The notes under the pieces: model-generated | Databases searched by the model: none | Told to the model about the DNA's origin: nothing | Seen by the model: only the letters and a program-made list of their open reading frames with translations | Shown here: in pieces, positions 1 through 64,000 of the stretch | How positions within the stretch are numbered: position 1 is the first letter of the stretch | Layout of the letters: every line of letters begins with the position of its first letter | Position numbers and translations under genes: made by a program | Assembly (NCBI GenBank): GCA_017398355.1 | Contig: JAFQGD010000032.1 | Location: forward strand, 1-64,000 | Length of the DNA: 64,000 nucleotides | Reading direction: 5' to 3' | Source of the DNA: Akkermansia sp. | GTDB lineage: Bacteria > Verrucomicrobiota > Verrucomicrobiia > Verrucomicrobiales > Akkermansiaceae

Positions 1-134
1 AGTCGGGATTTCCCCTCGAACTTCCTCTCCCACGGTTCGTTACCTCCCCGCAGTTGTTCTTCAGGTCTGGGATTCCGCATCATCGCGGCTCCGCGCGGAC
101 TTTCACCGCAGTGCGCATATCGCGTCGGTCGTAC
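1..134 (-). mobile_element. Group II intron, probable class C, 5' end only (runs off the left edge)
   Basis: On the minus strand, the sequence starting at 134 begins GTACGACCG and about 30 bases later reads GGTGAAAGTCC. This layout matches the start of domain I in class C bacterial group II introns, which begin GUGYGNCC and carry GGUGARAGUCC at about the same distance. It continues with GAGGTAACGAACC-like text to the window edge. It starts exactly after the T-rich tail of the efflux operon terminator, which is where class C introns insert. The third base (A instead of G) departs from the GUGYG consensus. The reverse transcriptase/maturase gene would lie outside the window. The comparison is from memory of the Oceanobacillus class C intron, not from an alignment. 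Confidence 0.55.
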
Positions 135-169
135 AAAGAAAAGGCGCCAAACCGAAGTTCAGCGCCTTT
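135..169 (-). terminator. Intrinsic terminator of the RND efflux operon
   Basis: AAAGGCGC (140-147) pairs perfectly with GCGCCTTT (162-169). On the minus strand the stem is followed by TTTTCTTT. It lies 24 bases after the outer-membrane factor stop codon and ends the marR operon. Confidence 0.8.
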
Positions 170-192
170 GAAAGAACTAGCAGAAGCAAGCC

Positions 193-1587
193 TTACTGCT
201 GCCAACCTCCGCCCAGCTGGGTGTAGAGTGTGGGGATGCAAGAAGCATACTGGAAACGGTAGGATGCCAATTGCTTCTGCGCCGGAAAGAGCAGCAGTTG
301 GGCATCCAACACTTCGTAGTAGCTGGAAAGACCCTGCGTGTAGCGAGCTTTGGAAAGCTGGACACTTTCTTGGTATGCAGCTACAGCAGCTTCCTGCTTA
401 CGCATAATGTTGCGCAACTTTGTGCGCTGAATCAGCGTGGTGGAAATCTCGGACATGGCATCCAGCACGGCCTGTTCATACTCTGCCTTGGCAGCCAGGA
501 AAGCATCTCGCTTGGCGCGTTCATTGGCGCGGAGCTGCCCTGCTTGGAAAAGCGGGCCGGTGAGGTTGGCGCCAATCCCCCAGCCGGTACGATGCCCGAT
601 GATAGCATGGCGCAAATCGGCAGATGCCACACCGGCAGCACCTGTCAGACTAATGCTGGGGAAATAGCTGGCGATAGCCACACCCACCTCTGCGTTGGCT
701 TCGCGCATTTTTTGCTCCTTCGCGCGAATATCCGGGCGGCGGGCAAGAACATCTGCCGGAATACCGGAAGCCACCTTACTGGCATTGGCGAAAGATTGCA
801 AGCTGCCACCCCGCTTGATGTGTCCGGGCATGCGACCGGCAAGTGCAGAGAGCGTATTTTCCATTTCAGCTATCTGCATTTCCAAGGCGGGCACACCGGC
901 TTCCGCTGCGGCCAAGGCAGCTTCAGCCGAGGCTGTTTGCAGGCGATCTGCAACACCGGCAGACTGCTGGTCTTTGAAGAGCTGGAGCGTCTCGCGGTAT
1001 GACTCAACGGAGGCTCGGGTAATGCGCAATTGCTCATCAAGGAGAAGTAGCTGCAAATAACCGGTTGCTACCTGGCGCAGCAAAGATGCGCGCAGAGCGT
1101 TGAGCTGCTCCTGAGCGGCATCGGCAGAGGCCTCCGCACTCTCAACCTCTTTGCGAGTCTTCCCCCAGAGGTCCAACTCCCAAGACGCGGAAGCGGAGAT
1201 GGAGCCGGGGTTGGTTGTGACACCACCCATTTGGGCGATACCGGCACCGCCACTCTGGTTCATCCCCTTGCTGGTGGATGCACCGTAGCCAATCCACGGG
1301 AAGAGGGGGGCGCGAGCAATCGTCACGTACTGACGAGCTGCATCCACGTTATGCGCGAGTGCTTCAAGGCTACGGTTGTTTTCAAAAACATCCGTAAGCA
1401 GGTTCTGCAAGTTATGGTCGCGGAGAACCGATTGCCAGGGAAGCTCAGCCATGCTGCTGCCGCCAATGCCATCACCGCGAAATTCTGCGGGGACAGGCAT
1501 CTCAGGCTTGGTCCAGATTGGGCCGAAGGTGCAAGCCGTGGTAAAAGCGGCGGCACCGGCCAGAATCAGTATTGCTGTTTTATTCAT
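193..1587 (-). CDS. RND efflux outer-membrane factor lipoprotein (NodT/OprM family)
   Basis: This is the outer-membrane channel of a tripartite drug/solvent efflux pump (TolC/OprM superfamily). The 464 residues are normal for the family. The N-terminus is a lipoprotein signal with the lipobox TTAC, giving acylated Cys19. The LDLWGKTRKEVESAEASA stretch is typical of the first coiled-coil repeat, and a second OEP repeat follows (GLSSYYEVLDAQ near the C-terminus). It is the last gene of the marR-adaptor-pump-channel operon, 33 bases after the pump gene, and is followed by a clear terminator. The substrate cannot be read from sequence. Confidence 0.92.
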   Translation of the reverse strand: MNKTAILILAGAAAFTTACTFGPIWTKPEMPVPAEFRGDGIGGSSMAELPWQSVLRDHNLQNLLTDVFENNRSLEALAHNVDAARQYVTIARAPLFPWIGYGASTSKGMNQSGGAGIAQMGGVTTNPGSISASASWELDLWGKTRKEVESAEASADAAQEQLNALRASLLRQVATGYLQLLLLDEQLRITRASVESYRETLQLFKDQQSAGVADRLQTASAEAALAAAEAGVPALEMQIAEMENTLSALAGRMPGHIKRGGSLQSFANASKVASGIPADVLARRPDIRAKEQKMREANAEVGVAIASYFPSISLTGAAGVASADLRHAIIGHRTGWGIGANLTGPLFQAGQLRANERAKRDAFLAAKAEYEQAVLDAMSEISTTLIQRTKLRNIMRKQEAAVAAYQESVQLSKARYTQGLSSYYEVLDAQLLLFPAQKQLASYRFQYASCIPTLYTQLGGGWQQ

Positions 1588-1620
1588 TGTTGTTTGTCGG
1601 GGAGTTTATGAGAATTGATA

Positions 1621-4600
1621 TTAGTGAGAATCATTGCTAGAGGCTGCCAGATACTCGCGGGCACCCACTTCATCCGGGTCTTCCTTCAAATCATTAATCT
1701 TGAACTTAATGCGGAAGAGACGCATGATGAAGACGTAGGAACAGGGGATGAGGAATACACCCACCACCGTCGCCACGGTCATACCGGCTACCACCACAAC
1801 ACCAATGGAATTGCGTGCCATTGCGCCGGAACCACTGGAAAGCACCAGCGGGATACAACCCAAGATGAAGGCGAAAGATGTCATGATAATGGGGCGCAAA
1901 CGCAGGCGAGCCGCCGTGAGCGTAGACTCCATGAGGCTCTTGCCTCGTTCCATTTCCAAGTTAGCGAACTCCACAATCAGAATGGCGTTCTTGGCGGCAA
2001 GACCCACCAGCATCACCAAGCCCACTTGGGCATACAGGTTCAGCTCCAAGCCCCACACATACAAACCAATATATGCACCCAACACGGCGATGGGCACCGT
2101 CATGAACACGGAGATGGGCAAGGTCCATTTCTCATACAACGCAGCAAGAATAAGGAAGGCGAAGAAGCCGGACATGATGAAGATGGTACCAAGGCCCGTA
2201 CTGTTGCGCACCTTGTTTTCTTGGAAAGACATATCCTGGTAATCCATTCCCACCTTGGTCTTATCCATATTTTGCTCAAAGACCTCCTCCATGGCGTCCA
2301 TGAGCTGCTGGGTGGAGTATCCTTCGCGTGGCATCACATTGAGTTTGGCGGCATTGTAGCCGTTGTGATGCATCACGAATTCTGTATCAGCGATATCGTG
2401 GATGCTCACAATGGCATCCAGCGGCACTTTTTCACCCTTTTTGTTGATGACGAAGAAGCCCTTCATCTGCGCCAAATCCATGCGGTCTGCACCACGGGCT
2501 TGCATGAAAACCTGCCATTGCTGACCGAAGGCATTAAAGAAGTTCACGAAACTTGAGCCGTAGTAGGAGGCCAGCACACCGTAGGCATCGCTAATGCTCA
2601 CGCCGTACTTCTGGCATTTGGCGCGGTCCAAGGAGATGTGCTTCTGGGGCACATCTGCCATCATCATATCACGGCACATGGCCACCTCGGGGCGAGCACC
2701 GGCAGCCTGTTCAAATTTCTTGACCTGCTGATAGAGGAACTCCACGCCCTGGCCTTCCAAATCGGTAAGCACCAACGTCACACCATTGGCCGTACCTACA
2801 CCGGGAATAGCCGGGGGGATGAGTACCATGGAAACGCCGTCCAAACCGGCCATGTGACAACGAGCCTGCATGCGTTTCTGCACTTCGGCGGCAGATTCCG
2901 AACGCTCGCTCCAATCCTTGAGCTGCACGAATGCAATGGCAGCACCGGGGGTCTGCACCATGTTGAGGATGTTGACACCCACCACGGAGGTGAGGTTTTT
3001 AATAGCCGGCTCCGGGTTATCGGCTGTACCGGCCAAGGCATCTTCAAACTTCTTGGCCTGAACCAACGAACGCTGCAAGGAGGTCTCCGGCTTCATCACA
3101 AGCGCAGCCAGCAAGAAGCCCTGGTCTTCATCCGGCAGGAAAGCGCCGGGCACCTTGTCGCTCACAGGTTTGATAGCAAACCAGAAGAGCAGCAAAATGG
3201 GCATGGAGATGATAAGTTTGCGGGCCAAACCACCGCAAATCTTAGTATAGATACCGGCTGTGCAATCATAGCACTTGTTGAATATGCGGAAGAAAGGCTT
3301 AGCCAATCCATGATTCAACTTGAAAACAATACGGCGCAACGGATTCTTGGGTTCCGTATTTTCTTCCACCTTGCTCTTAAGCATAAGTGCGCACAATGCC
3401 GGCGACAGAGTCAATGCATTGAATGCGGAAATGAGCATCGAAATAGCAATGGTGATAGCGAACTGCTTGAACAGTGTACCGGTGATACCTTCCAACATGA
3501 GGGAGGGCAGGAACACAGCGGCCAACACCAAGGCAATGGCGATTACGGGGCCACTCACTTCCTGCATGGCGGCAAAGGATGCCATGCGGGGATTAAGCCC
3601 CTTTTCAATATGGTGCTGCACAGCTTCCACTACCACAATGGCATCGTCTACCACCAAACCAATGGCCAACACCATACCCAACAAGGAAATCGTGTTGAGA
3701 GTGAATCCCAACAGAGGGAACACACAGAAGGTGGACACCAACGACACGGGCACTGCAATCAGCGGAATGACTGTGGCGCGCCAGCTCTGCAAGAAAAGGA
3801 ACACCACCAAGGCAACCAGCACGATGGCTTCAATGAAAGTCTGCTTGATTTCCTCAATGGAATAGCGCACAGCCGTTGTAGTATCAAGGGAGCATGTACC
3901 CTCAATACCGGGAGGCAATGCCTTAGATTCCAACAATTTATTAACTCGGTCCACCGTTGCAATAGCATTGGAACCGGGAGATTGGAAAATCACAACACTG
4001 GCAGCAACCTTGCGGTTCAGGCGGCCCGTCACAGAGTAGTCTGCCGAGCCCAGCTCGATGGTGGCAATATCTTTCAGGAACACCACCTCATCCCCCTTCT
4101 GGCGCACGATGATGTTTTCAAACTGCTCCGGGGTAGAAAGGCGGCCTTCTGTACGAATGGTAACTGTCGTTTCCTGACCGGCCGGCACGGGGTCTGCACC
4201 AACCTTACCACCGGGATTCGTCACGTTCTGCTGGCGGATGGCCCCCTGCACTTCGTTAATAGAAATGCCGAAGTGTGACATCTTGACCGTGTTGAGCCAG
4301 ATGCGAATGGCATAACGACCGGCACCATACACGGTAACTTCACCCACACCGGGCACGCGTTTGATTTCATCCATCAGCTTCACCTGCGCGTAGTTTGCCA
4401 AGTCAACGGCATCGTACGATCCATCAGGCGAAGTGAGGGAGTAAATCATGATGGGCAAACCCGGCTGCTGGCGGATGGTGATGCCGGAGTTGAGCACCTC
4501 CGTAGGCACCTGAGACTGGGCCTGACCGTAGCGCATGTTGGTGAGCACTTGGTCCAAGTCCGTATCCGAGCCGGGCTCGAAAACGACCTGCAAGTTGTAC

Positions 4601-4860
4601 ACACCATTGTTGGAGGACACGGAGGACATATAGTCCATGTGCTGCACACCATTCATTTGGCGCTCAATGGGAGTACCCACAGAATCAGCCACAGCTTGGG
4701 CATCTGCACCGGGATATACGGCCGTCAGGTTAATCGTTCGTGGGGTAATCTCCGGGTACTGCTCAATGGGCAGATTCAACAGGCAGACCACACCCAACAC
4801 GGTGGTAAGCACAGCGATAACTGTGGCAATTACCGGGTGTTTGATGAAATAAGCACTCAT
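1621..4860 (-). CDS. RND multidrug efflux inner-membrane pump (HAE-1, AcrB/MexB family)
   Basis: This is a proton-driven inner-membrane transporter that exports hydrophobic compounds through the adaptor and outer-membrane channel encoded beside it. Its 1079 residues fit the full HAE-1 length. It starts MSAYFIKHPV, as most AcrB homologues do. The proton-relay residues are present: GLVVDDAIVVVE in TM4 (Asp405/Asp406) and a TM10 lysine in VGLAAKNAILIVEFA. The periplasmic porter motifs (GADAQAVADSVGTPIE near residue 51) are intact. It sits 42 bases after the adaptor gene and should be repressed by MarR. Family assignment is secure; a specific gene name is not justified. Confidence 0.95.
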   Translation of the reverse strand: MSAYFIKHPVIATVIAVLTTVLGVVCLLNLPIEQYPEITPRTINLTAVYPGADAQAVADSVGTPIERQMNGVQHMDYMSSVSSNNGVYNLQVVFEPGSDTDLDQVLTNMRYGQAQSQVPTEVLNSGITIRQQPGLPIMIYSLTSPDGSYDAVDLANYAQVKLMDEIKRVPGVGEVTVYGAGRYAIRIWLNTVKMSHFGISINEVQGAIRQQNVTNPGGKVGADPVPAGQETTVTIRTEGRLSTPEQFENIIVRQKGDEVVFLKDIATIELGSADYSVTGRLNRKVAASVVIFQSPGSNAIATVDRVNKLLESKALPPGIEGTCSLDTTTAVRYSIEEIKQTFIEAIVLVALVVFLFLQSWRATVIPLIAVPVSLVSTFCVFPLLGFTLNTISLLGMVLAIGLVVDDAIVVVEAVQHHIEKGLNPRMASFAAMQEVSGPVIAIALVLAAVFLPSLMLEGITGTLFKQFAITIAISMLISAFNALTLSPALCALMLKSKVEENTEPKNPLRRIVFKLNHGLAKPFFRIFNKCYDCTAGIYTKICGGLARKLIISMPILLLFWFAIKPVSDKVPGAFLPDEDQGFLLAALVMKPETSLQRSLVQAKKFEDALAGTADNPEPAIKNLTSVVGVNILNMVQTPGAAIAFVQLKDWSERSESAAEVQKRMQARCHMAGLDGVSMVLIPPAIPGVGTANGVTLVLTDLEGQGVEFLYQQVKKFEQAAGARPEVAMCRDMMMADVPQKHISLDRAKCQKYGVSISDAYGVLASYYGSSFVNFFNAFGQQWQVFMQARGADRMDLAQMKGFFVINKKGEKVPLDAIVSIHDIADTEFVMHHNGYNAAKLNVMPREGYSTQQLMDAMEEVFEQNMDKTKVGMDYQDMSFQENKVRNSTGLGTIFIMSGFFAFLILAALYEKWTLPISVFMTVPIAVLGAYIGLYVWGLELNLYAQVGLVMLVGLAAKNAILIVEFANLEMERGKSLMESTLTAARLRLRPIIMTSFAFILGCIPLVLSSGSGAMARNSIGVVVVAGMTVATVVGVFLIPCSYVFIMRLFRIKFKINDLKEDPDEVGAREYLAASSNDSH

Positions 4861-4902
4861 GGTTTCTGTATACTATGTTCTCAACCTTGAGAGAGACCGT
4901 TC

Positions 4903-6339
4903 TTACTCCTCGGATTCAGCTGTAACGGAAGGAGTGGTAGACACCGGGCGCTCATACGTATACTGGCGGGGATTGGGCGCCACAGATGCGAATCCACCCT
5001 TAGCCCCGGCCTTCTTCATACCCAAGTTGATGTTGGCATAAATCTGAGCCATCTGACCACCTTCAACGATGACGGGTACATCCAGCGGATTATCATATCC
5101 AATACCGCTGAGGATTTCTTCCAGCCCCAACTTGTTACCCTTTTCATCGTAAATGGTACGAGCCGTCACGACTTGCATGGGCATCTTCACCGTAGAACCA
5201 TCCCCGTTGGGCATATCCAATTCAATTTCTTGCCCCAAGATAACATCAATACCATGGGGGAGATTATCCGGCCCCACCACATAGATGAAACGGTGATTCA
5301 TGGAAGAAAGAATAGCAGCCTTGGGCACCAAGAAAGCATCCTTCACCTCACCCACTTGCGCACGAATCTGCACAGATGCACCGGAGCGCAGGCGCAGTTC
5401 CTTGTTGGGGATAGCACCAATGAAATTGACCGTACCGGTAGAGGTGTTCACCTCACTATCCATGGTGCGAACAGAGCCCTTCTCCTTGTACAAGGTGCCA
5501 TCTTCCAAGATGACATCAAACTTTGTGAAAGGAGAAGCCATATCTTCACCGGCGCGGAATTTGGTCTGTGTCACAATGTCCAGCACGTGCTTACCCGTCA
5601 CCATAAAGTCCACACGAATGGGATCAATCGAGCTCATGCGGGTGAGGGTGACTGCCCCGGGGGATACGTGGTCACCCAAGCTCACGGTGGCAGCGGAGGC
5701 ATAGCCATCAAAAGGAGCCTTAATGGAGCAGCGGTCCAAATTAATGCGGGCGGTTTCCAGCGAGGCTTCCGCCTGTTTCACATTGGAATGCATAGCAGCC
5801 AAAACTGCGGCACAACGGCGCTTGGCATGCTCTGCATCTTTGAATGTTTTTTCGGACACAGAACCACTCTTCACCAGTTCGGTATAACGGTCCAAATCCT
5901 GCTGTGCCTGTATATCGGCCACCTCTGCCTGCAACACCGCAGAGCGTGCGGCATCCAAATTGGCCTCTGACATAGCCACTGCGGCTCGGTACGTCACATC
6001 ATCAATGCGGAAAAGCACGTCTCCTTTCTTGCAGGGGGAGCCGTCTATGTAAAGTTTCTCCACAATTTTTCCGGATACTTCCGGCTTGATATCAGCTTGC
6101 TCTGTACCACGCAACTGACCAAACCAAGTTGCGTACACAGGGACCGTTTGTTGCTGCAATTTCATCACAGACACACTCAACGGCGGCATTTGCTGCTGTT
6201 GTTGCTGCTCGCCACCAAAAAAATCATTGCAGAAGCGCTCAAAGAAGCTAGGTTTACCATCCTTGCTCTCCCCACAGCCGGTCAAGCCGGTTACAAGCAG
6301 CCCGCTCAATGCCAATTTTATTATTGTATTTACTTTCAT
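4903..6339 (-). CDS. RND efflux periplasmic adaptor (AcrA/MexA family lipoprotein)
   Basis: This membrane fusion protein links the RND pump to the outer-membrane channel. The 478 residues begin with a lipoprotein signal (LVTGLTGC). A low-complexity Gln run (GGEQQQQQQMPP) follows around residues 43-52, then the first lipoyl half (VSGKIVEKLYIDGSPCKKGD), an alpha-hairpin rich in Ala/Glu, the second lipoyl half (RCSIKAPFDGYASA) and the beta-barrel. The Gln run is encoded by imperfect CTG/TTG-type triplets on the plus strand, so its length may vary between strains. It lies 18 bases after marR. Confidence 0.93.
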   Translation of the reverse strand: MKVNTIIKLALSGLLVTGLTGCGESKDGKPSFFERFCNDFFGGEQQQQQQMPPLSVSVMKLQQQTVPVYATWFGQLRGTEQADIKPEVSGKIVEKLYIDGSPCKKGDVLFRIDDVTYRAAVAMSEANLDAARSAVLQAEVADIQAQQDLDRYTELVKSGSVSEKTFKDAEHAKRRCAAVLAAMHSNVKQAEASLETARINLDRCSIKAPFDGYASAATVSLGDHVSPGAVTLTRMSSIDPIRVDFMVTGKHVLDIVTQTKFRAGEDMASPFTKFDVILEDGTLYKEKGSVRTMDSEVNTSTGTVNFIGAIPNKELRLRSGASVQIRAQVGEVKDAFLVPKAAILSSMNHRFIYVVGPDNLPHGIDVILGQEIELDMPNGDGSTVKMPMQVVTARTIYDEKGNKLGLEEILSGIGYDNPLDVPVIVEGGQMAQIYANINLGMKKAGAKGGFASVAPNPRQYTYERPVSTTPSVTAESEE

Positions 6340-6357
6340 TGTATATTGATTATAAAG

Positions 6358-6786
6358 TTATCTTGCTATATTTGCATACATCTTGTGCAAAACGCGGGAA
6401 ACCAGTGCCTGCTCTTCTTCGCTGATTCCTTGCAAAAGCTGAGCATGCATATCTCTTATGCTTTGCTCCATGTCATTCTTCATCTGGGCGCTCTTTTCCG
6501 TCAGGTAGGCGTTCTTCACTCGGGCATCTGTATCATCATGGGCGGTTCGTACAAACCCCTTCTCTTCCAGACGCTGCAGCAAGCCCTTGACGGTTGTGTG
6601 GCTCACGCCCAAATAGCGCCCCAAATCGCGCTGTGATACCGGCCCTCCACCGCATGCCTCCATATACATCAACACCCGGCACTGCGGTGCCGTAAGAAGG
6701 CTTGCCATACGTGGCGCAAACAGACTGGAAACACGATCCGTTATCATCTTCATCATGAAGCTGATACTCTGTTCATTTGCCTTCAT
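6358..6786 (-). CDS. MarR-family transcriptional repressor of the efflux operon
   Basis: A 142-residue winged-helix regulator with typical MarR length and order. The recognition helix is in SHTTVKGLLQRLEEKGFV, and the wing follows with the DDTDARVKNAYLTEKS pattern (usual form DxRxxxxxLT). It is the first gene of the efflux operon. A perfect 18-bp palindrome lies between its -35 and -10 boxes, so autorepression relieved by a pump substrate is the obvious model. The ligand is not predictable. Confidence 0.9.
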   Translation of the reverse strand: MKANEQSISFMMKMITDRVSSLFAPRMASLLTAPQCRVLMYMEACGGGPVSQRDLGRYLGVSHTTVKGLLQRLEEKGFVRTAHDDTDARVKNAYLTEKSAQMKNDMEQSIRDMHAQLLQGISEEEQALVSRVLHKMYANIAR

Positions 6787-6814
6787 CTCGTGCTTATTTT
6801 TATGCTTTTTCTTA

Positions 6815-6844
6815 ATTATGAAGCATGCTTCATACCACAGACAA
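6815..6844 (-). promoter_or_regulatory. marR operon promoter with an 18-bp palindromic operator
   Basis: On the minus strand, TTGTCT (6839-6844) and CATAAT (6815-6820) are separated by 18 bases. The perfect palindrome TATGAAGCATGCTTCATA (6817-6834) fills most of that spacer and overlaps the -10 box. Its size and symmetry fit a MarR dimer, and bound repressor would block RNA polymerase directly. Confidence 0.75.
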
Positions 6845-6914
6845 AGTTTACCAACGAGGGTGGCTCAAGTCAAGAAAAAAGGGGGGCATTTTTCGTCACT
6901 TCACCGGTTGTTTT

Positions 6915-7172
6915 TTAGTACGTCGCCTGCCTACGAGTACGGAAAAAAGCCGCTACATCAGTCACCTTTCCGGAATTCAGCTCCGCCAGCAGCGCATCGC
7001 GCTCAGCCAGAGCAGCTTTGCAGCTTGACTCGGGGGTTCCGAACGTTTTATCCGAGTAATAACGCACATAGCGCTCTTTATTGCGCGTGATGCAAAGCCG
7101 CCATCCACAAAAAGTGTACCCACCACCCTTTTCTTTTTCATATCGGCTAATGTATTTGTGCTTGTTTTCCAT
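6915..7172 (-). CDS. Small protein with an AP2-like DNA-binding fold (85 aa, hypothetical)
   Basis: I do not recognise an exact family. The order YISRYEKEKGGGYTFCGWRL, then basic/aromatic residues, then FGTPESSCKAALAERDALL resembles AP2-type domains: three strands ending in a G(Y/W) motif, then an Ala-rich helix. Such domains are found in bacterial integrases and homing endonucleases. The protein is basic and rich in Arg/Tyr. A well-formed promoter (TTGACC, 17 bp, TAATCT) ends six bases before the ATG, which supports a real, leaderless gene. It stands alone between recG and the marR operon. A second ORF in another frame over the same bases looks like a shadow. Confidence 0.55.
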   Translation of the reverse strand: MENKHKYISRYEKEKGGGYTFCGWRLCITRNKERYVRYYSDKTFGTPESSCKAALAERDALLAELNSGKVTDVAAFFRTRRQATY

Positions 7173-7178
7173 ACCGCC

Positions 7179-7207
7179 AGATTAGCAATTTTTTGATGTT
7201 CGGTCAA
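7179..7207 (-). promoter_or_regulatory. Promoter of the AP2-like small gene, predicted leaderless
   Basis: TTGACC (7202-7207), 17-bp spacer, TAATCT (7179-7184) on the minus strand. Only six bases separate the -10 box from the ATG at 7172, so transcription should start at or next to the start codon. Confidence 0.65.
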
Positions 7208-7306
7208 GCGTTTTGTTTGCTTTTTTTAATAATTTTATAATGTTATACGTTTTTAATCCATAACTTTCATTAAAACAGAAGTACAAAAAGGGTAACGAGG
7301 GCAAAA

Positions 7307-9439
7307 TTACCCAATAACGGAAAGAGAAGACTCGGTCGCGACAAGACTGCGGAGATGTTGATGCCTAGGCAACAGCAACTCCGGGTCAGAATCCAGGATT
7401 TGCGTAGCATCCCGATTAGCGCGGTGGATAAGCCTTGCATCGGAAAGCCACTCAGCAAAGCGGACGGCGCCTAAGCCACTCTGTTCCGTTCCCAAGACAT
7501 CCCCCGGGCCACGGAGTCGGAAATCCTCTTCCGCAATTTCAAAGCCATTGAGAGTGCGGCACAGGACCTCCAATTTTTCGCGTCCCGGCTCACCGGGTTT
7601 TGATTTAGAGAGGAGAATACAGTAACTTTTGTGAGCACCGCGCCCGATACGCCCGCGCAGTTGGTGCAGCTGCGAAAGGCCAAAGCTATCCGCATCATTG
7701 ATAAGCATGATAGTCGCATTCGGCACGTCTACCCCCACCTCCACCACAGTAGTGGCAATAAGCAAATGGGTTTCATTCGCGCGGAAAGCAGCCATCACAG
7801 CATCTTTTTCATCTGCACTCATGCGCCCATGCAACAAGCCCATTGGCTCATCCGGGAAGACCGTTTTCCAATGCTCCAGCTGTGCCGTAGCAGATTTGCG
7901 CTCACTCGCCTCGCTATCCTCAATAAGCGGGGAGACGATGTAAATTTGGCGACCGGCAGCCAACTCGGATTGCATAAAAGCCACGATTCGCTTCATATTG
8001 TCCGGGTTGCGCATGGCCGTGATAATTTCGCCACGGCCGGCGGGCAATTCATCGATGACGGAAACATCTAAATCCCCATACAAAGTAAGGGTAAGTGTGC
8101 GGGGAATGGGGGTGGCCGTCATCACCAGTACATCTGGGTTATGACCACAGTTAATAAACGTTTCTCTCTGCAACACCCCAAATTTATGCTGCTCGTCTAT
8201 GACCGCGAGTCCCAAATCCACAGGGCGATTTTTCTTGTACAACAAAGCGTGGGTACCCACAATAATGCGGGGTGTCGTATCCCCTTCCATTTCTGCCAAG
8301 TAGTCTGTATCATCAGCCCTAGCAGCAGTGCGCAGCGATACCCGCACATCCATACCGCGCAACAGACGACAAAAATTATGATAATGTTGCTCTGCCAAAA
8401 TCTGCGTTGGGGCAATCATTGCCGCCGTGTGTCCACTTTCCACAGCCAACAACATGGCACAAAGCGCCACAAGTGTCTTGCCACTCCCCACATCCCCCTG
8501 CAAAAGCCGGTTCATTTGCCTCGGAGAAGCCATGTCGGCGCGTATCTCTGCCACACATCGCTTTTGTGCCTGCGTGAGGGCAAAAGGAAGCGACGCCTGC
8601 AATTCTTCCAAATATCCATCGCTTGTGGCAGTAATTTGTCCGCTCTGTTCTTGATTTCTCCGCCGCCGCCAAGCCACACGGAATTGCTGCAAAAAGCACT
8701 CTGCCAAGGCAAAACGCATGCGCGCCTTGCGGCTGCTTTCCTCCGTCTCCGGGAAATGCAAATCCAGCAAGGCTTGGCGATAGGGATAAGCGGGGGCCAC
8801 ATCATATACCGGTGGAGCAACCTCCTGCGCAAGCTCACGCAACATACGCCACACAATGGAGCGGTAACTCCGCATTGCAAGCCCTGAAATAGCACGATAA
8901 ACCGGCACTATACGTCCGGTATGAACCCGTTCCTGCCCCTCAGCGGGCGCCACAAGGGGTGCCACACTACCACCAAGAGCAATTTCCGCCAATCTCAGCC
9001 CGGCATCCTCCTCTTCCATCACTTCAAAATCAGGGTTACTCATCGTGAGCTTTCCCCCGAACACTTTCACCTTACCATAGATAGAGAGCTTCATGCCGGT
9101 GGCTATCAATTTAGCTACGTATGGCATGTTGAACCAGCGCAAATACAAACGCGCACCGTAGGGGTTCCCCTCCTCTCCTACCGTAACTTCATAATACCGT
9201 TTGTATGAAAAGCGCCACCCCGCGCTGTACACATGCACGCTGAGGCTATATGTTTCGCCATTTACCAGAGATGCCAGCGGAGCCGATACGCGCCTATCCT
9301 CATATCGCCTAGGTACACGGTGCAACACATCTGCCACCGTCTCCAGCCCTGCCGCCGACAGCGCCTTGCGCTCTCGATCCGAGAGCCATTCCACCGCCTT
9401 CAGATTCGCACCCGGCACAAGCTCGTCTCCCCTTTGCAT
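7307..9439 (-). CDS. recG: ATP-dependent DNA helicase RecG
   Basis: RecG remodels stalled replication forks and branch-migrates Holliday junctions. The 710 residues carry an N-terminal wedge/OB domain (AVEWLSDRERKALSAAGLET), Walker A LLQGDVGSGKT, motif II VIDEQHKFGV (DEQH, as in RecG), TATPIPRTL, and the motif VI region QLRGRIGRGAHKSY. An in-frame extension upstream would add 23 residues, but the ATG at 9439 shares its A with the TGA of the amidase gene (TGATG). That indicates translational coupling and fixes the start there. The protein is slightly longer than E. coli RecG. Confidence 0.95.
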   Translation of the reverse strand: MQRGDELVPGANLKAVEWLSDRERKALSAAGLETVADVLHRVPRRYEDRRVSAPLASLVNGETYSLSVHVYSAGWRFSYKRYYEVTVGEEGNPYGARLYLRWFNMPYVAKLIATGMKLSIYGKVKVFGGKLTMSNPDFEVMEEEDAGLRLAEIALGGSVAPLVAPAEGQERVHTGRIVPVYRAISGLAMRSYRSIVWRMLRELAQEVAPPVYDVAPAYPYRQALLDLHFPETEESSRKARMRFALAECFLQQFRVAWRRRRNQEQSGQITATSDGYLEELQASLPFALTQAQKRCVAEIRADMASPRQMNRLLQGDVGSGKTLVALCAMLLAVESGHTAAMIAPTQILAEQHYHNFCRLLRGMDVRVSLRTAARADDTDYLAEMEGDTTPRIIVGTHALLYKKNRPVDLGLAVIDEQHKFGVLQRETFINCGHNPDVLVMTATPIPRTLTLTLYGDLDVSVIDELPAGRGEIITAMRNPDNMKRIVAFMQSELAAGRQIYIVSPLIEDSEASERKSATAQLEHWKTVFPDEPMGLLHGRMSADEKDAVMAAFRANETHLLIATTVVEVGVDVPNATIMLINDADSFGLSQLHQLRGRIGRGAHKSYCILLSKSKPGEPGREKLEVLCRTLNGFEIAEEDFRLRGPGDVLGTEQSGLGAVRFAEWLSDARLIHRANRDATQILDSDPELLLPRHQHLRSLVATESSLSVIG

Positions 9440-10131
9440 CAGCGGAAAGACACACCTTTGTTGATGCAGCGGTAGTAATAATCCACGCGGGAAAGGAACC
9501 ATGCCCACTTCGGCCCGGGGCGTCCATTGGTAAGCAGGGGAGTCGGGCAGTTCTTACCCGTCCAATGATAATGCGGCACAACACGTCGCAAGTTTATCTT
9601 GTAGCGTTTCATGAGCAATGCTGCCAATTTGGCCGTTCTGTCCCACGTGCGAAAATGGTTGTGCCCGCGGTTTTCGCATTCGCACATTTCAATACCAATA
9701 GAATTGTGATTCCCTGCTGCCGAACCGGCATGCCAAGCTGTCTCATTCAACGGGATATTCTGCACCGCCATGTATTGGTCTACCGTAAAATGCCAGTTGC
9801 GGTTGTTGAATGCACCGCGACACAGAGCACGCGAATGCTGCATGGCCGTCGCCGTTGATGAATGATTCGCGGTGCTATGAATCGTCAGGAACGTGGGTCG
9901 CATGCGACGAGATTTCTTGCGCTGCAAGGAGTTGGACGGCATCATGCGCACTTTGATATTCACCTCCTTCGCCAACTTACCCAATGAACGAGGAATAATA
10001 GGGCCAGTAACCGCCTTAAACTTATACACCGGCGGCCTCTTCAGGTACGAACTCTTGCTCTGCTGCTGACAGCCGAACATACATGCCAGCAGCATGCAAA
10101 TAAGAGCGATAACCTGACCCCTTCTCACCAT
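9439..10131 (-). CDS. N-acetylmuramoyl-L-alanine amidase lipoprotein (Amidase_2, AmpD-like)
   Basis: This 230-residue zinc amidase should cut the bond between MurNAc and the stem peptide of peptidoglycan or anhydro-muropeptides. A lipobox (MFGC) gives Cys21, so it is probably membrane anchored on the periplasmic side. The fold signature is clear: TIHSTANHS with the first zinc histidine, NWHFTVD, WHAGSAAGNHNSIGIEMCE, and VVPHYHWTGKNCPTPLL with the last His and Cys ligands. It is co-transcribed with recG through a one-base overlap, an odd functional pairing that may only reflect shared transcription. Confidence 0.88.
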   Translation of the reverse strand: MVRRGQVIALICMLLACMFGCQQQSKSSYLKRPPVYKFKAVTGPIIPRSLGKLAKEVNIKVRMMPSNSLQRKKSRRMRPTFLTIHSTANHSSTATAMQHSRALCRGAFNNRNWHFTVDQYMAVQNIPLNETAWHAGSAAGNHNSIGIEMCECENRGHNHFRTWDRTAKLAALLMKRYKINLRRVVPHYHWTGKNCPTPLLTNGRPGPKWAWFLSRVDYYYRCINKGVSFR

Positions 10132-10140
10132 GAGCTTATA

Positions 10141-10166
10141 TTGCCATGTATACCCCCTTTTGGCAA
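10141..10166. promoter_or_regulatory. Inverted repeat upstream of the amidase-recG operon
   Basis: TTGCCA (10141-10146) and TGGCAA (10161-10166) form an inverted repeat 10-35 bases upstream of the amidase start. On the minus strand, TATAAG lies next to the ATG and TTGCCA could serve as a -35 box, so the repeat may simply include the promoter. Operator function is speculative. Confidence 0.3.
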
Positions 10167-10219
10167 GTATAAATCTGGTTTTTGTGAAAAATTATTTTAG
10201 CTTTCCTAAACAATCAACA

Positions 10220-10251
10220 GCGCGCATCCCTTTCTTAAAAAGGATGCGCGC
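10220..10251 (-). terminator. Terminator after the rpiB-glyA fusion gene
   Basis: A perfect 10-bp stem, GCGCGCATCC (10220-10229) with GGATGCGCGC (10242-10251), lies 26 bases past the stop codon at 10278. The minus-strand tail is TGTTGATTG, only weakly T-rich. The GC-rich stem also serves the plus strand equally well. Confidence 0.65.
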
Positions 10252-10277
10252 CATATTCAAATCAACTGAGGGGGAAC

Positions 10278-11963
10278 TCAGGGCATGGGGAAAGACTTAT
10301 TGAACGCCGAAACCTCTGCACGCAAGGCAGCATAAGCATCAGGCGTAGCGCAAATCTTCTGGGCGGCAAGAATGGCCAAACAACGGGCAATGAACTCAGC
10401 AACCTTGCGCACGTCATCTTCCTTCATACCACGGGTGGTAACAGCAGGCGTACCGATGCGGATACCGGAGGGCTTAGCCGTCGTGCCCTTGTCATAGGGG
10501 ATAGCGTTCTTGTTGACGGTGATACCCACCTCATCCAGCGCCACTTGAGCTTCAGCACCATTGAGGCCCTTCACACTCAAGTCTACAAGGAAGCAGTGAT
10601 TATCCGTGCCACCTGCCACAATACGGAAGCCAAGCTGGGTAAGCTTATCCGCCATAGCCTTGGAGTTCTTCACCACCTGCTTAGCATACTCGCGGAACTC
10701 GGGGCGCAAAGCCTCACCCAAGCAAGCAGCCTTGGCGGCGATGACATGCATCAGCGGGCCACCTTGCAAACCGGGGAACGTAGCACTATTGAGCTTCTTG
10801 GCCCACTTCTCCTTGCACAGAACCAAGCCACCGCGCGGCCCGCGCAAGCTCTTGTGTGTCGTGGTAGAAACGAAGTCGGCATATGGCACGGGAGAGGGAT
10901 GTGCGCCACCGGCCACCAGACCGGCAATGTGAGCCATATCTACAAACATGATAGCACCCACCTCGTCGCAAATCTTGCGGATACGGGCAAAATCAATCGT
11001 GCGGGAGTAGGCAGATGCACCGGCCAAAATCAACGCAGGCTTCACCTCCTTGGCCTTAGCCTCCAAGGCATCATAATCTATGCACTCGGTTTCAGGGTCT
11101 ACACCGTAGTGTTCCACCTTGTACTGCTTGCCGGAGAAATTAGCGAAGAAACCATGGGAAAGGTGGCCACCGCAAGCCAAATCCATCGTCAGAATCGTAT
11201 CACCGGGGTTGATGCAAGCGTGGTACACAGACATATTGGCCTGGGAGCCGGAGTGAGCCTGCACATTGGCAAAATCACACCCGAAAAGAGCCTTCGCGCG
11301 GTCAATGGCCAACTGCTCCACCTTGTCCACAACCTCGCAACCGCCATACCAACGCTTGTCGGGGTAGCCTTCAGCGTACTTATTGGTCAGTACAGAGCCC
11401 TGAGCCTCCATCACAGAGGGGGAAGCAAAGTTCTCAGACGCAATCAGCTCAATGTTGTTGTTCTGGCGCTGGCGCTCTTCCTCTATGTATGCGGCCAATT
11501 CGGGGTCTGTCACAGCCAAGGGAGACCCGGAAGCCTTTACCAAGCGCTTCACGTGGCGGCCACCTTCAAACTCGGAGCCCAACCAAGTATGCAACAATTC
11601 ATCCAAATCCTCAGGCTGAACGAAAGCAGATGCCAAGCACATCACATTTGCATCATTATGCTGGCGAGAAAGAGCAGCCACCTGCGGGGTGCGGGTCAGC
11701 GTAGCGCGGATACCCTTCCAGCGGTTCGCGGCAATGCTCATGCCCAAACCGGAAAAGCAAATCAAAATACCGCGATCAGCGCGGCCATCAGCAACGCGCT
11801 TACACACAGCATTAGCATAGTCCGAATAATCGCAGGATTCCTTGCTGTGTGTTCCCACGTCTTCTACTTCCATGCCCCAGCCTTTCAGCAATTCGATGGC
11901 AGCTTCCTTCAGATCCACGCCCTTGTGGTCTGAACCAATGACAATGCGGAGTTCCGTATTCAT
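10278..11963 (-). CDS. glyA: Fusion of RpiB-type sugar-phosphate isomerase and serine hydroxymethyltransferase
   Basis: One 561-residue reading frame joins two enzymes. Residues 1-145 form an RpiB/LacAB isomerase (ribose 5-phosphate to ribulose 5-phosphate): GSDHKG with His13, Cys69 in [25 protein letters not shown] with His102, and the phosphate-binding GGRHVKR. Residues 150-561 form a full SHMT (serine + THF to glycine + methylene-THF): [11 protein letters not shown], the [17 protein letters not shown] signature, and PLP lysine Lys371 in TTTHKSLRG. The usual CGTG loop of RpiB is CFSG here, so Thr becomes Ser. The ATG at 11963 precedes [15 protein letters not shown] and fits a promoter just upstream; a longer in-frame extension is not needed. 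A link between pentose and one-carbon metabolism is inference. Confidence 0.93.
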
Positions 11964-12261
11964 GTGCGAAAAAACCTGATACGCAACTCTATCACACGCC
12001 CCGCTTTCTAGCAAGCGTTTATTTTTTCATCCGCTCGCATATTTTTCATACAGATTCGGATACTCTCGTTCCTAGCAAGCTCCCCACCGCCCCCCCGCAC
12101 AAAACAAGGGTAGCCACATCGCCCTCTTTTGGACAGCACAGCCGTAGCCCCAGGTATAAACCTCCGCAAAAAAATAGTCTCGCCCTCCAAACTCCCATCT
12201 ATCGGAAGATTTGCTCAGACTTTAGAGCACGAGTGAGGGCAAATTTGACCTAGACGGGGCA
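11964..12261. other. Intergenic region between oppC and rpiB-glyA
   Basis: About 300 bases with no convincing gene. The rpiB-glyA promoter occupies the left end. I found no clear terminator for the opp operon here, so partial readthrough from oppC is possible. A 60-codon ORF in it has no family-like features. Confidence 0.5.
11986..12014 (-). promoter_or_regulatory. Promoter of the rpiB-glyA fusion gene
   Basis: TTGCTA (12009-12014), exactly 17 bases, then TAGAGT (11986-11991) on the minus strand, 22 bases before the ATG at 11963. No purine-rich ribosome binding site is visible in the short leader. Confidence 0.6.
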
Positions 12262-13209
12262 TCAATCCTTGGCGGATTTGGGGTCGATGGCATCGCGCAG
12301 GCCATCGCCCAGGAAATTGAGGGCCAGTAGGGTGAGGCAGAAAAAGAGGGATGGGAAGAGGAGGAGTTCCGGGGAGACTTCCATGCGGTCTGCGCCTTCT
12401 TTGATGAGAGTACCCCATGAGGAATTGGGCGCTTTCACCCCCAAGCCAATGAACGAGAGGGTGGATTCGGTGAGCATGATACCCGGCACCGCCAAGGTGG
12501 TGTACACGACCACGGTACCAAGCAAATTGGGGGCAATATGGCGGAAGAGGATGCGCATGTGTCCCAAGCCCAGGGAGCGGGCAGCCATGACGTATTCTTG
12601 GGCTTTAATTTCCAGCGTTTGGGTGCGCACAATACGGGCAAGGGTGAGCCAACCCAGAGCGCCGATGGCGATAAAGAGCGGGACCAGGCCAAGGATGGGC
12701 GCTACGCTCTCACGGCTCCAGCCGGTAGTTTCCACCAACCATGCAGTCAGCTCTTTGACGGGCTCCTCAATGCTGAGGGAGAAAACAATGACCAACACAA
12801 TGAAAGGCAAGGCAAAGAGCACATCCACGGTGCGCATCATGAACGCATCGGTGCGCCCGCCCACATAGCCGGAAAGCAAGCCGTAGACCAAACCCACGAG
12901 CAGCGACACCCCGGTAGCCACGGCACCCACCAACAGGGAAATGCGCCCGCCGTAGAGGACACGCGCTAGCAGGTCGCGCCCCAATTGATCCGTGCCAAAG
13001 GGGTGTTCCCAGCAGCAGGGGCCGGCTATATTATCCAAATTGGTTGAATTGGGGTTGGCTATGAAGGGGCAAAGTGGCAACAGGAAGCAAGCGAGCGCCA
13101 CCAACAGCAAAAATACCAGAGAAGCCACGGCCGCGCGATTGTTGCGCAGGCGCCGCATGGCGTCTTGCCAGAGTGAATTACCTTGTGAGTATGCCTTGGT
13201 GGGGGTCAT
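12262..13209 (-). CDS. oppC: Oligopeptide/dipeptide ABC importer permease, OppC/DppC type
   Basis: Second permease of a peptide importer: 315 residues with the OppC_N leader (WQDAMRRLRNNRAAVASLVFLLLVALACFLLP) and a typical FGTDQLGRDLLARVLYGGRISL entry. The EAA loop for the ATPase is around YVMAARSLGLGHMRILFRHIAPNL. About six membrane helices are expected. It is 18 bases after oppB and the last gene of the operon. The ATPase subunits (OppD/OppF) are not in this window, so they must be encoded elsewhere. Confidence 0.92.
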   Translation of the reverse strand: MTPTKAYSQGNSLWQDAMRRLRNNRAAVASLVFLLLVALACFLLPLCPFIANPNSTNLDNIAGPCCWEHPFGTDQLGRDLLARVLYGGRISLLVGAVATGVSLLVGLVYGLLSGYVGGRTDAFMMRTVDVLFALPFIVLVIVFSLSIEEPVKELTAWLVETTGWSRESVAPILGLVPLFIAIGALGWLTLARIVRTQTLEIKAQEYVMAARSLGLGHMRILFRHIAPNLLGTVVVYTTLAVPGIMLTESTLSFIGLGVKAPNSSWGTLIKEGADRMEVSPELLLFPSLFFCLTLLALNFLGDGLRDAIDPKSAKD

Positions 13210-13227
13210 CTTGGGATGGGCGCGGGA

Positions 13228-14157
13228 TTATGCAGTACCCTGCGAGCGCAGGCGCGGGTTGAGGGCGACCAAGACCAAATCTACCACTAGGTTCGCCGCC
13301 ACGATGAGCGAGCCATAGCAGAAAACCAGCCCTTGGATGAGGAAATAATCGCGGTCGGTGGTGGCATTCACAAAGTGCAGGCCCATGCCCGGCACTTGGA
13401 AACAGGTCTCTACCACAAAAGACCCGGTAATGAGCGCGGCAAACGCAGGCCCCAAGTAGGACACGGCAGGCAATAAACCGCTGCGCATGGCATGTACATA
13501 CAACAAGCGCAGCGGGCCACAGCCCTTGGCACGCGCCGTGCGCACAAAATCCTGCGCCAAAACCTCCACCATACCGCCACGTGTCAAGCGTGCAATATAA
13601 GCAGCATTGATGAGCCCCAGCGTGAGCGCCGGCAACACCACGCACAACGGGTTATCCCACCCGGCAACGCTGAGCCCCGGCACCCGGGTGCCCAGCACAA
13701 GACCAAAGACAGGTGCCGTCACAAATGCGGGAATACAAATACCGGCCATGGCAGGCAGCATGAGTAGGGCATCCGGCCAGCGGTTGCGGTACCAAGCCGC
13801 CAACATGCCCGCTGGTATACCCACGCACACAGCAATGAGCATGCCAACTACGCCGACCTCCAGCGAGACGGGGAAGGCCTGGGAAATGATGGTAGATACC
13901 TGCACACCTTCGCGCACCAATGAAGGGCCAAAATCCCCATGCAGCAAAATACCCTTCCAGTAGTTCAGGTATTGCACCCAAGCCGGTTGGTCCAAACCAT
14001 ACAAATTGTTGAGCTGCGCCATGATGTGCTCCGGCAATTTGCGGTCTCCCAAGAAAGGGTTCCCCGGCAGCAAGCGCACGAGAAAGAAGGTGATTGTTTC
14101 CAGCACAAACACCACCAACAGCCCTTGGGCCAAGCGTCTGAGCAATAGGCGTATCAT
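13228..14157 (-). CDS. oppB: Oligopeptide/dipeptide ABC importer permease, OppB/DppB type
   Basis: First permease of the importer: 309 residues starting MIRLLLRRLAQGLLVVFVLETITFFLVRLLPGNPF, the standard OppB opening. The EAA-like motif is in DFVRTARAKGCGPLRLLYVHAMRSGLLP, and PGMGLHFVNATTDRDYFLIQG is near the end. Its ATG overlaps the oppA stop by four bases (ATGA at 14154-14157), which couples its translation to the binding protein. Confidence 0.93.
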   Translation of the reverse strand: MIRLLLRRLAQGLLVVFVLETITFFLVRLLPGNPFLGDRKLPEHIMAQLNNLYGLDQPAWVQYLNYWKGILLHGDFGPSLVREGVQVSTIISQAFPVSLEVGVVGMLIAVCVGIPAGMLAAWYRNRWPDALLMLPAMAGICIPAFVTAPVFGLVLGTRVPGLSVAGWDNPLCVVLPALTLGLINAAYIARLTRGGMVEVLAQDFVRTARAKGCGPLRLLYVHAMRSGLLPAVSYLGPAFAALITGSFVVETCFQVPGMGLHFVNATTDRDYFLIQGLVFCYGSLIVAANLVVDLVLVALNPRLRSQGTA

Positions 14158-15875
14158 GGCTGAACCGGCGTGGGAAGTTGTACCGCATCTAACGGGTGGT
14201 TATCGAGCATGAGCGGATACCAGCCTGATATGCCGGGGTGTTTCAAGTATGTGCGCTCACTCGTATACAGGGGGATGACAGGCTGGGCCTCCAGCATGAT
14301 GCTTTCTGCGCGGCGCAGGTGCGCATTGCGCTCTGCCGCATGGCCACTCACACGCGCGGCTTGGATGGCGGCATCGCACTCGGTATTGCCCCAACCGGTG
14401 CAATTGTTGCCCCCACCGCTGCGCCACAGCTCCACAAAGGTGGAAGAATCCAGATAATCTCCACTCCAAGAGGAAGAGGATATATCATACTGCATGCTCT
14501 GCTGGGCAGATTTGTAGGCCGTCCACTCGCAGGAGCGTATCTCCACGTGGATACCCAGCACATCTTTCCACATGGCCTGAATCGTCTCCGCCATCACGCG
14601 CTGCACATCGCGGGAGGTGGTCATCAACTCCAGCACCGGGAAATTCTTACCCCCGGCATACCCGGCCTCGGCCAGCAAGTGCCGGGCCAAAGCCTCACGC
14701 TCTGCCTGGGAGCCCCCCCGCATGAAAGACGGAGGCTCTGCTGCATACCCAGCCCCGGGCGGGGTGAATACGCCGGTGGCTTTCCCGGCACCGCGCACCA
14801 CTTTGTTTACCAGTGTGTCGCGGTCAATCGCCAGTGAGAGCGCCCGGCGCACGCGTACATCATTCAATGGTGGCCTTGCGGTGTTCAGGCGGTAAAAAAT
14901 TGTACAATAATACGGGTCTTGGCAAAAGTGCTGCGGCACAACCGCACAGGCGCGGGCCAGCATCTCCGGTGGCACATTGTTGGTAATATGCAGCTTGCCG
15001 CCTATGTACATACGCGTCTCCGTGTAGCCATTCACTATCGGCAAGAAACGGATGCCGCGGTTGCGCACCTCCCCCGCACGCCAATAGCGCGGATTAGGGC
15101 TCACGCTCAGAAAATCATTGAAGCGGTGACCGCTGTATACATACGCCCCATTGCCTACCCAGTGGCCCAGTTGAGTCCACCGGCTGCTGCGGTCCAGCAT
15201 ACCGCCGCATGCCTCCACATGGTGCTCCGGTAGCGGATACCAGGTGAAATGCAGCACCAGCTGCAGCAAATGTGGTGTGGGGCCATTGAGCGTGAGCCGC
15301 AGCGTGCGCTCATCCGCAGCATGCACGCCTACCGCTTCCCACGAGGCCTGCCCCTTATTGTAAGCTTCTGCCCCTTTCAGCGGGTAGAGCATCTCTGCAT
15401 AGCGCCCGGCAAACTCCGGGTGCAGCAAGCGTTTGTATGCATACACAAAATCCTGCGCCCGCACCGGCTTACCATCACTCCAGGCGGCCTCTCGCAAGTA
15501 AAAAGTCCACTCACTCGCATCGGCATTGTGTTCCCAACGCTCAGCCATACCGGGATGCACCCTCCCCTCTTCTTGCGCATCCGGCCGCACTAGCCCTTCC
15601 AGCAGCGTGGAGATGATTTTGCCGTCCGCCACTGCCGTGGCTTTGTGGGGGTCCAAGCTTTGCGGCTCTGCATTGTTTCCGATGATGAGAATCCCCTGCT
15701 CTGCAAACTTCTCCGCAGAGTTCTTTCCGTCACCACAACCGGTCAGCACCATTGCCCCCAGTAGTGCCGCCATGATTCCCATGCCTCGCACGACATGCAG
15801 TATACCAGTCTCCACCTGTTTCCGCAAGTTTTTAGACACCTCGTCCCCCTTCCCGTTGCCCGGTCTCCGTGTCAT
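14154..15875 (-). CDS. oppA: Peptide ABC transporter substrate-binding lipoprotein (OppA/DppA, SBP_bac_5)
   Basis: Periplasmic binding protein for peptides, 573 residues. Family hallmarks include NNAEPQSLDPHKA, ISTLLEGLVR, RVHPGMAERWEHNADASEWTF-like text, and the C-terminal DNHPLDAVQL. The lipobox LTGC puts the acylated Cys at residue 47, preceded by an unusually long 46-residue N-terminus. An internal Met nearer the hydrophobic stretch could be the true start. The gene leads the opp operon and may be controlled by an attenuator-like structure about 270 bases upstream. Confidence 0.9.
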   Translation of the reverse strand: MTRRPGNGKGDEVSKNLRKQVETGILHVVRGMGIMAALLGAMVLTGCGDGKNSAEKFAEQGILIIGNNAEPQSLDPHKATAVADGKIISTLLEGLVRPDAQEEGRVHPGMAERWEHNADASEWTFYLREAAWSDGKPVRAQDFVYAYKRLLHPEFAGRYAEMLYPLKGAEAYNKGQASWEAVGVHAADERTLRLTLNGPTPHLLQLVLHFTWYPLPEHHVEACGGMLDRSSRWTQLGHWVGNGAYVYSGHRFNDFLSVSPNPRYWRAGEVRNRGIRFLPIVNGYTETRMYIGGKLHITNNVPPEMLARACAVVPQHFCQDPYYCTIFYRLNTARPPLNDVRVRRALSLAIDRDTLVNKVVRGAGKATGVFTPPGAGYAAEPPSFMRGGSQAEREALARHLLAEAGYAGGKNFPVLELMTTSRDVQRVMAETIQAMWKDVLGIHVEIRSCEWTAYKSAQQSMQYDISSSSWSGDYLDSSTFVELWRSGGGNNCTGWGNTECDAAIQAARVSGHAAERNAHLRRAESIMLEAQPVIPLYTSERTYLKHPGISGWYPLMLDNHPLDAVQLPTPVQP

Positions 15876-16147
15876 GACCCTCTCCGCATCCGCCCCCCGC
15901 CCTTCATTTTACAAAATCTCTCAAGGACATGTGTAAAAACACTCTCATCGTCTTATATTGACGAAAAAGCTTACAGGTGTCAGGAAGTCGATTTTTCTCC
16001 AACTACAATGTACGATGACTACGCCATCTCTGACACGCTCTTTCATTGGCAGAGTCAATCCACCACAACTCCGCAGAGCAATACCGGGCAAAACTTTATC
16101 CACCATGCAGAGCGAAATATCACCATCATGCTCTTCATCCGCAAACG

Positions 16148-16235
16148 AAAAAAAACGGAGAGTGGAGTAAGCTCCCCATATACATTCATGGGGCCTGTTC
16201 AGTATGTATCTCATTCCGGAGCGCGCCCCATGAGC
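16148..16235 (-). promoter_or_regulatory. Candidate transcription attenuator in the opp leader
   Basis: Read on the minus strand, TCATGGGGC (16225-16233) can pair over nine bases with GCCCCATGA (16186-16194). The CCCCAT of that second arm can instead pair with ATGGGG (16174-16179). The GGGGAG at 16172-16177 can in turn pair with CTCTCC (16157-16162), directly followed by G and eight Ts (16148-16155). This is the a:b / b:c / c:d layout of a terminator-antiterminator switch. No aptamer or leader peptide is recognised, and chance is not excluded. Confidence 0.35.
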
Positions 16236-16333
16236 ATCAAATGGAGGCTGGAGCATGCGATTCCGGCTCACATCATGGCTTGGAGTATGAAAGCCTGCTA
16301 ACTGCTCGCTGAACTAACGGCACTCAACACACT

Positions 16334-16367
16334 AACACCCCACAGACAGAAGTCTGCGGGGTGTTTT
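16334..16367 (-). terminator. Terminator after the GH109-like gene (possibly bidirectional)
   Basis: A 14-bp stem with one A-C mismatch (16334-16347 with 16352-16365) and a four-base loop lies about 28 bases past the stop at 16395. The run of four Ts is on the plus-strand side, so it would also stop plus-strand transcription. Confidence 0.65.
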
Positions 16368-16394
16368 GAGATGTATGATTATGCAAGGCAAATC

Positions 16395-18254
16395 TTACAC
16401 TTCCTCAGCCGTGTCATCGTCCTCGAAAGGAGTGGTGGAAGCAGAGGGTGCGGGCTCTGCCACAGGAGCGGGTGCGGGCTTTGCCTCAGGAGCGGGTGCG
16501 GGCTCTGCCACAGGAGCGGGTGCGGGCTCTGCCACAGGAGCGGGTGCGGGCTTTGCCTCAGCCTCTACCTTGGCATAAGCTTCTGCATAGGCTTTTTCTG
16601 CGGCAACGGATGCGGCCGAAGCAGCCTTTTCAGCAATCTCTGTTTCAGCATCGAGCTTGGCAGCAGCAGCAGCATAATCCTTGGCGGCACCTTCCTCACC
16701 GGCCTTAGCGGCATCGTAGAGAGACCAGAGGCCGAGCTTCTTGACAGCCGTCTTGTGAGCAGCGCTGAATGCGGCAGCGGCGGCCTCCGTAGCGGCTTCA
16801 TCCTCTGCAGAAGCATAGGCATGCTTATAGCCCTTCACATCATTCCAGTGACCGCGGGTGAAATCGGGGAAGGAGACGGAGCAGTTGTTATTGTCCATGG
16901 AGAGGGAGCCGAGCTCAGCCAAGCAGCACCATTCTGCAAGGTCGTACACGTCCATATCCAAGGGGAGGCCATTCTGCAAGCAGTAGACGAGGCGGGCATC
17001 CATGAAGAAGTCCATACCACCGTGGCCACCTACCTTTTCAGCCACTTCGCCATACTTCTTGATGATGGGGTGGCGGTATGCGGCGCGCAGCTTCTTCATG
17101 TTTTCTTCAGACATGAAGGAGTGGGAGTCGAGGTCCTCGAGATCGGGAGCACCTTCAGACTGTTTCATGTGGCCGCTTTCCAGAACAAAGCCTTCGATGG
17201 GGTACTTGTTGGCAAAGCCACGGGTACCGGTGAGCTGGAAGAGGCGGTTGTAGGGCTGGGGGTTCATCACATTGTGCTGAATCTCCACCACCTTGCCATT
17301 TGCCGTGCGCATGAGGGTGGTGGTGTGGTCGCCGTTGCGGAATTCGGGGCAAGGCTTACCGGTCTTCTTCTCCACATATTCGCGACCATGCACAGACTTG
17401 GTATCCATAGCCACCAGCGTAGTGAAGCGGTCGCCACGGTGGATATCCATGACCTGAGCTACAGGACCAAGGCCGTGTGTAGCATACACGTCACCGCGGT
17501 TTTCCTTGTTGTACTTCATACGCCAGCCGAGCTTCTCGGGGTCGTTGGCGGGGTTGACCCAATAATCGCCCCAGAAGGGGTCGAGGTTGTGGATGTAGGC
17601 ACCCTTGGCGTAGAGGACCTCGCCCAGCACGCCCTGCTGAGCCATGTTGAGGGCATCCAATTCGAACCAGTCGTAGCAGCAGTTCTCCAGAATCATGCAG
17701 TGCTTGCGAGTCTTTTCGGAGAGGTTGATGAGCTCCCAGCACTGCTCAAGGTTCATGGCGCTGGGCACTTCGATAGCGGTGTGCTTGCCATTCTCCAAAG
17801 CGCACTTGGCTACGGGGAAGTGGTGATCCCAGTCCGTAGCAATGTACACGAGGTCAATATCGGGGCGCTTGCAAAGTTCCTCATAACCAGTGGCACCGAA
17901 GTAGATATCGGCAGGAGCCATGCCGGCCTTGCGCAGAGCCTTCTGGCACTTTTCAGCGCGTGCTTTTTCATAATCGCACAGGGCTACAATTTCCACACCG
18001 GGGATATGGGTAAAGCGAGTCACAGCCCCCGGGCCACGCATACCGAGGCCGACGAAAGCTACACGGACCGTCTTCATCTTAGGAGCTGTCAGGCCGACAA
18101 CGTGCTGCTGCCCATCGGGGCGAGCGGGCGTCTCGACTACGAGGGTTCCCTTGTCCCAATGTGTCTTGGTAGAGGGCGACAGCGACTGGGCGTTGAGGGT
18201 GCTCACAGACATGAGCACGGCAACCGCCAATGTAATCACTTTGTTGAGTTTCAT
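16395..18254 (-). CDS. Secreted Gfo/Idh/MocA oxidoreductase, GH109-like, with Pro/Ala repeat tail
   Basis: The N-terminal 22 residues form a signal peptide ending LNAQ. The Rossmann motif FVGLGMRG lies at 67-74. EVPSAMN and ENCCYDWFE correspond to the active-site segments of GH109 NAD-dependent glycosidases (alpha-N-acetylgalactosaminidases), as do VYATHGLGPVAQVMDIHRGD and EKVGGHGGMDFFM. Release of GalNAc from mucin-type glycans is therefore plausible but not proven. Beyond about residue 480 the protein departs from the family: an Ala-rich, probably helical segment of about 100 residues, then an 8-residue APAPVAEP-type repeat, and an acidic end. The total of 619 residues is well over the usual 440-480. 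The repeat corresponds to 24-bp DNA units. Confidence 0.85.
   Translation of the reverse strand: MKLNKVITLAVAVLMSVSTLNAQSLSPSTKTHWDKGTLVVETPARPDGQQHVVGLTAPKMKTVRVAFVGLGMRGPGAVTRFTHIPGVEIVALCDYEKARAEKCQKALRKAGMAPADIYFGATGYEELCKRPDIDLVYIATDWDHHFPVAKCALENGKHTAIEVPSAMNLEQCWELINLSEKTRKHCMILENCCYDWFELDALNMAQQGVLGEVLYAKGAYIHNLDPFWGDYWVNPANDPEKLGWRMKYNKENRGDVYATHGLGPVAQVMDIHRGDRFTTLVAMDTKSVHGREYVEKKTGKPCPEFRNGDHTTTLMRTANGKVVEIQHNVMNPQPYNRLFQLTGTRGFANKYPIEGFVLESGHMKQSEGAPDLEDLDSHSFMSEENMKKLRAAYRHPIIKKYGEVAEKVGGHGGMDFFMDARLVYCLQNGLPLDMDVYDLAEWCCLAELGSLSMDNNNCSVSFPDFTRGHWNDVKGYKHAYASAEDEAATEAAAAAFSAAHKTAVKKLGLWSLYDAAKAGEEGAAKDYAAAAAKLDAETEIAEKAASAASVAAEKAYAEAYAKVEAEAKPAPAPVAEPAPAPVAEPAPAPEAKPAPAPVAEPAPSASTTPFEDDDTAEEV
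16447..16563. repeat. 24-bp tandem repeat encoding APAPVAEP units
   Basis: Four complete 24-base units (16447-16470, 16471-16494, 16495-16518, 16519-16542) and a partial fifth to 16563. They differ only at a few bases, giving Val/Ala-Glu versus Glu/Ala-Lys variants. The repeat is in frame, so changes in copy number would lengthen or shorten the protein tail without a frameshift. Confidence 0.9.
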
Positions 18255-18490
18255 ATTAAATCGAAGTGTCCTGTTTATGTTCTCTATTCCCCATTCGAAC
18301 AGTTTTTCTGCTCAGTAACAGGTGGGGGAACGAACTTTTTCATTATATACCGTGCACCTGCGGAGTCAAGCTCATTTGTCGGATAAGACAAACGAAGCGC
18401 GGAGAACTAGTCGGATATAAAATTAACAAGGCATGCATGCTCTGTAGAATAGAAAAACATTTGTGCTCAGCGCTGCTACAAACTTACTAC

Positions 18491-19747
18491 TTATTTAACA
18501 TTTCGTATGATAAACCAAGCTACCAAAGCACTACTCAGAGCAAGAGCTGCACACTGCATTTGGGGGGATATACCGGCCATGCGCATACCTCCCTGGATTA
18601 CGACGGACATGATGCCCAGAAAACAATCTACCAGGTTGCCCGCAGCAATCACGTCTCCGCGTTTATCATCATCTGCGCGGTCTTGCAACAGCGCATTGAG
18701 TGGCACCAAATATCCTGCCGCCATAGCTCCGGTCAGCACCAGTGTCAGGTAAAAAAGCGGGCAGCCATAGGGCACGATGGCCAGTGTCGCACACCCCAAC
18801 GTCATGCCAACACCACCGGCGCTTGCTACCCATGTACGAATCTTCCCAGCGCAAATAACAGAAGCCACAACGCCTCCCAGAATTGACCCGCCGCTAATCC
18901 ACGCCATGAGGAGGGCCGAATCCTTCTGCTGGCCCAACACGGCCATAAAGTCACCGCCATCATCCACAGGGTGCGCCTCTGCCGCCATTTGCAGCGCGAT
19001 GAGTATCATCGTGCCTGCAATAAACCAGAAGTAGCCAATCCCCACCTCACTATTACGCAGCACTTTGTTGTTCCACAGCATGCGCAGCTGGGAAAAATGC
19101 TTCCACAGCAAGCTCCACGCAAAGGGACGATGGCTTTGTGGTTTAAAGCGTGGGATGGTGAGACTCAGCAGGAATACCAGCACCGCACCGGCGGTGCAGT
19201 AGACGCAAGGCCAGGCAGCTGCTTCCCACCCGGCAGTACTTCCCCACCGGCAAAGTAAGCGATACACCAAATACAGCGCACCTATCTGCCCCACCAGGAG
19301 AGCCAGCATCGAGCTGATTTCCAAAATACCACTGGCAAAGCCAATATGGCGCGTCCCTACAATGTCTTTTACCAAGCCCTTCTTAGCCGGACTAAAAAAC
19401 ATGGCCTGCACACAAAATATTGTGAAAAAGCCGATAGATATCCACAAGCTATGCATGAACAAACCTATCGACATCCCCACCAGCACTATCACCTGCAATA
19501 ATACCATCGCTTGCAACAGGCGGGTCTTGCAGTAGCGGTCCGAAAGCCACCCGGCCACTGGCGAAAATATCACAAAGGGAAGTACAATAAGAACAGAGAG
19601 CGGGTATTGCAGCATCTGCCCCATCCATATACCCAAGGCTATCAACAAAAATTGCACCCCCTTTTCATTGAGGGAGTTCATCGACTGTATCACCACCAAG
19701 CTCCAAAATGAGCCCCACGGGGTATTGTCTTTTTTCGGTGTATTCAT
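18491..19747 (-). CDS. Major facilitator superfamily transporter (LplT-like)
   Basis: A 418-residue, roughly 12-helix transporter. The N-terminal half, with SMNSLNEKGVQFLLIALGIW, GWLSDRY and FFTIFCVQAMFFSPAKKGLVKDIVGTRHIGFASGILE, resembles the lysophospholipid flippase LplT and related MFS proteins. No acyltransferase/Aas domain is fused or adjacent, so the lysophospholipid role is only a suggestion. It is separated from the upstream Sel1 gene by a terminator and so is probably expressed on its own. The roughly 235 bases downstream, before the GH109-like gene, show nothing more than that gene's likely promoter. Confidence 0.8.
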   Translation of the reverse strand: MNTPKKDNTPWGSFWSLVVIQSMNSLNEKGVQFLLIALGIWMGQMLQYPLSVLIVLPFVIFSPVAGWLSDRYCKTRLLQAMVLLQVIVLVGMSIGLFMHSLWISIGFFTIFCVQAMFFSPAKKGLVKDIVGTRHIGFASGILEISSMLALLVGQIGALYLVYRLLCRWGSTAGWEAAAWPCVYCTAGAVLVFLLSLTIPRFKPQSHRPFAWSLLWKHFSQLRMLWNNKVLRNSEVGIGYFWFIAGTMILIALQMAAEAHPVDDGGDFMAVLGQQKDSALLMAWISGGSILGGVVASVICAGKIRTWVASAGGVGMTLGCATLAIVPYGCPLFYLTLVLTGAMAAGYLVPLNALLQDRADDDKRGDVIAAGNLVDCFLGIMSVVIQGGMRMAGISPQMQCAALALSSALVAWFIIRNVK

Positions 19748-19760
19748 GTATTATGAACAA

Positions 19761-19796
19761 CACAAGTCAGGCCCGCAAATGCGAGCCTGACTTGTG
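19761..19796 (-). terminator. Terminator of the trxB-sel1 operon
   Basis: A 12-bp perfect stem (19761-19772 with 19785-19796), plus a 3-bp inner stem, lies 15 bases past the Sel1 stop codon. The minus-strand tail is TTGTTC. It separates this unit from the MFS gene. Confidence 0.75.
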
Positions 19797-19811
19797 AAGG
19801 GAAGAGTTGAT

Positions 19812-20441
19812 TTATTGCCAGCCGTTATCCTGCATGAAAGCTTTGGCATTCTCGTGACCTTGACGTGCCGCCATAGACAACCAGTAGCGAGCTTGCAATT
19901 CATCCTGTGGTACCCCGAGGCCATAGCAATAGCTGCGGCCAAGGTTGTATTGCCCATCCGAGTTTCCGGCCTCAGCAGCCAAGCGGAAACAGGCAGCAGC
20001 GCGCTCATCATCAATTTCCGTACCTTCTCCATTGCGGTAGCAAAGGCCCAAGTTGTTGTAAGCGGAGGGGTCTCCCTGCTGGGCAGCGGCATTGTACCAA
20101 CGGAAAGCCTCATTGAAATTCTGTTTCACGCCGGCACCGCTGGCATAGCAAGTACCCAAGTTATCCTGCGCGTTAGCATTGCCCGCCTGCGCAGCCATGG
20201 TATACCAACGCACAGCTTCCTGCATATTTTTTGGTACGCCGTGGCCAAAATCGTAGCACTTTGCAAGCATCAACTGAGCCTCTGCACTCCCGGCGGCAGC
20301 TGCCTCATGGAAATAAGGCAAGGCCTGCACATACTGCCCGGAATCGTAGAACCGAGCCCCGGTTTCGTACTGTTCGGTAGGCGTGGTGCAAGATGCACAC
20401 AACGCCACCGCCAACAGAGAGCTAATGAGAACTTTTTTCAT
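19812..20441 (-). CDS. Sel1-repeat (TPR-like) lipoprotein
   Basis: 209 residues with a lipoprotein signal (ALCASC, Cys18) and about four to five Sel1 repeats of roughly 36 residues (AEAQLMLAKCYDFGHGVPKNMQEAVRWY and similar). Such repeats form superhelical surfaces for protein binding. No enzymatic motif is present. It follows trxB by 12 bases, in the same operon, and several Cys residues sit in the repeat turns (AKCYDFG, GTCYASG, GLCYRNG). These cysteines could be of interest next to a thioredoxin reductase, although Cys is common at this Sel1 position. Confidence 0.85.
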   Translation of the reverse strand: MKKVLISSLLAVALCASCTTPTEQYETGARFYDSGQYVQALPYFHEAAAAGSAEAQLMLAKCYDFGHGVPKNMQEAVRWYTMAAQAGNANAQDNLGTCYASGAGVKQNFNEAFRWYNAAAQQGDPSAYNNLGLCYRNGEGTEIDDERAAACFRLAAEAGNSDGQYNLGRSYCYGLGVPQDELQARYWLSMAARQGHENAKAFMQDNGWQ

Positions 20442-20453
20442 CGTGGTTTAGGT

Positions 20454-21389
20454 TTATGATTCAAGAGAAAGAAGATATCGTTCTGCTTCCATAGCAGCCC
20501 AGCAGCCCATGCCTGCGGCCGATATAGCCTGGCGGTATACCGGATCGGCAACATCACCGGCGGCAAAAAGACCGGGTGTCTTGGTTGCGGTGCCGCCATT
20601 CGTGCGCACAATGAAGCCGGCACCATCCACATCCACCAAATCACCAAGGAAAGCACTGTTGGGGGAATGGCCTATCGCCATGAAGACACACTTCACTTCC
20701 AACGGGCGCTGTTCGTCCGTAACCGTATCCTGCAATGTGACGGCGCAGAGTTCGCCACTATCATCTGTCTGGTATGCGGCAATGGAGCTGTTCCACACGG
20801 GCTCAATCTTGGGATCGTTGAGCACACGCTGCTGCATCGCCTTACTGGCGCGCAGCGTATCACGGCGGTGAATCAAATACACCTTGCTGGCAAAGCGGGT
20901 CAGGAAAGAGGCTTCTTCGCAAGCGCTGTCGCCACCGCCCACCACGCACACGGGCACATCACGGTAGAAGGCGCCATCGCAGGTGGCACAAGCTGTCAGG
21001 CCATGACCAATGAGTTCTTTCTCGCCGGGCAACCCCAGATAACGAGCCTTTGCCCCCGTTGCCACAATCACGGATTGGGCCTTGTATGCACCGCCGGAGG
21101 TAGTCACCACAAACAATCCGCTGCATTCCTCGCGGTAGACGGAAAGCACATCTTCATACGCATAGCGTGCGCCGAACTTCTCTGCCTGCTGGCTCATGTT
21201 GAACATGAGCTCCGGCCCCATGATTCCCTCCGGGAAACCGGGAAAGTTTTCAATTTCCGTAGTCGTTGTCAGCTGCCCACCAATTTGATTTCCGGTAAAA
21301 ACCAGCGGTGCCAAATCAGCGCGTGCTGCATAAATCGCCGCAGTGTATCCTGCAGGCCCTGTACCGATGATAATCAATTTCTCATTCAT
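20454..21389 (-). CDS. trxB: Thioredoxin reductase (NADPH)
   Basis: This cytoplasmic flavoprotein reduces thioredoxin with NADPH. The 311 residues show FAD-binding IIGTGPAGYTAAIYAARA, the redox pair CATC (Cys134, Cys137) in LTACATCDGAFYR, NADPH-binding VVGGGDSACEEASFL, and a C-terminal GLFAAGDVAD. Upstream in-frame codons exist, but a promoter whose -10 box overlaps one of them (TACGAT at 21397-21402) points to MNEKLIIIG as the start. Thioredoxin itself is not in the window. Confidence 0.94.
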   Translation of the reverse strand: MNEKLIIIGTGPAGYTAAIYAARADLAPLVFTGNQIGGQLTTTTEIENFPGFPEGIMGPELMFNMSQQAEKFGARYAYEDVLSVYREECSGLFVVTTSGGAYKAQSVIVATGAKARYLGLPGEKELIGHGLTACATCDGAFYRDVPVCVVGGGDSACEEASFLTRFASKVYLIHRRDTLRASKAMQQRVLNDPKIEPVWNSSIAAYQTDDSGELCAVTLQDTVTDEQRPLEVKCVFMAIGHSPNSAFLGDLVDVDGAGFIVRTNGGTATKTPGLFAAGDVADPVYRQAISAAGMGCWAAMEAERYLLSLES

Positions 21390-21396
21390 TGCAGCC

Positions 21397-21425
21397 ATCG
21401 TACACGCACGCATACCCGCGCGCAA
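21397..21425 (-). promoter_or_regulatory. trxB promoter, predicted leaderless
   Basis: TTGCGC (21420-21425), 17 bases, TACGAT (21397-21402) on the minus strand. Seven bases separate the -10 box from the ATG at 21389, so the start codon should be at or near the 5' end of the mRNA. Confidence 0.5.
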
Positions 21426-21574
21426 GCACATTTTTCGTCAGCCCTGCTTTTCTTCTGTTAACGAAGCTGTGTGATAAAATGACATGACACCAAAGGTAGT
21501 GATGTTATTGAACAGCGGGATGCCTTGGTTAGAGTGCCATTCCGGGAAAACTCCTCCTTTGAGGATGAATGAAA

Positions 21575-21607
21575 CAAGGGCTTGCTCCACGGGGAAGCAA
21601 GCCCTTG
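21575..21607 (-). terminator. Terminator of the giant pseudopilin gene
   Basis: A perfect 12-bp stem (21575-21586 with 21596-21607) with a nine-base loop, followed on the minus strand by TTTCATTC. It lies 35 bases past the stop codon. Confidence 0.85.
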
Positions 21608-21628
21608 CCGAAAACCGTCATTGGCGCA

Positions 21629-21641
21629 GGGGGGGGGGGGG
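21629..21641. repeat. Homopolymer of 13 G immediately after the pseudopilin stop codon
   Basis: Thirteen consecutive G on the plus strand (C in the mRNA) abut the TAA at 21642-21644 and precede the terminator hairpin. Such tracts slip readily, in cells and in sequencing, so the exact length is uncertain. Confidence 0.85.
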
Positions 21642-24600
21642 TTAAATATCCCATGCATCAAGCCACTTGAAGGAGACAATGCGGAACTTGCGCCCCATTA
21701 TCCTATTGGCTTCGGAAAGCCCCTTGCCTTTGCTACCATCCGGTTCATACTCTCGGTCGGAGGGGGCATTGGTGGGATCCACATAGTCCATGGTACGCTG
21801 CACAACAGCCTCGCACCATGCCTGTGCCAAAATGGCATTGCGCACATTGCGCACGCAGCCATATGCGCGCACGGTGAAGGTATCATCGCGTACAGTGAGA
21901 ATGTTGCCGAGGGAGGCCAACACATCACTCTGAATCAAGTAGCCGGGAGCAGCCGTGTAGATGGAACCTTCCTCTGCTTTCGGGAAGGCGAACAAGTCGC
22001 CATTGCCGGGCTTGGCTGCTTCGACCTCGTTAAAGAGCGTGTTGATATCCGTTGCATCAATAGCTGCCTGCAAAGCTCCTTTAAGAGCCTCATCCGAGCC
22101 GTTACTATCCAATCGGCGGTTGATGAAGTCCGACATATTGAGGAAGGGGCCACGCTTACGCACCTGCTTCACAATCTGACGAGCCAACTCGCGGATGGAT
22201 TCTGGCTCCAGCATACGCACCTCGCCCCATGCGGCGGCAGCGCCCCCACCTTGACGCAATGAAGTAGAGCCCTGCATCATGCTGTAGCCACCAAGGGAAT
22301 CAATACTCTTGTCTGTAGTTGAAACCATGAAGCGAGAGAAGAGCACCTGACTCTCCGACTTATTGTTCTCTACCAGAGAAAGCTTATTTCCATTCACATT
22401 AGTGACCAACTTGCGCTTGGCCAAGCCTTGGAGCACGGAAGCCCAAGCATCCTCCGATATGGAGTTCACATTGAAACCACCATCAATCATGAGATACTGG
22501 GCAATGTATTTCCAGCCATCCTGCGCCATGATACGCTTGATGATTTCCTCATCCTTATACGAGGCAGCTGACTTTTTGTAGCGGGAGACAGGGAGAGCTT
22601 CCTTTCCGCTCAAGAAATCTTCCATCACTTCCTGAGCCTTACGTCCTTTCTTGCCATCCCCCGGCATATCAGACACGGAAGAACAGAACCAGCGATCCCA
22701 CAACGCGTCGTTGATGAGCAATCCATGGTCAAAAAAGTCGCTAAACAACTGGCCATTACCTCCTACATCCTTGGTAATCTCATTCTTATGAAATGCGTAA
22801 ACATCACCGGCAGGCAAACATGGATCCGCAAAGGAGTTACCAATGCCCACACCTGGCACACCACTCTGGTACTGCATACGCCGCTGGGCAGACAGGTGAG
22901 CATAGCCGGAAGTTTCCTGAGATTTATACCAGCCGGGCTGCAAACGCATACCGGCAAAACCAGCAAGAGAGAATGGAGGGTGAACTGGTAGTTCCAACAC
23001 GGAAACAAAAGACACTTGCTCCCCATCACTGGTAATACCAAGCACACCGTTACGGCCAATATTATCCATGGGGCATGCACCCAAACCACCGCCAATATCG
23101 AGAGCAGCCAACTGATAAGGATGGTACTGGCGCTGCTGGTCATCCGGGCTAATAATCATACCACCCCAGAATGCGGGACTGGAATGCTGCCACATCTTCG
23201 TGCGGTAATCCTTTCCTTCAAACATGCGCGCATCCAAATTCGGATTGGCAGATTTGGGAACAATACCGAGCGCTGCAATGAAGTACGGCACATTGGGATC
23301 ACTTTGGCTGCCATCAATCGTCCAGATGGCGTCATTGCGCTCAGGGTCACAAAATATCTTATTCACCCCGGTATCGTTTGGATCATACCAACCCAGCAAG
23401 CCGTATTGAGGACTGGCTGCACGCTTACCATCACCACCGTCAGCTCCGTTAGTCGATCCTATATCAATACCGTTAAACCCATTGTAAATCGTAATAGCTT
23501 CCGGTCTTTTAGGCGCAAAATACTGACCATCCGAACCGGCAGCCCCTGTCAATCTAAGGCTCAAGCGGAAGTGACCTGCATCAATGTTACTTGCAGCGGC
23601 ATTACCGTAATCAGCAACCTTCCCCGGAGACGTGTGAGAGTAGATATTGATGGGATTACCTGCAACGGAACTAGGGTTGTAGCCCGGCACCCAAGGATTT
23701 TTGCCGATATCTTGAGATGTCTGCGTCTTTTCCACTCTACCGCTGGCGGGAGAGAAGAAGAGGATTTCACCGGGGTTAAACACGATATCACCGGTTTCAT
23801 CACCTTTGGAGGCTTGGAAGAACTCACCAAAGTCCTGCCCCATCACTTCTTTTATGTTATTATCTGTACGCTTAAAGCCACGATCACCCCATTCAAGATC
23901 ATCCCAACTTTTTACCTGTCTCTTTTGGGGGAAAGATTTCGACTGCATACCGGCCACCTTGTACGGCAAAGAATGAGACCAGAGCTGGCGTCCACGAATA
24001 CGCATGGGCACGTTATAGGGGTTCCACCACAAGAACATCGGAGCATAGCAGATACCCAAATCATACATCTGCTCTTTTCTCTCATCGTTAGTAATCACAC
24101 TTGCCCCACTTGAAGTCTTCGAAGGACTTTCAACCAGGCCAACGGTATTCATAAACGCCAACATCACAGGTGTGCGAGCATAACCGGCATACTTGCTTCC
24201 TTGATCCAACATGGCGCGACCTTCATATATACTGGCACTAGAGCCGGCCGATACGGAATCAGGATTTCCCAACTGCTTGGGACTATTTTGAGGATAAGCC
24301 GAACCGCTCAGACGCGTGTAAGCACCATTCACATCCCCAAGAAGACGAGCCGTAAAGTTATCAGAATCATTGGCATCGCCATTGGGCCAGCAGTTGTAGT
24401 AAGCATGCAGAGTTTGCCATGAGCCAATAGGCATATTCTTTTCCGTACCCACGGGCACATCCTTACCCTCCACCAAGGGACAGTCCTGGTCTGAGCGCAC
24501 AGCAAAGTCCGTCCCCTTCAATTCTTTCTTATTGAGTAACAAGCACAAATCTTCCTTCAAGCCACCGGTTCGCACATTGATAGGCAAACTGTACGAGGTG

Positions 24601-25463
24601 GTTGTCACATCAAAGAAATAGGGCATACCCGCAGACTGTGAAGACGAGGAAACGAGCGGAAGGCTATTAAGCGTCAGCAACTTCTCCGGCTTCTCAATCT
24701 TAGCAGGGATGAAATCCATTGTCTCGCTATCCACGAACATAGGACCGGGGGTATCCCAAGTCCGACGCAACACGTCCAATGGTTCTGTCACTTCTTCTCG
24801 GTCTTCAATAGAGATTTTACTCTTCTGGTTTTCGCCACCTACCCACCACGCAAAGCTTGCCTTATTTTTACCGGTAGATGGCATATTGAGCAAATCTGCA
24901 TACACATAGTGGCGGCCGGTCAGGCGCTTGCCCAGCGTGCCTTCCCCCACCAAGCAGATACGCTGGCCTGGCTTGCGGGAGCCCAAATCACTCACGGCTT
25001 GAAGGTTGTGGAGCTCCGAAGGCTTGCGGGAGGATATAAGCCACCTGCGGAACATGGATTCACGCCCCTGATTGTAGGTAGACTTAATCTCGCTTCCCTT
25101 GCCCTCTATGGGCTTACCATAGATCGGCCCGGACCAACTATCCCACACACCAAGAATGTGTTGAGAGATACTGCCTTCAGACTCAGAAATAATACCGGAG
25201 CTGGCAGACACACGGCGGTCCGGCCCCATTTCTATCTGCAAATTGGCGATAGCATCATCCAAACCGATGAGAGCCTGCTGCCTTGCCTCTGCCTGCAAAA
25301 CAGTCTGCATGGCAATGCGGCTCTGGGAGGAAGCCATTGCCATGATACCCACAGCCAAGAGAGTGAGCAGCATCATCAGGGTCAAAGACGCGATGAGCGC
25401 AAAGCCATGCTTCTTTTTCTTAATCAATCTTTTATGCGGAAAACTTGCTCGTTTGATTTTCAT
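21642..25463 (-). CDS. Giant pseudopilin-like surface protein (Verru_Chthon cassette protein A type)
   Basis: 1273 residues. The N-terminus is a type IV prepilin-like leader: basic KKKKHG, then FALIASLTLMMLLTLLAVGIMAMASS, with predicted cleavage after Gly20. Residue +5 is Ala instead of the usual Glu, as in PilX/GspK-like tip pilins. The long remainder is rich in Gly, Ser, Asn, Trp and Tyr (APMFLWWNPYNVPMRIRGRQLW, NIYSHTSPGKVADY). A late segment, RKRGPFLNMSDFINRRLD, recalls the GspK helix-hairpin region. This matches Verrucomicrobia proteins annotated as Verru_Chthon cassette protein A. The usual B, C and D partners are not adjacent. It has its own terminator and stands between tRNA-Val and trxB. 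Function unknown; assembly or surface display is inferred. Confidence 0.72.
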   Translation of the reverse strand: MKIKRASFPHKRLIKKKKHGFALIASLTLMMLLTLLAVGIMAMASSQSRIAMQTVLQAEARQQALIGLDDAIANLQIEMGPDRRVSASSGIISESEGSISQHILGVWDSWSGPIYGKPIEGKGSEIKSTYNQGRESMFRRWLISSRKPSELHNLQAVSDLGSRKPGQRICLVGEGTLGKRLTGRHYVYADLLNMPSTGKNKASFAWWVGGENQKSKISIEDREEVTEPLDVLRRTWDTPGPMFVDSETMDFIPAKIEKPEKLLTLNSLPLVSSSSQSAGMPYFFDVTTTSYSLPINVRTGGLKEDLCLLLNKKELKGTDFAVRSDQDCPLVEGKDVPVGTEKNMPIGSWQTLHAYYNCWPNGDANDSDNFTARLLGDVNGAYTRLSGSAYPQNSPKQLGNPDSVSAGSSASIYEGRAMLDQGSKYAGYARTPVMLAFMNTVGLVESPSKTSSGASVITNDERKEQMYDLGICYAPMFLWWNPYNVPMRIRGRQLWSHSLPYKVAGMQSKSFPQKRQVKSWDDLEWGDRGFKRTDNNIKEVMGQDFGEFFQASKGDETGDIVFNPGEILFFSPASGRVEKTQTSQDIGKNPWVPGYNPSSVAGNPINIYSHTSPGKVADYGNAAASNIDAGHFRLSLRLTGAAGSDGQYFAPKRPEAITIYNGFNGIDIGSTNGADGGDGKRAASPQYGLLGWYDPNDTGVNKIFCDPERNDAIWTIDGSQSDPNVPYFIAALGIVPKSANPNLDARMFEGKDYRTKMWQHSSPAFWGGMIISPDDQQRQYHPYQLAALDIGGGLGACPMDNIGRNGVLGITSDGEQVSFVSVLELPVHPPFSLAGFAGMRLQPGWYKSQETSGYAHLSAQRRMQYQSGVPGVGIGNSFADPCLPAGDVYAFHKNEITKDVGGNGQLFSDFFDHGLLINDALWDRWFCSSVSDMPGDGKKGRKAQEVMEDFLSGKEALPVSRYKKSAASYKDEEIIKRIMAQDGWKYIAQYLMIDGGFNVNSISEDAWASVLQGLAKRKLVTNVNGNKLSLVENNKSESQVLFSRFMVSTTDKSIDSLGGYSMMQGSTSLRQGGGAAAAWGEVRMLEPESIRELARQIVKQVRKRGPFLNMSDFINRRLDSNGSDEALKGALQAAIDATDINTLFNEVEAAKPGNGDLFAFPKAEEGSIYTAAPGYLIQSDVLASLGNILTVRDDTFTVRAYGCVRNVRNAILAQAWCEAVVQRTMDYVDPTNAPSDREYEPDGSKGKGLSEANRIMGRKFRIVSFKWLDAWDI

Positions 25464-25564
25464 ACACTAATCAACAGTACCCTACTACTATACACCCCAA
25501 GGGGCACACGTCAAGCAAATTCGGGGCGCCCTGCACCCAAAAATAGTGATTTTTCAGAGAACGG

Positions 25565-25597
25565 AAAAACCCACCGGAATCCAAGCTCCGATGGGTT
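25565..25597 (-). terminator. Terminator of tRNA-Val
   Basis: An 11-bp stem (25568-25578 with 25587-25597, one T-G pair) with a T-rich minus-strand tail (TTTTTCC) lies nine bases past the tRNA 3' end. Confidence 0.8.
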
Positions 25598-25605
25598 CTC
25601 TGCGC

Positions 25606-25677
25606 TACGAAGTATAAGATTCGAACTTATGACCCCATCCGTGTGAAGGATGTGCTCTACCACTGAGCTAACTTCGC
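25606..25677 (-). tRNA. tRNA-Val (anticodon CAC)
   Basis: The 72-base minus-strand cloverleaf has acceptor GCGAAGT/ACTTCGT, D arm AGCTCAGTGGTAGAGC, anticodon stem CATCC/GGATG with loop TTCACAC (anticodon CAC), and T arm with GTTCGAATC. The discriminator is A. CCA is not encoded, so it must be added post-transcriptionally. The first acceptor pair is G-U. Confidence 0.95.
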
Positions 25678-25708
25678 ATTGTTGTATCCCGTAACCGGGT
25701 GCGGGCGC

Positions 25709-25737
25709 ATTCTACCAATCATTTTTCTTCTTGGCAA
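25709..25737 (-). promoter_or_regulatory. tRNA-Val promoter
   Basis: TTGCCA (25732-25737), 17 bases, TAGAAT (25709-25714) on the minus strand, about 31 bases before the mature tRNA 5' end. Both hexamers and the spacing are identical to the tRNA-Ser promoter. Confidence 0.7.
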
Positions 25738-25866
25738 GCTTTTTCTGCAAAAAATGTCATTTTATTCACATTTATCCCCAAGATAGCTTCAATAAGGGGC
25801 GAGTAAAAAGGGAATAAAACGAAAATTGGGGGGGGACAGGCGCAGGATTGCATATTGAGCCAGGTA

Positions 25867-26403
25867 TTATGGCAGCCGCAGATTGTAATTTTGCCGGGTA
25901 GGGCGGAGTTGGGAGATATCAAATCCGCGCAGTACCGCTTCTTGCAAAAGGGGGAGTTGTTGCTGTAAGGGGGCGTGGGATTGGCGGCTCAGTAGCCACA
26001 AGCAAGAGCCTGTTTCATTGGACACCAAGGCATTTTGGTAAGCTGCATCCACCCGCAAAACATGGTATGGGGTGGAAATGAAGCGCAGGAGCGGTACAAA
26101 TGAAATCTGCAACACTCCCTCAGCCACCGGCCGAGCCGTAGCCCTCGCTTTATACACCTTACCGGCGGCATCTGTGCCGTAATTGGTGACAGATACCCGC
26201 CCGCCCGCCAGCAGAGCATATTCCGTCCACACCTCATCCAAGGCATATTCAAAGGGCGTTTCAAAACGAGCCAACTCATACCATCGGCCCATATAGCGGC
26301 TCCAATCAAGCCCGGAAGCAGGTGTTGTTTCAGGCAGAGGCTCACCGCCGGGAGCGGGGCTTTTTCTCTCGCTAAAGTAGTATTGCAAGGCTCGCAGAAT
26401 CAT
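25867..26403 (-). CDS. Lipocalin-family protein (Blc-like)
   Basis: 178 residues with the lipocalin first-strand signature YMGRWYELARFETPFE near residue 38 and the usual beta-barrel order (VWTEYALLAGGRVSVTNYG, then WLLSRQ for the closing strand). Blc-type lipocalins bind fatty acids or lysophospholipids at the outer membrane. Unlike Blc, no signal peptide or lipobox is visible at the N-terminus (MILRALQYYFSERKS), so its location is unclear. It follows the histidine kinase by 44 bases. A GAGGT sits directly before the ATG, one of the few ribosome-binding-like sites in the window. Confidence 0.8.
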   Translation of the reverse strand: MILRALQYYFSERKSPAPGGEPLPETTPASGLDWSRYMGRWYELARFETPFEYALDEVWTEYALLAGGRVSVTNYGTDAAGKVYKARATARPVAEGVLQISFVPLLRFISTPYHVLRVDAAYQNALVSNETGSCLWLLSRQSHAPLQQQLPLLQEAVLRGFDISQLRPTRQNYNLRLP

Positions 26404-26447
26404 ACCTCATGAGACGGAGCAACACTCATCTGCCCTCAAAAACAGAT

Positions 26448-27584
26448 TTAGGCGGGGAGGAGGCGTACCACACGGTCCGCTCGTGGCAGAGTGATAGTGA
26501 TGCTGGTGCCGGTTCCTTCTTTGGAGGCAATACCCAGGGTGCCACCGTGGTCTTTGATAATGCGGCGCACGATAAGGAGCCCCAAGCCATTCCCCTTCTT
26601 TTTGGAGGAACGGAAAGCCTCATACATACTGCCCATCACCTCGTGCGATATACCGGTGCCGTTGTCGCTGATGATGATGCGCACATCCGAATCATTATAA
26701 TCAGTCTGTATATACACCCCCCCTTGCTCACCGGGGATGGATTGGTAAGCATTGCGAATCAGGTTGTAAAAGACCTGGAATAGCTGGTTGGCATCGGCAC
26801 TCAGCTCAGGCAAATCCTCACAATACGCTTGTTGGATAGCAATGCCACGCGGTGCAATCTCCGGCGCCAACACATCTAACACGTGGTTGATAAGCTCATT
26901 GATGCGAACGGGCTCGCGCAGCAACTGCGAGGGGCGCATGGATTTGAGGAATTGATGCAGCAAAGTATCCAAACGGCGAGTTTCTGCTAAAGCACCCTCC
27001 AATAACGGAGCCAGTTTTTCCTGCTCTGCATGCCCCATCTTGGCAAGCTTTCGCTGCATGAGTTGCAAATTAAGCCCCAAGGAATTGAGCGGGTTGCCGA
27101 TTTCATGAGCCACGGCACTTGCCATGTAGGAGAGGAGGTTCATTTGCTCGGCCTCTGCGCTTTCCTCCCCCTGCTCCACTCGTTCCGTATCATCTCGCAC
27201 CAAGAGCAGGTATTCCATACCATCCGCCACGGGACTCATCAGGAAATTGTAATGCTTGGGCGCAGGGTAATTCACATGCAAATCGCGCGTTATAGCCACC
27301 CCGCTGCCACACAACTCTTTCCAACTGCATGTACCGCCAACCAATCGCTCAAAGGGTTCTTTGACCAACTCACGCAGAGGGCGGCCATAAATGGCAACAG
27401 CTGCCTTATTGGCAAAACGAGGGCGGCCGTCCGCATCGAAAAGAATCAACCCATCTCGCAAAGCATCAAAGACATCCTGCAACAAACCTTTATCAGAAGC
27501 CAAGCGGAGGAACAAGCTGCGCAGCTCATCTGTACCCAAACGATCCAGACGCGCCATGATTTTTTCCATTGTATCGCGGTTCAT
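26448..27584 (-). CDS. PAS-domain sensor histidine kinase (orphan, cytoplasmic)
   Basis: 378 residues: a PAS domain at about 35-135 (GLILFDADGRPRFANKAAVAIYG), a HisKA dimerisation helix with phospho-acceptor His160 in AVAHEIGNPLNSLG, and an HATPase_c domain with N box Asn278 (FYNLIRNAYQSIP), G1 DNGTGIS at 307-313, an F box and G2 GNGLGL at 331-336. No membrane helices are seen, so it should sense a cytoplasmic signal, in the NtrB style. No response regulator is adjacent. It starts 11 bases after the GH31 stop, within the HIT-GH31-kinase-lipocalin unit. A second Met at residue 6 is an alternative start. Confidence 0.9.
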   Translation of the reverse strand: MNRDTMEKIMARLDRLGTDELRSLFLRLASDKGLLQDVFDALRDGLILFDADGRPRFANKAAVAIYGRPLRELVKEPFERLVGGTCSWKELCGSGVAITRDLHVNYPAPKHYNFLMSPVADGMEYLLLVRDDTERVEQGEESAEAEQMNLLSYMASAVAHEIGNPLNSLGLNLQLMQRKLAKMGHAEQEKLAPLLEGALAETRRLDTLLHQFLKSMRPSQLLREPVRINELINHVLDVLAPEIAPRGIAIQQAYCEDLPELSADANQLFQVFYNLIRNAYQSIPGEQGGVYIQTDYNDSDVRIIISDNGTGISHEVMGSMYEAFRSSKKKGNGLGLLIVRRIIKDHGGTLGIASKEGTGTSITITLPRADRVVRLLPA

Positions 27585-27595
27585 GGGAAAGCGTA

Positions 27596-29977
27596 TCAGA
27601 ATTCAACGGTGATTTCTCGGAACACAGCAGGAATTTCTGCTCGGAAAGTTTTGCCCCCCTCCACAGCCTCGCAGGGAATCGCCATGCCATCTGCCACCAA
27701 GTGAGGAGACGCGTGGTAGGGGAGCGCGTGCAACACGAGGGTAATCGTCTTGTTCGTAGCTGCCCTTTCCCCCTTTAATGTGCAGGATAGGGAGAACGAG
27801 CGCGCCGCAGCACAGTAGCGAAATTGGCGCAGCAGGTAATTTTCCTCCACAATGGCTTGCGGGTCATCTCCGGCATCTTCGTAATGGTAGCTCATCTCGC
27901 AAGTATGAGGAACCCACCACAAATCATAAGTGAGAGGGGGTGCAGGCAATTCATCCGCATACTGTTGCACCGGCCAACGCGGGATGATATGCCCGCCACG
28001 CACATACACCGGTATGCGAGAAAGGGGCGTATTGACCCACGTCTCGGATTCCGCCACAGGAGCAGGCGCATCTGTCCAAAAACAGTACCACGTACCCGGT
28101 GGCACATAGAGGAACCGCCCTGCCTCACCGGGATGATGCACCGGCACCACATAGAGCGAATCCCCCACAAAAAACTCACTACTGCGCCAGTAGGTATCCT
28201 CATTTTCCGGGAACATGAGTGCCAGCGAGCGGATGATGGGGGTTCCCTCCACCGAATAACGGTAAAACTGCGTATAGAAATAGGGCAACAAACGATAGCG
28301 CGTTTCTATTGCCTGCCGCACAGCGCCCTCCACCACAGGGCCAAATTGCCACGGTTCCTGTCCACCGTACTCACCATTATTGTGGTTGCGGAAGAATACA
28401 TGGAAAGCAGCCATTTGCATCCAGCGGCAGAAGAGTTCCGGCGTGGGTTTACCCAAAAAACCTCCCGTATCAGCACCGCAGAAGGACACCCCGCTGGCAG
28501 AAAGGCGCTGCACCATCAGGTTGGCCATTTTCAGGTTATCCCAATCGGAGTAGTTGTCACCCGTCCAGGTGGCAGCCCAACGCTGCAAACCGGCAAACCC
28601 CGCTCGGCTCAAAACAAAGGGGCGGCGCTGGGGAGCGCTCCGCTTCATCCCCAGACGCGTGGCCATTGCCATACATTGGCCGTACACATTGTGTGCCTTG
28701 AGGTGTGAGCATGAAAAACCATCAAACGCATGGCGGGTATCATCCGGGAATGTTTTATCCGGGAAGATGGCGGGTTCATTCATATCCGTCCACACGCCAC
28801 GCACACCATATTCAGCTATTTGGCGGTGAAAAAGCGCGGCCCACCATTCTCGCGTGTCAGGCGAGGTAAAATCAGGGAATGTGCAAGAACCGGGCCACAC
28901 ATCCCCCTCCAGCAGAGCGCCATCGTGCCGGCGACAGAACACATTGCGCTCAAACCCACTGCGCCACACATAATTATCCGGGTTGATTTTGATGCCGGGG
29001 TCTACAATCGTAACCACCTTGAACCCCTGCTCTCCCAAGCGGGCTATCATCTTATCCGGCTCCGGGAAGCGTTTCCGATCCCAAGTGAGAGCCTGATACT
29101 GGTTCATGTGGTGAATATCCAGGTGAATAGCATCGCAGGGAATGGAGCGATTGCGCAATTCGGCAGCCAGCTCCATCACATTAGATTCGGGGTAGTAACT
29201 CCACTTGCTCTGGTGGTATCCCAGCGCCCACAGTGGTGGCAGCGGTGGCAAACCGGTGAGGCGGGTGTACATCTTCACCGTGTCCAAAGCATCTTTGCCG
29301 GAGAGGAAGTAATAATCCATCACCCCGCCATCAGCCCCAAACAGCAGGCGATCCGCGCGCTCTTTACCAAAATCAAAGTACGAGCGCATCGTATTATCAA
29401 AGAAAATGCCATATTGGGTTCCCTCGTTGAGACAAAGGAAGAAAGGAATACTCTTATAGAGGGGGTCGCTGTCTGTGTTGAATTTATAGTGGTCTGCACC
29501 CCACATTTCAAAACGCCGCCCGCGCATGTTGAGAGCACAGGGCTTATCCCCCAGCGCAAAGAAATGAGCCTTTTCAGGCATTTTTTTGAGCACCCACACC
29601 AATTCATCCCCCGTGCGTTCCTGCAGGCGGTGGCCCATTCCCTCCGCATCTGCACACAAGATTCTGCCACAAGCATCCGCAAACTCCAATCCTGCATCAT
29701 CCTTGCGGATACGAACGCGCAGCGCAGGCGTGCGGACTTCGTAAAAAGAATCAGTCTCCCGCTCCGAGAGGGGCACCTGCTGCATTTTGAACTGTGGCGA
29801 CACCCCGTAACTGGGGATATTTTCGAACACGGCATGAGTCACATAGCGACAGCGTACCATGCCGGATTCCATAAAATACAAGCGTAAACGGTTCGTCGGC
29901 AGTTGAAGTTCCAACGTCCGTTCGTCCACCCATTCGTAGTGGTGGATACAATTCTTGGGGCGGGGGGAATCCATCAT
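27596..29977 (-). CDS. Glycoside hydrolase family 31 alpha-glycosidase
   Basis: 793 residues with no signal peptide, so probably cytoplasmic. The GH31 catalytic core is complete: nucleophile Asp398 in GVWTDMNEPAIF and acid/base Asp474 in WTGDNYSDWDNL, with HLDIHHM and the N-terminal GAL_mutarotas-like beta domain before them. The C-terminal beta domains (VGDSLYVVPV, IPVYVRGGHIIP) are also present. Alpha-glucosidase activity on oligosaccharides, or possibly alpha-xylosidase, is expected; the substrate cannot be fixed from sequence. It is 19 bases after the HIT gene and 11 before the kinase. Confidence 0.92.
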   Translation of the reverse strand: MMDSPRPKNCIHHYEWVDERTLELQLPTNRLRLYFMESGMVRCRYVTHAVFENIPSYGVSPQFKMQQVPLSERETDSFYEVRTPALRVRIRKDDAGLEFADACGRILCADAEGMGHRLQERTGDELVWVLKKMPEKAHFFALGDKPCALNMRGRRFEMWGADHYKFNTDSDPLYKSIPFFLCLNEGTQYGIFFDNTMRSYFDFGKERADRLLFGADGGVMDYYFLSGKDALDTVKMYTRLTGLPPLPPLWALGYHQSKWSYYPESNVMELAAELRNRSIPCDAIHLDIHHMNQYQALTWDRKRFPEPDKMIARLGEQGFKVVTIVDPGIKINPDNYVWRSGFERNVFCRRHDGALLEGDVWPGSCTFPDFTSPDTREWWAALFHRQIAEYGVRGVWTDMNEPAIFPDKTFPDDTRHAFDGFSCSHLKAHNVYGQCMAMATRLGMKRSAPQRRPFVLSRAGFAGLQRWAATWTGDNYSDWDNLKMANLMVQRLSASGVSFCGADTGGFLGKPTPELFCRWMQMAAFHVFFRNHNNGEYGGQEPWQFGPVVEGAVRQAIETRYRLLPYFYTQFYRYSVEGTPIIRSLALMFPENEDTYWRSSEFFVGDSLYVVPVHHPGEAGRFLYVPPGTWYCFWTDAPAPVAESETWVNTPLSRIPVYVRGGHIIPRWPVQQYADELPAPPLTYDLWWVPHTCEMSYHYEDAGDDPQAIVEENYLLRQFRYCAAARSFSLSCTLKGERAATNKTITLVLHALPYHASPHLVADGMAIPCEAVEGGKTFRAEIPAVFREITVEF

Positions 29978-29996
29978 TCAGATGGTGGCGCGGGGA

Positions 29997-30341
29997 CTAA
30001 CCCGGAGGCCACTGCAAGCTACGCCCACCGAGGATGTGAATGTGCAGATGCGGCACCGTCTGTCCGGCATCGGCTCCGGTGTTCATCACCGTGCGGAAGC
30101 CACCGGGCTCCAACCCCAAATCGCGGGCGACCTCACCCACTTTAAGCATCAGGTGTGCCAGCAAGGCTGCATCCTCAGCAGTTGCTGCGGCAATATCGCG
30201 CAGCGGCTTTCTTGGCACCAGCAACACATGCACCGGAGCAGCAGGTGCCACATCACGAAATGCAACACACAGCTCATCCTCATACACTATGGTGGCCGGT
30301 ATTTCTTTATCGGCTATTTTTTGGAAAAGAGTTTTCTCCAT
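29997..30341 (-). CDS. HIT-family nucleotide hydrolase (HINT type)
   Basis: A 114-residue histidine-triad protein, likely acting on nucleoside phosphoramidates or related AMP conjugates. The triad is VPHLHIHILGG with His98, His100 and His102. The N-terminal FQKIADKEIPATIVYEDELCVAFRD is typical of HINT. An in-frame upstream extension of 19 residues is rejected: the promoter TATACT box ends nine bases before the ATG at 30341. First gene of the four-gene operon. Confidence 0.93.
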   Translation of the reverse strand: MEKTLFQKIADKEIPATIVYEDELCVAFRDVAPAAPVHVLLVPRKPLRDIAAATAEDAALLAHLMLKVGEVARDLGLEPGGFRTVMNTGADAGQTVPHLHIHILGGRSLQWPPG

Positions 30342-30350
30342 CTCACGCGC

Positions 30351-30379
30351 AGTATAACGCAGCAACATTGAAATTGCAA
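30351..30379 (-). promoter_or_regulatory. Promoter of the HIT-GH31-kinase-lipocalin operon, predicted leaderless
   Basis: TTGCAA (30374-30379), 17 bases, TATACT (30351-30356) on the minus strand, nine bases before the ATG. Its -35 box directly abuts that of the divergent plus-strand promoter. Confidence 0.75.
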
Positions 30380-30408
30380 TTGCATTTTTGCATTCCACAC
30401 GTTATACT
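30380..30408 (+). promoter_or_regulatory. Promoter of the small membrane protein, predicted leaderless
   Basis: TTGCAT (30380-30385), 17 bases, TATACT (30403-30408), ten bases before the ATG at 30419. It is a near mirror image of the divergent promoter beside it. Confidence 0.75.
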
Positions 30409-30418
30409 GACCTCAGTC

Positions 30419-30697
30419 ATGCCGGAACAGGAAGATTTCAACACATTCAGCAGCTATGACTGCTTGGGAGCGATGCTCATGCTGAGCATCCTCCCCGTTG
30501 CTATAGCCATTGTGTTGTTGGAAAACATACCATTGGCCATCATCTTGGGTGTAGTGGGCGTGGTGTTGTCCCTAGGTGTTTTTTTATTAGCGCTTCTCAC
30601 GCATTGGAGAATCATCCCCCGCATTGTAGACATATTGGGCATGATTCTCACGCCCACCTATATTGGTATAGCAGTGTGGCTTTGGTGTACCATGTAA
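30419..30697 (+). CDS. Small hydrophobic membrane protein, unknown function (92 aa)
   Basis: Not recognised. The 92 residues hold a short acidic N-terminus (MPEQEDFNTFSSYD) followed by three hydrophobic stretches (about 17-34, 37-60 and 70-91). A long in-frame extension upstream overlaps the HIT gene and is rejected. If the start is the ATG at 30419, the mRNA is nearly leaderless. An internal ATG (MLSILPVAI) has GGGAG eight bases upstream and would remove the acidic head. It is transcribed alone, divergent from the HIT operon, and is convergent with the next gene. Confidence 0.65.
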   Translation: MPEQEDFNTFSSYDCLGAMLMLSILPVAIAIVLLENIPLAIILGVVGVVLSLGVFLLALLTHWRIIPRIVDILGMILTPTYIGIAVWLWCTM

Positions 30698-30728
30698 GGT
30701 ATAAAACCAGAGAAAAGCCTTTTATACC
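30698..30728. terminator. Possible bidirectional terminator between convergent genes
   Basis: GGTATAAAA (30698-30706) pairs with TTTTATACC (30720-30728) over nine bases in the 44-base gap between two stop codons. The A/T flanks provide T runs in both directions, but the stem is AT-rich and weak. Confidence 0.45.
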
Positions 30729-30741
30729 GGCAAGCTCTGCA

Positions 30742-31626
30742 TCACTCCATGAGGGCATCCCCCTCAATGGCAGATTCCGGCCATATCCCCTGCTCTACCA
30801 TAAAGACCTCCCACGAAAGAAGAATTTGCTCAAACACCGCAGGGTTTACCTCAAAATGAGTCAGCGTGTGGTCTCCACTCGGGCACAGCACCAATTCTGC
30901 CACATTGCCCAGCTGGCGCCACTCCTCGCAAAACCATTCGCGCATCTCAAAATCCAGCAAGGGGTCAGCCATGCCGTGCGCACAGAATAGCGGGGGTAGG
31001 TTGCGCCGCAGCAAAGCACACGGGTTGATAGAATCGGGGTTCGTCACCTCTGCCTTGACATTGAGGAGGCGAGCTTCCGGGGCATCAACATCCACCACGC
31101 CGCGTAAAATCGCCACGCAAGCCGGGGTGAGGGGCAGCACATCTTTGCTCCCGAGCTGCCACCAGCGGCGCGTCTCCAACATAGGCTGCATCGCAGCGTT
31201 GAGCGCCATGAGCCCACCGGCATCTGCCCCGGCAAGAGTAATGCGGTCTTGGTCTATCCCCAGCCCGGCAGCATTGTGGTGAATCCACCCCCAAGCATCC
31301 AATCCATCTTGGATGATGTCCTCAGCCGTCACCTCATAGCAAGCGTGGGTGCGGTACTCCGGCAGCACACACACAATTCCGCGGTGCGCCAAGTGCATAG
31401 CCCAGGAAACAAATTCCTCATTATATTCCAATGCCCACATACCCCCATGAAAAAACATGACAGCCGGGGCAAAAGCATCCGGGGTATGCCCGGCCGGGGC
31501 AAAAAGGCGGGCGCGCAGCTCCACTCCATCTGCAAAGCGCTTCCACACAAAGGTGGGCGCTTTATCCAGCATGCGCTGGCAGCGAGCCTCCTCGGCGGTA
31601 CGGGGTCTGCGTGGAAAGGGCGTCAT
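30742..31626 (-). CDS. Alpha/beta hydrolase of the HSL/esterase type with Asp at the nucleophile position
   Basis: 294 residues. The hormone-sensitive-lipase fold is clear: oxyanion-hole HGG at 60-62 (MFFHGGMWALEYNEEF), VCVLPEYRTH after the second strand, the nucleophile elbow around residue 135, then acid Asp221 (CAHGMADPLLDFE) and His253 (PSGDHTLTHFE). The elbow reads LAGADAGGL, whereas active members have G-D-S-A-G-G, so the catalytic Ser is replaced by Asp (codon GAT on the minus strand near 31222). It could be a non-catalytic binding protein or an enzyme with an Asp nucleophile, as in dehalogenases. No signal peptide. Its upstream region is shared with the divergent secreted protein. Confidence 0.82.
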   Translation of the reverse strand: MTPFPRRPRTAEEARCQRMLDKAPTFVWKRFADGVELRARLFAPAGHTPDAFAPAVMFFHGGMWALEYNEEFVSWAMHLAHRGIVCVLPEYRTHACYEVTAEDIIQDGLDAWGWIHHNAAGLGIDQDRITLAGADAGGLMALNAAMQPMLETRRWWQLGSKDVLPLTPACVAILRGVVDVDAPEARLLNVKAEVTNPDSINPCALLRRNLPPLFCAHGMADPLLDFEMREWFCEEWRQLGNVAELVLCPSGDHTLTHFEVNPAVFEQILLSWEVFMVEQGIWPESAIEGDALME

Positions 31627-31690
31627 AAAACAGGCATAGTATGCTATTTTCTTGCCATGAAAGCAAGTCTGATGTAAGTTCTAAACAGAT

Positions 31691-32728
31691 ATGAGAGCGT
31701 TTTTTTTCATCGGATGCTTACTGGGCATATGCTGTACCGGTATTTCTGAAGCACAAATGACTGCCGCCGGTTTAGACGCCGCAAAAAAACGGCACGCAGA
31801 GGCACAGAAGCGCGCCTCTACCCCCGCAGGCTTTATTTCCCCGGACCAAGAGCAGGCACGCAAAACCGCCGAAATGGTGTACAACACCTGGCGCCTGAGC
31901 ATGATTCGCGGCAGCGAACCCTCCTGGCGCAGCAGCACCACTGCAGCCCGCCAAGTAAAAGTACGCAATCTCATCATTTCCCAGCGCGGCAGCTTCCCCA
32001 GAGACTTCTTCAGCAAATTGCAGGAACCGCCCAAGTTGGAAAACTTTGCCTACGTGGGCTCCCTCTTGGGCTGCAATGGGCGCACCATGGCTTCTACCTA
32101 CATCGGCAAATTGCAACTGGGCAACGGCAAAGCCAAAGAAAATGCCTATGTGTTGGAGTTTGTCTTTGAAAACGGCAAATGGAAATTGGACCAGAGCCGC
32201 TTTTTTGATTTGAGCCAACTGCCCCAAGTACGCAAGCGCCTGCACAGCCGCGATCTGAGCGTTCTGCAGGAGCAAGACGGCTTCCAGCCCTACACCAGCA
32301 TTCCCAAAGCGCCCCCGGCATGCAAAGAGCCGGAGCTTATCGGCAAAATCTTTACAGATTGCCCCGGGCGATCCATCGATATGACCATCAATGGGGTATC
32401 CATTCATGAATTTGATGATGAACGCCGCGCAGATGTCATTTCCGGGGGGCTGAAACGCGGGCGCAACACCATCTCATACACCATCCGCGACCGCGAAGGA
32501 TTGAAACGCCCCGGCATGGGAATCGGCATTTTTGTCATGCCCGAAACACCGGGCAACACCCCCGTATGCGTGTTCGACCACCTGCTGGATGGCAACGATA
32601 AGGCCAACGGCGGCACCTTCACCTTCTTCATCGAAAACGCTCATATCGCTTCGATGAATCCTAAATACCAAGGTGAAAAACCGGCACCTTTCCACGCGGC
32701 ACCCTTGAAAGAAAAACCGAAAAAATAA
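31691..32728 (+). CDS. Secreted protein of unknown function (345 aa)
   Basis: Not recognised. The N-terminus is a Sec signal peptide (FFFIGCLLGICCTGISEA). Residues 22-60 are polar, Ala/Lys/Arg-rich and probably helical. The middle (IGKLQLGNGKAKENAYVLEFVFENGKWKLDQSRFFDLSQLP) looks like a small beta-rich module similar in outline to NTF2-like folds. The C-terminal half has a Cys pair (PPACKEPELIGKIFTDCPG), a beta-rich domain (MTINGVSIHEFDDERRADVISGGLKRGRNTISYTI), and a Lys/Pro-rich end. A TTGCCA-17-TAAGTT promoter ends ten bases before the ATG. Divergent from the esterase-like gene. Confidence 0.7.
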   Translation: MRAFFFIGCLLGICCTGISEAQMTAAGLDAAKKRHAEAQKRASTPAGFISPDQEQARKTAEMVYNTWRLSMIRGSEPSWRSSTTAARQVKVRNLIISQRGSFPRDFFSKLQEPPKLENFAYVGSLLGCNGRTMASTYIGKLQLGNGKAKENAYVLEFVFENGKWKLDQSRFFDLSQLPQVRKRLHSRDLSVLQEQDGFQPYTSIPKAPPACKEPELIGKIFTDCPGRSIDMTINGVSIHEFDDERRADVISGGLKRGRNTISYTIRDREGLKRPGMGIGIFVMPETPGNTPVCVFDHLLDGNDKANGGTFTFFIENAHIASMNPKYQGEKPAPFHAAPLKEKPKK

Positions 32729-32816
32729 AACATACCTCCCTGTGATCTGAGCTGCACTAGGCTTTATTATTCCTCCTTCCCCATCTCAGAATGACAGGCA
32801 GACACTCATTTTAGAC

Positions 32817-32846
32817 TGGCAATCCGCCCGCCTGCTATTGTATAAT
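32817..32846 (+). promoter_or_regulatory. Promoter of the lipoprotein-M23-TPR operon
   Basis: A perfect TATAAT (32841-32846) has TGGCAA (32817-32822) 18 bases upstream. The ATG follows 27 bases after the -10 box, giving a leader of about 20 bases with no visible ribosome binding site. Confidence 0.6.
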
Positions 32847-32873
32847 CAACCCAAGTTCAACCAGCGTCCGACC

Positions 32874-33443
32874 ATGAAACTTCGTTTTCTCTTGCCCCTT
32901 CTTTGCGCGATTACGGCATGCTTTAGCAGCTGCCAAAGCCAGAAAGCATACCCCGTGTACTTCCTGACGGAAGCGCGGGGCACGGAATCAGGTTCCCGTT
33001 TCCTTATCATGTACAGGGGGCGTCCCTTCACCAAGCTCCCCATTCTTACGCTTGAGCACTTCGAAAAGTTTCGTTCATTCGTCAATCCCAATGGTTCGTA
33101 TGGTGTAGAGCTCTTCATCAAGAAAGAATGGCGCACGCGCCTTTACTTGGCCACCCAAGAAAACATCGGGTTGCTGCTTTTGCCGGTAGTCAACGGCCTT
33201 GCTTTTGAGCCCCAGCGCATTGATAGAGCCGTGACAGACGGTGAGCTCGTCATTTGGAACGGCCTCAATGGCTATGACCTGAAGCAAATTGCCAAGACCG
33301 TCACCCCCATGGTGCCGGAAATTGAAGAAAAGCGTTTCTTGGATAAAAACCCACGCCCGCTGCCGGAGAAGCCGAAGGTACCCAACCAAGCCAAGGATCA
33401 CACCGGGCGCACCTTCGGAGAACTCTTCCACTCTGCCAATTAA
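32874..33443 (+). CDS. Small lipoprotein of unknown function, first gene of the M23 operon
   Basis: 189 residues with the lipobox SSC (CFSSCQSQK). A longer in-frame start is rejected because it would put 12 polar residues before the signal. The mature part has a mixed alpha/beta pattern (YFLTEARGTESGSRFLIMYRGRPFTKLPILTLEHFEKF) and a Pro/Lys-rich C-terminal third. No family recognised. Its stop codon overlaps the peptidase start as TAATG, so the two are translationally coupled. A role in localising or regulating the peptidase is inferred from context only. Confidence 0.75.
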   Translation: MKLRFLLPLLCAITACFSSCQSQKAYPVYFLTEARGTESGSRFLIMYRGRPFTKLPILTLEHFEKFRSFVNPNGSYGVELFIKKEWRTRLYLATQENIGLLLLPVVNGLAFEPQRIDRAVTDGELVIWNGLNGYDLKQIAKTVTPMVPEIEEKRFLDKNPRPLPEKPKVPNQAKDHTGRTFGELFHSAN

Positions 33444-34495
33444 TGCGGCACATCATTCTGCAGGTATTGATACTACTGAGCAGCTTGGGTTTTGCACAAG
33501 CTGCTCAGGATTTGGTGTATCGCTTACCTACGCTCAATGATGCTCTTTTTAGGGGAGACAACAATGGGTTCTACATGTACTGCGACCGCAACTTTGAAGG
33601 TGTACACTCCCAGCCCTGGGAAGCAGGCACATACGGCATGGTGCGCAATCCTTTCCGTGCATCTAATAACCAAGTGATGTTCAGCCGTATGCATGAAGGC
33701 ATTGATGTGAAGCCCCTGCAACGCGATGCCGCCGGTGAGCCCCTTGATGAGGTTCGCCCCATTGCTCCCGGTCGGGTTGTGCATGTGAACGATAGCCCCG
33801 GCAGCAGTAACTATGGCCGCTACGTTGTTGTGCAACACCGTGTCCCCGAGGGCAAAATCTACTCCTTGTATGCTCACCTCGCCTCCGTAGCCTGCACCGT
33901 AGGGCAGCTCGTCGGCACCGGCAATGTCTTGGGAATCATGGGCCACACAGGCGTGGGGCTCGACCGCGTGCGCTCCCACCTGCACTTGGAAATTGGCCTC
34001 CTCATCAATGAGGATTATGAAAAATTTTGTCCTCCCAGCAACAAGCAAGGGATGTACAATGGTTTGAATCTCATTGGCTTCAACCCCACAGACTTGCTCA
34101 TGATGAGCAAAGATGGCGCCCCTGTCTCTCTGACCCACTACTTCAGCACCCTCAAGGAACATTACCGCGTTCGCGTTCCCCGCATTGGCACCATGAACTT
34201 CCTGAAGCGCTACCCTTTCCTTTACAAAGGGAAACGCGGACTGCGCCCCAAATCGCTCGACATCGCCTTCACCTACGCAGGAGTCCCCATTGCCTTCTAT
34301 CCGTCGGATGAGGAAGTGAGCCAGCCCACCATCATCTCCTGCAAGCCCATGCCCACCCTGCAACAAAATTGCACGGTCAACCGCGTCAAAAACAGCAGCA
34401 AGGATGCCGCGCTCACCCGCTCCGGGCTAAACTACATCAACCAATACCTTTGGCTGGAAGGTCGTTACCCCGTTCCAGATTCCACCCAACCATGA
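33443..34495 (+). CDS. Secreted M23-family (LytM-type) peptidoglycan endopeptidase
   Basis: 350 residues with a signal peptide cleaved near AQAAQ. The M23 zinc site is complete: HEGID (His84, Asp88), the catalytic His145 in YSLYAHLASV, and His179/His181 in SHLHLEIG. The domain is followed by about 150 residues of unknown fold (DLLMMSKDGAPVSLTHYFSTLKEHYRVRVPRIG onward). It should cut peptide cross-bridges in the cell wall. It overlaps the lipoprotein upstream by one base (TAATG) and the TPR gene downstream by four (ATGA). The three very probably work as one envelope module. Confidence 0.9.
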   Translation: MRHIILQVLILLSSLGFAQAAQDLVYRLPTLNDALFRGDNNGFYMYCDRNFEGVHSQPWEAGTYGMVRNPFRASNNQVMFSRMHEGIDVKPLQRDAAGEPLDEVRPIAPGRVVHVNDSPGSSNYGRYVVVQHRVPEGKIYSLYAHLASVACTVGQLVGTGNVLGIMGHTGVGLDRVRSHLHLEIGLLINEDYEKFCPPSNKQGMYNGLNLIGFNPTDLLMMSKDGAPVSLTHYFSTLKEHYRVRVPRIGTMNFLKRYPFLYKGKRGLRPKSLDIAFTYAGVPIAFYPSDEEVSQPTIISCKPMPTLQQNCTVNRVKNSSKDAALTRSGLNYINQYLWLEGRYPVPDSTQP

Positions 34496-36909
34496 AACCC
34501 GCTTTTTTTCTCTCGCTGATGTTGCTCTCCTCCTTGGCGCAGGCAGATGTTGCCCGGGCCGAACGCTTGGTGAGAAACGAGCATTATGCTGAGGCCTTGG
34601 CCGCCATACCGGCAGAAGACAAGAGTGCAGAAGCCAACTACTGGCGGGGGCAAGCGCTACTGCGCTTGGAGCGTATGGCAGAAGCCGCTATTGCATTCAA
34701 TGCCGTGCCGCAGGAATCTGCTCTCTACCCCTATGCGGCAAAAGGTACCCTCTACTGCGCTTGGCAATGCCCCTCCCTCAACTTTGTGGAAATGGTAGCA
34801 CCGCTGACGGCAAGCTCCCACCCGGCCATCTCCACCCTTGCTTTGGCCGCCCTCGCCGAACACCAGCTCCGCCACACGCGCAAGGGCGATACTTCCACCC
34901 TGGAAACACTCCGTGAGCTCGCCACGCGTGATGCTTCATTGCTTCCCTTGGTCAAACTCCTCAATCTGGAGGCTCTGCGCCGCCAAGGCAAATATGAAGA
35001 GGCCTTGCAGTATGGTCGCACGCTGGAGGAGGACAAAAGCTTCAGCTCCCTCATGAAGCAGAGAGTGCGATTGGCTCTATCGGATGTATACTACGACAAA
35101 GAAGCCTCTCTACAAGGCACAGAGCTGCAAGAGGGAGATATCGATGATGAAGGGCGAGGCGAGGAGACGCTGCTTCAATTCATCTCAGCCAATCCCAACT
35201 CCCCCCTATTGGAAGAAGCTTTCCGCCGCTTGGATGAGCGCCGGGCATTCACCAACAGCGAATACGCGTTGGAGAAATTGAGAGACTGGAGTACAGACCC
35301 GGAGCACTCCCGCCGTGCGACCTTGGCTTTGCTGGCTCTGCAGCGCTTGCGTCTCATCAAAGAGCCCAACACGCATGATGCCACCTATGCCAATACGGCG
35401 CATGCTCTCTATCCCCACGAAACGGCCACACGCGTCATCCTGCAAGAGCGCATCCGCGATTTGCTCTCCAAAGAGAACAAGGCCGAAGCAAAATTGTATC
35501 TGGACATGCTGCAGGGAGAAGATGATGCCCGCACCCGCTTCTTCCGTGCCGCCAACTTGGCAGAAACGGATAAATCCATCGCCAAGGATGAGTTCCTGCG
35601 CTGTGCAGACATCGCCCCGGCAGACGTGCGGCATTTGGCCTTGGCAAACGCCATAATCTGCGCCTATGAGGTTGGGGATGAATATACAGTACAGCAAATT
35701 CTGGATTTACCCTTGCTCCCCTCAGCCAAGCGGTTAATGCTCATCACACACGCAGAACTCATCCTCGCCAAAAACCCGGAATTAGCACGCAAGGAATTGG
35801 CAGAAGCGCAAGGCCTCTCACCCACGCCCCTGCAAGTGGCCGATATCGACTTAGCCTTGGCGCAGATGGATTTGCTGAGCGATCCCGAAAACAGCCTAAA
35901 GATTCTGGACAAATACCCGCCTGAAGCGCGCAAGGATTGGTCGGACGCACGTATCCTCCGACTCTTTGCGCTGCGCATGCAGGCCAGCGACAAGCTTGCC
36001 CAAAAACAAGAAACGACCAAAGAGGCCGCACTCGCACCATCGCTCACCTTGATGCGAGATGCACTCTCCACCGATTTGAAACCCGCCATCCGCATGGCGA
36101 TTACCACAAACCTCGCAGAAAAACTTTCCGCCGCAGGCAAACACAAGGAAGCACTTACCCTGCTGGAAAACTTGTTGGCGAACCTTGCTACCGGCGAAGA
36201 GAAGGCACGAGTCCTCATCATGGCAGCCAAGCAAGCGGCACTTCTGGGCTCCTTGCCGGCACTCAAGAAAGCCATATCCTTGTACGAAACCGCCGCCGAT
36301 ATTGACTCTCCCTATGCCAACCGTGCCAGAGCCCGCATGGCCGCCATCCTCTCCTGGATAAACCAGGGAGACAAAGCCAAGGAAATCCTGCTTGGAATTC
36401 TGCGCAGCAAAGAAAGCTTGGAAGCAGAAGACTTGGCTCACACCTACACGGTGATGGCAGATGTCTATGCCATGGACGGCACAGAAGAGGGGCAATCTGA
36501 AGCACTGATTGCCTGCGAAAACATTTGGAACTTGGAGGAAATCTCCGAGCAATGGAAAACAAGAGCTCACCTGCAACATGCCATCTATTGCAGCCGTTTC
36601 CGCATGCACGACCGCGCCTTGGCTGATTACCTGAGCATTTTGGCCACATGCCCGGCATCCGGTGCAGACCCGCACCCGGAGGAATGGTTCATTCTCTACT
36701 CTGCCGGGGCAGGAGCCGTAGCAGAGCACCTGCAATTGAAAAATTACGAAGGTGCTGCAAAATTGGCCGAACAAATTGCAGCGTGGCCACATCCCGTCGG
36801 GACACCCAGGCCGCACTCCGAAGCCTATGGCCCGCAAGCTAAGCGATTTGCCGAATGGGCAGAAAGCATCCGCAGGACCCATTATCTGAAACCCGGTACC
36901 CAACCCTAA
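34492..36909 (+). CDS. Large periplasmic TPR-repeat protein (806 aa)
   Basis: A signal peptide (FFLSLMLLSSLAQA) precedes an almost entirely alpha-helical protein with degenerate tetratricopeptide repeats, such as EHYAEALAAIPAEDKSAEANYWRGQALLRLERMAEAAIAF and later AGKHKEALTLLENLLANLATGEEKARVLIMAAKQAALLG. No catalytic motif is seen. The ATG at 34492 overlaps the peptidase stop (ATGA). In-frame codons further upstream lie inside the peptidase gene and are rejected. Probably a scaffold for envelope proteins, perhaps for the peptidase itself. Confidence 0.85.
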   Translation: MKPAFFLSLMLLSSLAQADVARAERLVRNEHYAEALAAIPAEDKSAEANYWRGQALLRLERMAEAAIAFNAVPQESALYPYAAKGTLYCAWQCPSLNFVEMVAPLTASSHPAISTLALAALAEHQLRHTRKGDTSTLETLRELATRDASLLPLVKLLNLEALRRQGKYEEALQYGRTLEEDKSFSSLMKQRVRLALSDVYYDKEASLQGTELQEGDIDDEGRGEETLLQFISANPNSPLLEEAFRRLDERRAFTNSEYALEKLRDWSTDPEHSRRATLALLALQRLRLIKEPNTHDATYANTAHALYPHETATRVILQERIRDLLSKENKAEAKLYLDMLQGEDDARTRFFRAANLAETDKSIAKDEFLRCADIAPADVRHLALANAIICAYEVGDEYTVQQILDLPLLPSAKRLMLITHAELILAKNPELARKELAEAQGLSPTPLQVADIDLALAQMDLLSDPENSLKILDKYPPEARKDWSDARILRLFALRMQASDKLAQKQETTKEAALAPSLTLMRDALSTDLKPAIRMAITTNLAEKLSAAGKHKEALTLLENLLANLATGEEKARVLIMAAKQAALLGSLPALKKAISLYETAADIDSPYANRARARMAAILSWINQGDKAKEILLGILRSKESLEAEDLAHTYTVMADVYAMDGTEEGQSEALIACENIWNLEEISEQWKTRAHLQHAIYCSRFRMHDRALADYLSILATCPASGADPHPEEWFILYSAGAGAVAEHLQLKNYEGAAKLAEQIAAWPHPVGTPRPHSEAYGPQAKRFAEWAESIRRTHYLKPGTQP

Positions 36910-36942
36910 ACCGGTGGTGGTAACGGAGTCGGCCTCATTCAC

Positions 36943-37977
36943 CTACCGCACATCGCACCAAACAGCTCGGTGGTCGCTGGCAATCTTTCCGGCCGGCAGG
37001 TCTACAATGCCGCTTTTGCAAGCCCGGCCCCGCCGGGAGCGCAGCACACTGTTCACGTATATTTGGTCAAAGGTGAAATATTCTCGCTCAGCCTTGTAAT
37101 ACAAGGTCCAGCCATCGCCATCCGCATCTTCCGGGGAAAGGCGTTGCAGCGCCGAATCCGCAGAAATCCCCTGAGTCAATACGCCTAGAGATTCATCTGT
37201 CGGGCCATCATTCCAATCGCCATACACCAACACCGGCATCCCGGGCTGGCGGCGCATTGTCTGCTGCAAATACATTGCCAAGGTACGCGCCTCGCGGCTG
37301 CGTAGGCTCTGCGCTGCCGCAGCATCATCCGCCACTCGGGACTTCAAATGCGCCCCCACAATACGGAACATGCGCCCATCCGCCACCCGCACCGTGATAT
37401 CTAATATACCGCGCAACATGCGCCGCTTTTGCTGCCCATACAAGCCATAATCGGCCTTCGACGCATCATGCACGATAGGGTAGCGAGACAACACGGCAAG
37501 GGCTCTATCCTCACCATCACGCAATAAAATACGGCTATGGCTCAAATCGCAGCCCTTGTGCCGTAGGCGCACCTGCAAATCACGCAGAGCCATCGGCCCC
37601 CCTACCTCTATCAGCCCCACCACATCAGGGTTCGCGCTGGCTATCACCTCTGCCACAGCCTGGCATGATCTTTCTGATTTGGGGCGATTCACGTAGCGCG
37701 AGCGGGATTTCTCCCCCACCACAAAATAATTTTGCACATTGTGCATCAGGAAGCGTACCGGAGGGCCGCTCAAGGGCATACCCGCTATATCCGGCAGCAC
37801 CTCTCCGTCTGCCACAACAGGGGGCAAATCAGCGGGCGCTTCATAGCTTTGAACATCTGTGCTTCCCGGCTCCGTAGAAAAGCGGGATACAAGCAACCCG
37901 ACAATGATTATCACGAGAGTAAGCAGGGTCACATCAACCCTGCCCAAGCGGCGCAGCCATGATTTCCCTTGCTTCAT
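36943..37977 (-). CDS. Membrane-anchored endonuclease/exonuclease/phosphatase (EEP) family protein
   Basis: 344 residues. An N-terminal helix (VTLLTLVIIIVGLLV) anchors the protein, with the EEP domain on the far side of the membrane. The metal and catalytic residues of the fold are present: Asn in FLMHNVQNYF, Glu in VVGLIEVGG, His in VGAHLKSRV, Asp/Asn in VYGDWNDGP, and the final SDHRAVW. Substrates in this superfamily range from DNA to phosphoesters and sphingolipids, so activity is uncertain. I chose the ATG at 37977 over a GTG one codon earlier. It follows hemB by 21 bases. Confidence 0.82.
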   Translation of the reverse strand: MKQGKSWLRRLGRVDVTLLTLVIIIVGLLVSRFSTEPGSTDVQSYEAPADLPPVVADGEVLPDIAGMPLSGPPVRFLMHNVQNYFVVGEKSRSRYVNRPKSERSCQAVAEVIASANPDVVGLIEVGGPMALRDLQVRLRHKGCDLSHSRILLRDGEDRALAVLSRYPIVHDASKADYGLYGQQKRRMLRGILDITVRVADGRMFRIVGAHLKSRVADDAAAAQSLRSREARTLAMYLQQTMRRQPGMPVLVYGDWNDGPTDESLGVLTQGISADSALQRLSPEDADGDGWTLYYKAEREYFTFDQIYVNSVLRSRRGRACKSGIVDLPAGKIASDHRAVWCDVR

Positions 37978-37998
37978 CACCGGGAAAGAGGATAGAAA

Positions 37999-38994
37999 TT
38001 AGACTTCTCTCAGCCACTCAGCAACCTGGGGCGCCGCGTACGTGAGGATGATATCTGCCCCGGCGCGGCGAATAGAGAGAAGGGTCTCCAAGGTTGTTTG
38101 CTTCTCATCCAGCCAACCGGAGGCCGCAGCAGCTTTGAGCATAAGATACTCCCCGCTCACATGATAAGCAGCTATCGGCAGCGTACTTTGCTGGCGCAGC
38201 GCGGCAATCACATCCAAATACATCGTGGCCGGTTTTACCATGAGCATATCAGCCCCCTCGCTCTCATCCAACCAAGCCTCGCGCAAGGCTTCGCGTGCAT
38301 TGCCGGGATCCATCTGATATGTCTTCTTATCCCCAAACTTCGGCGCACTCCCCAGCGCACCACGGAAGGGGCCATAAAAGGCGGAGGCATACTTGGCCGT
38401 ATAACTCAGCAATGACACATGGGTGTACCCCTCGGCATCCAAAGTACCGCGCAGTGCGGCTATGCGGCCATCCATCATATCACTGGGGGAGATAATATCC
38501 GCCCCGGCTCGGGCATGGCACAAGGCTTGGCGGCACAAAGCCTCTACTGTTTCATCATTCAAAATTTCGTACGAACCATCCTCGTACTCTTTCACAATGC
38601 CATCCTGCCCGTATGTATTGAAGGGATCCAGCGCCACATCTGTCATCACCATCATGGCCGGCACAGCAGCCTTGATAGTACGGATGGCTCGCGGCACCAC
38701 CCCTTCGGGATTCCAGGCCTCGCTCCCGGCGGCATCTTTCTTCTCCTCCGGCACCACCGCAAACAAATCCACACAGTGAATGCCCAGCGCATACAAGCGA
38801 CGGCATTCCTCGGCAATGCCCGCCACACTCCATCGTGTACACCCCGGCAATGATGCGATGGGTGTGTCTTCATCCCCCTCTTGCACAAACATGGGGTATA
38901 CCAAATGAGCAGCACTCAGGGAGGTCTCCCGTATCATGTTGCGTATGGCGGCAGATTTTCTGTTTCGGCGCGGGCGTATGGGCAAATCTTGCAT
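37999..38994 (-). CDS. hemB: Delta-aminolevulinic acid dehydratase (porphobilinogen synthase)
   Basis: Condenses two 5-aminolevulinate molecules to porphobilinogen in haem synthesis. The 331 residues carry the two Schiff-base lysines, Lys201 (SYTAKYASAFYGPF) and Lys254 (MLMVKPATMYLDV). The zinc-binding Cys triad is absent: residues 119-132 read DVALDPFNTYGQDG, the Mg-type Asp/Ala version, and the usual SHGHDG histidines are replaced by Tyr and Gln. A metal other than active-site zinc is therefore expected. A long in-frame upstream extension overlaps the divergent gene and is rejected; the promoter ends nine bases before the ATG at 38994. Confidence 0.94.
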   Translation of the reverse strand: MQDLPIRPRRNRKSAAIRNMIRETSLSAAHLVYPMFVQEGDEDTPIASLPGCTRWSVAGIAEECRRLYALGIHCVDLFAVVPEEKKDAAGSEAWNPEGVVPRAIRTIKAAVPAMMVMTDVALDPFNTYGQDGIVKEYEDGSYEILNDETVEALCRQALCHARAGADIISPSDMMDGRIAALRGTLDAEGYTHVSLLSYTAKYASAFYGPFRGALGSAPKFGDKKTYQMDPGNAREALREAWLDESEGADMLMVKPATMYLDVIAALRQQSTLPIAAYHVSGEYLMLKAAAASGWLDEKQTTLETLLSIRRAGADIILTYAAPQVAEWLREV

Positions 38995-39003
38995 CACACC
39001 GCC

Positions 39004-39033
39004 AGCATACCACCAATGGGGGGACTTTGTAAA
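39004..39033 (-). promoter_or_regulatory. hemB promoter, predicted leaderless
   Basis: TTTACA (39028-39033), 18 bases, TATGCT (39004-39009) on the minus strand, nine bases before the hemB ATG. Confidence 0.6.
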
Positions 39034-39165
39034 GTGTAAGATACGTGAAAGCCATGCAAACGCAAGAGAATGTTGATAGCGCCAAAGAATGGCAAACTTG
39101 CAATTTGATAATTTATGGAAGCTTGCGACTGCAAGGGCCAACCGGAGCTTGCCTCTCATTTTCAC

Positions 39166-39194
39166 TTGCAAAGCCTTGCCGCCTAGGGTACAAT
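39166..39194 (+). promoter_or_regulatory. rsmA-NUDIX promoter, predicted leaderless
   Basis: TTGCAA (39166-39171), 17 bases, TACAAT (39189-39194), nine bases before the ATG at 39204. It supports the short start over a 53-residue longer in-frame one. Confidence 0.7.
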
Positions 39195-39203
39195 CCTCCC
39201 CGC

Positions 39204-40553
39204 ATGAACCGCTCCCAAATCCACGACGTGCTGGCAAACTTCGAGGTGAATCCCTCCAAATCGCTTGGGCAGAATTTCCTCACGGATGAAAACGTGGCGC
39301 GCTGGATTGTGAACCAACTGGAAATCACCCCGGAAGATTGCGTGGTGGAGGTAGGGCCCGGCACCGGCGCCCTCACCGAACACATTGCCCCACTCTGCCG
39401 CAAGCTCATCTTGGTGGAGTTCGATGCCCGCTTGGCAGAATACCAGCGCACCCGCTGGGCAGATAGCCCCCACGTGCAGGTGAACCACGCCGATGGTGCC
39501 ACTTGGGACCCCCGCCCGCTTTTTGCGGAGCGCCCTGTCAAGTTCATCGGCAACCTGCCATACTCTGCCGGTGGTGCTATCTTGGCCAATTTCCTCACCT
39601 CTCCCTGTGCCTGCGAGCGCGCGGTGGTCATGCTGCAAAAGGAGTTTATCGACCGCATTTTGGCCAAACCGGGGGACGACGCATACGGTCTGCTCTCGCT
39701 ACGCATCCAAATGGACTGGGTACCCAAGGCGCTCAAAACCGTGCCGCCGGAAGCTTTCTCTCCACGCCCCAAGATTGATTCCACTGTCATGCTGCTCACG
39801 CGGCGGGATGAGCGAGAGTTTCCCCCATATGACCACAAGCTCATGGATGAGCTGATGCGGCGCTGCTTTGCCCAGCGCCGCAAGCAAATGCACAAGCAAC
39901 TTCCCGCCACACCGGAGTGGAAACAAGTGGCCGCAGAGCTCGGCATCTCCCCCACCGCTCGCCCGGAAGAATTGGGGCTGGAGCAATGGATTCGCCTCAC
40001 CAATGCTTACGATTCCCACCCCCTAGCGACCGTAGCCCAAAAAGATGATGAGCTATTCGATGTAGTGGATGCCCAAGACCAAGTGCTGCGCCAAGCACCC
40101 CGCAAGGAGGTGCATGATGAGGGGCTGATGCACCGCGCCGTTCACATCCTCGTCTTCAACAAACACCACGATTGCTTCCTGCAAAAACGCTCTATGCTCA
40201 AAGACCGCCACCCCGGCGTGTGGGATTCCTCGTCCGCCGGCCATCTGGATGCCGGAGAATCCTATGAAGAAGCCGCCCGCCGAGAATTGCAGGAGGAGCT
40301 CGGCATCCCGGCCGATACCCGCATCCTCCACGTCGGCTCCCTCCCCCCCTCTGCCGACACCGGCTGGGAACACGTCGGCATCTACGCCGCACTCTACGAC
40401 GGCAAAATCCACTTCCCCGCCGCTGAAATCTCCGGTGTCATGCCCTTCCCCGCCAAGCTCATTGATGCTTGGCTGCAGCGCCGCCCGCAGGACTTCGCAT
40501 CCTCCTTCGCCCTCTGCTGGGCACAAGTCCGCACCATGCTGGGCGATGCATAA
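39204..40553 (+). CDS. rsmA: Fusion of 16S rRNA dimethyltransferase RsmA (KsgA) with a NUDIX hydrolase
   Basis: 449 residues. Residues 1-270 form a complete KsgA, which dimethylates two adjacent adenines in the 3' terminal helix of 16S rRNA: KSLGQNFL, SAM site VEVGPGTGALTEH at 48-60, catalytic NLPY at 117-120, and FSPRPKIDSTV at 185-195. Residues 280-449 form a NUDIX hydrolase (DDELFDVVDAQDQVLRQAPRKEVH opening, as in isopentenyl-diphosphate-isomerase-like NUDIX proteins) with an intact Nudix box spanning 346-368 (Gly346, Glu352, Arg360-Glu361, Glu364-Glu365). No frameshift or linker repeat separates the halves. A coupling of rRNA modification and nucleotide clean-up is speculation. Confidence 0.93.
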   Translation: MNRSQIHDVLANFEVNPSKSLGQNFLTDENVARWIVNQLEITPEDCVVEVGPGTGALTEHIAPLCRKLILVEFDARLAEYQRTRWADSPHVQVNHADGATWDPRPLFAERPVKFIGNLPYSAGGAILANFLTSPCACERAVVMLQKEFIDRILAKPGDDAYGLLSLRIQMDWVPKALKTVPPEAFSPRPKIDSTVMLLTRRDEREFPPYDHKLMDELMRRCFAQRRKQMHKQLPATPEWKQVAAELGISPTARPEELGLEQWIRLTNAYDSHPLATVAQKDDELFDVVDAQDQVLRQAPRKEVHDEGLMHRAVHILVFNKHHDCFLQKRSMLKDRHPGVWDSSSAGHLDAGESYEEAARRELQEELGIPADTRILHVGSLPPSADTGWEHVGIYAALYDGKIHFPAAEISGVMPFPAKLIDAWLQRRPQDFASSFALCWAQVRTMLGDA

Positions 40554-40571
40554 GCCTGCACACACCTCGGC

Positions 40572-43283
40572 TCATGCATTCAGTGACAACTCCCGATAGC
40601 GCTCAAACAAATACGCCACACGCTCCGCATCATCCGCAAAACGATGCCCGTATGCCTTTTCCACCGCTGCATCCAGCTTGCGGTGGGCTGCTACCAGCTC
40701 CGGCGGCATCGTCCGCGGGTCATACAAATCCGCCAGCGAGCTATCGGGGTACAGCGCGCGGGCATCCAGCACGCCCTGCGCCAGTTCCGCTATCTTCTCC
40801 TGCTGCTCCTCCGTGGCATCCGGCCACGGAAAATTGTTGTAGACAAGCTTATTGGAATAACGATAATCGCTCTTTAACCGACCACACACCGCGCGCGTCC
40901 AAGCCATGTGCATGGTGCTGGTGAGAATACCAAAATGATAGAGGGTGGCATCGGGTATGAGTGCATTGGCATTGCTGCAAATGATATCGGCAGGCAAAAA
41001 GCCAAGAGGGATGTATAATCTATTCTCCGAAGAATGCAGAGGCACAAGTAAGTAATGTCCATGTTCCGGTTGACGGATTTCTCCGAACAACGCCGGGATT
41101 TGAGCCAGCTTACGGGTAGCTTCTCGAGAACTATTTTTGCGAAAAAGCTGTGTATTGTTGATTCTTTCCATCACATTCTCCAAGTGTCGGTAATGTGACG
41201 GTGGAACATTCTTCAACCAAAGGCACCAGCGCTTGGCACCTTGAATAAACTCCTTGGCTCCCAAAAACGGCTTAACAAAATCGCGCTCAGTATCGGAAAA
41301 CTCTTTCATCTGAGATTCTTCCACGAGCAAATGTCCGCCATCGTTTGGCATCGAGCCGAAAACCATTCCGGGGACATCACACAATGGCTTGTTCCTGTTT
41401 TCGATAAACATATCGGGGGCATTTACCAAATATCCATTGATGTGCACAACTCGTTGCGCATATCCCTCTGCATTGAAAAGAAATTTATCCTCTCTTTCCT
41501 CATCCGCAGAGAAACCAATAATCAAACAATGGACGGCAGCCTGCCCCCTAGCTTCATTGCTCCACTTAAATGTTCGGTAGGCAAATGTGATATGTATGTT
41601 CTTCCGTTGTACCAGGTACTTCCACAGGATAGCTACAGACTGCCCTTGGCAAAGGGAGTTTGTTGAAACCAATGCAGCGCGAATCTTGGTGCCAAGCATG
41701 TAATCTGCTGCCTTGCCATACCAAGCAGCTACGTAATCTAAGTCTCCGGCGTTTTTTACTTCCTCAAACACTGCGAGCAAATCTTCCTTTTGTTCTTTGC
41801 TCATGTTGCGCGCTCCCGCAAAGGGCGGGTTGCCCATGATATAGTTGAGCTTTTCCTTGGGGACGACGGATTTCCAGTCCAATTGGAGGGCATTGGCGCA
41901 GACGATAGTGGCGGAGGCGGTGAGGGGGATGCGGGCGTAGGCCTCGCCGAAGGTGTTGCCGACTTCGATATTCATCTGATGGTCCATGAGCCACATGGCG
42001 ACTTGGGCGATTTGGGCGGGGAATTCCTCCAGCTCGATGCCGTAGAACTGGTTGACGTTGACCACGCACATATCATTCACCGAGAAGAGCCACTGAGTGC
42101 CGGAGGCTTCAATTTCCTTCATGACATCCAGCTCCAGGCGGCGGAGCTCGCGGTATGCCACCACAAGGAAGTTGCCGCAGCCACAGGCGGGGTCCAAGAA
42201 AGTGAGGGAGGCCAATTTTTGGTGGAACTTGGCGAGTTTGGCGCTTTTTTGGGTGGATTTATCGTGTTGGATGCGCTCGAACTCGGCGCGCAAATCATCC
42301 ATGAAGAGGGGATTGATGAGCTTGAGGATATTGCGCTCGCTGGTGTAGTGAGCCCCGAGGGCGCGGCGCTGCACGGGGTTCATGACGCATTGGAACATGG
42401 AGCCGAAGATGGCGGGGGAGATGCGGCTCCAATCCAGCGCGCAGCAATCCAGAAGGGACTGGCGCATGGCGGTATCAAAAGCGGGCATGGGTAGAAACTC
42501 CGCAAAAAGGCCACCATTGACGTAGGGGAATTCTTGGATAGCAGCATCGAGGATGCAGAAGCGTTTCTCCACCGGTGTGTTGAGCGCTTGAAAAAGCTGA
42601 GCCAGCAGCGGTGCGAGGTCGCGGCCATCCTCAGCGGTGCTTTGGTGGATGAAGGAGCGGAAGGCATCCTTGCGGAAGATGCCTGTATCATCTGCAAAGA
42701 GGCAGAAGAGGAGGCGCACGAGGTAGACCTCCAGCGGATGCCCCTCGTAGCCGATGGCTTTGAGCCTATCGTGCAGTCTGCCAAGCAACTCTGCCGCCTG
42801 CACGTTGACCGGGTCTTCCTCTTGGTAAGCGCGGTGGCCGTAGCCGGCGAGGTAATGGAAGAGGTGGATATGCTGCGGCAGCTCAGCGAGGGTGAAGGCG
42901 CTAAGCTTGGCATCTTGGGTCAGGTCGTAGAAGTGCCAATGTTCAAAATCGCACACCAGAATGGCCTTGGGGAACTCGTGATGGGGGAGCGAATCCGCAT
43001 AGCGCTTGGCCTGTTCGTATGCCTTGGAGAGGTCCTTACCCCGGGATTTCATTTCGATGAGGATGTGGCCTTTCCAAAAGAGATCGATATAGCCGTTGCC
43101 GCCATCCGCGCACTTGACCTTGTGCTCAAAAATGGCCACACGCTTGCGCTCTACCCCCAGCACATAGAAGAAATCAATGAGGAAGGCTTGGGACTCTGCC
43201 TCCTCGCGCTCGGTGTTTTTCCAATCCTGCGCAAACTTGGCGGCGCGCGCGCTTATCTCATTCTGACTCAGGGTGACGGCCAT
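40572..43283 (-). CDS. MmeI-like type IIL restriction-modification enzyme (single polypeptide)
   Basis: 903 residues, close to MmeI (919). The N-terminal nuclease has Asp67, then Glu77-Met-Lys79, the D-x9-E-x-K spacing of MmeI. A helical linker leads to an N6-adenine methyltransferase with motif I LDPACGCGNF at 363-372 and motif IV NPPF at 485-488. The target-recognition region and a C-terminal helical part follow. Such enzymes cut DNA at a fixed distance from their site and methylate one strand. The ATG at 43283 (MAVTLSQNEISARAAKF) fits the family; a longer frame into the RecQ gene is rejected. The coding segment for roughly residues 495-810 is clearly more AT-rich than both flanks. It lies 67 bases after recQ and is convergent with rsmA. 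Confidence 0.9.
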   Translation of the reverse strand: MAVTLSQNEISARAAKFAQDWKNTEREEAESQAFLIDFFYVLGVERKRVAIFEHKVKCADGGNGYIDLFWKGHILIEMKSRGKDLSKAYEQAKRYADSLPHHEFPKAILVCDFEHWHFYDLTQDAKLSAFTLAELPQHIHLFHYLAGYGHRAYQEEDPVNVQAAELLGRLHDRLKAIGYEGHPLEVYLVRLLFCLFADDTGIFRKDAFRSFIHQSTAEDGRDLAPLLAQLFQALNTPVEKRFCILDAAIQEFPYVNGGLFAEFLPMPAFDTAMRQSLLDCCALDWSRISPAIFGSMFQCVMNPVQRRALGAHYTSERNILKLINPLFMDDLRAEFERIQHDKSTQKSAKLAKFHQKLASLTFLDPACGCGNFLVVAYRELRRLELDVMKEIEASGTQWLFSVNDMCVVNVNQFYGIELEEFPAQIAQVAMWLMDHQMNIEVGNTFGEAYARIPLTASATIVCANALQLDWKSVVPKEKLNYIMGNPPFAGARNMSKEQKEDLLAVFEEVKNAGDLDYVAAWYGKAADYMLGTKIRAALVSTNSLCQGQSVAILWKYLVQRKNIHITFAYRTFKWSNEARGQAAVHCLIIGFSADEEREDKFLFNAEGYAQRVVHINGYLVNAPDMFIENRNKPLCDVPGMVFGSMPNDGGHLLVEESQMKEFSDTERDFVKPFLGAKEFIQGAKRWCLWLKNVPPSHYRHLENVMERINNTQLFRKNSSREATRKLAQIPALFGEIRQPEHGHYLLVPLHSSENRLYIPLGFLPADIICSNANALIPDATLYHFGILTSTMHMAWTRAVCGRLKSDYRYSNKLVYNNFPWPDATEEQQEKIAELAQGVLDARALYPDSSLADLYDPRTMPPELVAAHRKLDAAVEKAYGHRFADDAERVAYLFERYRELSLNA

Positions 43284-43350
43284 GCCCTGAATGGTAACAA
43301 AATTTTCGTTATAAAGCAAGCGCGAGAATCTTGCAGGCAGGCTTTTTACC

Positions 43351-45216
43351 TCATAATTCCTGCCACGATGCAGCAGCGGCACACCCATAGTGAGGGTGCG
43401 CCCAAAGGCGGCGCGCCATGAGCCCCGGAGAGGCAATACCCAGCAGAAAGCGGCGGCGCTGGGAATCGCGGGAGAACTCCGGCAAGTCGGATTCTGCGGG
43501 CAAGGAAAGCGGGAGCGACACCGGTGCCGGGATAGACAACTTCTCCCCGAGGCAGCCGGTGCAATGTCCACACGGGATAGGCGAATCGCCCGTAAAATAG
43601 TGAGTCAGCGCAGCATTGATGCACCCCGACCCAGCCAGCATATCCAGCAGGGTATGCATGCGCTCTAAATCGGCCTCACGGCGGCGGGCATAGGCCGCAG
43701 AAAGCTCAGCAGCCAAAGCGCGAGCATCCCCCCCGACCTGCGGCACGAGGTAGAGGGCTTGCTGGCGGAACGTCATTTTCCATTCACCGGCCTGCTCATA
43801 TTCCCGCAAGAGCTGCATGGCCACGGCATAGGAACACCCCCAAGCATCTGCCACATCGGCAACTTCTCCCTCCCGGTGAGCATCCAACCAGCGCAGCTGA
43901 GCTATTTCTTCTGCTCCTCGGCCATCCAAAATGGTATTTATGGGAAAGAGCGGCTTGGCCTTGTAATACTTGTAGCCACGCCCCTCTACGGATATGTACC
44001 CCGATTGTTGAAGACTTGTGAGCAAGCGCAACGGCACATCCTCCGGCACATCGCAGGTGGTTCCCAATTCCCAGAGAGAAACGACAGATGGGGCGGCTGG
44101 CAAAAGCCAACGGCTCGCACGGAGTATCCCCTCGGCATCCGGTTCTGCGGCATAGATACGGTTGCGAGCATCCTGCACATCGTTACCATCCAGCAGAACC
44201 AAGCTCACGGCAGGCGCGCCATCGCGCCCCGCGCGGCCGGATTCCTGCAAGTAGGACTCGGGGGAAGTGGGCGCATTGAAATGAACCACCGAGCGCACAT
44301 CCGGTTTATCTACCCCCATGCCAAAAGCAATAGTGGCCACCAACACGCTGCGACGGTTTGCCAGAAAATCATCCTGCAATTGCTCCCGCAGCTCTGCGGG
44401 CTGGCCTGCATGGTAGGCTGCGGCATCTACCCCCGCGGATTGCAAAGCCGCAGCCAGTTCCTCGCTTCCCTTGCGCGTGCGCGCATATACGATAGCGGGC
44501 ACATGGGAAGCATCTTGCAAAAACGCACAAAGAGCGGAAAGGCGGTTCTGCGCCCCCAACACACGCCGGAAGATATTGGGACGATAGGGGGAAATGCTCA
44601 CCACATCTTCCTCTGCAATACGAAAAGCGGCACACAAATCAGCCCGCACGCGCAAGGTGGCTGTGGCCGTAAATGCCATGATGGCATGGAATGCTCGCCG
44701 ACTGCACCAACGGGGCAGCTTCAAATAATCCGGGCGGAAACTGTGTCCCCATTCGGATATGCAGTGGGCTTCATCCACCACAAAAACGCCCAGCTTGGCA
44801 GAAGCCAGAGCCTGCTGCAAGGCTGTATTCTCCAACGATTCGGGAGCCACATAAAGCAACTGCACACCCCCCTGCTCCAGCGAGGCCAACAAGGCTTCCC
44901 GCTCAGCATCTTCCAAGGTGGAATCATAACGATACGCAGCCATGCCAAGCCCCTGCAAATAGGACACCTGCTCTCGCATCAACGCGATAAGTGGTGATAC
45001 CACCAGAGAGGTACGCCCCGGCAACATGGCTGCCGCCATTTGGTAGCACAGGCTTTTGCCATGCCCCGTCGGCATGATTCCCAAACAATTGCGCCCCGCC
45101 AATGCTGAGCGCAGCAGTGCCTGCTGCCCGGGCCGAAACACTGCTCGACCAAACACGCGCAGCATTTGCGATTCCTGTTGCGACATCTCCATGTTGAGAA
45201 CTTTTGGCTTAAGCAT
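43351..45216 (-). CDS. recQ: RecQ-family ATP-dependent DNA helicase
   Basis: A 3'-5' helicase, about 622 residues from the ATG at 45216. The helicase core has Walker A GIMPTGHGKSLCYQ, DEAH box VVDEAHCISEWGHSFRPDY, FTATAT, and YLQESGRAGRDG. A four-Cys zinc cluster (GCINAALTHYFTG, PCGHCTGC) lies near the C-terminus, after the winged-helix part instead of before it as in E. coli RecQ. No HRDC domain is evident. The longer ORF reads through tRNA-Ser and is rejected; MEMSQQ at 45192 is an alternative start. It stands just after the tRNA terminator and before the restriction-modification gene. Confidence 0.88.
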   Translation of the reverse strand: MLKPKVLNMEMSQQESQMLRVFGRAVFRPGQQALLRSALAGRNCLGIMPTGHGKSLCYQMAAAMLPGRTSLVVSPLIALMREQVSYLQGLGMAAYRYDSTLEDAEREALLASLEQGGVQLLYVAPESLENTALQQALASAKLGVFVVDEAHCISEWGHSFRPDYLKLPRWCSRRAFHAIMAFTATATLRVRADLCAAFRIAEEDVVSISPYRPNIFRRVLGAQNRLSALCAFLQDASHVPAIVYARTRKGSEELAAALQSAGVDAAAYHAGQPAELREQLQDDFLANRRSVLVATIAFGMGVDKPDVRSVVHFNAPTSPESYLQESGRAGRDGAPAVSLVLLDGNDVQDARNRIYAAEPDAEGILRASRWLLPAAPSVVSLWELGTTCDVPEDVPLRLLTSLQQSGYISVEGRGYKYYKAKPLFPINTILDGRGAEEIAQLRWLDAHREGEVADVADAWGCSYAVAMQLLREYEQAGEWKMTFRQQALYLVPQVGGDARALAAELSAAYARRREADLERMHTLLDMLAGSGCINAALTHYFTGDSPIPCGHCTGCLGEKLSIPAPVSLPLSLPAESDLPEFSRDSQRRRFLLGIASPGLMARRLWAHPHYGCAAAASWQEL

Positions 45217-45225
45217 TGCCAATAA

Positions 45226-45256
45226 GAAGGGGAACGTGCTACACACGCTCCCCTTC
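45226..45256 (-). terminator. Terminator of tRNA-Ser
   Basis: A 13-bp stem with one mismatch (45226-45238 with 45244-45256), followed on the minus strand by TTATT. It starts 12 bases past the tRNA and ends only about ten bases before the likely recQ start codon. Confidence 0.75.
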
Positions 45257-45267
45257 GTTGATTCAAG

Positions 45268-45354
45268 CGGATGGGGTGGGATTCGAACCCACGGAAGGCG
45301 CAAACCTTCGGCGGTTTTCAAGACCGCTGCATTCAACCGCTCTGCCACCCATCC
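45268..45354 (-). tRNA. tRNA-Ser (anticodon TGA)
   Basis: An 87-base class II tRNA on the minus strand. The acceptor is GGATGGG/CCCATCC, the anticodon stem GCGGT/ACCGC with loop CTTGAAA (anticodon TGA, reading UCA), a long variable arm follows (GAAGG...CCTTC), and the T arm has GTTCGAATC. The discriminator is G and CCA is not encoded. Confidence 0.96.
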
Positions 45355-45381
45355 TTTCGGGCATACCGCCGATGCAGGTGT

Positions 45382-45410
45382 ATTCTAACGTAGCACACAC
45401 GCCGTGGCAA
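45382..45410 (-). promoter_or_regulatory. tRNA-Ser promoter
   Basis: TTGCCA (45405-45410), 17 bases, TAGAAT (45382-45387) on the minus strand, 27 bases before the tRNA 5' end. Both hexamers and the spacing are identical to the tRNA-Val promoter. Confidence 0.75.
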
Positions 45411-45463
45411 GTTTTTTGTGTAAATACTGACGCGATAGGAAGCAATTCCTGAATTTTCGGGGC

Positions 45464-45492
45464 TTGAAATAGCGCAAAGAATTTGATAGAAT
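45464..45492 (+). promoter_or_regulatory. parC promoter
   Basis: TTGAAA (45464-45469), 17 bases, TAGAAT (45487-45492), 14 bases before the ATG at 45507. The expected 5' untranslated region is under ten bases. Confidence 0.7.
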
Positions 45493-45506
45493 AAGGCTCA
45501 GAGCGT

Positions 45507-47633
45507 ATGAGCCACGATAGTACACCCGTCTATTTACAAGAAAACCCTAGCGCAATACAGCGCATGTTCGGGGATTACTATCTGGAGTACGCATCCTATG
45601 TCATCTTGGAGCGAGCAGTTCCCCATATAGTGGATGGGCTCAAGCCGGTGCAGCGCCGCATACTGCACTCCATGGAGCGGATGGATGACGGACGCTTCAA
45701 CAAAGTGGCCAACATTGTGGGCGACACCATGAAATACCACCCGCACGGCGATGCCTCCATCGGCAGTGCATTGGTGACGCTGGGGCAAAAGGGATTGCTC
45801 ATCGAGACACAGGGGAACTGGGGCAACATCCTCACAGGGGATTCCGCTGCCGCCCCCCGATATATTGAAGCCCGCTTATCCGCCTTCGCAAAAGAAGTGG
45901 TATACAGCCCCAAAGTGACGGAATGGAAACTCAGCTACGATGGCCGCAACAAGGAGCCGGTGGCCTTGCCCGTCAAGTTCCCCCTCCTGCTGGCACAAGG
46001 AGCTCTGGGCATTGCCGTAGGCATGAACTGCCTCATCCTACCACACAATTTTAATGAGATTATAGATGGGGCTATCAGCTACCTGCGTGGCGAGCCATTC
46101 ACCCTCTTCCCGGATTTCCCCACGGGTGGACTTTTGGACGTGAGTACCTATAATGATGGAACCGGCACCAGCCGCCTGCGCTGCCGAGCTAAGCTTGACA
46201 CCTCGTCGAAGCGTCTCATCCGCATCACCGAAATCCCCTTTGGCACCACCACAGAGTCCGTCATCCAGAGCATTGAGACGGCTATGGAAAAAGGCAAGCT
46301 CAAAGTAGCCCGTATTGAGGATAACACCGCCGCCACGGCAGACATCCTCGTGTACCTTCCCGCCGGGGCGGACGTAGAGAAAACCTGCAATGCACTTTAT
46401 GCTTTTACAGAATGCCAGGTGAGCATTTCACCCAAAGCCGTGGTTATCATGGATCGCAAACCTGTGTTCATGGGGGTGACGGAGATTCTGAAGCACAACG
46501 TGGACCACACCCGCGAAACGCTGCGGCAGGAGCTGGAGGTACACCTAGCAGAGCTGCAGGAATCTTGGATGCAATGCAGCTTGGAAAAAATCTTCATTGA
46601 AAACCGCATCTACAAGGTGCTGGAAGAAAGCGAAAGCTGGGAGCAAACCATCACGGAAATTGGCGAGCGCTTGGCACCATTTGTTGTGAATTTTATCCGC
46701 GAGGTCACGCGAGATGACATTATCCGACTCACCGAAATTCGCATCAAAAAAATTGCCAAATACGAAATCCACGAGGCGGAAAAGCATATTACCGGCTTGG
46801 AAAAAGAAATCGACCAAACTCGCAAGCACTTAGCGCAGCTCACCCGCTATACCATCCGCTGGTTCGAAAACCTGCGCAAGAAATACGGCGATGCTTGGCC
46901 TCGCCGCACGGAAATCACTACTTTCGACTCTATCTCCCGCGCAGAAGCCGCCGTGGAAAATGAAACCCTCTACATCGATGAAGAAGGCTTTGCCGGCTAC
47001 GGTGTCAAGAAAGGTGAACCCATTGAAAAATGCTCCACGCTCAGCGATGTCCTCACAATCGATAATCAAGGTGTACTCATGGTGCGCCGCATCCAAGAGA
47101 AATTCTACGTAGGCAAAAAGCTCCAGGACATCCGCGTGCTGCGCCCGGGAGATGACTGGGTATTCAACATGATATACCGTGATGGCAAAGACGGCATCAC
47201 CTACGCCAAGCGTTTCCATATTGGTGGCTTCACCCGCGATAAAGAATATCAACTGACCCAGGGTACCAAGGGTAGCCGCATCTTCTTCTTCTCCGTACAC
47301 CGCACGGAAGAGGAAAGCGCTGAGCTCTCCGTCAATGTCTACCTGAAAAATCAATTCAAGCGCCTGCGCCGCCCCATCCCCTTCGACTTTGCTCGACTCC
47401 GTGTGAAAGGCCGTGCCGTGCTCGGCAACATTGTCACCAAAAACCCCGTAGAACGCATTGCTCGCATCATGCCGACCACGCCGGTGCCCGATGACGACAC
47501 CCAAAGCGAAAATAACGCAAACAGCCTGCCGGAAAGCATCCCCCCGCAGCTTCCCCCTCCAGTGGAAACGTCCCCGTCCCCCGTTGATACCCCACCGGAG
47601 AACAACCTGACCCAACTCGACCTCAACCTCTGA
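45507..47633 (+). CDS. parC: Type IIA topoisomerase A subunit (topoisomerase IV ParC-like)
   Basis: 708 residues. The catalytic Tyr119 is in AAAPRYIEARLS. DGLKPVQRRILHSM and HPHGDASIGSALVTLGQKGLL match the Bacteroidota-type ParC/GyrA-like A subunit more than E. coli GyrA, with a shorter C-terminal region and a Pro-rich tail. The residues that anchor the quinolone water-metal bridge in GyrA (Ser83, Asp87) are Ala83 and Ser87 here. The ParE partner is not in the window. The protein decatenates daughter chromosomes. Calling it ParC instead of GyrA rests on pattern similarity. Confidence 0.85.
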   Translation: MSHDSTPVYLQENPSAIQRMFGDYYLEYASYVILERAVPHIVDGLKPVQRRILHSMERMDDGRFNKVANIVGDTMKYHPHGDASIGSALVTLGQKGLLIETQGNWGNILTGDSAAAPRYIEARLSAFAKEVVYSPKVTEWKLSYDGRNKEPVALPVKFPLLLAQGALGIAVGMNCLILPHNFNEIIDGAISYLRGEPFTLFPDFPTGGLLDVSTYNDGTGTSRLRCRAKLDTSSKRLIRITEIPFGTTTESVIQSIETAMEKGKLKVARIEDNTAATADILVYLPAGADVEKTCNALYAFTECQVSISPKAVVIMDRKPVFMGVTEILKHNVDHTRETLRQELEVHLAELQESWMQCSLEKIFIENRIYKVLEESESWEQTITEIGERLAPFVVNFIREVTRDDIIRLTEIRIKKIAKYEIHEAEKHITGLEKEIDQTRKHLAQLTRYTIRWFENLRKKYGDAWPRRTEITTFDSISRAEAAVENETLYIDEEGFAGYGVKKGEPIEKCSTLSDVLTIDNQGVLMVRRIQEKFYVGKKLQDIRVLRPGDDWVFNMIYRDGKDGITYAKRFHIGGFTRDKEYQLTQGTKGSRIFFFSVHRTEEESAELSVNVYLKNQFKRLRRPIPFDFARLRVKGRAVLGNIVTKNPVERIARIMPTTPVPDDDTQSENNANSLPESIPPQLPPPVETSPSPVDTPPENNLTQLDLNL

Positions 47634-47748
47634 TTTCTCCCCCTCCGCAAGATTCGTTCGCTTTGCGAGTTAGTTTTAGCTAACACAAGAACATGAGAAT
47701 CAGGGACAGAGAAAGAAGGTATAAAAAGTTTGATTTGGCACTTTAGGC

Positions 47749-47777
47749 TTGAAATTCGGGGGTAAAAGTAGTTTAAT
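47749..47777 (+). promoter_or_regulatory. Promoter of the nuoD-N operon
   Basis: TTGAAA (47749-47754), 17 bases, TTTAAT (47772-47777), 44 bases before the nuoD ATG. The leader contains a direct repeat GGCCTGA (twice, around 47793-47812). No ribosome binding site is visible. Confidence 0.6.
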
Positions 47778-47821
47778 GATGGGGCACCAATGTGGCCTGA
47801 TTCGGCCTGAAAAACGAGCAT

Positions 47822-49066
47822 ATGAACACGACAAAGATTTTACAAGTACCTGACGCAGCGAGCTCAGCGTTGGATTATCTGAAGAATGATGCCGAAGACC
47901 ACGGCGAACTGGTGACCCTGAACATGGGTCCCTCTCACCCAGCCACACACGGTGTGCTTCGTTTGAAGCTCGTAATTGATGGTGAAGAGGTTGTATCCTG
48001 CGATCCGGTCATTGGCTACCTGCACCGTGGCATGGAAAAGATAGCAGAGAACTGCCACTACAACCAGTATGTAGCCTATACAGACCGTTTTGACTACTTG
48101 GCACCGATGAGCAACAACATTGCCTATGCCTGCGCAGTAGAAAAGCTGCTGGGCTGGGAGCTACCGGAGCGCGGACAAGCCATCCGCGTGCTGTGCTGCG
48201 AGCTTTCCCGCATTTCCTCCTGCTTCTTGGGCACGGGCGTATACGCCATGGACACAGGCGCTATGACGGCTTTCTTGTATGCCTTTGAAGAAAAAGAAAG
48301 AGTACACAACCTGTACGAACAGATTTGCGGTGCGCGTTTCACCTCTAGCTACACCCGCATCGGCGGCATGACCCGCGATCTGCCCAAGGGCATTGAGAAG
48401 CAGGTATTGGACTTCTGCGACAGCGCCCTGCGCACCGTAGACGAAATGGAAAAGCTGCTGCTGCACAACAAGATTTTCATTGACCGTCTCGTCGGCGTTG
48501 GTGTTATACCGCGTGAGATGGCACTGCAATGCGGCATGACCGGCAACAACCTGCGCGCCAGTGGCGTGTGCCGCGACTTGCGCAAGACCAATCCTTACTT
48601 GGGCTATGAGAACTACGAGTTTGACGTTCCCGTAGCGTATGAAGGCGACTGCTACGCCCGCTTCCAAGTGCGCATGGAAGAAATCCGCCAGTCTGTACGC
48701 ATCATCCGCCAAGTCATCAAGACCATGCCCAAGGGTCCCATCTGCGTGCAATTGGACAAGGGGATTCTGCCCAAAAAGCAAGATGCGATGATGGGCATTG
48801 AAGAGCTGATTCGCCAATTCATGGTCAGCACAGAGTGCGTGAACGCACCGGCAGGCCAAGTATACTTTGCCGCTGAAAACCCGAAGGGTGAACTGGGCTT
48901 CTTCTTAGATTCGAAGGGTGGTGGCATTGCCAACCGCCTGAAGATGCGCAGTCCCTCTTTCTGCACCCTTTCCATTCTGCCGGAGCTGCTTCCGGGGCAC
49001 CTTGTAAGTGATGCCGGTGCCATCTTAGGCTCCTTCGACTTTGTACAGGGCGAATGCGACCGTTAA
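47822..49066 (+). CDS. nuoD: NADH-quinone oxidoreductase subunit D
   Basis: The 49-kDa peripheral subunit that lines the quinone site of complex I; 414 residues. It shows NMGPSHPATHGVLRL (quinone-site His), GYLHRGMEKIAE, and a C-terminal LGSFDFVQGECDR. First gene of the cluster: nuoA, nuoB and nuoC, which usually precede nuoD, are not here, and parC lies upstream. The 187-base gap before it contains a good promoter, so the cluster is an independent operon. Confidence 0.97.
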   Translation: MNTTKILQVPDAASSALDYLKNDAEDHGELVTLNMGPSHPATHGVLRLKLVIDGEEVVSCDPVIGYLHRGMEKIAENCHYNQYVAYTDRFDYLAPMSNNIAYACAVEKLLGWELPERGQAIRVLCCELSRISSCFLGTGVYAMDTGAMTAFLYAFEEKERVHNLYEQICGARFTSSYTRIGGMTRDLPKGIEKQVLDFCDSALRTVDEMEKLLLHNKIFIDRLVGVGVIPREMALQCGMTGNNLRASGVCRDLRKTNPYLGYENYEFDVPVAYEGDCYARFQVRMEEIRQSVRIIRQVIKTMPKGPICVQLDKGILPKKQDAMMGIEELIRQFMVSTECVNAPAGQVYFAAENPKGELGFFLDSKGGGIANRLKMRSPSFCTLSILPELLPGHLVSDAGAILGSFDFVQGECDR

Positions 49067-49092
49067 CATTTAACTGATTACCTTCACTCATC

Positions 49093-49671
49093 ATGTCCGA
49101 AAACACCAACGCGATTGATGCCGTCACGGCAGTTCGTCCTTCTCCGGGCGAAAAGTACTTCCCGAAGTTTGAGGTAACCCCCGAACTGACAGAGAAGGCG
49201 AAGGAACTGATTGCCCTCTACCCCGAAGGTAAAGAACAGTCGGCCATCCTGCCCATTATCCACCACATTCAGGAAGAATTCGGGTACGTCTGCCCCGAGG
49301 CCATGCCCTGGATTGCAGAAATGTGCAAGAGCACACCCGTGCATGTAGCCGGCATTGTGACATTCTACCCCGGGATTCACCGCACCTGCCCCGGCAAGTA
49401 CCACATCCGCATTTGCCGCACCATTGCCTGCGCCATGGCCGGTAGCGAGGAGCTGCTCCCCTACATTTGCAAGAAAATTAACGTGGATCCCGCCAGCATG
49501 ACAGATGACGAGCCCATGGCTGTGAGCCCGGATGGGCTGTGGAGCATTGAAGCCGTAGAATGCTTAGCCAACTGCGGTTTTGGCCCCAACGTCATGATTA
49601 ACGACACGCTCTACTCCCAGGTGACTCGCCGTAAGATTGACGAACTCATCGCCGAATACAAGAAAAAGTAA
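49093..49671 (+). CDS. nuoE: NADH-quinone oxidoreductase subunit E
   Basis: The 24-kDa subunit of the NADH-input module, carrying the [2Fe-2S] N1a cluster. The four ligands are Cys108 and Cys113 (ICRTIACAM), Cys157 and Cys161 (ECLANCGFGP). At 192 residues it is slightly long because of a polar N-terminus. The 26 bases upstream (TTTAACTGATTACC and so on) have no ribosome binding site. Confidence 0.96.
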   Translation: MSENTNAIDAVTAVRPSPGEKYFPKFEVTPELTEKAKELIALYPEGKEQSAILPIIHHIQEEFGYVCPEAMPWIAEMCKSTPVHVAGIVTFYPGIHRTCPGKYHIRICRTIACAMAGSEELLPYICKKINVDPASMTDDEPMAVSPDGLWSIEAVECLANCGFGPNVMINDTLYSQVTRRKIDELIAEYKKK

Positions 49672-49688
49672 CCTCAGCAGCTGAAATC

Positions 49689-51098
49689 ATGAGCGATATT
49701 ACCTACAAACCCGGTAAGGAGCCGCATCCCCGCGAAACGCGCCGTATTTTCAGAAATATCGACCGTGAGGGATATGATCCTTCCATCAAATGCTTCATTA
49801 AAGACGGTGGCTACAAGACCCTCAAGAAGGTGCTTGCCATGGAGCCGGCCGATGTCATCAATGAAGTAAAAAAGAGTGGCTTGCGTGGCCGCGGTGGCGC
49901 AGGTTTCCCCACCGGCGTAAAGTGGACTTTCATCCCCAAGGGCAACACCAAGCCGGTTTACCTCGTCTGCAACTGTGACGAATCTGAACCCGGCACCTTT
50001 AAGGATCGTTTCATCGTCCACCAAGACCCGCACCAGCTTATCGAAGGCATGATTATAGCATGCTACGCAGTGCAGGCTCACTACGCAGTCATCTACATGC
50101 GCGAGGAGTTCCCCGAGGGTGCAAAAATCATGCAGACAGCTCTCCAAGAGGCGGAAGCAAAGGGCTACTTGGGCACCAACATCCTTAAATCCGGATTCGA
50201 CCTCAAGATTGTATTGCACCGTGGTGCCGGCGCCTACATCTGCGGTGAAGAAACCGGCCTCATCAACTCCATTGAAGGTGTGCGACCCTACCCGCGCATT
50301 AAGCCGCCCTTCTTCCCTGCCGCCATCGGTCTGTATGGCTGCCCCACCATCGTCAACAACGTAGAGTCTCTCTGCCAAGTGCGCCAAGTCATGATGATGG
50401 GTGGCGAGGCTTATGCCGCCGAAGGGGCTCAACGCTCCCCCGGCACCCGCATCATTGGTGTTTCCGGCGATGTGAAGCGCCCGGGATACTACGAAATTGT
50501 GTCCGGGTCCGTGACGTACGGTGAACTACTGTACGAGATTTGCGGTGGCCCCCGAGTGGGGCGCAAGTTCAAAGCCATCATCCCGGGCGGAGCCTCTGCC
50601 AAGGTGATGCGCTGCGATGAAGTACTCAAAGGTCGCAATCCCGATGGTTCTGTACGCAACATGACGATTTTTGACGTACCAATGGACTTGGACAGCATCG
50701 CCCAGCATGGCTCCATGAGTGGCTCCGGTGGCGTCATCGTGATGGATGATACCCGCAGCATGCCCAAGATGCTCAACAATCTCAACCGTTTCTTCGCTTG
50801 GGAGTCCTGCGGACAATGCTCCCCCTGCCGCGAAGGCAATCCTTGGATGTACAAACTCTCCACCCGCATCTGTAATGGTCAGGGTTCCCCGGAAGATGTT
50901 GATTTGCTCAAAGACGTAGCAGATAACATCTGCGGGCGCACCGTCTGCGCCTTTGGCGAGGCATGCTCGTGGCCTACCCAGGCATTCACCACTAAGTTCC
51001 GCGATGAATTCCTGGCTCTCACCAAACCCATCAATGCCCTCAAGCCCCACTCTCCCGAGGCGGCTGAGGCTCGTAAATTCCTGACCCGCGAAGACTAA
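49689..51098 (+). CDS. nuoF: NADH-quinone oxidoreductase subunit F
   Basis: The NADH- and FMN-binding 51-kDa subunit, 469 residues. Glycine-rich GRGGAGFPTGVKW at 67-79 binds NADH and FMN, CGEETGLINSIEG follows, and the [4Fe-4S] N3 cluster is held by Cys374, Cys377, Cys380 and Cys420 (ESCGQCSPCREG, RTVCAFGEA). Electrons enter here from NADH and pass to NuoG. It sits 17 bases after nuoE. Confidence 0.97.
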   Translation: MSDITYKPGKEPHPRETRRIFRNIDREGYDPSIKCFIKDGGYKTLKKVLAMEPADVINEVKKSGLRGRGGAGFPTGVKWTFIPKGNTKPVYLVCNCDESEPGTFKDRFIVHQDPHQLIEGMIIACYAVQAHYAVIYMREEFPEGAKIMQTALQEAEAKGYLGTNILKSGFDLKIVLHRGAGAYICGEETGLINSIEGVRPYPRIKPPFFPAAIGLYGCPTIVNNVESLCQVRQVMMMGGEAYAAEGAQRSPGTRIIGVSGDVKRPGYYEIVSGSVTYGELLYEICGGPRVGRKFKAIIPGGASAKVMRCDEVLKGRNPDGSVRNMTIFDVPMDLDSIAQHGSMSGSGGVIVMDDTRSMPKMLNNLNRFFAWESCGQCSPCREGNPWMYKLSTRICNGQGSPEDVDLLKDVADNICGRTVCAFGEACSWPTQAFTTKFRDEFLALTKPINALKPHSPEAAEARKFLTRED

Positions 51099-51110
51099 CC
51101 TTTTGAACGC

Positions 51111-52841
51111 ATGAGCAAAAAACCCGCACTACTGCCGAAGGACGAGGCCGCTGCTGAAGGCAAGGTCAATGTCCAAATCAACGGCAAATGGTACCGTTTC
51201 CCCAAGGGCACACGCATTGCCGATGCCTGCAACTCTGTGGGCGTACACGTACCCTGCTTCTGTTACCACCCCAAGCTCTCCGTGGCAGGCTCCTGCCGCA
51301 TGTGTCTTGTTGAGCAAGGCATGCCGCCGCGCTTGGCTCCCGGTGCAACCCCCACATACAACGAGGATGGCTACCAGACCATCCAGTGGATGCCCCGCGC
51401 CATCATCGCCTGCGCCAACACTGTGGCAGAGAACATGGGTATCCGCACCGATGGGAAACTCTGCACCGAGGCTCGCCGCGGCGTGTTGGAGTTCCTCCTG
51501 ACAAACCACCCGCTTGATTGCCCCATTTGCGACCAAGCCGGCGAATGTAAGTTGCAGGAATATACCTCCGACTACGGTAGCGGCACACACCGCTTCACGG
51601 AAGCCAAGACAAAGAAAGGCAAGAACCTCTCCATCGGGCCGCGCGTCAATTTGGACCAAGAGCGCTGCGTTCTCTGCCGCCGCTGCGTCCGTTTCATGAA
51701 GGAAATTGTGGGCGAGGAAGTGCTTGGCGTAGTAGGCCGTGGCACGCACAACGCCATCACCTGCTATCCCGGCATGCAACTGGACAGCAACTATTCCATG
51801 AACGTGGTGGATCTCTGCCCCGTAGGTGCTCTTACAAGCAAGGATTTCCGTTTCAAGATGCGTGTGTGGTTCCTTAAGAGCACACCCACTATTGATGTGA
51901 ACTGCGGCACCGGCACCAACATCAACATCTGGACCCGCGAACAGAAGGTGTACCGTATCACCCCGCGCCAGAATGATGAAGTGAACAGCTGCTGGATGCC
52001 CGACAGCCACCGCCTCAACTACAAATACATCAACGCGCCGGAGCGTATCCTGACCCCCTTGGTCAAGACAGATGCCAAGGCACCTCAGCGCCCCTCCACT
52101 TGGGATGCAACGCTCAACCTCGTTGTGGAACAGCTGCACAAGTGTGCCCCGGTTGAGGTAGCCATCATTGCCTCCGCACGCATGACGAACGAAGAACTCT
52201 ACATGGCACGCGCTCTGGCCCGCCAGTTGGGTGTCACCAAGTTCGATATCGTACCCCGCAAGGGTGAGAACGACGGCATGCTCATCAGCGAGGATCGCAA
52301 CCCCAACAGCAATGGTGCTAAGCTCATCCTCAATAAGACAGGTGCAGGGCTCGCCACCATTCGCCGCGGGGTGAAGAATGGCAGCATCCGCTCCCTTATC
52401 GTATTGGGTGAAGACGTGACACAGGAAGCCGGTATCCCGGCCGAGGACTTGGCCGAGCTGGATTACCTGCTTGTGATGGCTCACAGCGAAAGCGCCACCA
52501 CAAAGGCCGCAGACGTTGTGCTGCCCGGTGTGACCTTTGCCGAGAAATACGGCACCATGATTAACGTGGCCGGCCGCATTCAGCGTTTGAACAAGGCTAT
52601 TGAACCCTTGGGCGAATCCCGCTCCGAGTGGTCCATTATGCGCGAGCTCACTGAGCTGCTTGGCTGCGATTGCCCGCGAGTCATCGCCTGCCCCAGCCCG
52701 ATGATGATTCTGGAAGAAATGGCTCTGGAGTTTGAACCCATGAAGGGATTGACCTGGGGCAACATTGGCAACGAGGGTAAAGTCATCCTCGACACCGGCG
52801 TGACTATCCCCCTCATCGAGCGTGAAAAATCCAAAAAGTAA
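51111..52841 (+). CDS. nuoG: NADH-quinone oxidoreductase subunit G (short form)
   Basis: The large iron-sulfur subunit of the NADH module. Cluster N1b is at Cys51, Cys62, Cys65 and Cys101 (FCYHPKLSVAGSCRMC). N5 has a His ligand (HPLDCPICDQAGEC, 133-146). N4 is at Cys186, Cys189 and Cys192 plus a later Cys in DLCPVGAL. A molybdopterin-oxidoreductase-like domain follows but is short: 576 residues in total against about 900 in E. coli. The C-terminal part seen there is missing, as in many shorter NuoG proteins, and the extra N7 motif is not seen. Confidence 0.95.
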   Translation: MSKKPALLPKDEAAAEGKVNVQINGKWYRFPKGTRIADACNSVGVHVPCFCYHPKLSVAGSCRMCLVEQGMPPRLAPGATPTYNEDGYQTIQWMPRAIIACANTVAENMGIRTDGKLCTEARRGVLEFLLTNHPLDCPICDQAGECKLQEYTSDYGSGTHRFTEAKTKKGKNLSIGPRVNLDQERCVLCRRCVRFMKEIVGEEVLGVVGRGTHNAITCYPGMQLDSNYSMNVVDLCPVGALTSKDFRFKMRVWFLKSTPTIDVNCGTGTNINIWTREQKVYRITPRQNDEVNSCWMPDSHRLNYKYINAPERILTPLVKTDAKAPQRPSTWDATLNLVVEQLHKCAPVEVAIIASARMTNEELYMARALARQLGVTKFDIVPRKGENDGMLISEDRNPNSNGAKLILNKTGAGLATIRRGVKNGSIRSLIVLGEDVTQEAGIPAEDLAELDYLLVMAHSESATTKAADVVLPGVTFAEKYGTMINVAGRIQRLNKAIEPLGESRSEWSIMRELTELLGCDCPRVIACPSPMMILEEMALEFEPMKGLTWGNIGNEGKVILDTGVTIPLIEREKSKK

Positions 52842-52863
52842 CCCTTAGAAGCCCCATCACAAT

Positions 52864-54126
52864 ATGAACACAATTCTTCAATGGTGTGACGCCGTGCTGA
52901 GCAATGAGATTTGGTTCTACCTGCTCACGACAGTGCTCAAGCTGGTACTCATTTTTGCCGTGATTCTGGCTTTCGTGGTTCTTTCCGTATGGATTGAGCG
53001 CCGCGTAGCAGGCTGGATTCAGGACCGCCCCGGTCCCAACCGCGCAGGCATTCCTCTCTTCTTGCTCAAGAGATTTGGCAGCAAAGAGAAGCAGCCCCTT
53101 AAGAATATTCTGCATTTCTTCGGCATCCCCGAGGATTGCTGGATTGCACGTCTCTGCAAATGGCTGCGCTTAGAAGGAGAAATCCCCACCTTCGGTTTGA
53201 TGCAGCCCTGCTTGGACGGTGGCAAGCTCTTCCTCAAGCAGGAACTGACCCCCAAGTATGTGCGCAAGGTGTACTTCACCATCGCCCCCATGCTGGTATT
53301 GGGGCCGCCCATGGTGGCAGCCGCCGTCATTCCCTTTGCCTCCACGGTGAACACCTGCTACGGTGAAATCTCCATGTGTGTGGCCAACTTGGGTATTGGG
53401 CCGCTGTGGATTTTTGCCATCTCCGGTCTTTCCGTCTATGGTCTTTCTTTGGCCGGCTGGTCATCCAACTCCAAGTATCCGTTCTTGGGTGGTCTGCGCG
53501 CTTCTGCTCAGCTTATCTCCTATGAGGTGGCTATGGGGCTTTCCATCATCCCGCTGCTCATGATGTTCGGCACGCTCAACTTGCAAGACATCGTGCAGTA
53601 CCAAGCCACCAATGGCTGGACTCTCCTTCCCTTCTGGGGCGAAGGTCTTACCATCCAGCGCTGGGCCATGTATGCCCCCATCGCCATCAGCTTCGTCATC
53701 TTCGTGACCTGCGTCTTTGCAGAAGCAAACCGCACGCCTTTCGATATGGCCGAATGTGAAACTGACCTCGTGGGTGGTTATCACACGGAATACTCCTCCA
53801 TGAAGTTTGCCTCATTCTTCATGGGCGAATACGCCGCCATGGTGATTGGCTCCGCCTTGGTCGTGACACTCTTCTTCGGTGGTTGGTCCATCGGTTTCGG
53901 GGCAGATGCCGCACTTTCCGCCTGGTGCGAATGGGTGGCTGTTCTCTGCCAGTTCCTCATGTTCCTCATCAAGCTGGTAGCCTTCATCTTCTTCTTTGTG
54001 TGGGTGCGCTGGACCCTGCCGCGCTTCCGCTGGGACCAGGTGATGAAGCTGGGCTGGCTCGTCTTCTTGGAAGTGGCCGTTGCCAACATCTTCCTTGCCG
54101 CCGCCATTCTTTATTACATCCAGTAA
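52864..54126 (+). CDS. nuoH: NADH-quinone oxidoreductase subunit H, with a cytoplasmic loop insertion
   Basis: The membrane subunit that forms the quinone tunnel with NuoB and NuoD. Core motifs are present: IERRVAGWIQDRPGPNRAG at 44-62, GWSSNSKYPFLGGLRASAQLISYEV, and FDMAECETDLVGGYHTEYSSMKF. The 420 residues exceed the usual 325-350. About 45 extra residues (roughly 63-108, containing RFGSKEKQPLKN and EDCWIARLCKWLRLEGE) lie between RPGPNRAG and FGLMQPCLDGGKLF, in the first cytoplasmic loop beside the quinone entrance. Confidence 0.95.
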   Translation: MNTILQWCDAVLSNEIWFYLLTTVLKLVLIFAVILAFVVLSVWIERRVAGWIQDRPGPNRAGIPLFLLKRFGSKEKQPLKNILHFFGIPEDCWIARLCKWLRLEGEIPTFGLMQPCLDGGKLFLKQELTPKYVRKVYFTIAPMLVLGPPMVAAAVIPFASTVNTCYGEISMCVANLGIGPLWIFAISGLSVYGLSLAGWSSNSKYPFLGGLRASAQLISYEVAMGLSIIPLLMMFGTLNLQDIVQYQATNGWTLLPFWGEGLTIQRWAMYAPIAISFVIFVTCVFAEANRTPFDMAECETDLVGGYHTEYSSMKFASFFMGEYAAMVIGSALVVTLFFGGWSIGFGADAALSAWCEWVAVLCQFLMFLIKLVAFIFFFVWVRWTLPRFRWDQVMKLGWLVFLEVAVANIFLAAAILYYIQ

Positions 54127-54147
54127 ACCAGACATCTTTTCACCACT

Positions 54148-54714
54148 ATGTCCTACGTTCCGATTAAGCGCCCCAAGTTCTCCATTCTCGACAAAATCTA
54201 TGTCGTTGAACTTGCCAAGGGCCTCGTCATCACGTTCAAGCACCTTGCCCTCTCCCTGCTGGGCAAGAGTCGCAGCAAAAAAGACTTCAACGGCAAAGGC
54301 GTGGGTGCCTGTATGCCCTTCCCCGAGCAACGCTGGGATGCCCACCTCCCCGAATACTACCGTGGTGCTCCCACGCTGGTTCGTGGCGAGGATGGCCGCG
54401 AGCGCTGTGTATCCTGCCAGCTCTGTGAGTTCATCTGCCCGGCTCGCGCCATTACAGTGACACCCGGTGCTGTGGCTGAAGGCTCCGGGTTGGATAAACA
54501 AGAAAAGGCTCCCGCTGAGTTCGAGATTGATATGCTCCGCTGCATTTACTGTGGCATGTGCCAGGAGGTTTGCCCCGAGCAGGCAATCTTCCTCTCCAAG
54601 GAGTACCTCATTACCCTGACTGATCGCAAGGATGCTATCCGCAACAAAGCCCAGCTGTACAAACTCGGTGGTACGCGCAAGGGTCTTGTCAACAAGTGGA
54701 ACCAATACAAATAA
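54148..54714 (+). CDS. nuoI: NADH-quinone oxidoreductase subunit I
   Basis: A ferredoxin-like subunit with two [4Fe-4S] clusters (N6a, N6b) that relay electrons to NuoB. The motifs are CVSCQLCEFICPARAI and CIYCGMCQEVCPEQAI, each a full CxxCxxCxxxCP. The 188 residues are typical; the N-terminal amphipathic helix (LAKGLVITFKHLALSLLG) lies on the membrane arm. Confidence 0.97.
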   Translation: MSYVPIKRPKFSILDKIYVVELAKGLVITFKHLALSLLGKSRSKKDFNGKGVGACMPFPEQRWDAHLPEYYRGAPTLVRGEDGRERCVSCQLCEFICPARAITVTPGAVAEGSGLDKQEKAPAEFEIDMLRCIYCGMCQEVCPEQAIFLSKEYLITLTDRKDAIRNKAQLYKLGGTRKGLVNKWNQYK

Positions 54715-54726
54715 TCTCATACGACC

Positions 54727-55398
54727 ATGGAATCCGCCATTTCCTCAATTCTCTTCTACGTATTTGCGGTAGCAGCTGTGCTGTGCGCTTTCGGCGTGGT
54801 AGCATTCCGCAACCCGGTTTCCTCTGCCATGAACATGGCTCTGTGTTTCGGGTTCACCGCAGCCGTATACTTCGGCATGGGGGCACAATTCCTCGGCATT
54901 GTGCAGCTCATCGTCTACGCCGGTGCCATTCTCGTGCTCTTCCTCTTCATCATCATGATGCTCGATGTCAAGGCTGAAGAACATGCACGCAGAAGCTTCC
55001 CCTTGGCATGCATTGCTGTCATCATCGCCGGTATTTTTGCCGGTTTTGTCACAAAGGTAGCCATCAGCCTTCCCGGTGCAACAAGTGGTGAGTGCCCGGC
55101 TTTGGTGCTCTGCGAAAGCATCGGTGATTTGGCACCCGGTGCCGTTGAGCAAGACACAGCCGCAAAGAATCACACCCCATACGGTGCAGCTATGCCCGAG
55201 CTCAGCCCCGCAGCCGCAGCCATTGAGCTGGGCGCAGATGAGGCCACGGCAGCCAAAGCAACAGCCTTCCCCGACACGAAGCTTTTGGGCAAGAGCCTGT
55301 TCACCAAATACAACATTCCGTTCGTTATCCTGAGCTTTGCCCTGCTGGCCGGCACCGTGGGTGCAGTTGCACTGGGACGCAAGCTTCGCAAAAATTAA
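54727..55398 (+). CDS. nuoJ: NADH-quinone oxidoreductase subunit J
   Basis: A five-helix membrane subunit. AFRNPVSSAMNMALCFGFTAAVYFGMGAQFLGIVQLIVYAGAILVLFLFIIMML is the highly conserved core with the pi-bulge helix. At 223 residues it is longer than usual: about 80 Ala- and Glu-rich, charged residues (ATSGECPALV to LLGKSLF) separate helices four and five. It starts 12 bases after nuoI. Confidence 0.93.
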   Translation: MESAISSILFYVFAVAAVLCAFGVVAFRNPVSSAMNMALCFGFTAAVYFGMGAQFLGIVQLIVYAGAILVLFLFIIMMLDVKAEEHARRSFPLACIAVIIAGIFAGFVTKVAISLPGATSGECPALVLCESIGDLAPGAVEQDTAAKNHTPYGAAMPELSPAAAAIELGADEATAAKATAFPDTKLLGKSLFTKYNIPFVILSFALLAGTVGAVALGRKLRKN

Positions 55399-55419
55399 CC
55401 TCATTTCCTACACACGTAT

Positions 55420-55737
55420 ATGACTCCTCTCGCTCATTACCTGATTTTCTCAGGCATCCTGTTCTCCATTGGGTTAGCAGGTGTGATTATCCGCAAGAAC
55501 ATCATCGTGGTCTTCATGTGTCTGGAGATGATGCTCAGCGCAGCCAACATTTCTCTGGTAGCGTTTTCCCGCGCTCAGGGAGTGAATGGCATCCCCGTGT
55601 ACGACGCACAGGTGCTTGCACTCTTTATCGTCGCTATCGCCGCAGCTGAAGTTGCCATCGGCCTTGCTCTCATCGTGGCCATGTTCCGCGCCCGCAAGTC
55701 GGTGGAAAGCTCCACTCTCAACACCCTTAAAGACTAA
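55420..55737 (+). CDS. nuoK: NADH-quinone oxidoreductase subunit K
   Basis: A 105-residue, three-helix membrane subunit. Conserved Glu residues of the central proton path are in FMCLEMMLSAANISLVAF and AAAEVAIGLALIV. Length and order are standard. 21 bases after nuoJ. Confidence 0.97.
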   Translation: MTPLAHYLIFSGILFSIGLAGVIIRKNIIVVFMCLEMMLSAANISLVAFSRAQGVNGIPVYDAQVLALFIVAIAAAEVAIGLALIVAMFRARKSVESSTLNTLKD

Positions 55738-55751
55738 CTTTCGCCCCGACC

Positions 55752-57605
55752 ATGATTCACAATCTTCCCTGGTTATTCCTCCTGCTTCCCTTGATTGTGG
55801 CAGCAATTGACTGGCTGTGGTTCAGCAAATGCCCACGCACGGCTGCCACTCTCTCCACCCTCTCGGCCATTGCCACCTTTGCGCTCTGCGTAGCCTATCT
55901 CAACGGCTGGCAAACCGGCACGCCGGATGTATACACTTGGCTTCCCGTTGCAAAGGAGGGCATGACCTCCCTGAGCATGGGGCTGGTGACAGATGCGCTG
56001 GCCATGCGCATGATGCTGGTTGTAACCGGCATCGGCAGCTTGGTACACATCTTCTCCATAGGCTACATGAAGGGTGATACCAGCAACCTGAGCCGCTATT
56101 TTGCCGGCCTGAGTATCTTCATGTTCAGCATGAGCACCATCGTTCTGGCAGACAACTTGGCCATGACCTTCATCGGCTGGGAAATGGTGGGTTTCTCCTC
56201 CTACCTGCTCATTGGCCACTGGTTCAACAAGGACAGCGCCGCAGATGCTGCTAAGAAAGCATTTATCACCAACCGTGTAGGTGACTTCGGCTTCCTTATC
56301 GGCATTCTTCTTACCCTCGCCGTGTTCGGCACCATCACCTTTGCTGAGATGGGTGGCAAAGCTGCCGGCATCGCCCCGGCTCTGCTCACCGCCACCGTCA
56401 TCTGTCTCTTCTGCGGTGCAGTCGGCAAGTCTGCCCAATTCCCGCTGCATGTGTGGTTGCCGGATGCCATGGAAGGCCCCACGCCTGTATCTGCTCTCAT
56501 CCACGCCGCCACCATGGTGGCAGCCGGCGTATACATGCTGGTGCGCCTGCAAGTGAGCATGGGTACAGAAGCCTTCACCGAGACAGCCTGCATCACCATC
56601 GCCTCGGTGGGTGCTATCACAGCCGTGCTGGCCGCCCTCATGGCGCTGCAGCAGGACGACATCAAGCGAGTCCTGGCATACTCCACCCTTTCCCAGTTAG
56701 GCTACATGGTCATGGCCGTGGGTCTTCTGGCAGGTGAAGCCGCCATGTTCCACCTTTACACGCACGCATGGTTCAAGGCTCTGCTCTTCTTGGGTGCCGG
56801 TGCCATCATCGTATGCTGCCACCACGAGCAAGACATCTGGAAAATGGGTGGCTTGGCCAAGCGCATGCCGCTGACGGTGCTTTGCTTCCTCATGGGCACT
56901 TTTGCACTCATCGCCATTCCGGGCTTCTCCGGGTTCTTCTCCAAAGAAGCCATCCTGCATGCCGCCTTGGAAACCAGCCCGGTCTTCTTCTGGATTGGTG
57001 CAGGCGTAGCTGCCCTCACGACTTTCTACATGACTCGCCTGTGCTTGGTGGCATTCTGCGGACAAGCCCGCGATCATGGTGCAGCCGAAGCTAAAGAAGC
57101 AGGCCCCACCATGCTGCTTCCGCTGCTGGCACTGGCCGTCATGGCCATCATCTCCGGTTACGGCTTCATTGCCGACTTCTTGGTACCCTATGCAGGTTTT
57201 GAAGCTCACGGTTTTGAATTGGGGCTGCCCTTCTACGTCAGCATGGGTTCCCTTGTCCTTGGTCTGATTGCAGCATTCATCGTATATGGTTGTGGAAAGC
57301 GCAAAACAGACCCGCTGGCAGGCAACGCCCTCTCCACGGCTCTGCGCAAGCGTCTCTACATTGATTCCATCTATGACAAGGGGCTCATTGGCGGCATTCA
57401 GGAATATGGTGCCCAAATTATTGAGTTTGCAGATGCTGCGCTCATCCGCGGCATGATTGTACAAGGTTTTGCCTGGCTCACCGCCAAAATTGGCATGCTG
57501 CTCAGCTGGATTCAGAATGGCTCGCTGCGTGGCTACGCCCTTGTGGCAGGCATAGGCATCATCATCTTCATGTTCATCCTTGCCTTCACCATTCCCACCA
57601 TCTAA
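55752..57605 (+). CDS. nuoL: NADH-quinone oxidoreductase subunit L
   Basis: An antiporter-like proton-pumping subunit with the long lateral helix, 617 residues. Characteristic segments are GWEMVGFSSYLLIGHWF (Glu on TM5), the pumping-channel lysine region KSAQFPLHVWLPDAMEGPTPVSALIHAATMV, and STLSQLGYMVMAVGL. The C-terminal amphipathic helix region (RKRLYIDSIYDKGLIGGIQEYGAQIIEF) is present. Confidence 0.97.
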   Translation: MIHNLPWLFLLLPLIVAAIDWLWFSKCPRTAATLSTLSAIATFALCVAYLNGWQTGTPDVYTWLPVAKEGMTSLSMGLVTDALAMRMMLVVTGIGSLVHIFSIGYMKGDTSNLSRYFAGLSIFMFSMSTIVLADNLAMTFIGWEMVGFSSYLLIGHWFNKDSAADAAKKAFITNRVGDFGFLIGILLTLAVFGTITFAEMGGKAAGIAPALLTATVICLFCGAVGKSAQFPLHVWLPDAMEGPTPVSALIHAATMVAAGVYMLVRLQVSMGTEAFTETACITIASVGAITAVLAALMALQQDDIKRVLAYSTLSQLGYMVMAVGLLAGEAAMFHLYTHAWFKALLFLGAGAIIVCCHHEQDIWKMGGLAKRMPLTVLCFLMGTFALIAIPGFSGFFSKEAILHAALETSPVFFWIGAGVAALTTFYMTRLCLVAFCGQARDHGAAEAKEAGPTMLLPLLALAVMAIISGYGFIADFLVPYAGFEAHGFELGLPFYVSMGSLVLGLIAAFIVYGCGKRKTDPLAGNALSTALRKRLYIDSIYDKGLIGGIQEYGAQIIEFADAALIRGMIVQGFAWLTAKIGMLLSWIQNGSLRGYALVAGIGIIIFMFILAFTIPTI

Positions 57606-57620
57606 CCCTCTTTCACAACC

Positions 57621-59111
57621 ATGCTTATTTGGCTCATACTTATTCCCGTGATTGCAGCAGCCCTCATCGGCCTGCTGCGCACCCCCGGTCGCGCCACAGC
57701 ACTTATCAGCGCCACGCTTACCCTCATTCTGGGTGTTTGGGCGGTTCTTTCCGCCACCTACTGCCCGGAATGCTGCAACAGCGGCTGCTGGTCTGCATTC
57801 GGTGGTTCCACCCTGCAATTCCGTTTGGATTTGCCACTCTCCCGCATCATGGTTCTGCTCTCAGTCTTGGTGACCTTTGCAGCCATTCTCGGCATGAAGG
57901 CCCCCAATAAAGACGCAGAGCGCAGCTGGAGCATTTCCGCTCTTCTGCTTTCCACCGGTGCTATTGGTGCGTTCATGTCCGACAACATCATCTCCTTCTA
58001 CGCTTTCCACGAACTGGCGCTGATTCCCACCTTCGTCATGATTGGCTTCTACGGTCGTGGCGATCGCCGCACCATCGGCTGGACGGCAACAGTCTATTTA
58101 GGGTTAGCCTCCATGGTATTGCTGGCAGGCCTTCTGTTGCTCTGCGCCGAGACAAGCGCATGGAGTTTCACCGAAATGGCAGCCAATGTGAAGGCCGGTA
58201 TTGTACCCACCTCCACCTGCTTCATCGCGGCTCTGCTGCTGGTGGGCTTTGGCACGCTGGTGTCTCTGTTCCCCTTCCATTCATGGGCAGCACCGGCATA
58301 TGCCAGCGCCCCCACGCCCATCGCCATGCTGCATGCCGGTGTACTTAAGAAGTTTGGTCTGTATGGTCTGTTCACCCTGGCCTACGTCTTCGGTCCGGCT
58401 TGCACCGACCTGTTCGGGTGCTGGAACAACGTACTGCTTGTTCTGCTTCTGGGCAATATCCTCTGGGTCGGTTATGTCACCGTCTCCCAGACGCGCTTGG
58501 ACAACATGTTGGGTAACTCCTCCGTGATGCACATGGGGTACATCTTCCTCGCGTTTGCCGCCTATGTAGCCTCCGGTGCCGGCAATGAGCTGGCTTTCAA
58601 GGGAGCTTCCCTGCTTATGTTGGCTCACGGTCTGACCATCGCCATGCTCTTCTTGCTCTGCGGACAGATTGAAAGCCAGACACGCTCGTTGGAATTGGAC
58701 TCCATGGGTGGCTTGGCCAACAAGCTTCCGGCATTGGGCTTCCTCTTTGGTCTGGCTGGCATGGCCTCCATCGGTCTTCCTCTTCTGGCCAACTTCCCGG
58801 GTGAGTTCACCATCTTTATCTCCTGCTTTGAGGGCTGGACCCCCGGAGCACCGCAGGTAGATGGTTGCATCCTTGGCACCATTGCCGGTTGGTTCGGTAA
58901 CTTGGGGCCGGTGCAGCTCACACTCATCTTTGCCCTGTGGGGCTTGGTCATCAGTGCCATCTACATGCTGCGCGCATTCCGTCGCATATTCGAGGGCAAC
59001 ACCGTACTTGCCACTGAGCGAGCTACGCGCCTTAGCTGCGCAGATATTGCAGCAGCCACATTCTTGGCAGTCTTCATCGTCCTCTTCGGTATTATTCCTC
59101 CCGTCCTCTGA
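57621..59111 (+). CDS. nuoM: NADH-quinone oxidoreductase subunit M
   Basis: An antiporter-like proton-pumping subunit, 496 residues. FYAFHELALIPTFVMIGFYG carries the conserved Glu, and SLFPFHSWAAPAYASAPTPIAMLHAGVLKKFGLYG the channel residues. Unusual: a Cys-rich stretch at 47-57 (YCPECCNSGCW) in the first extramembrane loop, and another Cys pair further on (PACTDLFGCW). Such cysteines are not part of the known mechanism and could form disulfides or bind a metal. Confidence 0.96.
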   Translation: MLIWLILIPVIAAALIGLLRTPGRATALISATLTLILGVWAVLSATYCPECCNSGCWSAFGGSTLQFRLDLPLSRIMVLLSVLVTFAAILGMKAPNKDAERSWSISALLLSTGAIGAFMSDNIISFYAFHELALIPTFVMIGFYGRGDRRTIGWTATVYLGLASMVLLAGLLLLCAETSAWSFTEMAANVKAGIVPTSTCFIAALLLVGFGTLVSLFPFHSWAAPAYASAPTPIAMLHAGVLKKFGLYGLFTLAYVFGPACTDLFGCWNNVLLVLLLGNILWVGYVTVSQTRLDNMLGNSSVMHMGYIFLAFAAYVASGAGNELAFKGASLLMLAHGLTIAMLFLLCGQIESQTRSLELDSMGGLANKLPALGFLFGLAGMASIGLPLLANFPGEFTIFISCFEGWTPGAPQVDGCILGTIAGWFGNLGPVQLTLIFALWGLVISAIYMLRAFRRIFEGNTVLATERATRLSCADIAAATFLAVFIVLFGIIPPVL

Positions 59112-59142
59112 TTTACGGTCAACCATACATTAACTGAACATT

Positions 59143-60576
59143 ATGGATACAACAATCACATCCTACACCTGGTGCCAGTTTGCGCCCGAGTTCGCACTCG
59201 TGGCGGTGGCCGTCATCATCCTTCTGGCAGATTCATTCCTGCCCCGTATTCCCAAGCGCATCTATGCGCTGGTGGGCGCTGCCGGGGCCTTTGCCATCAC
59301 CTGCCTCATGGCCCGCGGGGAATACGCCAATTGGTTTGGCTTCTTGGCCTGTGCAGCCACCACCCTCACCCTTTTGCTCGCCTATGATTACCGCAAGGTT
59401 ACCAGCGAAGCCATTGCAGGCGCAGGGAATGAAGACGGCACGGCTGAGTTCTATGCCCTGCCCCTCATCGCTTGTGCAGGTATCTGCTGCCTTGGCCAAG
59501 CCAAGGATTTGATTATGCTTTTTGTGAGCTTGGAAGTCATCACCCTCAGCTCCTATGTGCTGGCCGGGTACTTCCGCCGCAACCAAGGCTCCATTGAAGC
59601 CGGCGTAAAATACCTCATCCTTGGTGCCATGAGCACGGGGCTCTTGGTATTTGGCGCAGCATGGTACTTCGGTACCACCGGTTCGTTTGATTTGGATCCG
59701 CTCATGGCCCACACGGCACTGTCTCACAAATATCTGAGCACAGGCTTCCTTATGGCCACAGCGCTGCTGCTGGCCGGGGCTCTGTTCAAGGTTGGCGCCG
59801 CCCCCATGCACATGTGGATTCCTGATGTGTACCAAGGCGCACCCACCCCCACCTCCAACTTCTTGGCAATTGCCTCCAAGGCTGCCGGCTTTGCCGCGCT
59901 TTGCCTGATGGTGCGACCGTTCCGCCCCTTTGCAGAGGCCTATCCCGGCACGGTGAGCATCTTGGTTCACAGCCTTGCCATCGTGGCAGCCGCTACCTTG
60001 CTTATCGGCAACTTGGGCGCCATCGGCCAGCACAATGCCAAGCGTCTTCTGGGGTACTCCTCCATTGGTCAGGCCGGTTTCATCCTCATTTTCTTCGTGA
60101 ATCTGGCAGGTGACATTGAACCCTATGTGTTCAATTACTTGCTGGCCTATGCACTGGCCACAGCCGCCGCATTCTTTGCCATTGCCATGGTGCGTACGCA
60201 GCGTGGCAGCGAGGAAATCTCCGCTTTCCGAGGGCTGGGCAAGACCAATCCTCGCACGGCTTTCCTCATCACGGTTAGCTTTGCCTCCTTGGCAGGCGTG
60301 CCACTTACCATGGGCTTCTTGGCCAAGTACTATTCTTTCTGCGCCCTGATTCAGGCCATGGGCAACTGGAATGGTTTGCTGTGGTTGCTTCCCATCATGA
60401 TAGTGTGCGCTGCTGCCGGTTTCTACTACTACTTCAAGGTGCTGCGCGCCATGTACTGGGAGAAGCCGATGGAGGGCGACAAGCCCCTGCGTGTACCCGC
60501 AGTCACGGCTGCCGTTCTCACAGCCTGCGCCGTTGTCATCATCCTCATGGGTACCTACCCCCTGCTCTTCAGCTGA
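59143..60576 (+). CDS. nuoN: NADH-quinone oxidoreductase subunit N
   Basis: The third antiporter-like subunit, 477 residues. It shows FVSLEVITLSSYVLAGYFR, the channel segment FKVGAAPMHMWIPDVYQGAPTPTSNFLAIASKAAGF, and LLGYSSIGQAGFIL. Last gene of the nuo operon, followed by a strong terminator. The 31-base gap before it has no ribosome binding site. Confidence 0.97.
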   Translation: MDTTITSYTWCQFAPEFALVAVAVIILLADSFLPRIPKRIYALVGAAGAFAITCLMARGEYANWFGFLACAATTLTLLLAYDYRKVTSEAIAGAGNEDGTAEFYALPLIACAGICCLGQAKDLIMLFVSLEVITLSSYVLAGYFRRNQGSIEAGVKYLILGAMSTGLLVFGAAWYFGTTGSFDLDPLMAHTALSHKYLSTGFLMATALLLAGALFKVGAAPMHMWIPDVYQGAPTPTSNFLAIASKAAGFAALCLMVRPFRPFAEAYPGTVSILVHSLAIVAAATLLIGNLGAIGQHNAKRLLGYSSIGQAGFILIFFVNLAGDIEPYVFNYLLAYALATAAAFFAIAMVRTQRGSEEISAFRGLGKTNPRTAFLITVSFASLAGVPLTMGFLAKYYSFCALIQAMGNWNGLLWLLPIMIVCAAAGFYYYFKVLRAMYWEKPMEGDKPLRVPAVTAAVLTACAVVIILMGTYPLLFS

Positions 60577-60608
60577 TGCCGGGTTAACCCAACCAACATT
60601 TCCTTCCC

Positions 60609-60640
60609 CCCCTGCAGCAAATCGCTGCAGGGGCTTTTCT
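60609..60640 (+). terminator. nuo operon terminator, directly before menA
   Basis: CCCCTGCAGC (60609-60618) pairs perfectly with GCTGCAGGGG (60624-60633), followed by CTTTTCTT. The menA ATG is only seven bases past the T tract. Confidence 0.9.
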
Positions 60641-60647
60641 TCCCCAC

Positions 60648-61535
60648 ATGATCCCCAATTCCCCCAAAGCTTGGTTTCTCGGCATCCGTCCCAATAGTTT
60701 TTGTGGCGCGGCGCTGCCTGTCGTTGTAGCCTCGGCCTTAGCTTGGGCAGATGCCTGTTTCCACTGGGTTGTGGCACTGCTCTGCCTGCTCTTTGCTCTT
60801 TTTGCCCAAACCGTCACCAACCTTATCAACGAATACTGCGACTTCCATAACGGCATGGACAAACCGGAAAATCTGAGTCCGGACCGCATGTACGCGCGCG
60901 GGTTCATCACCCCCCGAGCCATGAAAATCGGCATTGTTGTGTCCGCTCTTTGCGCCTGCGGCATAGGGATGGGGCTACTGTTCTACGGGGGATGGCCAAT
61001 GATTCTCATTGGCGGGGTTTGTCTGCTGGCAGCATACCTTTATACTGCCGGCCCTTTCCCCTTGGCCTACCACGGGCTGGGCGATATAGCTGTCGTTCTC
61101 TTTTTTGGCTTGGTACCTACCTGCACTACCTACTATATACAAAGTAGAGCGTGTCCGCCTGATATCGTCTGCGCTGCGGTTGCTTGTGGCCTTATTGTAG
61201 ACACAATGCTTATGCTCAACAACTTCCGAGACCGCAATGAGGACCGGGCCAACGGCAAGCGCAGCATCGTTGTTCTCTTGGGGGCAGCCGTGGGCAAGTG
61301 GGGCTATCTCTTCCTAGGCATAACAGCAGTTTCTCTCTGCGCCATGATGCTGCTGTGGGGCCGCACATGGAGTGGCCTGTTGCCACTACTTTATCTCATA
61401 CCCTTCCTGCATACGTGGCGGCGCATCGTGCGCATCGACAAAGGCCCCGAGCTGGATTTATGTTTTGCGTCCACTGCGCGCAACATTGTGCTCTTTGGCA
61501 TCCTGCTTACCACGGGTATCCTATTGGATGCTTAA
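60648..61535 (+). CDS. menA: 1,4-dihydroxy-2-naphthoate prenyltransferase
   Basis: An integral-membrane UbiA-family enzyme that joins a polyprenyl chain to DHNA to give demethylmenaquinone. 295 residues with about eight or nine helices. The first Asp-rich motif is NEYCDFHNGMD (61-71), then RGFITPRAM; the second is NNFRDRNEDRANGKRS. It supplies the quinone that complex I reduces, which explains its place after nuoN. No promoter fits between the nuo terminator and the start codon, so expression should depend on readthrough or on a promoter inside nuoN. Confidence 0.92.
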   Translation: MIPNSPKAWFLGIRPNSFCGAALPVVVASALAWADACFHWVVALLCLLFALFAQTVTNLINEYCDFHNGMDKPENLSPDRMYARGFITPRAMKIGIVVSALCACGIGMGLLFYGGWPMILIGGVCLLAAYLYTAGPFPLAYHGLGDIAVVLFFGLVPTCTTYYIQSRACPPDIVCAAVACGLIVDTMLMLNNFRDRNEDRANGKRSIVVLLGAAVGKWGYLFLGITAVSLCAMMLLWGRTWSGLLPLLYLIPFLHTWRRIVRIDKGPELDLCFASTARNIVLFGILLTTGILLDA

Positions 61536-61592
61536 GGCCACATCTCTTTTACACGCTAGGCGGGGAAGAAGGCTGAAAGCATCAGTACATCA

Positions 61593-62486
61593 TCATGCAT
61601 CTTTCTCTCCTTGCGTGCGGAGCCCCCACACGCAGGTGGGCCTGCGAATCGCAATGCAGCGGCGTTGTTCCTCCCCGGGCATGTACAAAGCATATTCCTG
61701 CGGAGCTGCGCAAAAAACATCTCGTATGCGGCGTTTTAAATTACACCAGCGGTATGCAAAAGAATGCGTTTTGAATACCAGAGGGGGCATTTCTGCATTC
61801 AGCTCAGCCCATTCTCTGCGGGAGGTATCCGTCCAAGCCAAGTTGTTTCCTGTCACCGTGAATGTACTCGTCAACAACTCCGGTTGCACGAGAAAACGAG
61901 GTGCAGCATTCACCAAATCACGGTAAAACACCACATCTGCTATCGCCTTCCATTTTGCATCAAAGCGTATGCCGTGGTGGCGGAATACATCTGCCCGGTG
62001 AAAACAGGAGCAGGTGATGATTTCGCACACGGTCTGACTACTCCACCGGTGTGGCATAATGGGACGGCGATGGCAGATATAGCGGCTCTCTGCGTCCACA
62101 ATAATGTATGTGCCCAGCACAACCTCAGCCTGTGGGTTCTTCTGCATAGCACGAGCTACCCCGCTCAAAGCTCCGGGTAGGTATTGCTCATCGCTATTGA
62201 GGTGGGCGGTCACATCTGCATCTACAGGCAACTTGGCCCACGCGCGATTGATGGCATCATACATCCCGGCATCGCGCCCGCTTTCATAGCTGAATGTGTA
62301 ACCGGGTACATTTGCATGAGCCACCTGCCACTGCTGCAACCATGCCGCTGTGCCATCCCCGGCATCTCCATCCTGCACATGGTGGTGCACCTCTATTCCC
62401 TGCCCTACTTGGTCTGCTACCGAGCGTACACAACGCATCAGCCAACCCAAAGCCTTATACGTGGGGGTGACGATGTAGAATTTCAT
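61593..62486 (-). CDS. Family 2 glycosyltransferase
   Basis: 297 residues starting MKFYIVTPTYKALGWLMRCVRSVADQ, the standard GT-A opening. DAGMYDAINRAW and the metal-binding HLNSDEQYLPGAL follow, with a later acceptor-side region (HRWSSQTVCEIITCSCFHRADVFRHHGIRFDA) typical of cell-surface polysaccharide transferases. No membrane helices. It follows the C-S lyase by 17 bases. Donor and acceptor unknown; no other glycan genes are nearby. It ends 57 bases from the convergent menA stop. Confidence 0.87.
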   Translation of the reverse strand: MKFYIVTPTYKALGWLMRCVRSVADQVGQGIEVHHHVQDGDAGDGTAAWLQQWQVAHANVPGYTFSYESGRDAGMYDAINRAWAKLPVDADVTAHLNSDEQYLPGALSGVARAMQKNPQAEVVLGTYIIVDAESRYICHRRPIMPHRWSSQTVCEIITCSCFHRADVFRHHGIRFDAKWKAIADVVFYRDLVNAAPRFLVQPELLTSTFTVTGNNLAWTDTSRREWAELNAEMPPLVFKTHSFAYRWCNLKRRIRDVFCAAPQEYALYMPGEEQRRCIAIRRPTCVWGLRTQGEKDA

Positions 62487-62503
62487 ACCTTTTTTTCTCT
62501 ATC

Positions 62504-63661
62504 TTATCCTCGCTCTGCCAGCAGAGCCTGTACAGCATCTCGCATAGCATCCAAGCCCTTGCGCAACATCTCCGGTGAGGTTGCAAAATTGAGTCGCACA
62601 CACTGGGGCGAGCCAAAGTTGGCACCATTATCCAGATACACATCTGCTTTTTCCAAGAAAAATTCATGCGGGGATTCCACCCCCAGTGCAGAGCAATCTA
62701 TCCACGCCAAATAGGTAGCCTCTTGGTGGCGCGTCTTGAGCATAGGCATGTGCTCTGCAATGTAATCATACACCGTTTGGCGATTGGCACGCAGAGAGCG
62801 AATAAGCTGCGCATGCCACTCCCAGCCCTCTCTATATGCTGCCAATGAGGCGGCATAGGCAAAGACATTGAGCGTGGGTAGGCTATGTCCTTGAGTCTTG
62901 ATAATGGCCGCGCGCAAATCAGCATTCGGCACAGCCATATAAGTGAAACATATACCTGCAATGTTAAACGTCTTGCTGGGGGCACTCAGCATCACCACGC
63001 GCTGCAGCAGAGGCTCCGGAAGCGTGAGTGCACACTGGTGCTGCACTCCTTCATCCAACACCAAATCACAGTGTATCTCATCCGAGCAGAGTATCAAATC
63101 ATGCCGTTCGCAAAAATCAGCCACCTTTTCCAGCTCTTCGCGCCGCCAGGCACGCCCCAAAGGATTGTGCGGATTGCACAGCAGAAACAAACGTGTATTG
63201 GGGCCTACTGCCGCTTCCATTGCCTCCCAATCAAACTGCCACACTCCTTCCCTATTCACATAGGGTACTGTCACCAAACGGCAGCGTGCATCCTCATGAC
63301 AATGCAACATGGGAGGATAAGCCGGTGAACAAACCAACACCTCATGCTCCGCTTCCCGGCACACCGTGCGTGCTACCAAGGTGAATGCCGGCACGCATCC
63401 GGGCAAGGCATGCAGCCACTCCGGCTTCACTGCGCTTACCCCATGCCTATCCCTCAAATACACGCATATTGCCTCTCGCAAATCATCTGTCATGTACGCA
63501 TAGCCATAAAACCGATGATTCAATCGCCGCTGCAATGCATCAACCACACAAGGCGGAGATTCAATATCCATATCCGCAATCCCAAAAGGTAGAGGACCTT
63601 GCAAATCCCACTTGATGTTTCCTGTTTCGCGGCGGCTATCAGTTGAAGCAAAACGTATCAT
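62504..63661 (-). CDS. PatB/MalY-family PLP-dependent C-S beta-lyase (cystathionine beta-lyase type)
   Basis: 385 residues of aminotransferase fold type I. The PLP lysine is Lys230 in SAPSKTFNIAG. FGIADMDIESPP and FYGYAYMTDDLREAI are typical of the PatB/MalY subgroup, as are LLCNPHNPLGR and ILCSDEIHCDLV. It probably splits cystathionine or cysteine conjugates to pyruvate, ammonia and a thiol. MalY of E. coli also modulates the maltose regulator, but no such link is visible here. Co-transcribed with the glycosyltransferase. Confidence 0.92.
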   Translation of the reverse strand: MIRFASTDSRRETGNIKWDLQGPLPFGIADMDIESPPCVVDALQRRLNHRFYGYAYMTDDLREAICVYLRDRHGVSAVKPEWLHALPGCVPAFTLVARTVCREAEHEVLVCSPAYPPMLHCHEDARCRLVTVPYVNREGVWQFDWEAMEAAVGPNTRLFLLCNPHNPLGRAWRREELEKVADFCERHDLILCSDEIHCDLVLDEGVQHQCALTLPEPLLQRVVMLSAPSKTFNIAGICFTYMAVPNADLRAAIIKTQGHSLPTLNVFAYAASLAAYREGWEWHAQLIRSLRANRQTVYDYIAEHMPMLKTRHQEATYLAWIDCSALGVESPHEFFLEKADVYLDNGANFGSPQCVRLNFATSPEMLRKGLDAMRDAVQALLAERG

Positions 63662-63701
63662 ATCTCATCAGAGGAAGCTGATTCCCTGCTCCTCCTCCGC
63701 C

Positions 63702-63729
63702 ATTTTACCATGCCCACCTCAGAGAGCAA
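63702..63729 (-). promoter_or_regulatory. Promoter of the C-S lyase-glycosyltransferase operon
   Basis: TTGCTC (63724-63729), 16 bases, TAAAAT (63702-63707) on the minus strand, about 40 bases before the ATG. The leader includes GGAGGAGGAG, but too far upstream to act as a ribosome binding site. Confidence 0.5.
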
Positions 63730-63838
63730 GCTCCGATTACCCTTTTGCTGTATTTTCATCATAGCTGTCCAAAAAGCGTTCTAAAGAAAGAGGGGGGCAT
63801 GAGGGGAAAAATATCAACGATATAAAAGAAAACAAAAA

Positions 63839-63904
63839 TGGAGATTGAGTTCTGGGGTGCCAGCTATTAAACTGGCGGTGCTAAAAAAAATGAACCAATC
63901 TCCA
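63839..63904. repeat. Nested palindrome at the right edge
   Basis: TGGAGATTG (63839-63847) pairs with CAATCTCCA (63896-63904). Inside it, GCCAG (63859-63863) pairs with CTGGC (63872-63876). A run of eight A lies at 63883-63890. It starts ten bases past the stop of the minus-strand gene that leaves the window. It may be that gene's terminator or the end of a mobile element. Confidence 0.5.
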
Positions 63905-63913
63905 AGCAGTAAC

Positions 63914-64000
63914 CTACCATTGTGTGCGCAGCTTGTCAATGATTTGATAAGCCATGCTGCATTTTCTTCCATCGTCAAGACATATAACTCCGACAGGAAC
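63914..64000 (-). CDS. C-terminal end of an unidentified protein (runs off the right edge)
   Basis: The minus strand is open from the edge to a TAG at 63914-63916, giving 28 residues that end CSMAYQIIDKLRTQW. This is too short to assign. A second frame is also open here (AAWLIKSLTSCAHNGRLLLGD and onward), so the coding frame itself is not certain. The palindrome just downstream favours a real 3' end at 63914. Confidence 0.35.
   Translation of the reverse strand, partial: VPVGVICLDDGRKCSMAYQIIDKLRTQW

Follow-up and report, generated by a model that had tools for sequence, protein, structure and literature searches.

Among the described proteins closest to the locus considered here are the LytM/M23 endopeptidases (DipM, ShyA and LytM; PF01551), alongside which stand catalytically dead LytM factors that lose residues of the HxxxD/HxH type, and to our knowledge little is known of how cell-wall hydrolases are controlled in Verrucomicrobiota. 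A second point of comparison is the P1 head of SecDF (PF22599; PDB 3aqo and 5yhf), which in SecD carries a substrate-binding pocket and may, it has been suggested, draw polypeptides out of the translocon (PMC11470409). The third is NlpI of E. coli, an outer-membrane lipoprotein adaptor that binds several endopeptidases (PMC7049810). Searches of the open-licence literature on Akkermansia, Verrucomicrobia and SecDF in combination with M23, TPR, endopeptidase or hydrolase returned nothing on a P1-head protein paired with an M23 peptidase, a weak absence, and the papers found there with P1-head terms concern the Sec machinery; likewise, an essential-genome study of V. spinosum uses none of the words M23, SecD, TPR and endopeptidase in its main text.

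The window, by which we mean the whole stretch of 64,000 nucleotides that was analysed, belongs to an Akkermansia genome of 2.26 Mb whose closest named loci are those of Akkermansia MAGs (82% identity in the M23 protein). It contains the following features:

32874..33443, + strand: lipoprotein, predicted SecDF P1-head-like (ORF, predicted fold, PF22599 matches of homologues, lipobox pattern), ATG to TAA, 189 aa
33443..34495, + strand: secreted M23/LytM-type protein, probable zinc endopeptidase (PF01551, invariant residues, predicted fold), ATG to TGA, 350 aa
34492..36909, + strand: secreted TPR protein, Akkermansia copy of a class-wide family of ~850 aa, ATG to TAA, 805 aa
33441..33445, + strand: TAATG stop/start overlap between the lipoprotein and M23 genes, read in the sequence
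34492..34495, + strand: ATGA stop/start overlap between the M23 and TPR genes, read in the sequence

The earlier note on this DNA had described three exported proteins encoded by ORFs that overlap at both junctions, and the ORFs and the two overlaps are indeed present in the sequence; the TPR ORF is real, its length being 805 residues and not 806, a figure that includes the stop. Judged by eye, all three N-termini appear to be signal peptides. A scan for promoters and terminators gave hits no more numerous than in shuffled sequence.

The M23 protein matches PF01551 with 52 bits against a curated cut-off of 28.7, and the same model is matched by 49/49 M23 homologues, in whose aligned rows (49/49) H84, D88, H145, H179 and H181 are invariant and make up the motifs HxxxD, YAH and HxH. 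This is the pattern of active LytM enzymes, from which we take the zinc-binding and catalytic roles of these residues, and the HxxxD and HxH signature of an M23 peptidase is thereby complete. The predicted model (pLDDT 93.2) finds its fold matches in LytM domains, with DipM (Z 16.0) and ShyA (Z 15.8) aligning over residues about 22–229. Since LytM domains of EnvC are also among the close folds, one might read the protein as a catalytically dead, EnvC-like LytM regulator and not as a hydrolase; the invariance in every row of the very residues that dead factors lose makes this reading highly improbable. The protein is probably a zinc endopeptidase acting on peptidoglycan, as judged from its family and conserved residues. 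In V. spinosum the peptidoglycan contains tri-tetra and tetra-tetra dimers and is termed canonical (PMC12283558), and thus would offer a fitting substrate for an M23 enzyme; targeted mutagenesis is available in that species (PMC12283558). Akin to the LytM/M23 endopeptidases in domain, residues and fold, the protein differs from them in that its M23 domain lies close behind the signal peptide and in its family-specific C-terminal region (about 230–345), which is conserved and lies almost wholly outside the fold matches; when 49 members were scanned with Pfam, no credible match turned up in this region, the single match besides M23 standing at E 0.08.

The lipoprotein had been noted as belonging to no recognisable family, an assessment that must be revised, as the predictions make it a free-standing SecDF P1-head-like domain. 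The window protein itself matches 0 Pfam families at E<=1, and so has no PF22599 match of its own; among 52 homologues from the window's taxonomic family, however, 30 match PF22599 (SecDF_P1_head) at E<=0.1, the best at 6.7e-7. An AF2 model (pLDDT 88.6) has the P1 head fold: Foldseek placed 3aqo first (E 5.6e-7) and SecDF made up all 7/7 matches at E<=0.001, and VIA aligned the model with 3aqo_A at Z 10.4 and 3.0 A over 108 residues, the best row outside the Sec machinery reaching Z 3.8. No other family was conspicuous in the VIA listings, which rules nothing out. Searched against the PDB, the family profile found 3aqo_A at E 9.3e-5, with an unrelated engineered cytochrome at 6e-5 over a different stretch. 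The likeness to the P1 head of SecDF thus extends to predicted fold, profile similarity and export; the lipoprotein is distinguished from it by being free-standing, by a signal peptide or lipobox with no further TM part seen by eye, and by adjoining a peptidase gene. It is not the SecD of this genome, because a separate SecD-length frame is present (868 aa, PF22599 at 53.3 bits); with 189 aa and, by eye, an N-terminal signal only, it falls short of a long, multi-TM translocase subunit. A lipobox-like ITAC is found at Cys16 by a pattern of our own, and the concentration of such patterns in Akkermansia rows (15/17, versus 2/35 other rows) makes lipidation look like a later addition. With the narrower of two P1-head profiles, the matches listed outside the class were SecD-length frames (837–945 aa) and, in a single case, a frame of 249 aa, suggesting that the free-standing form may, by this profile, be a trait of the class. 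The peptidase adds a member to a known family, and its partner places a known fold in new surroundings; a SecD-head protein outside the translocase would, if true, represent a new use of that fold.

We then asked how the P1-head and M23 genes are arranged across genomes. In a family sample of 117 genomes, 113 had a strong M23 row and were used, and the 109 with a P1-head row contained both genes, which were adjacent in 102/109 (14/14 within the genus and 88/95 outside it). In a class sample of 188 genomes, an M23 match of any strength occurred in 161; 137 were used, the others having only weak M23-domain matches. The P1-head profile was widened for the class, with places listed down to E 6.9e-14; its tally of 184/188 genomes includes SecD itself, and for the count two SecD-length rows were excluded, one weak place (G279) was added, and a 659-aa frame with a whole-model match adjoining M23 (G265) was retained. 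Among the matches listed, a free P1-head was found in 147 genomes, M23 in 137 and both in 119, leaving 23 with the pair apart, 18 with M23 only and 28 with the P1-head only, and genes placed on separate contigs may still be linked across contig ends. The two genes occur together more often than expected by chance (odds ratio 5.4, Fisher p 7e-6, among the matches listed and uncorrected for kinship). The pair is adjacent on one strand in 96/119 genomes with both listed, in 29 families, and outside the window's own family in 70/93. A first, narrower profile, in which SecD-length matches were counted as partners, had given 64/91 class genomes with both adjacent and is superseded by the wider one; in 13 fetched M23 loci where that first profile had seen no partner, an iterated profile placed one directly upstream in 8, with first-round E values of 7e-10 to 3e-6 and hits in 0/15 control loci. 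No fusion of the two proteins occurred in 7,223 frames, many of them overlapping, from 295 loci. At the level of the phylum, the M23 profile matches 114/213 genomes, weak matches included. The P1-head and M23 proteins are therefore an old pair, class-wide though not obligatory.

That the pair is not obligatory bears on a different account, in which the peptidase is an ordinary M23 endopeptidase and the P1-head protein a general periplasmic export chaperone that is a mere conserved operon companion. The P1-head occurs without this M23 in 28/147 of the genomes listed, and in 19 loci where its gene lies away from M23 (of the 20 such loci fetched) the neighbours differ between most families, small groups sharing one, which would allow the protein a broader role. 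Adjacency that persists across those 29 families, even where the sequences are very divergent, speaks against a casual companion, and we regard this account as a serious one that is nonetheless doubtful.

We favour, at about even odds (roughly 0.5), a two-protein envelope module as the core of the locus, consisting of a secreted peptidoglycan endopeptidase and a SecD-like periplasmic partner, to which lipidation of the partner and the TPR protein were joined in Akkermansia. Given the family and the intact active-site residues, the exported M23 protein would cut peptide cross-links of the sacculus and so permit growth or division. The P1-head protein, probably derived from the part of SecD that binds polypeptides as they leave the translocon, would most likely bind the peptidase, folded or still unfolded, in the periplasm, and might serve as (i) a dedicated chaperone, (ii) a targeting factor or (iii) an on/off control. 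In Akkermansia, the lipobox would tether this partner to a membrane, and the large secreted TPR protein, whose gene lies behind that of M23, could plausibly act as a scaffold, lipid anchor and TPR protein together fixing M23 in place. The fuller evolutionary version, in which a polypeptide-binding head was lifted from the SecD translocase across the Verrucomicrobiae, became a dedicated M23 partner and in Akkermansia later acquired a lipid anchor and a TPR scaffold, is put forward more tentatively, at somewhat less than even chances. Either way the pair presents a small, testable target in a medically interesting gut bacterium.

In Akkermansia itself the trio's gene order is conserved beyond chance, lipoprotein, M23 and TPR genes following one another in 14/14 genus genomes of the family sample and in 21/21 Akkermansia genomes of the class sample. 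Its spacing is tight and its exact overlaps variable: in 21 further Akkermansia loci that contain the whole trio, for which start codons are uncertain, the lipoprotein stop is overlapped by an ATG start in 6/21, the ATGA form of the second junction is retained in 9/21, and the remaining junctions have gaps of at most about 33 nt or, in two cases, a deeper overlap.

The TPR gene has another history. The window protein matches TPR models of Pfam below their cut-offs only, the repeats being clear in the A. muciniphila homologue and weak in the window copy. Its family profile matches 111/117 family genomes and gives some match in 186/188 class genomes, although TPR repeats make weak matches unspecific. 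Linkage in the class was counted on all 137 M23 places and the best 136 of the 186 TPR-matching genomes (superseding a count on 63/137 places): the TPR gene lies within 3 kb of M23 in 21/91 genomes with both listed, every one of them Akkermansia (21/21). Outside the genus it was near M23 in 0/70 class genomes with both listed, five of which had both on one contig, and in 0/90 family genomes (90 of the 97 with a match were used), eight of which had both on one contig. Of 22 TPR loci fetched outside Akkermansia (12 from other orders, 9 from the window's family and 1 from the next family), uvrA precedes the TPR gene on the same strand in 11/12 from other orders, at a gap of <=176 nt or an overlap in 10 loci and at 654 nt in one, with a 4-nt overlap in 5; NCBIfam confirmed UvrA in all three loci tested. 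No uvrA was found near the TPR gene in the 10 loci (9 + 1) of the window's family and the next, or around the M23 gene in 23 Akkermansia loci. A class-wide family that is located elsewhere outside Akkermansia, mostly by uvrA, points to the TPR gene being a member of a separate exported family, old and independent, whose arrival beside the pair is most simply placed in the Akkermansia line.

The uvrA linkage also affects how the overlaps are read. UvrA is a cytoplasmic repair enzyme, and a stop/start overlap between its gene and that of an exported TPR protein means that the overlaps here imply neither joint function, nor a complex, nor fixed ratios; with TPR homologues overlapping uvrA by 4 nt in five loci of other families and the overlaps themselves varying among the 21 Akkermansia loci, the fixed production ratios previously drawn from the junctions are unsupported. 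As a case of tight linkage between apparently unrelated genes that persists across families, uvrA-TPR lends some weight to the general-chaperone account as well.

The same data weigh on the proposal, made in the earlier note, of a single three-part cell-wall remodelling machine with its own regulator and scaffold. A probable cell-wall enzyme, a conserved gene partner, the export of all three proteins by signal peptide and a tight cluster survive from that proposal; the three-part unit is unsupported, the TPR gene being separate outside Akkermansia. The separation of genes in most relatives, which the note had named as telling against its idea, was thus found for the TPR gene outside Akkermansia and not for the P1-head/M23 pair. 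Adjacency of the trio on one strand in every Akkermansia genome of the class sample, the apparent signal peptides on all three products and the precedent of TPR proteins as endopeptidase adaptors, such as NlpI (PMC7049810), speak for such a machine; set against the TPR gene's absence from the vicinity of M23 beyond the genus and its usual place beside uvrA outside the order, they leave it unlikely. With NlpI the TPR protein shares, by analogy only and with no kinship claimed, the character of an envelope TPR protein linked to endopeptidases; it is unlike NlpI in its size (about 800–930 aa), its plain signal peptide by eye and a gene that sits beside a peptidase only in Akkermansia, and with weak repeats and no lipobox by eye it does not qualify as a TPR outer-membrane lipoprotein of the NlpI type. 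Returning to the two-protein module, we consider it possible, if rather doubtful, that the TPR protein is a true partner of the pair in Akkermansia.

Three further candidates for membership were considered and rejected. The upstream gene at 31691–32728 is shared by no more than two of the 14 named loci, the closest ones, contig L093 being too short to tell. Behind the TPR gene, an endonuclease gene and hemB are kept in 10/14 named loci but lie on the opposite strand. As for a sigma-factor regulon, of the loci compared only those of the A. muciniphila group have an ECF factor upstream.

In the Akkermansia muciniphila group, the trio (the genes for the free-standing SecDF P1-head-like lipoprotein, the M23 peptidase and the exported TPR protein) has a gene set with an ECF sigma factor before it and a fusion gene after it:

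L245 (locus of genome G203, A. muciniphila group), 3176-5766, trio's strand, upstream of the trio: ECF sigma factor, 173-aa protein, PDZ protein and 122-aa protein
L105 (locus of the same group), 9248-10591, after the TPR gene: NUDIX-PPK2 fusion protein, 447 aa

The same upstream set was found at the group's loci L105, L106, L139 and L144. Its 173-aa product has one helix and, judged by eye, is anti-sigma-like; the 122-aa product gave only a weak match to ParE, below the cut-off. It is possible that the ECF sigma factor set places the trio under envelope-stress control in this group; no such set was seen beside the trio of the window or of its near relatives. What lies upstream in the window is the following:

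31691-32728: protein, 345 aa, signal peptide recognised by eye

This protein had no Pfam match, and was seen in 2/14 named Akkermansia loci, only the two nearest.

A homologue of the 122-aa protein was also detected in a distant family:

L280 (locus of that family), 4711-5097: homologue, E about 1e-28

Here its gene and the P1-head gene share a 4-nt overlap, and a full M23 protein of the trio's family was absent among the matches listed for this genome. At L107 and L108 (one genus), three genes separate the P1-head and M23 genes, encoding PHP phosphatase-like and exonuclease-like proteins (both by eye) and a DUF3108 protein.

In other Verrucomicrobiae orders (L246-L260), uvrA is followed by the gene of the large exported TPR family in 11 of the 12 loci compared, a linkage with no obvious reason; the distance between the two genes is at most 176 nt in 10 loci.
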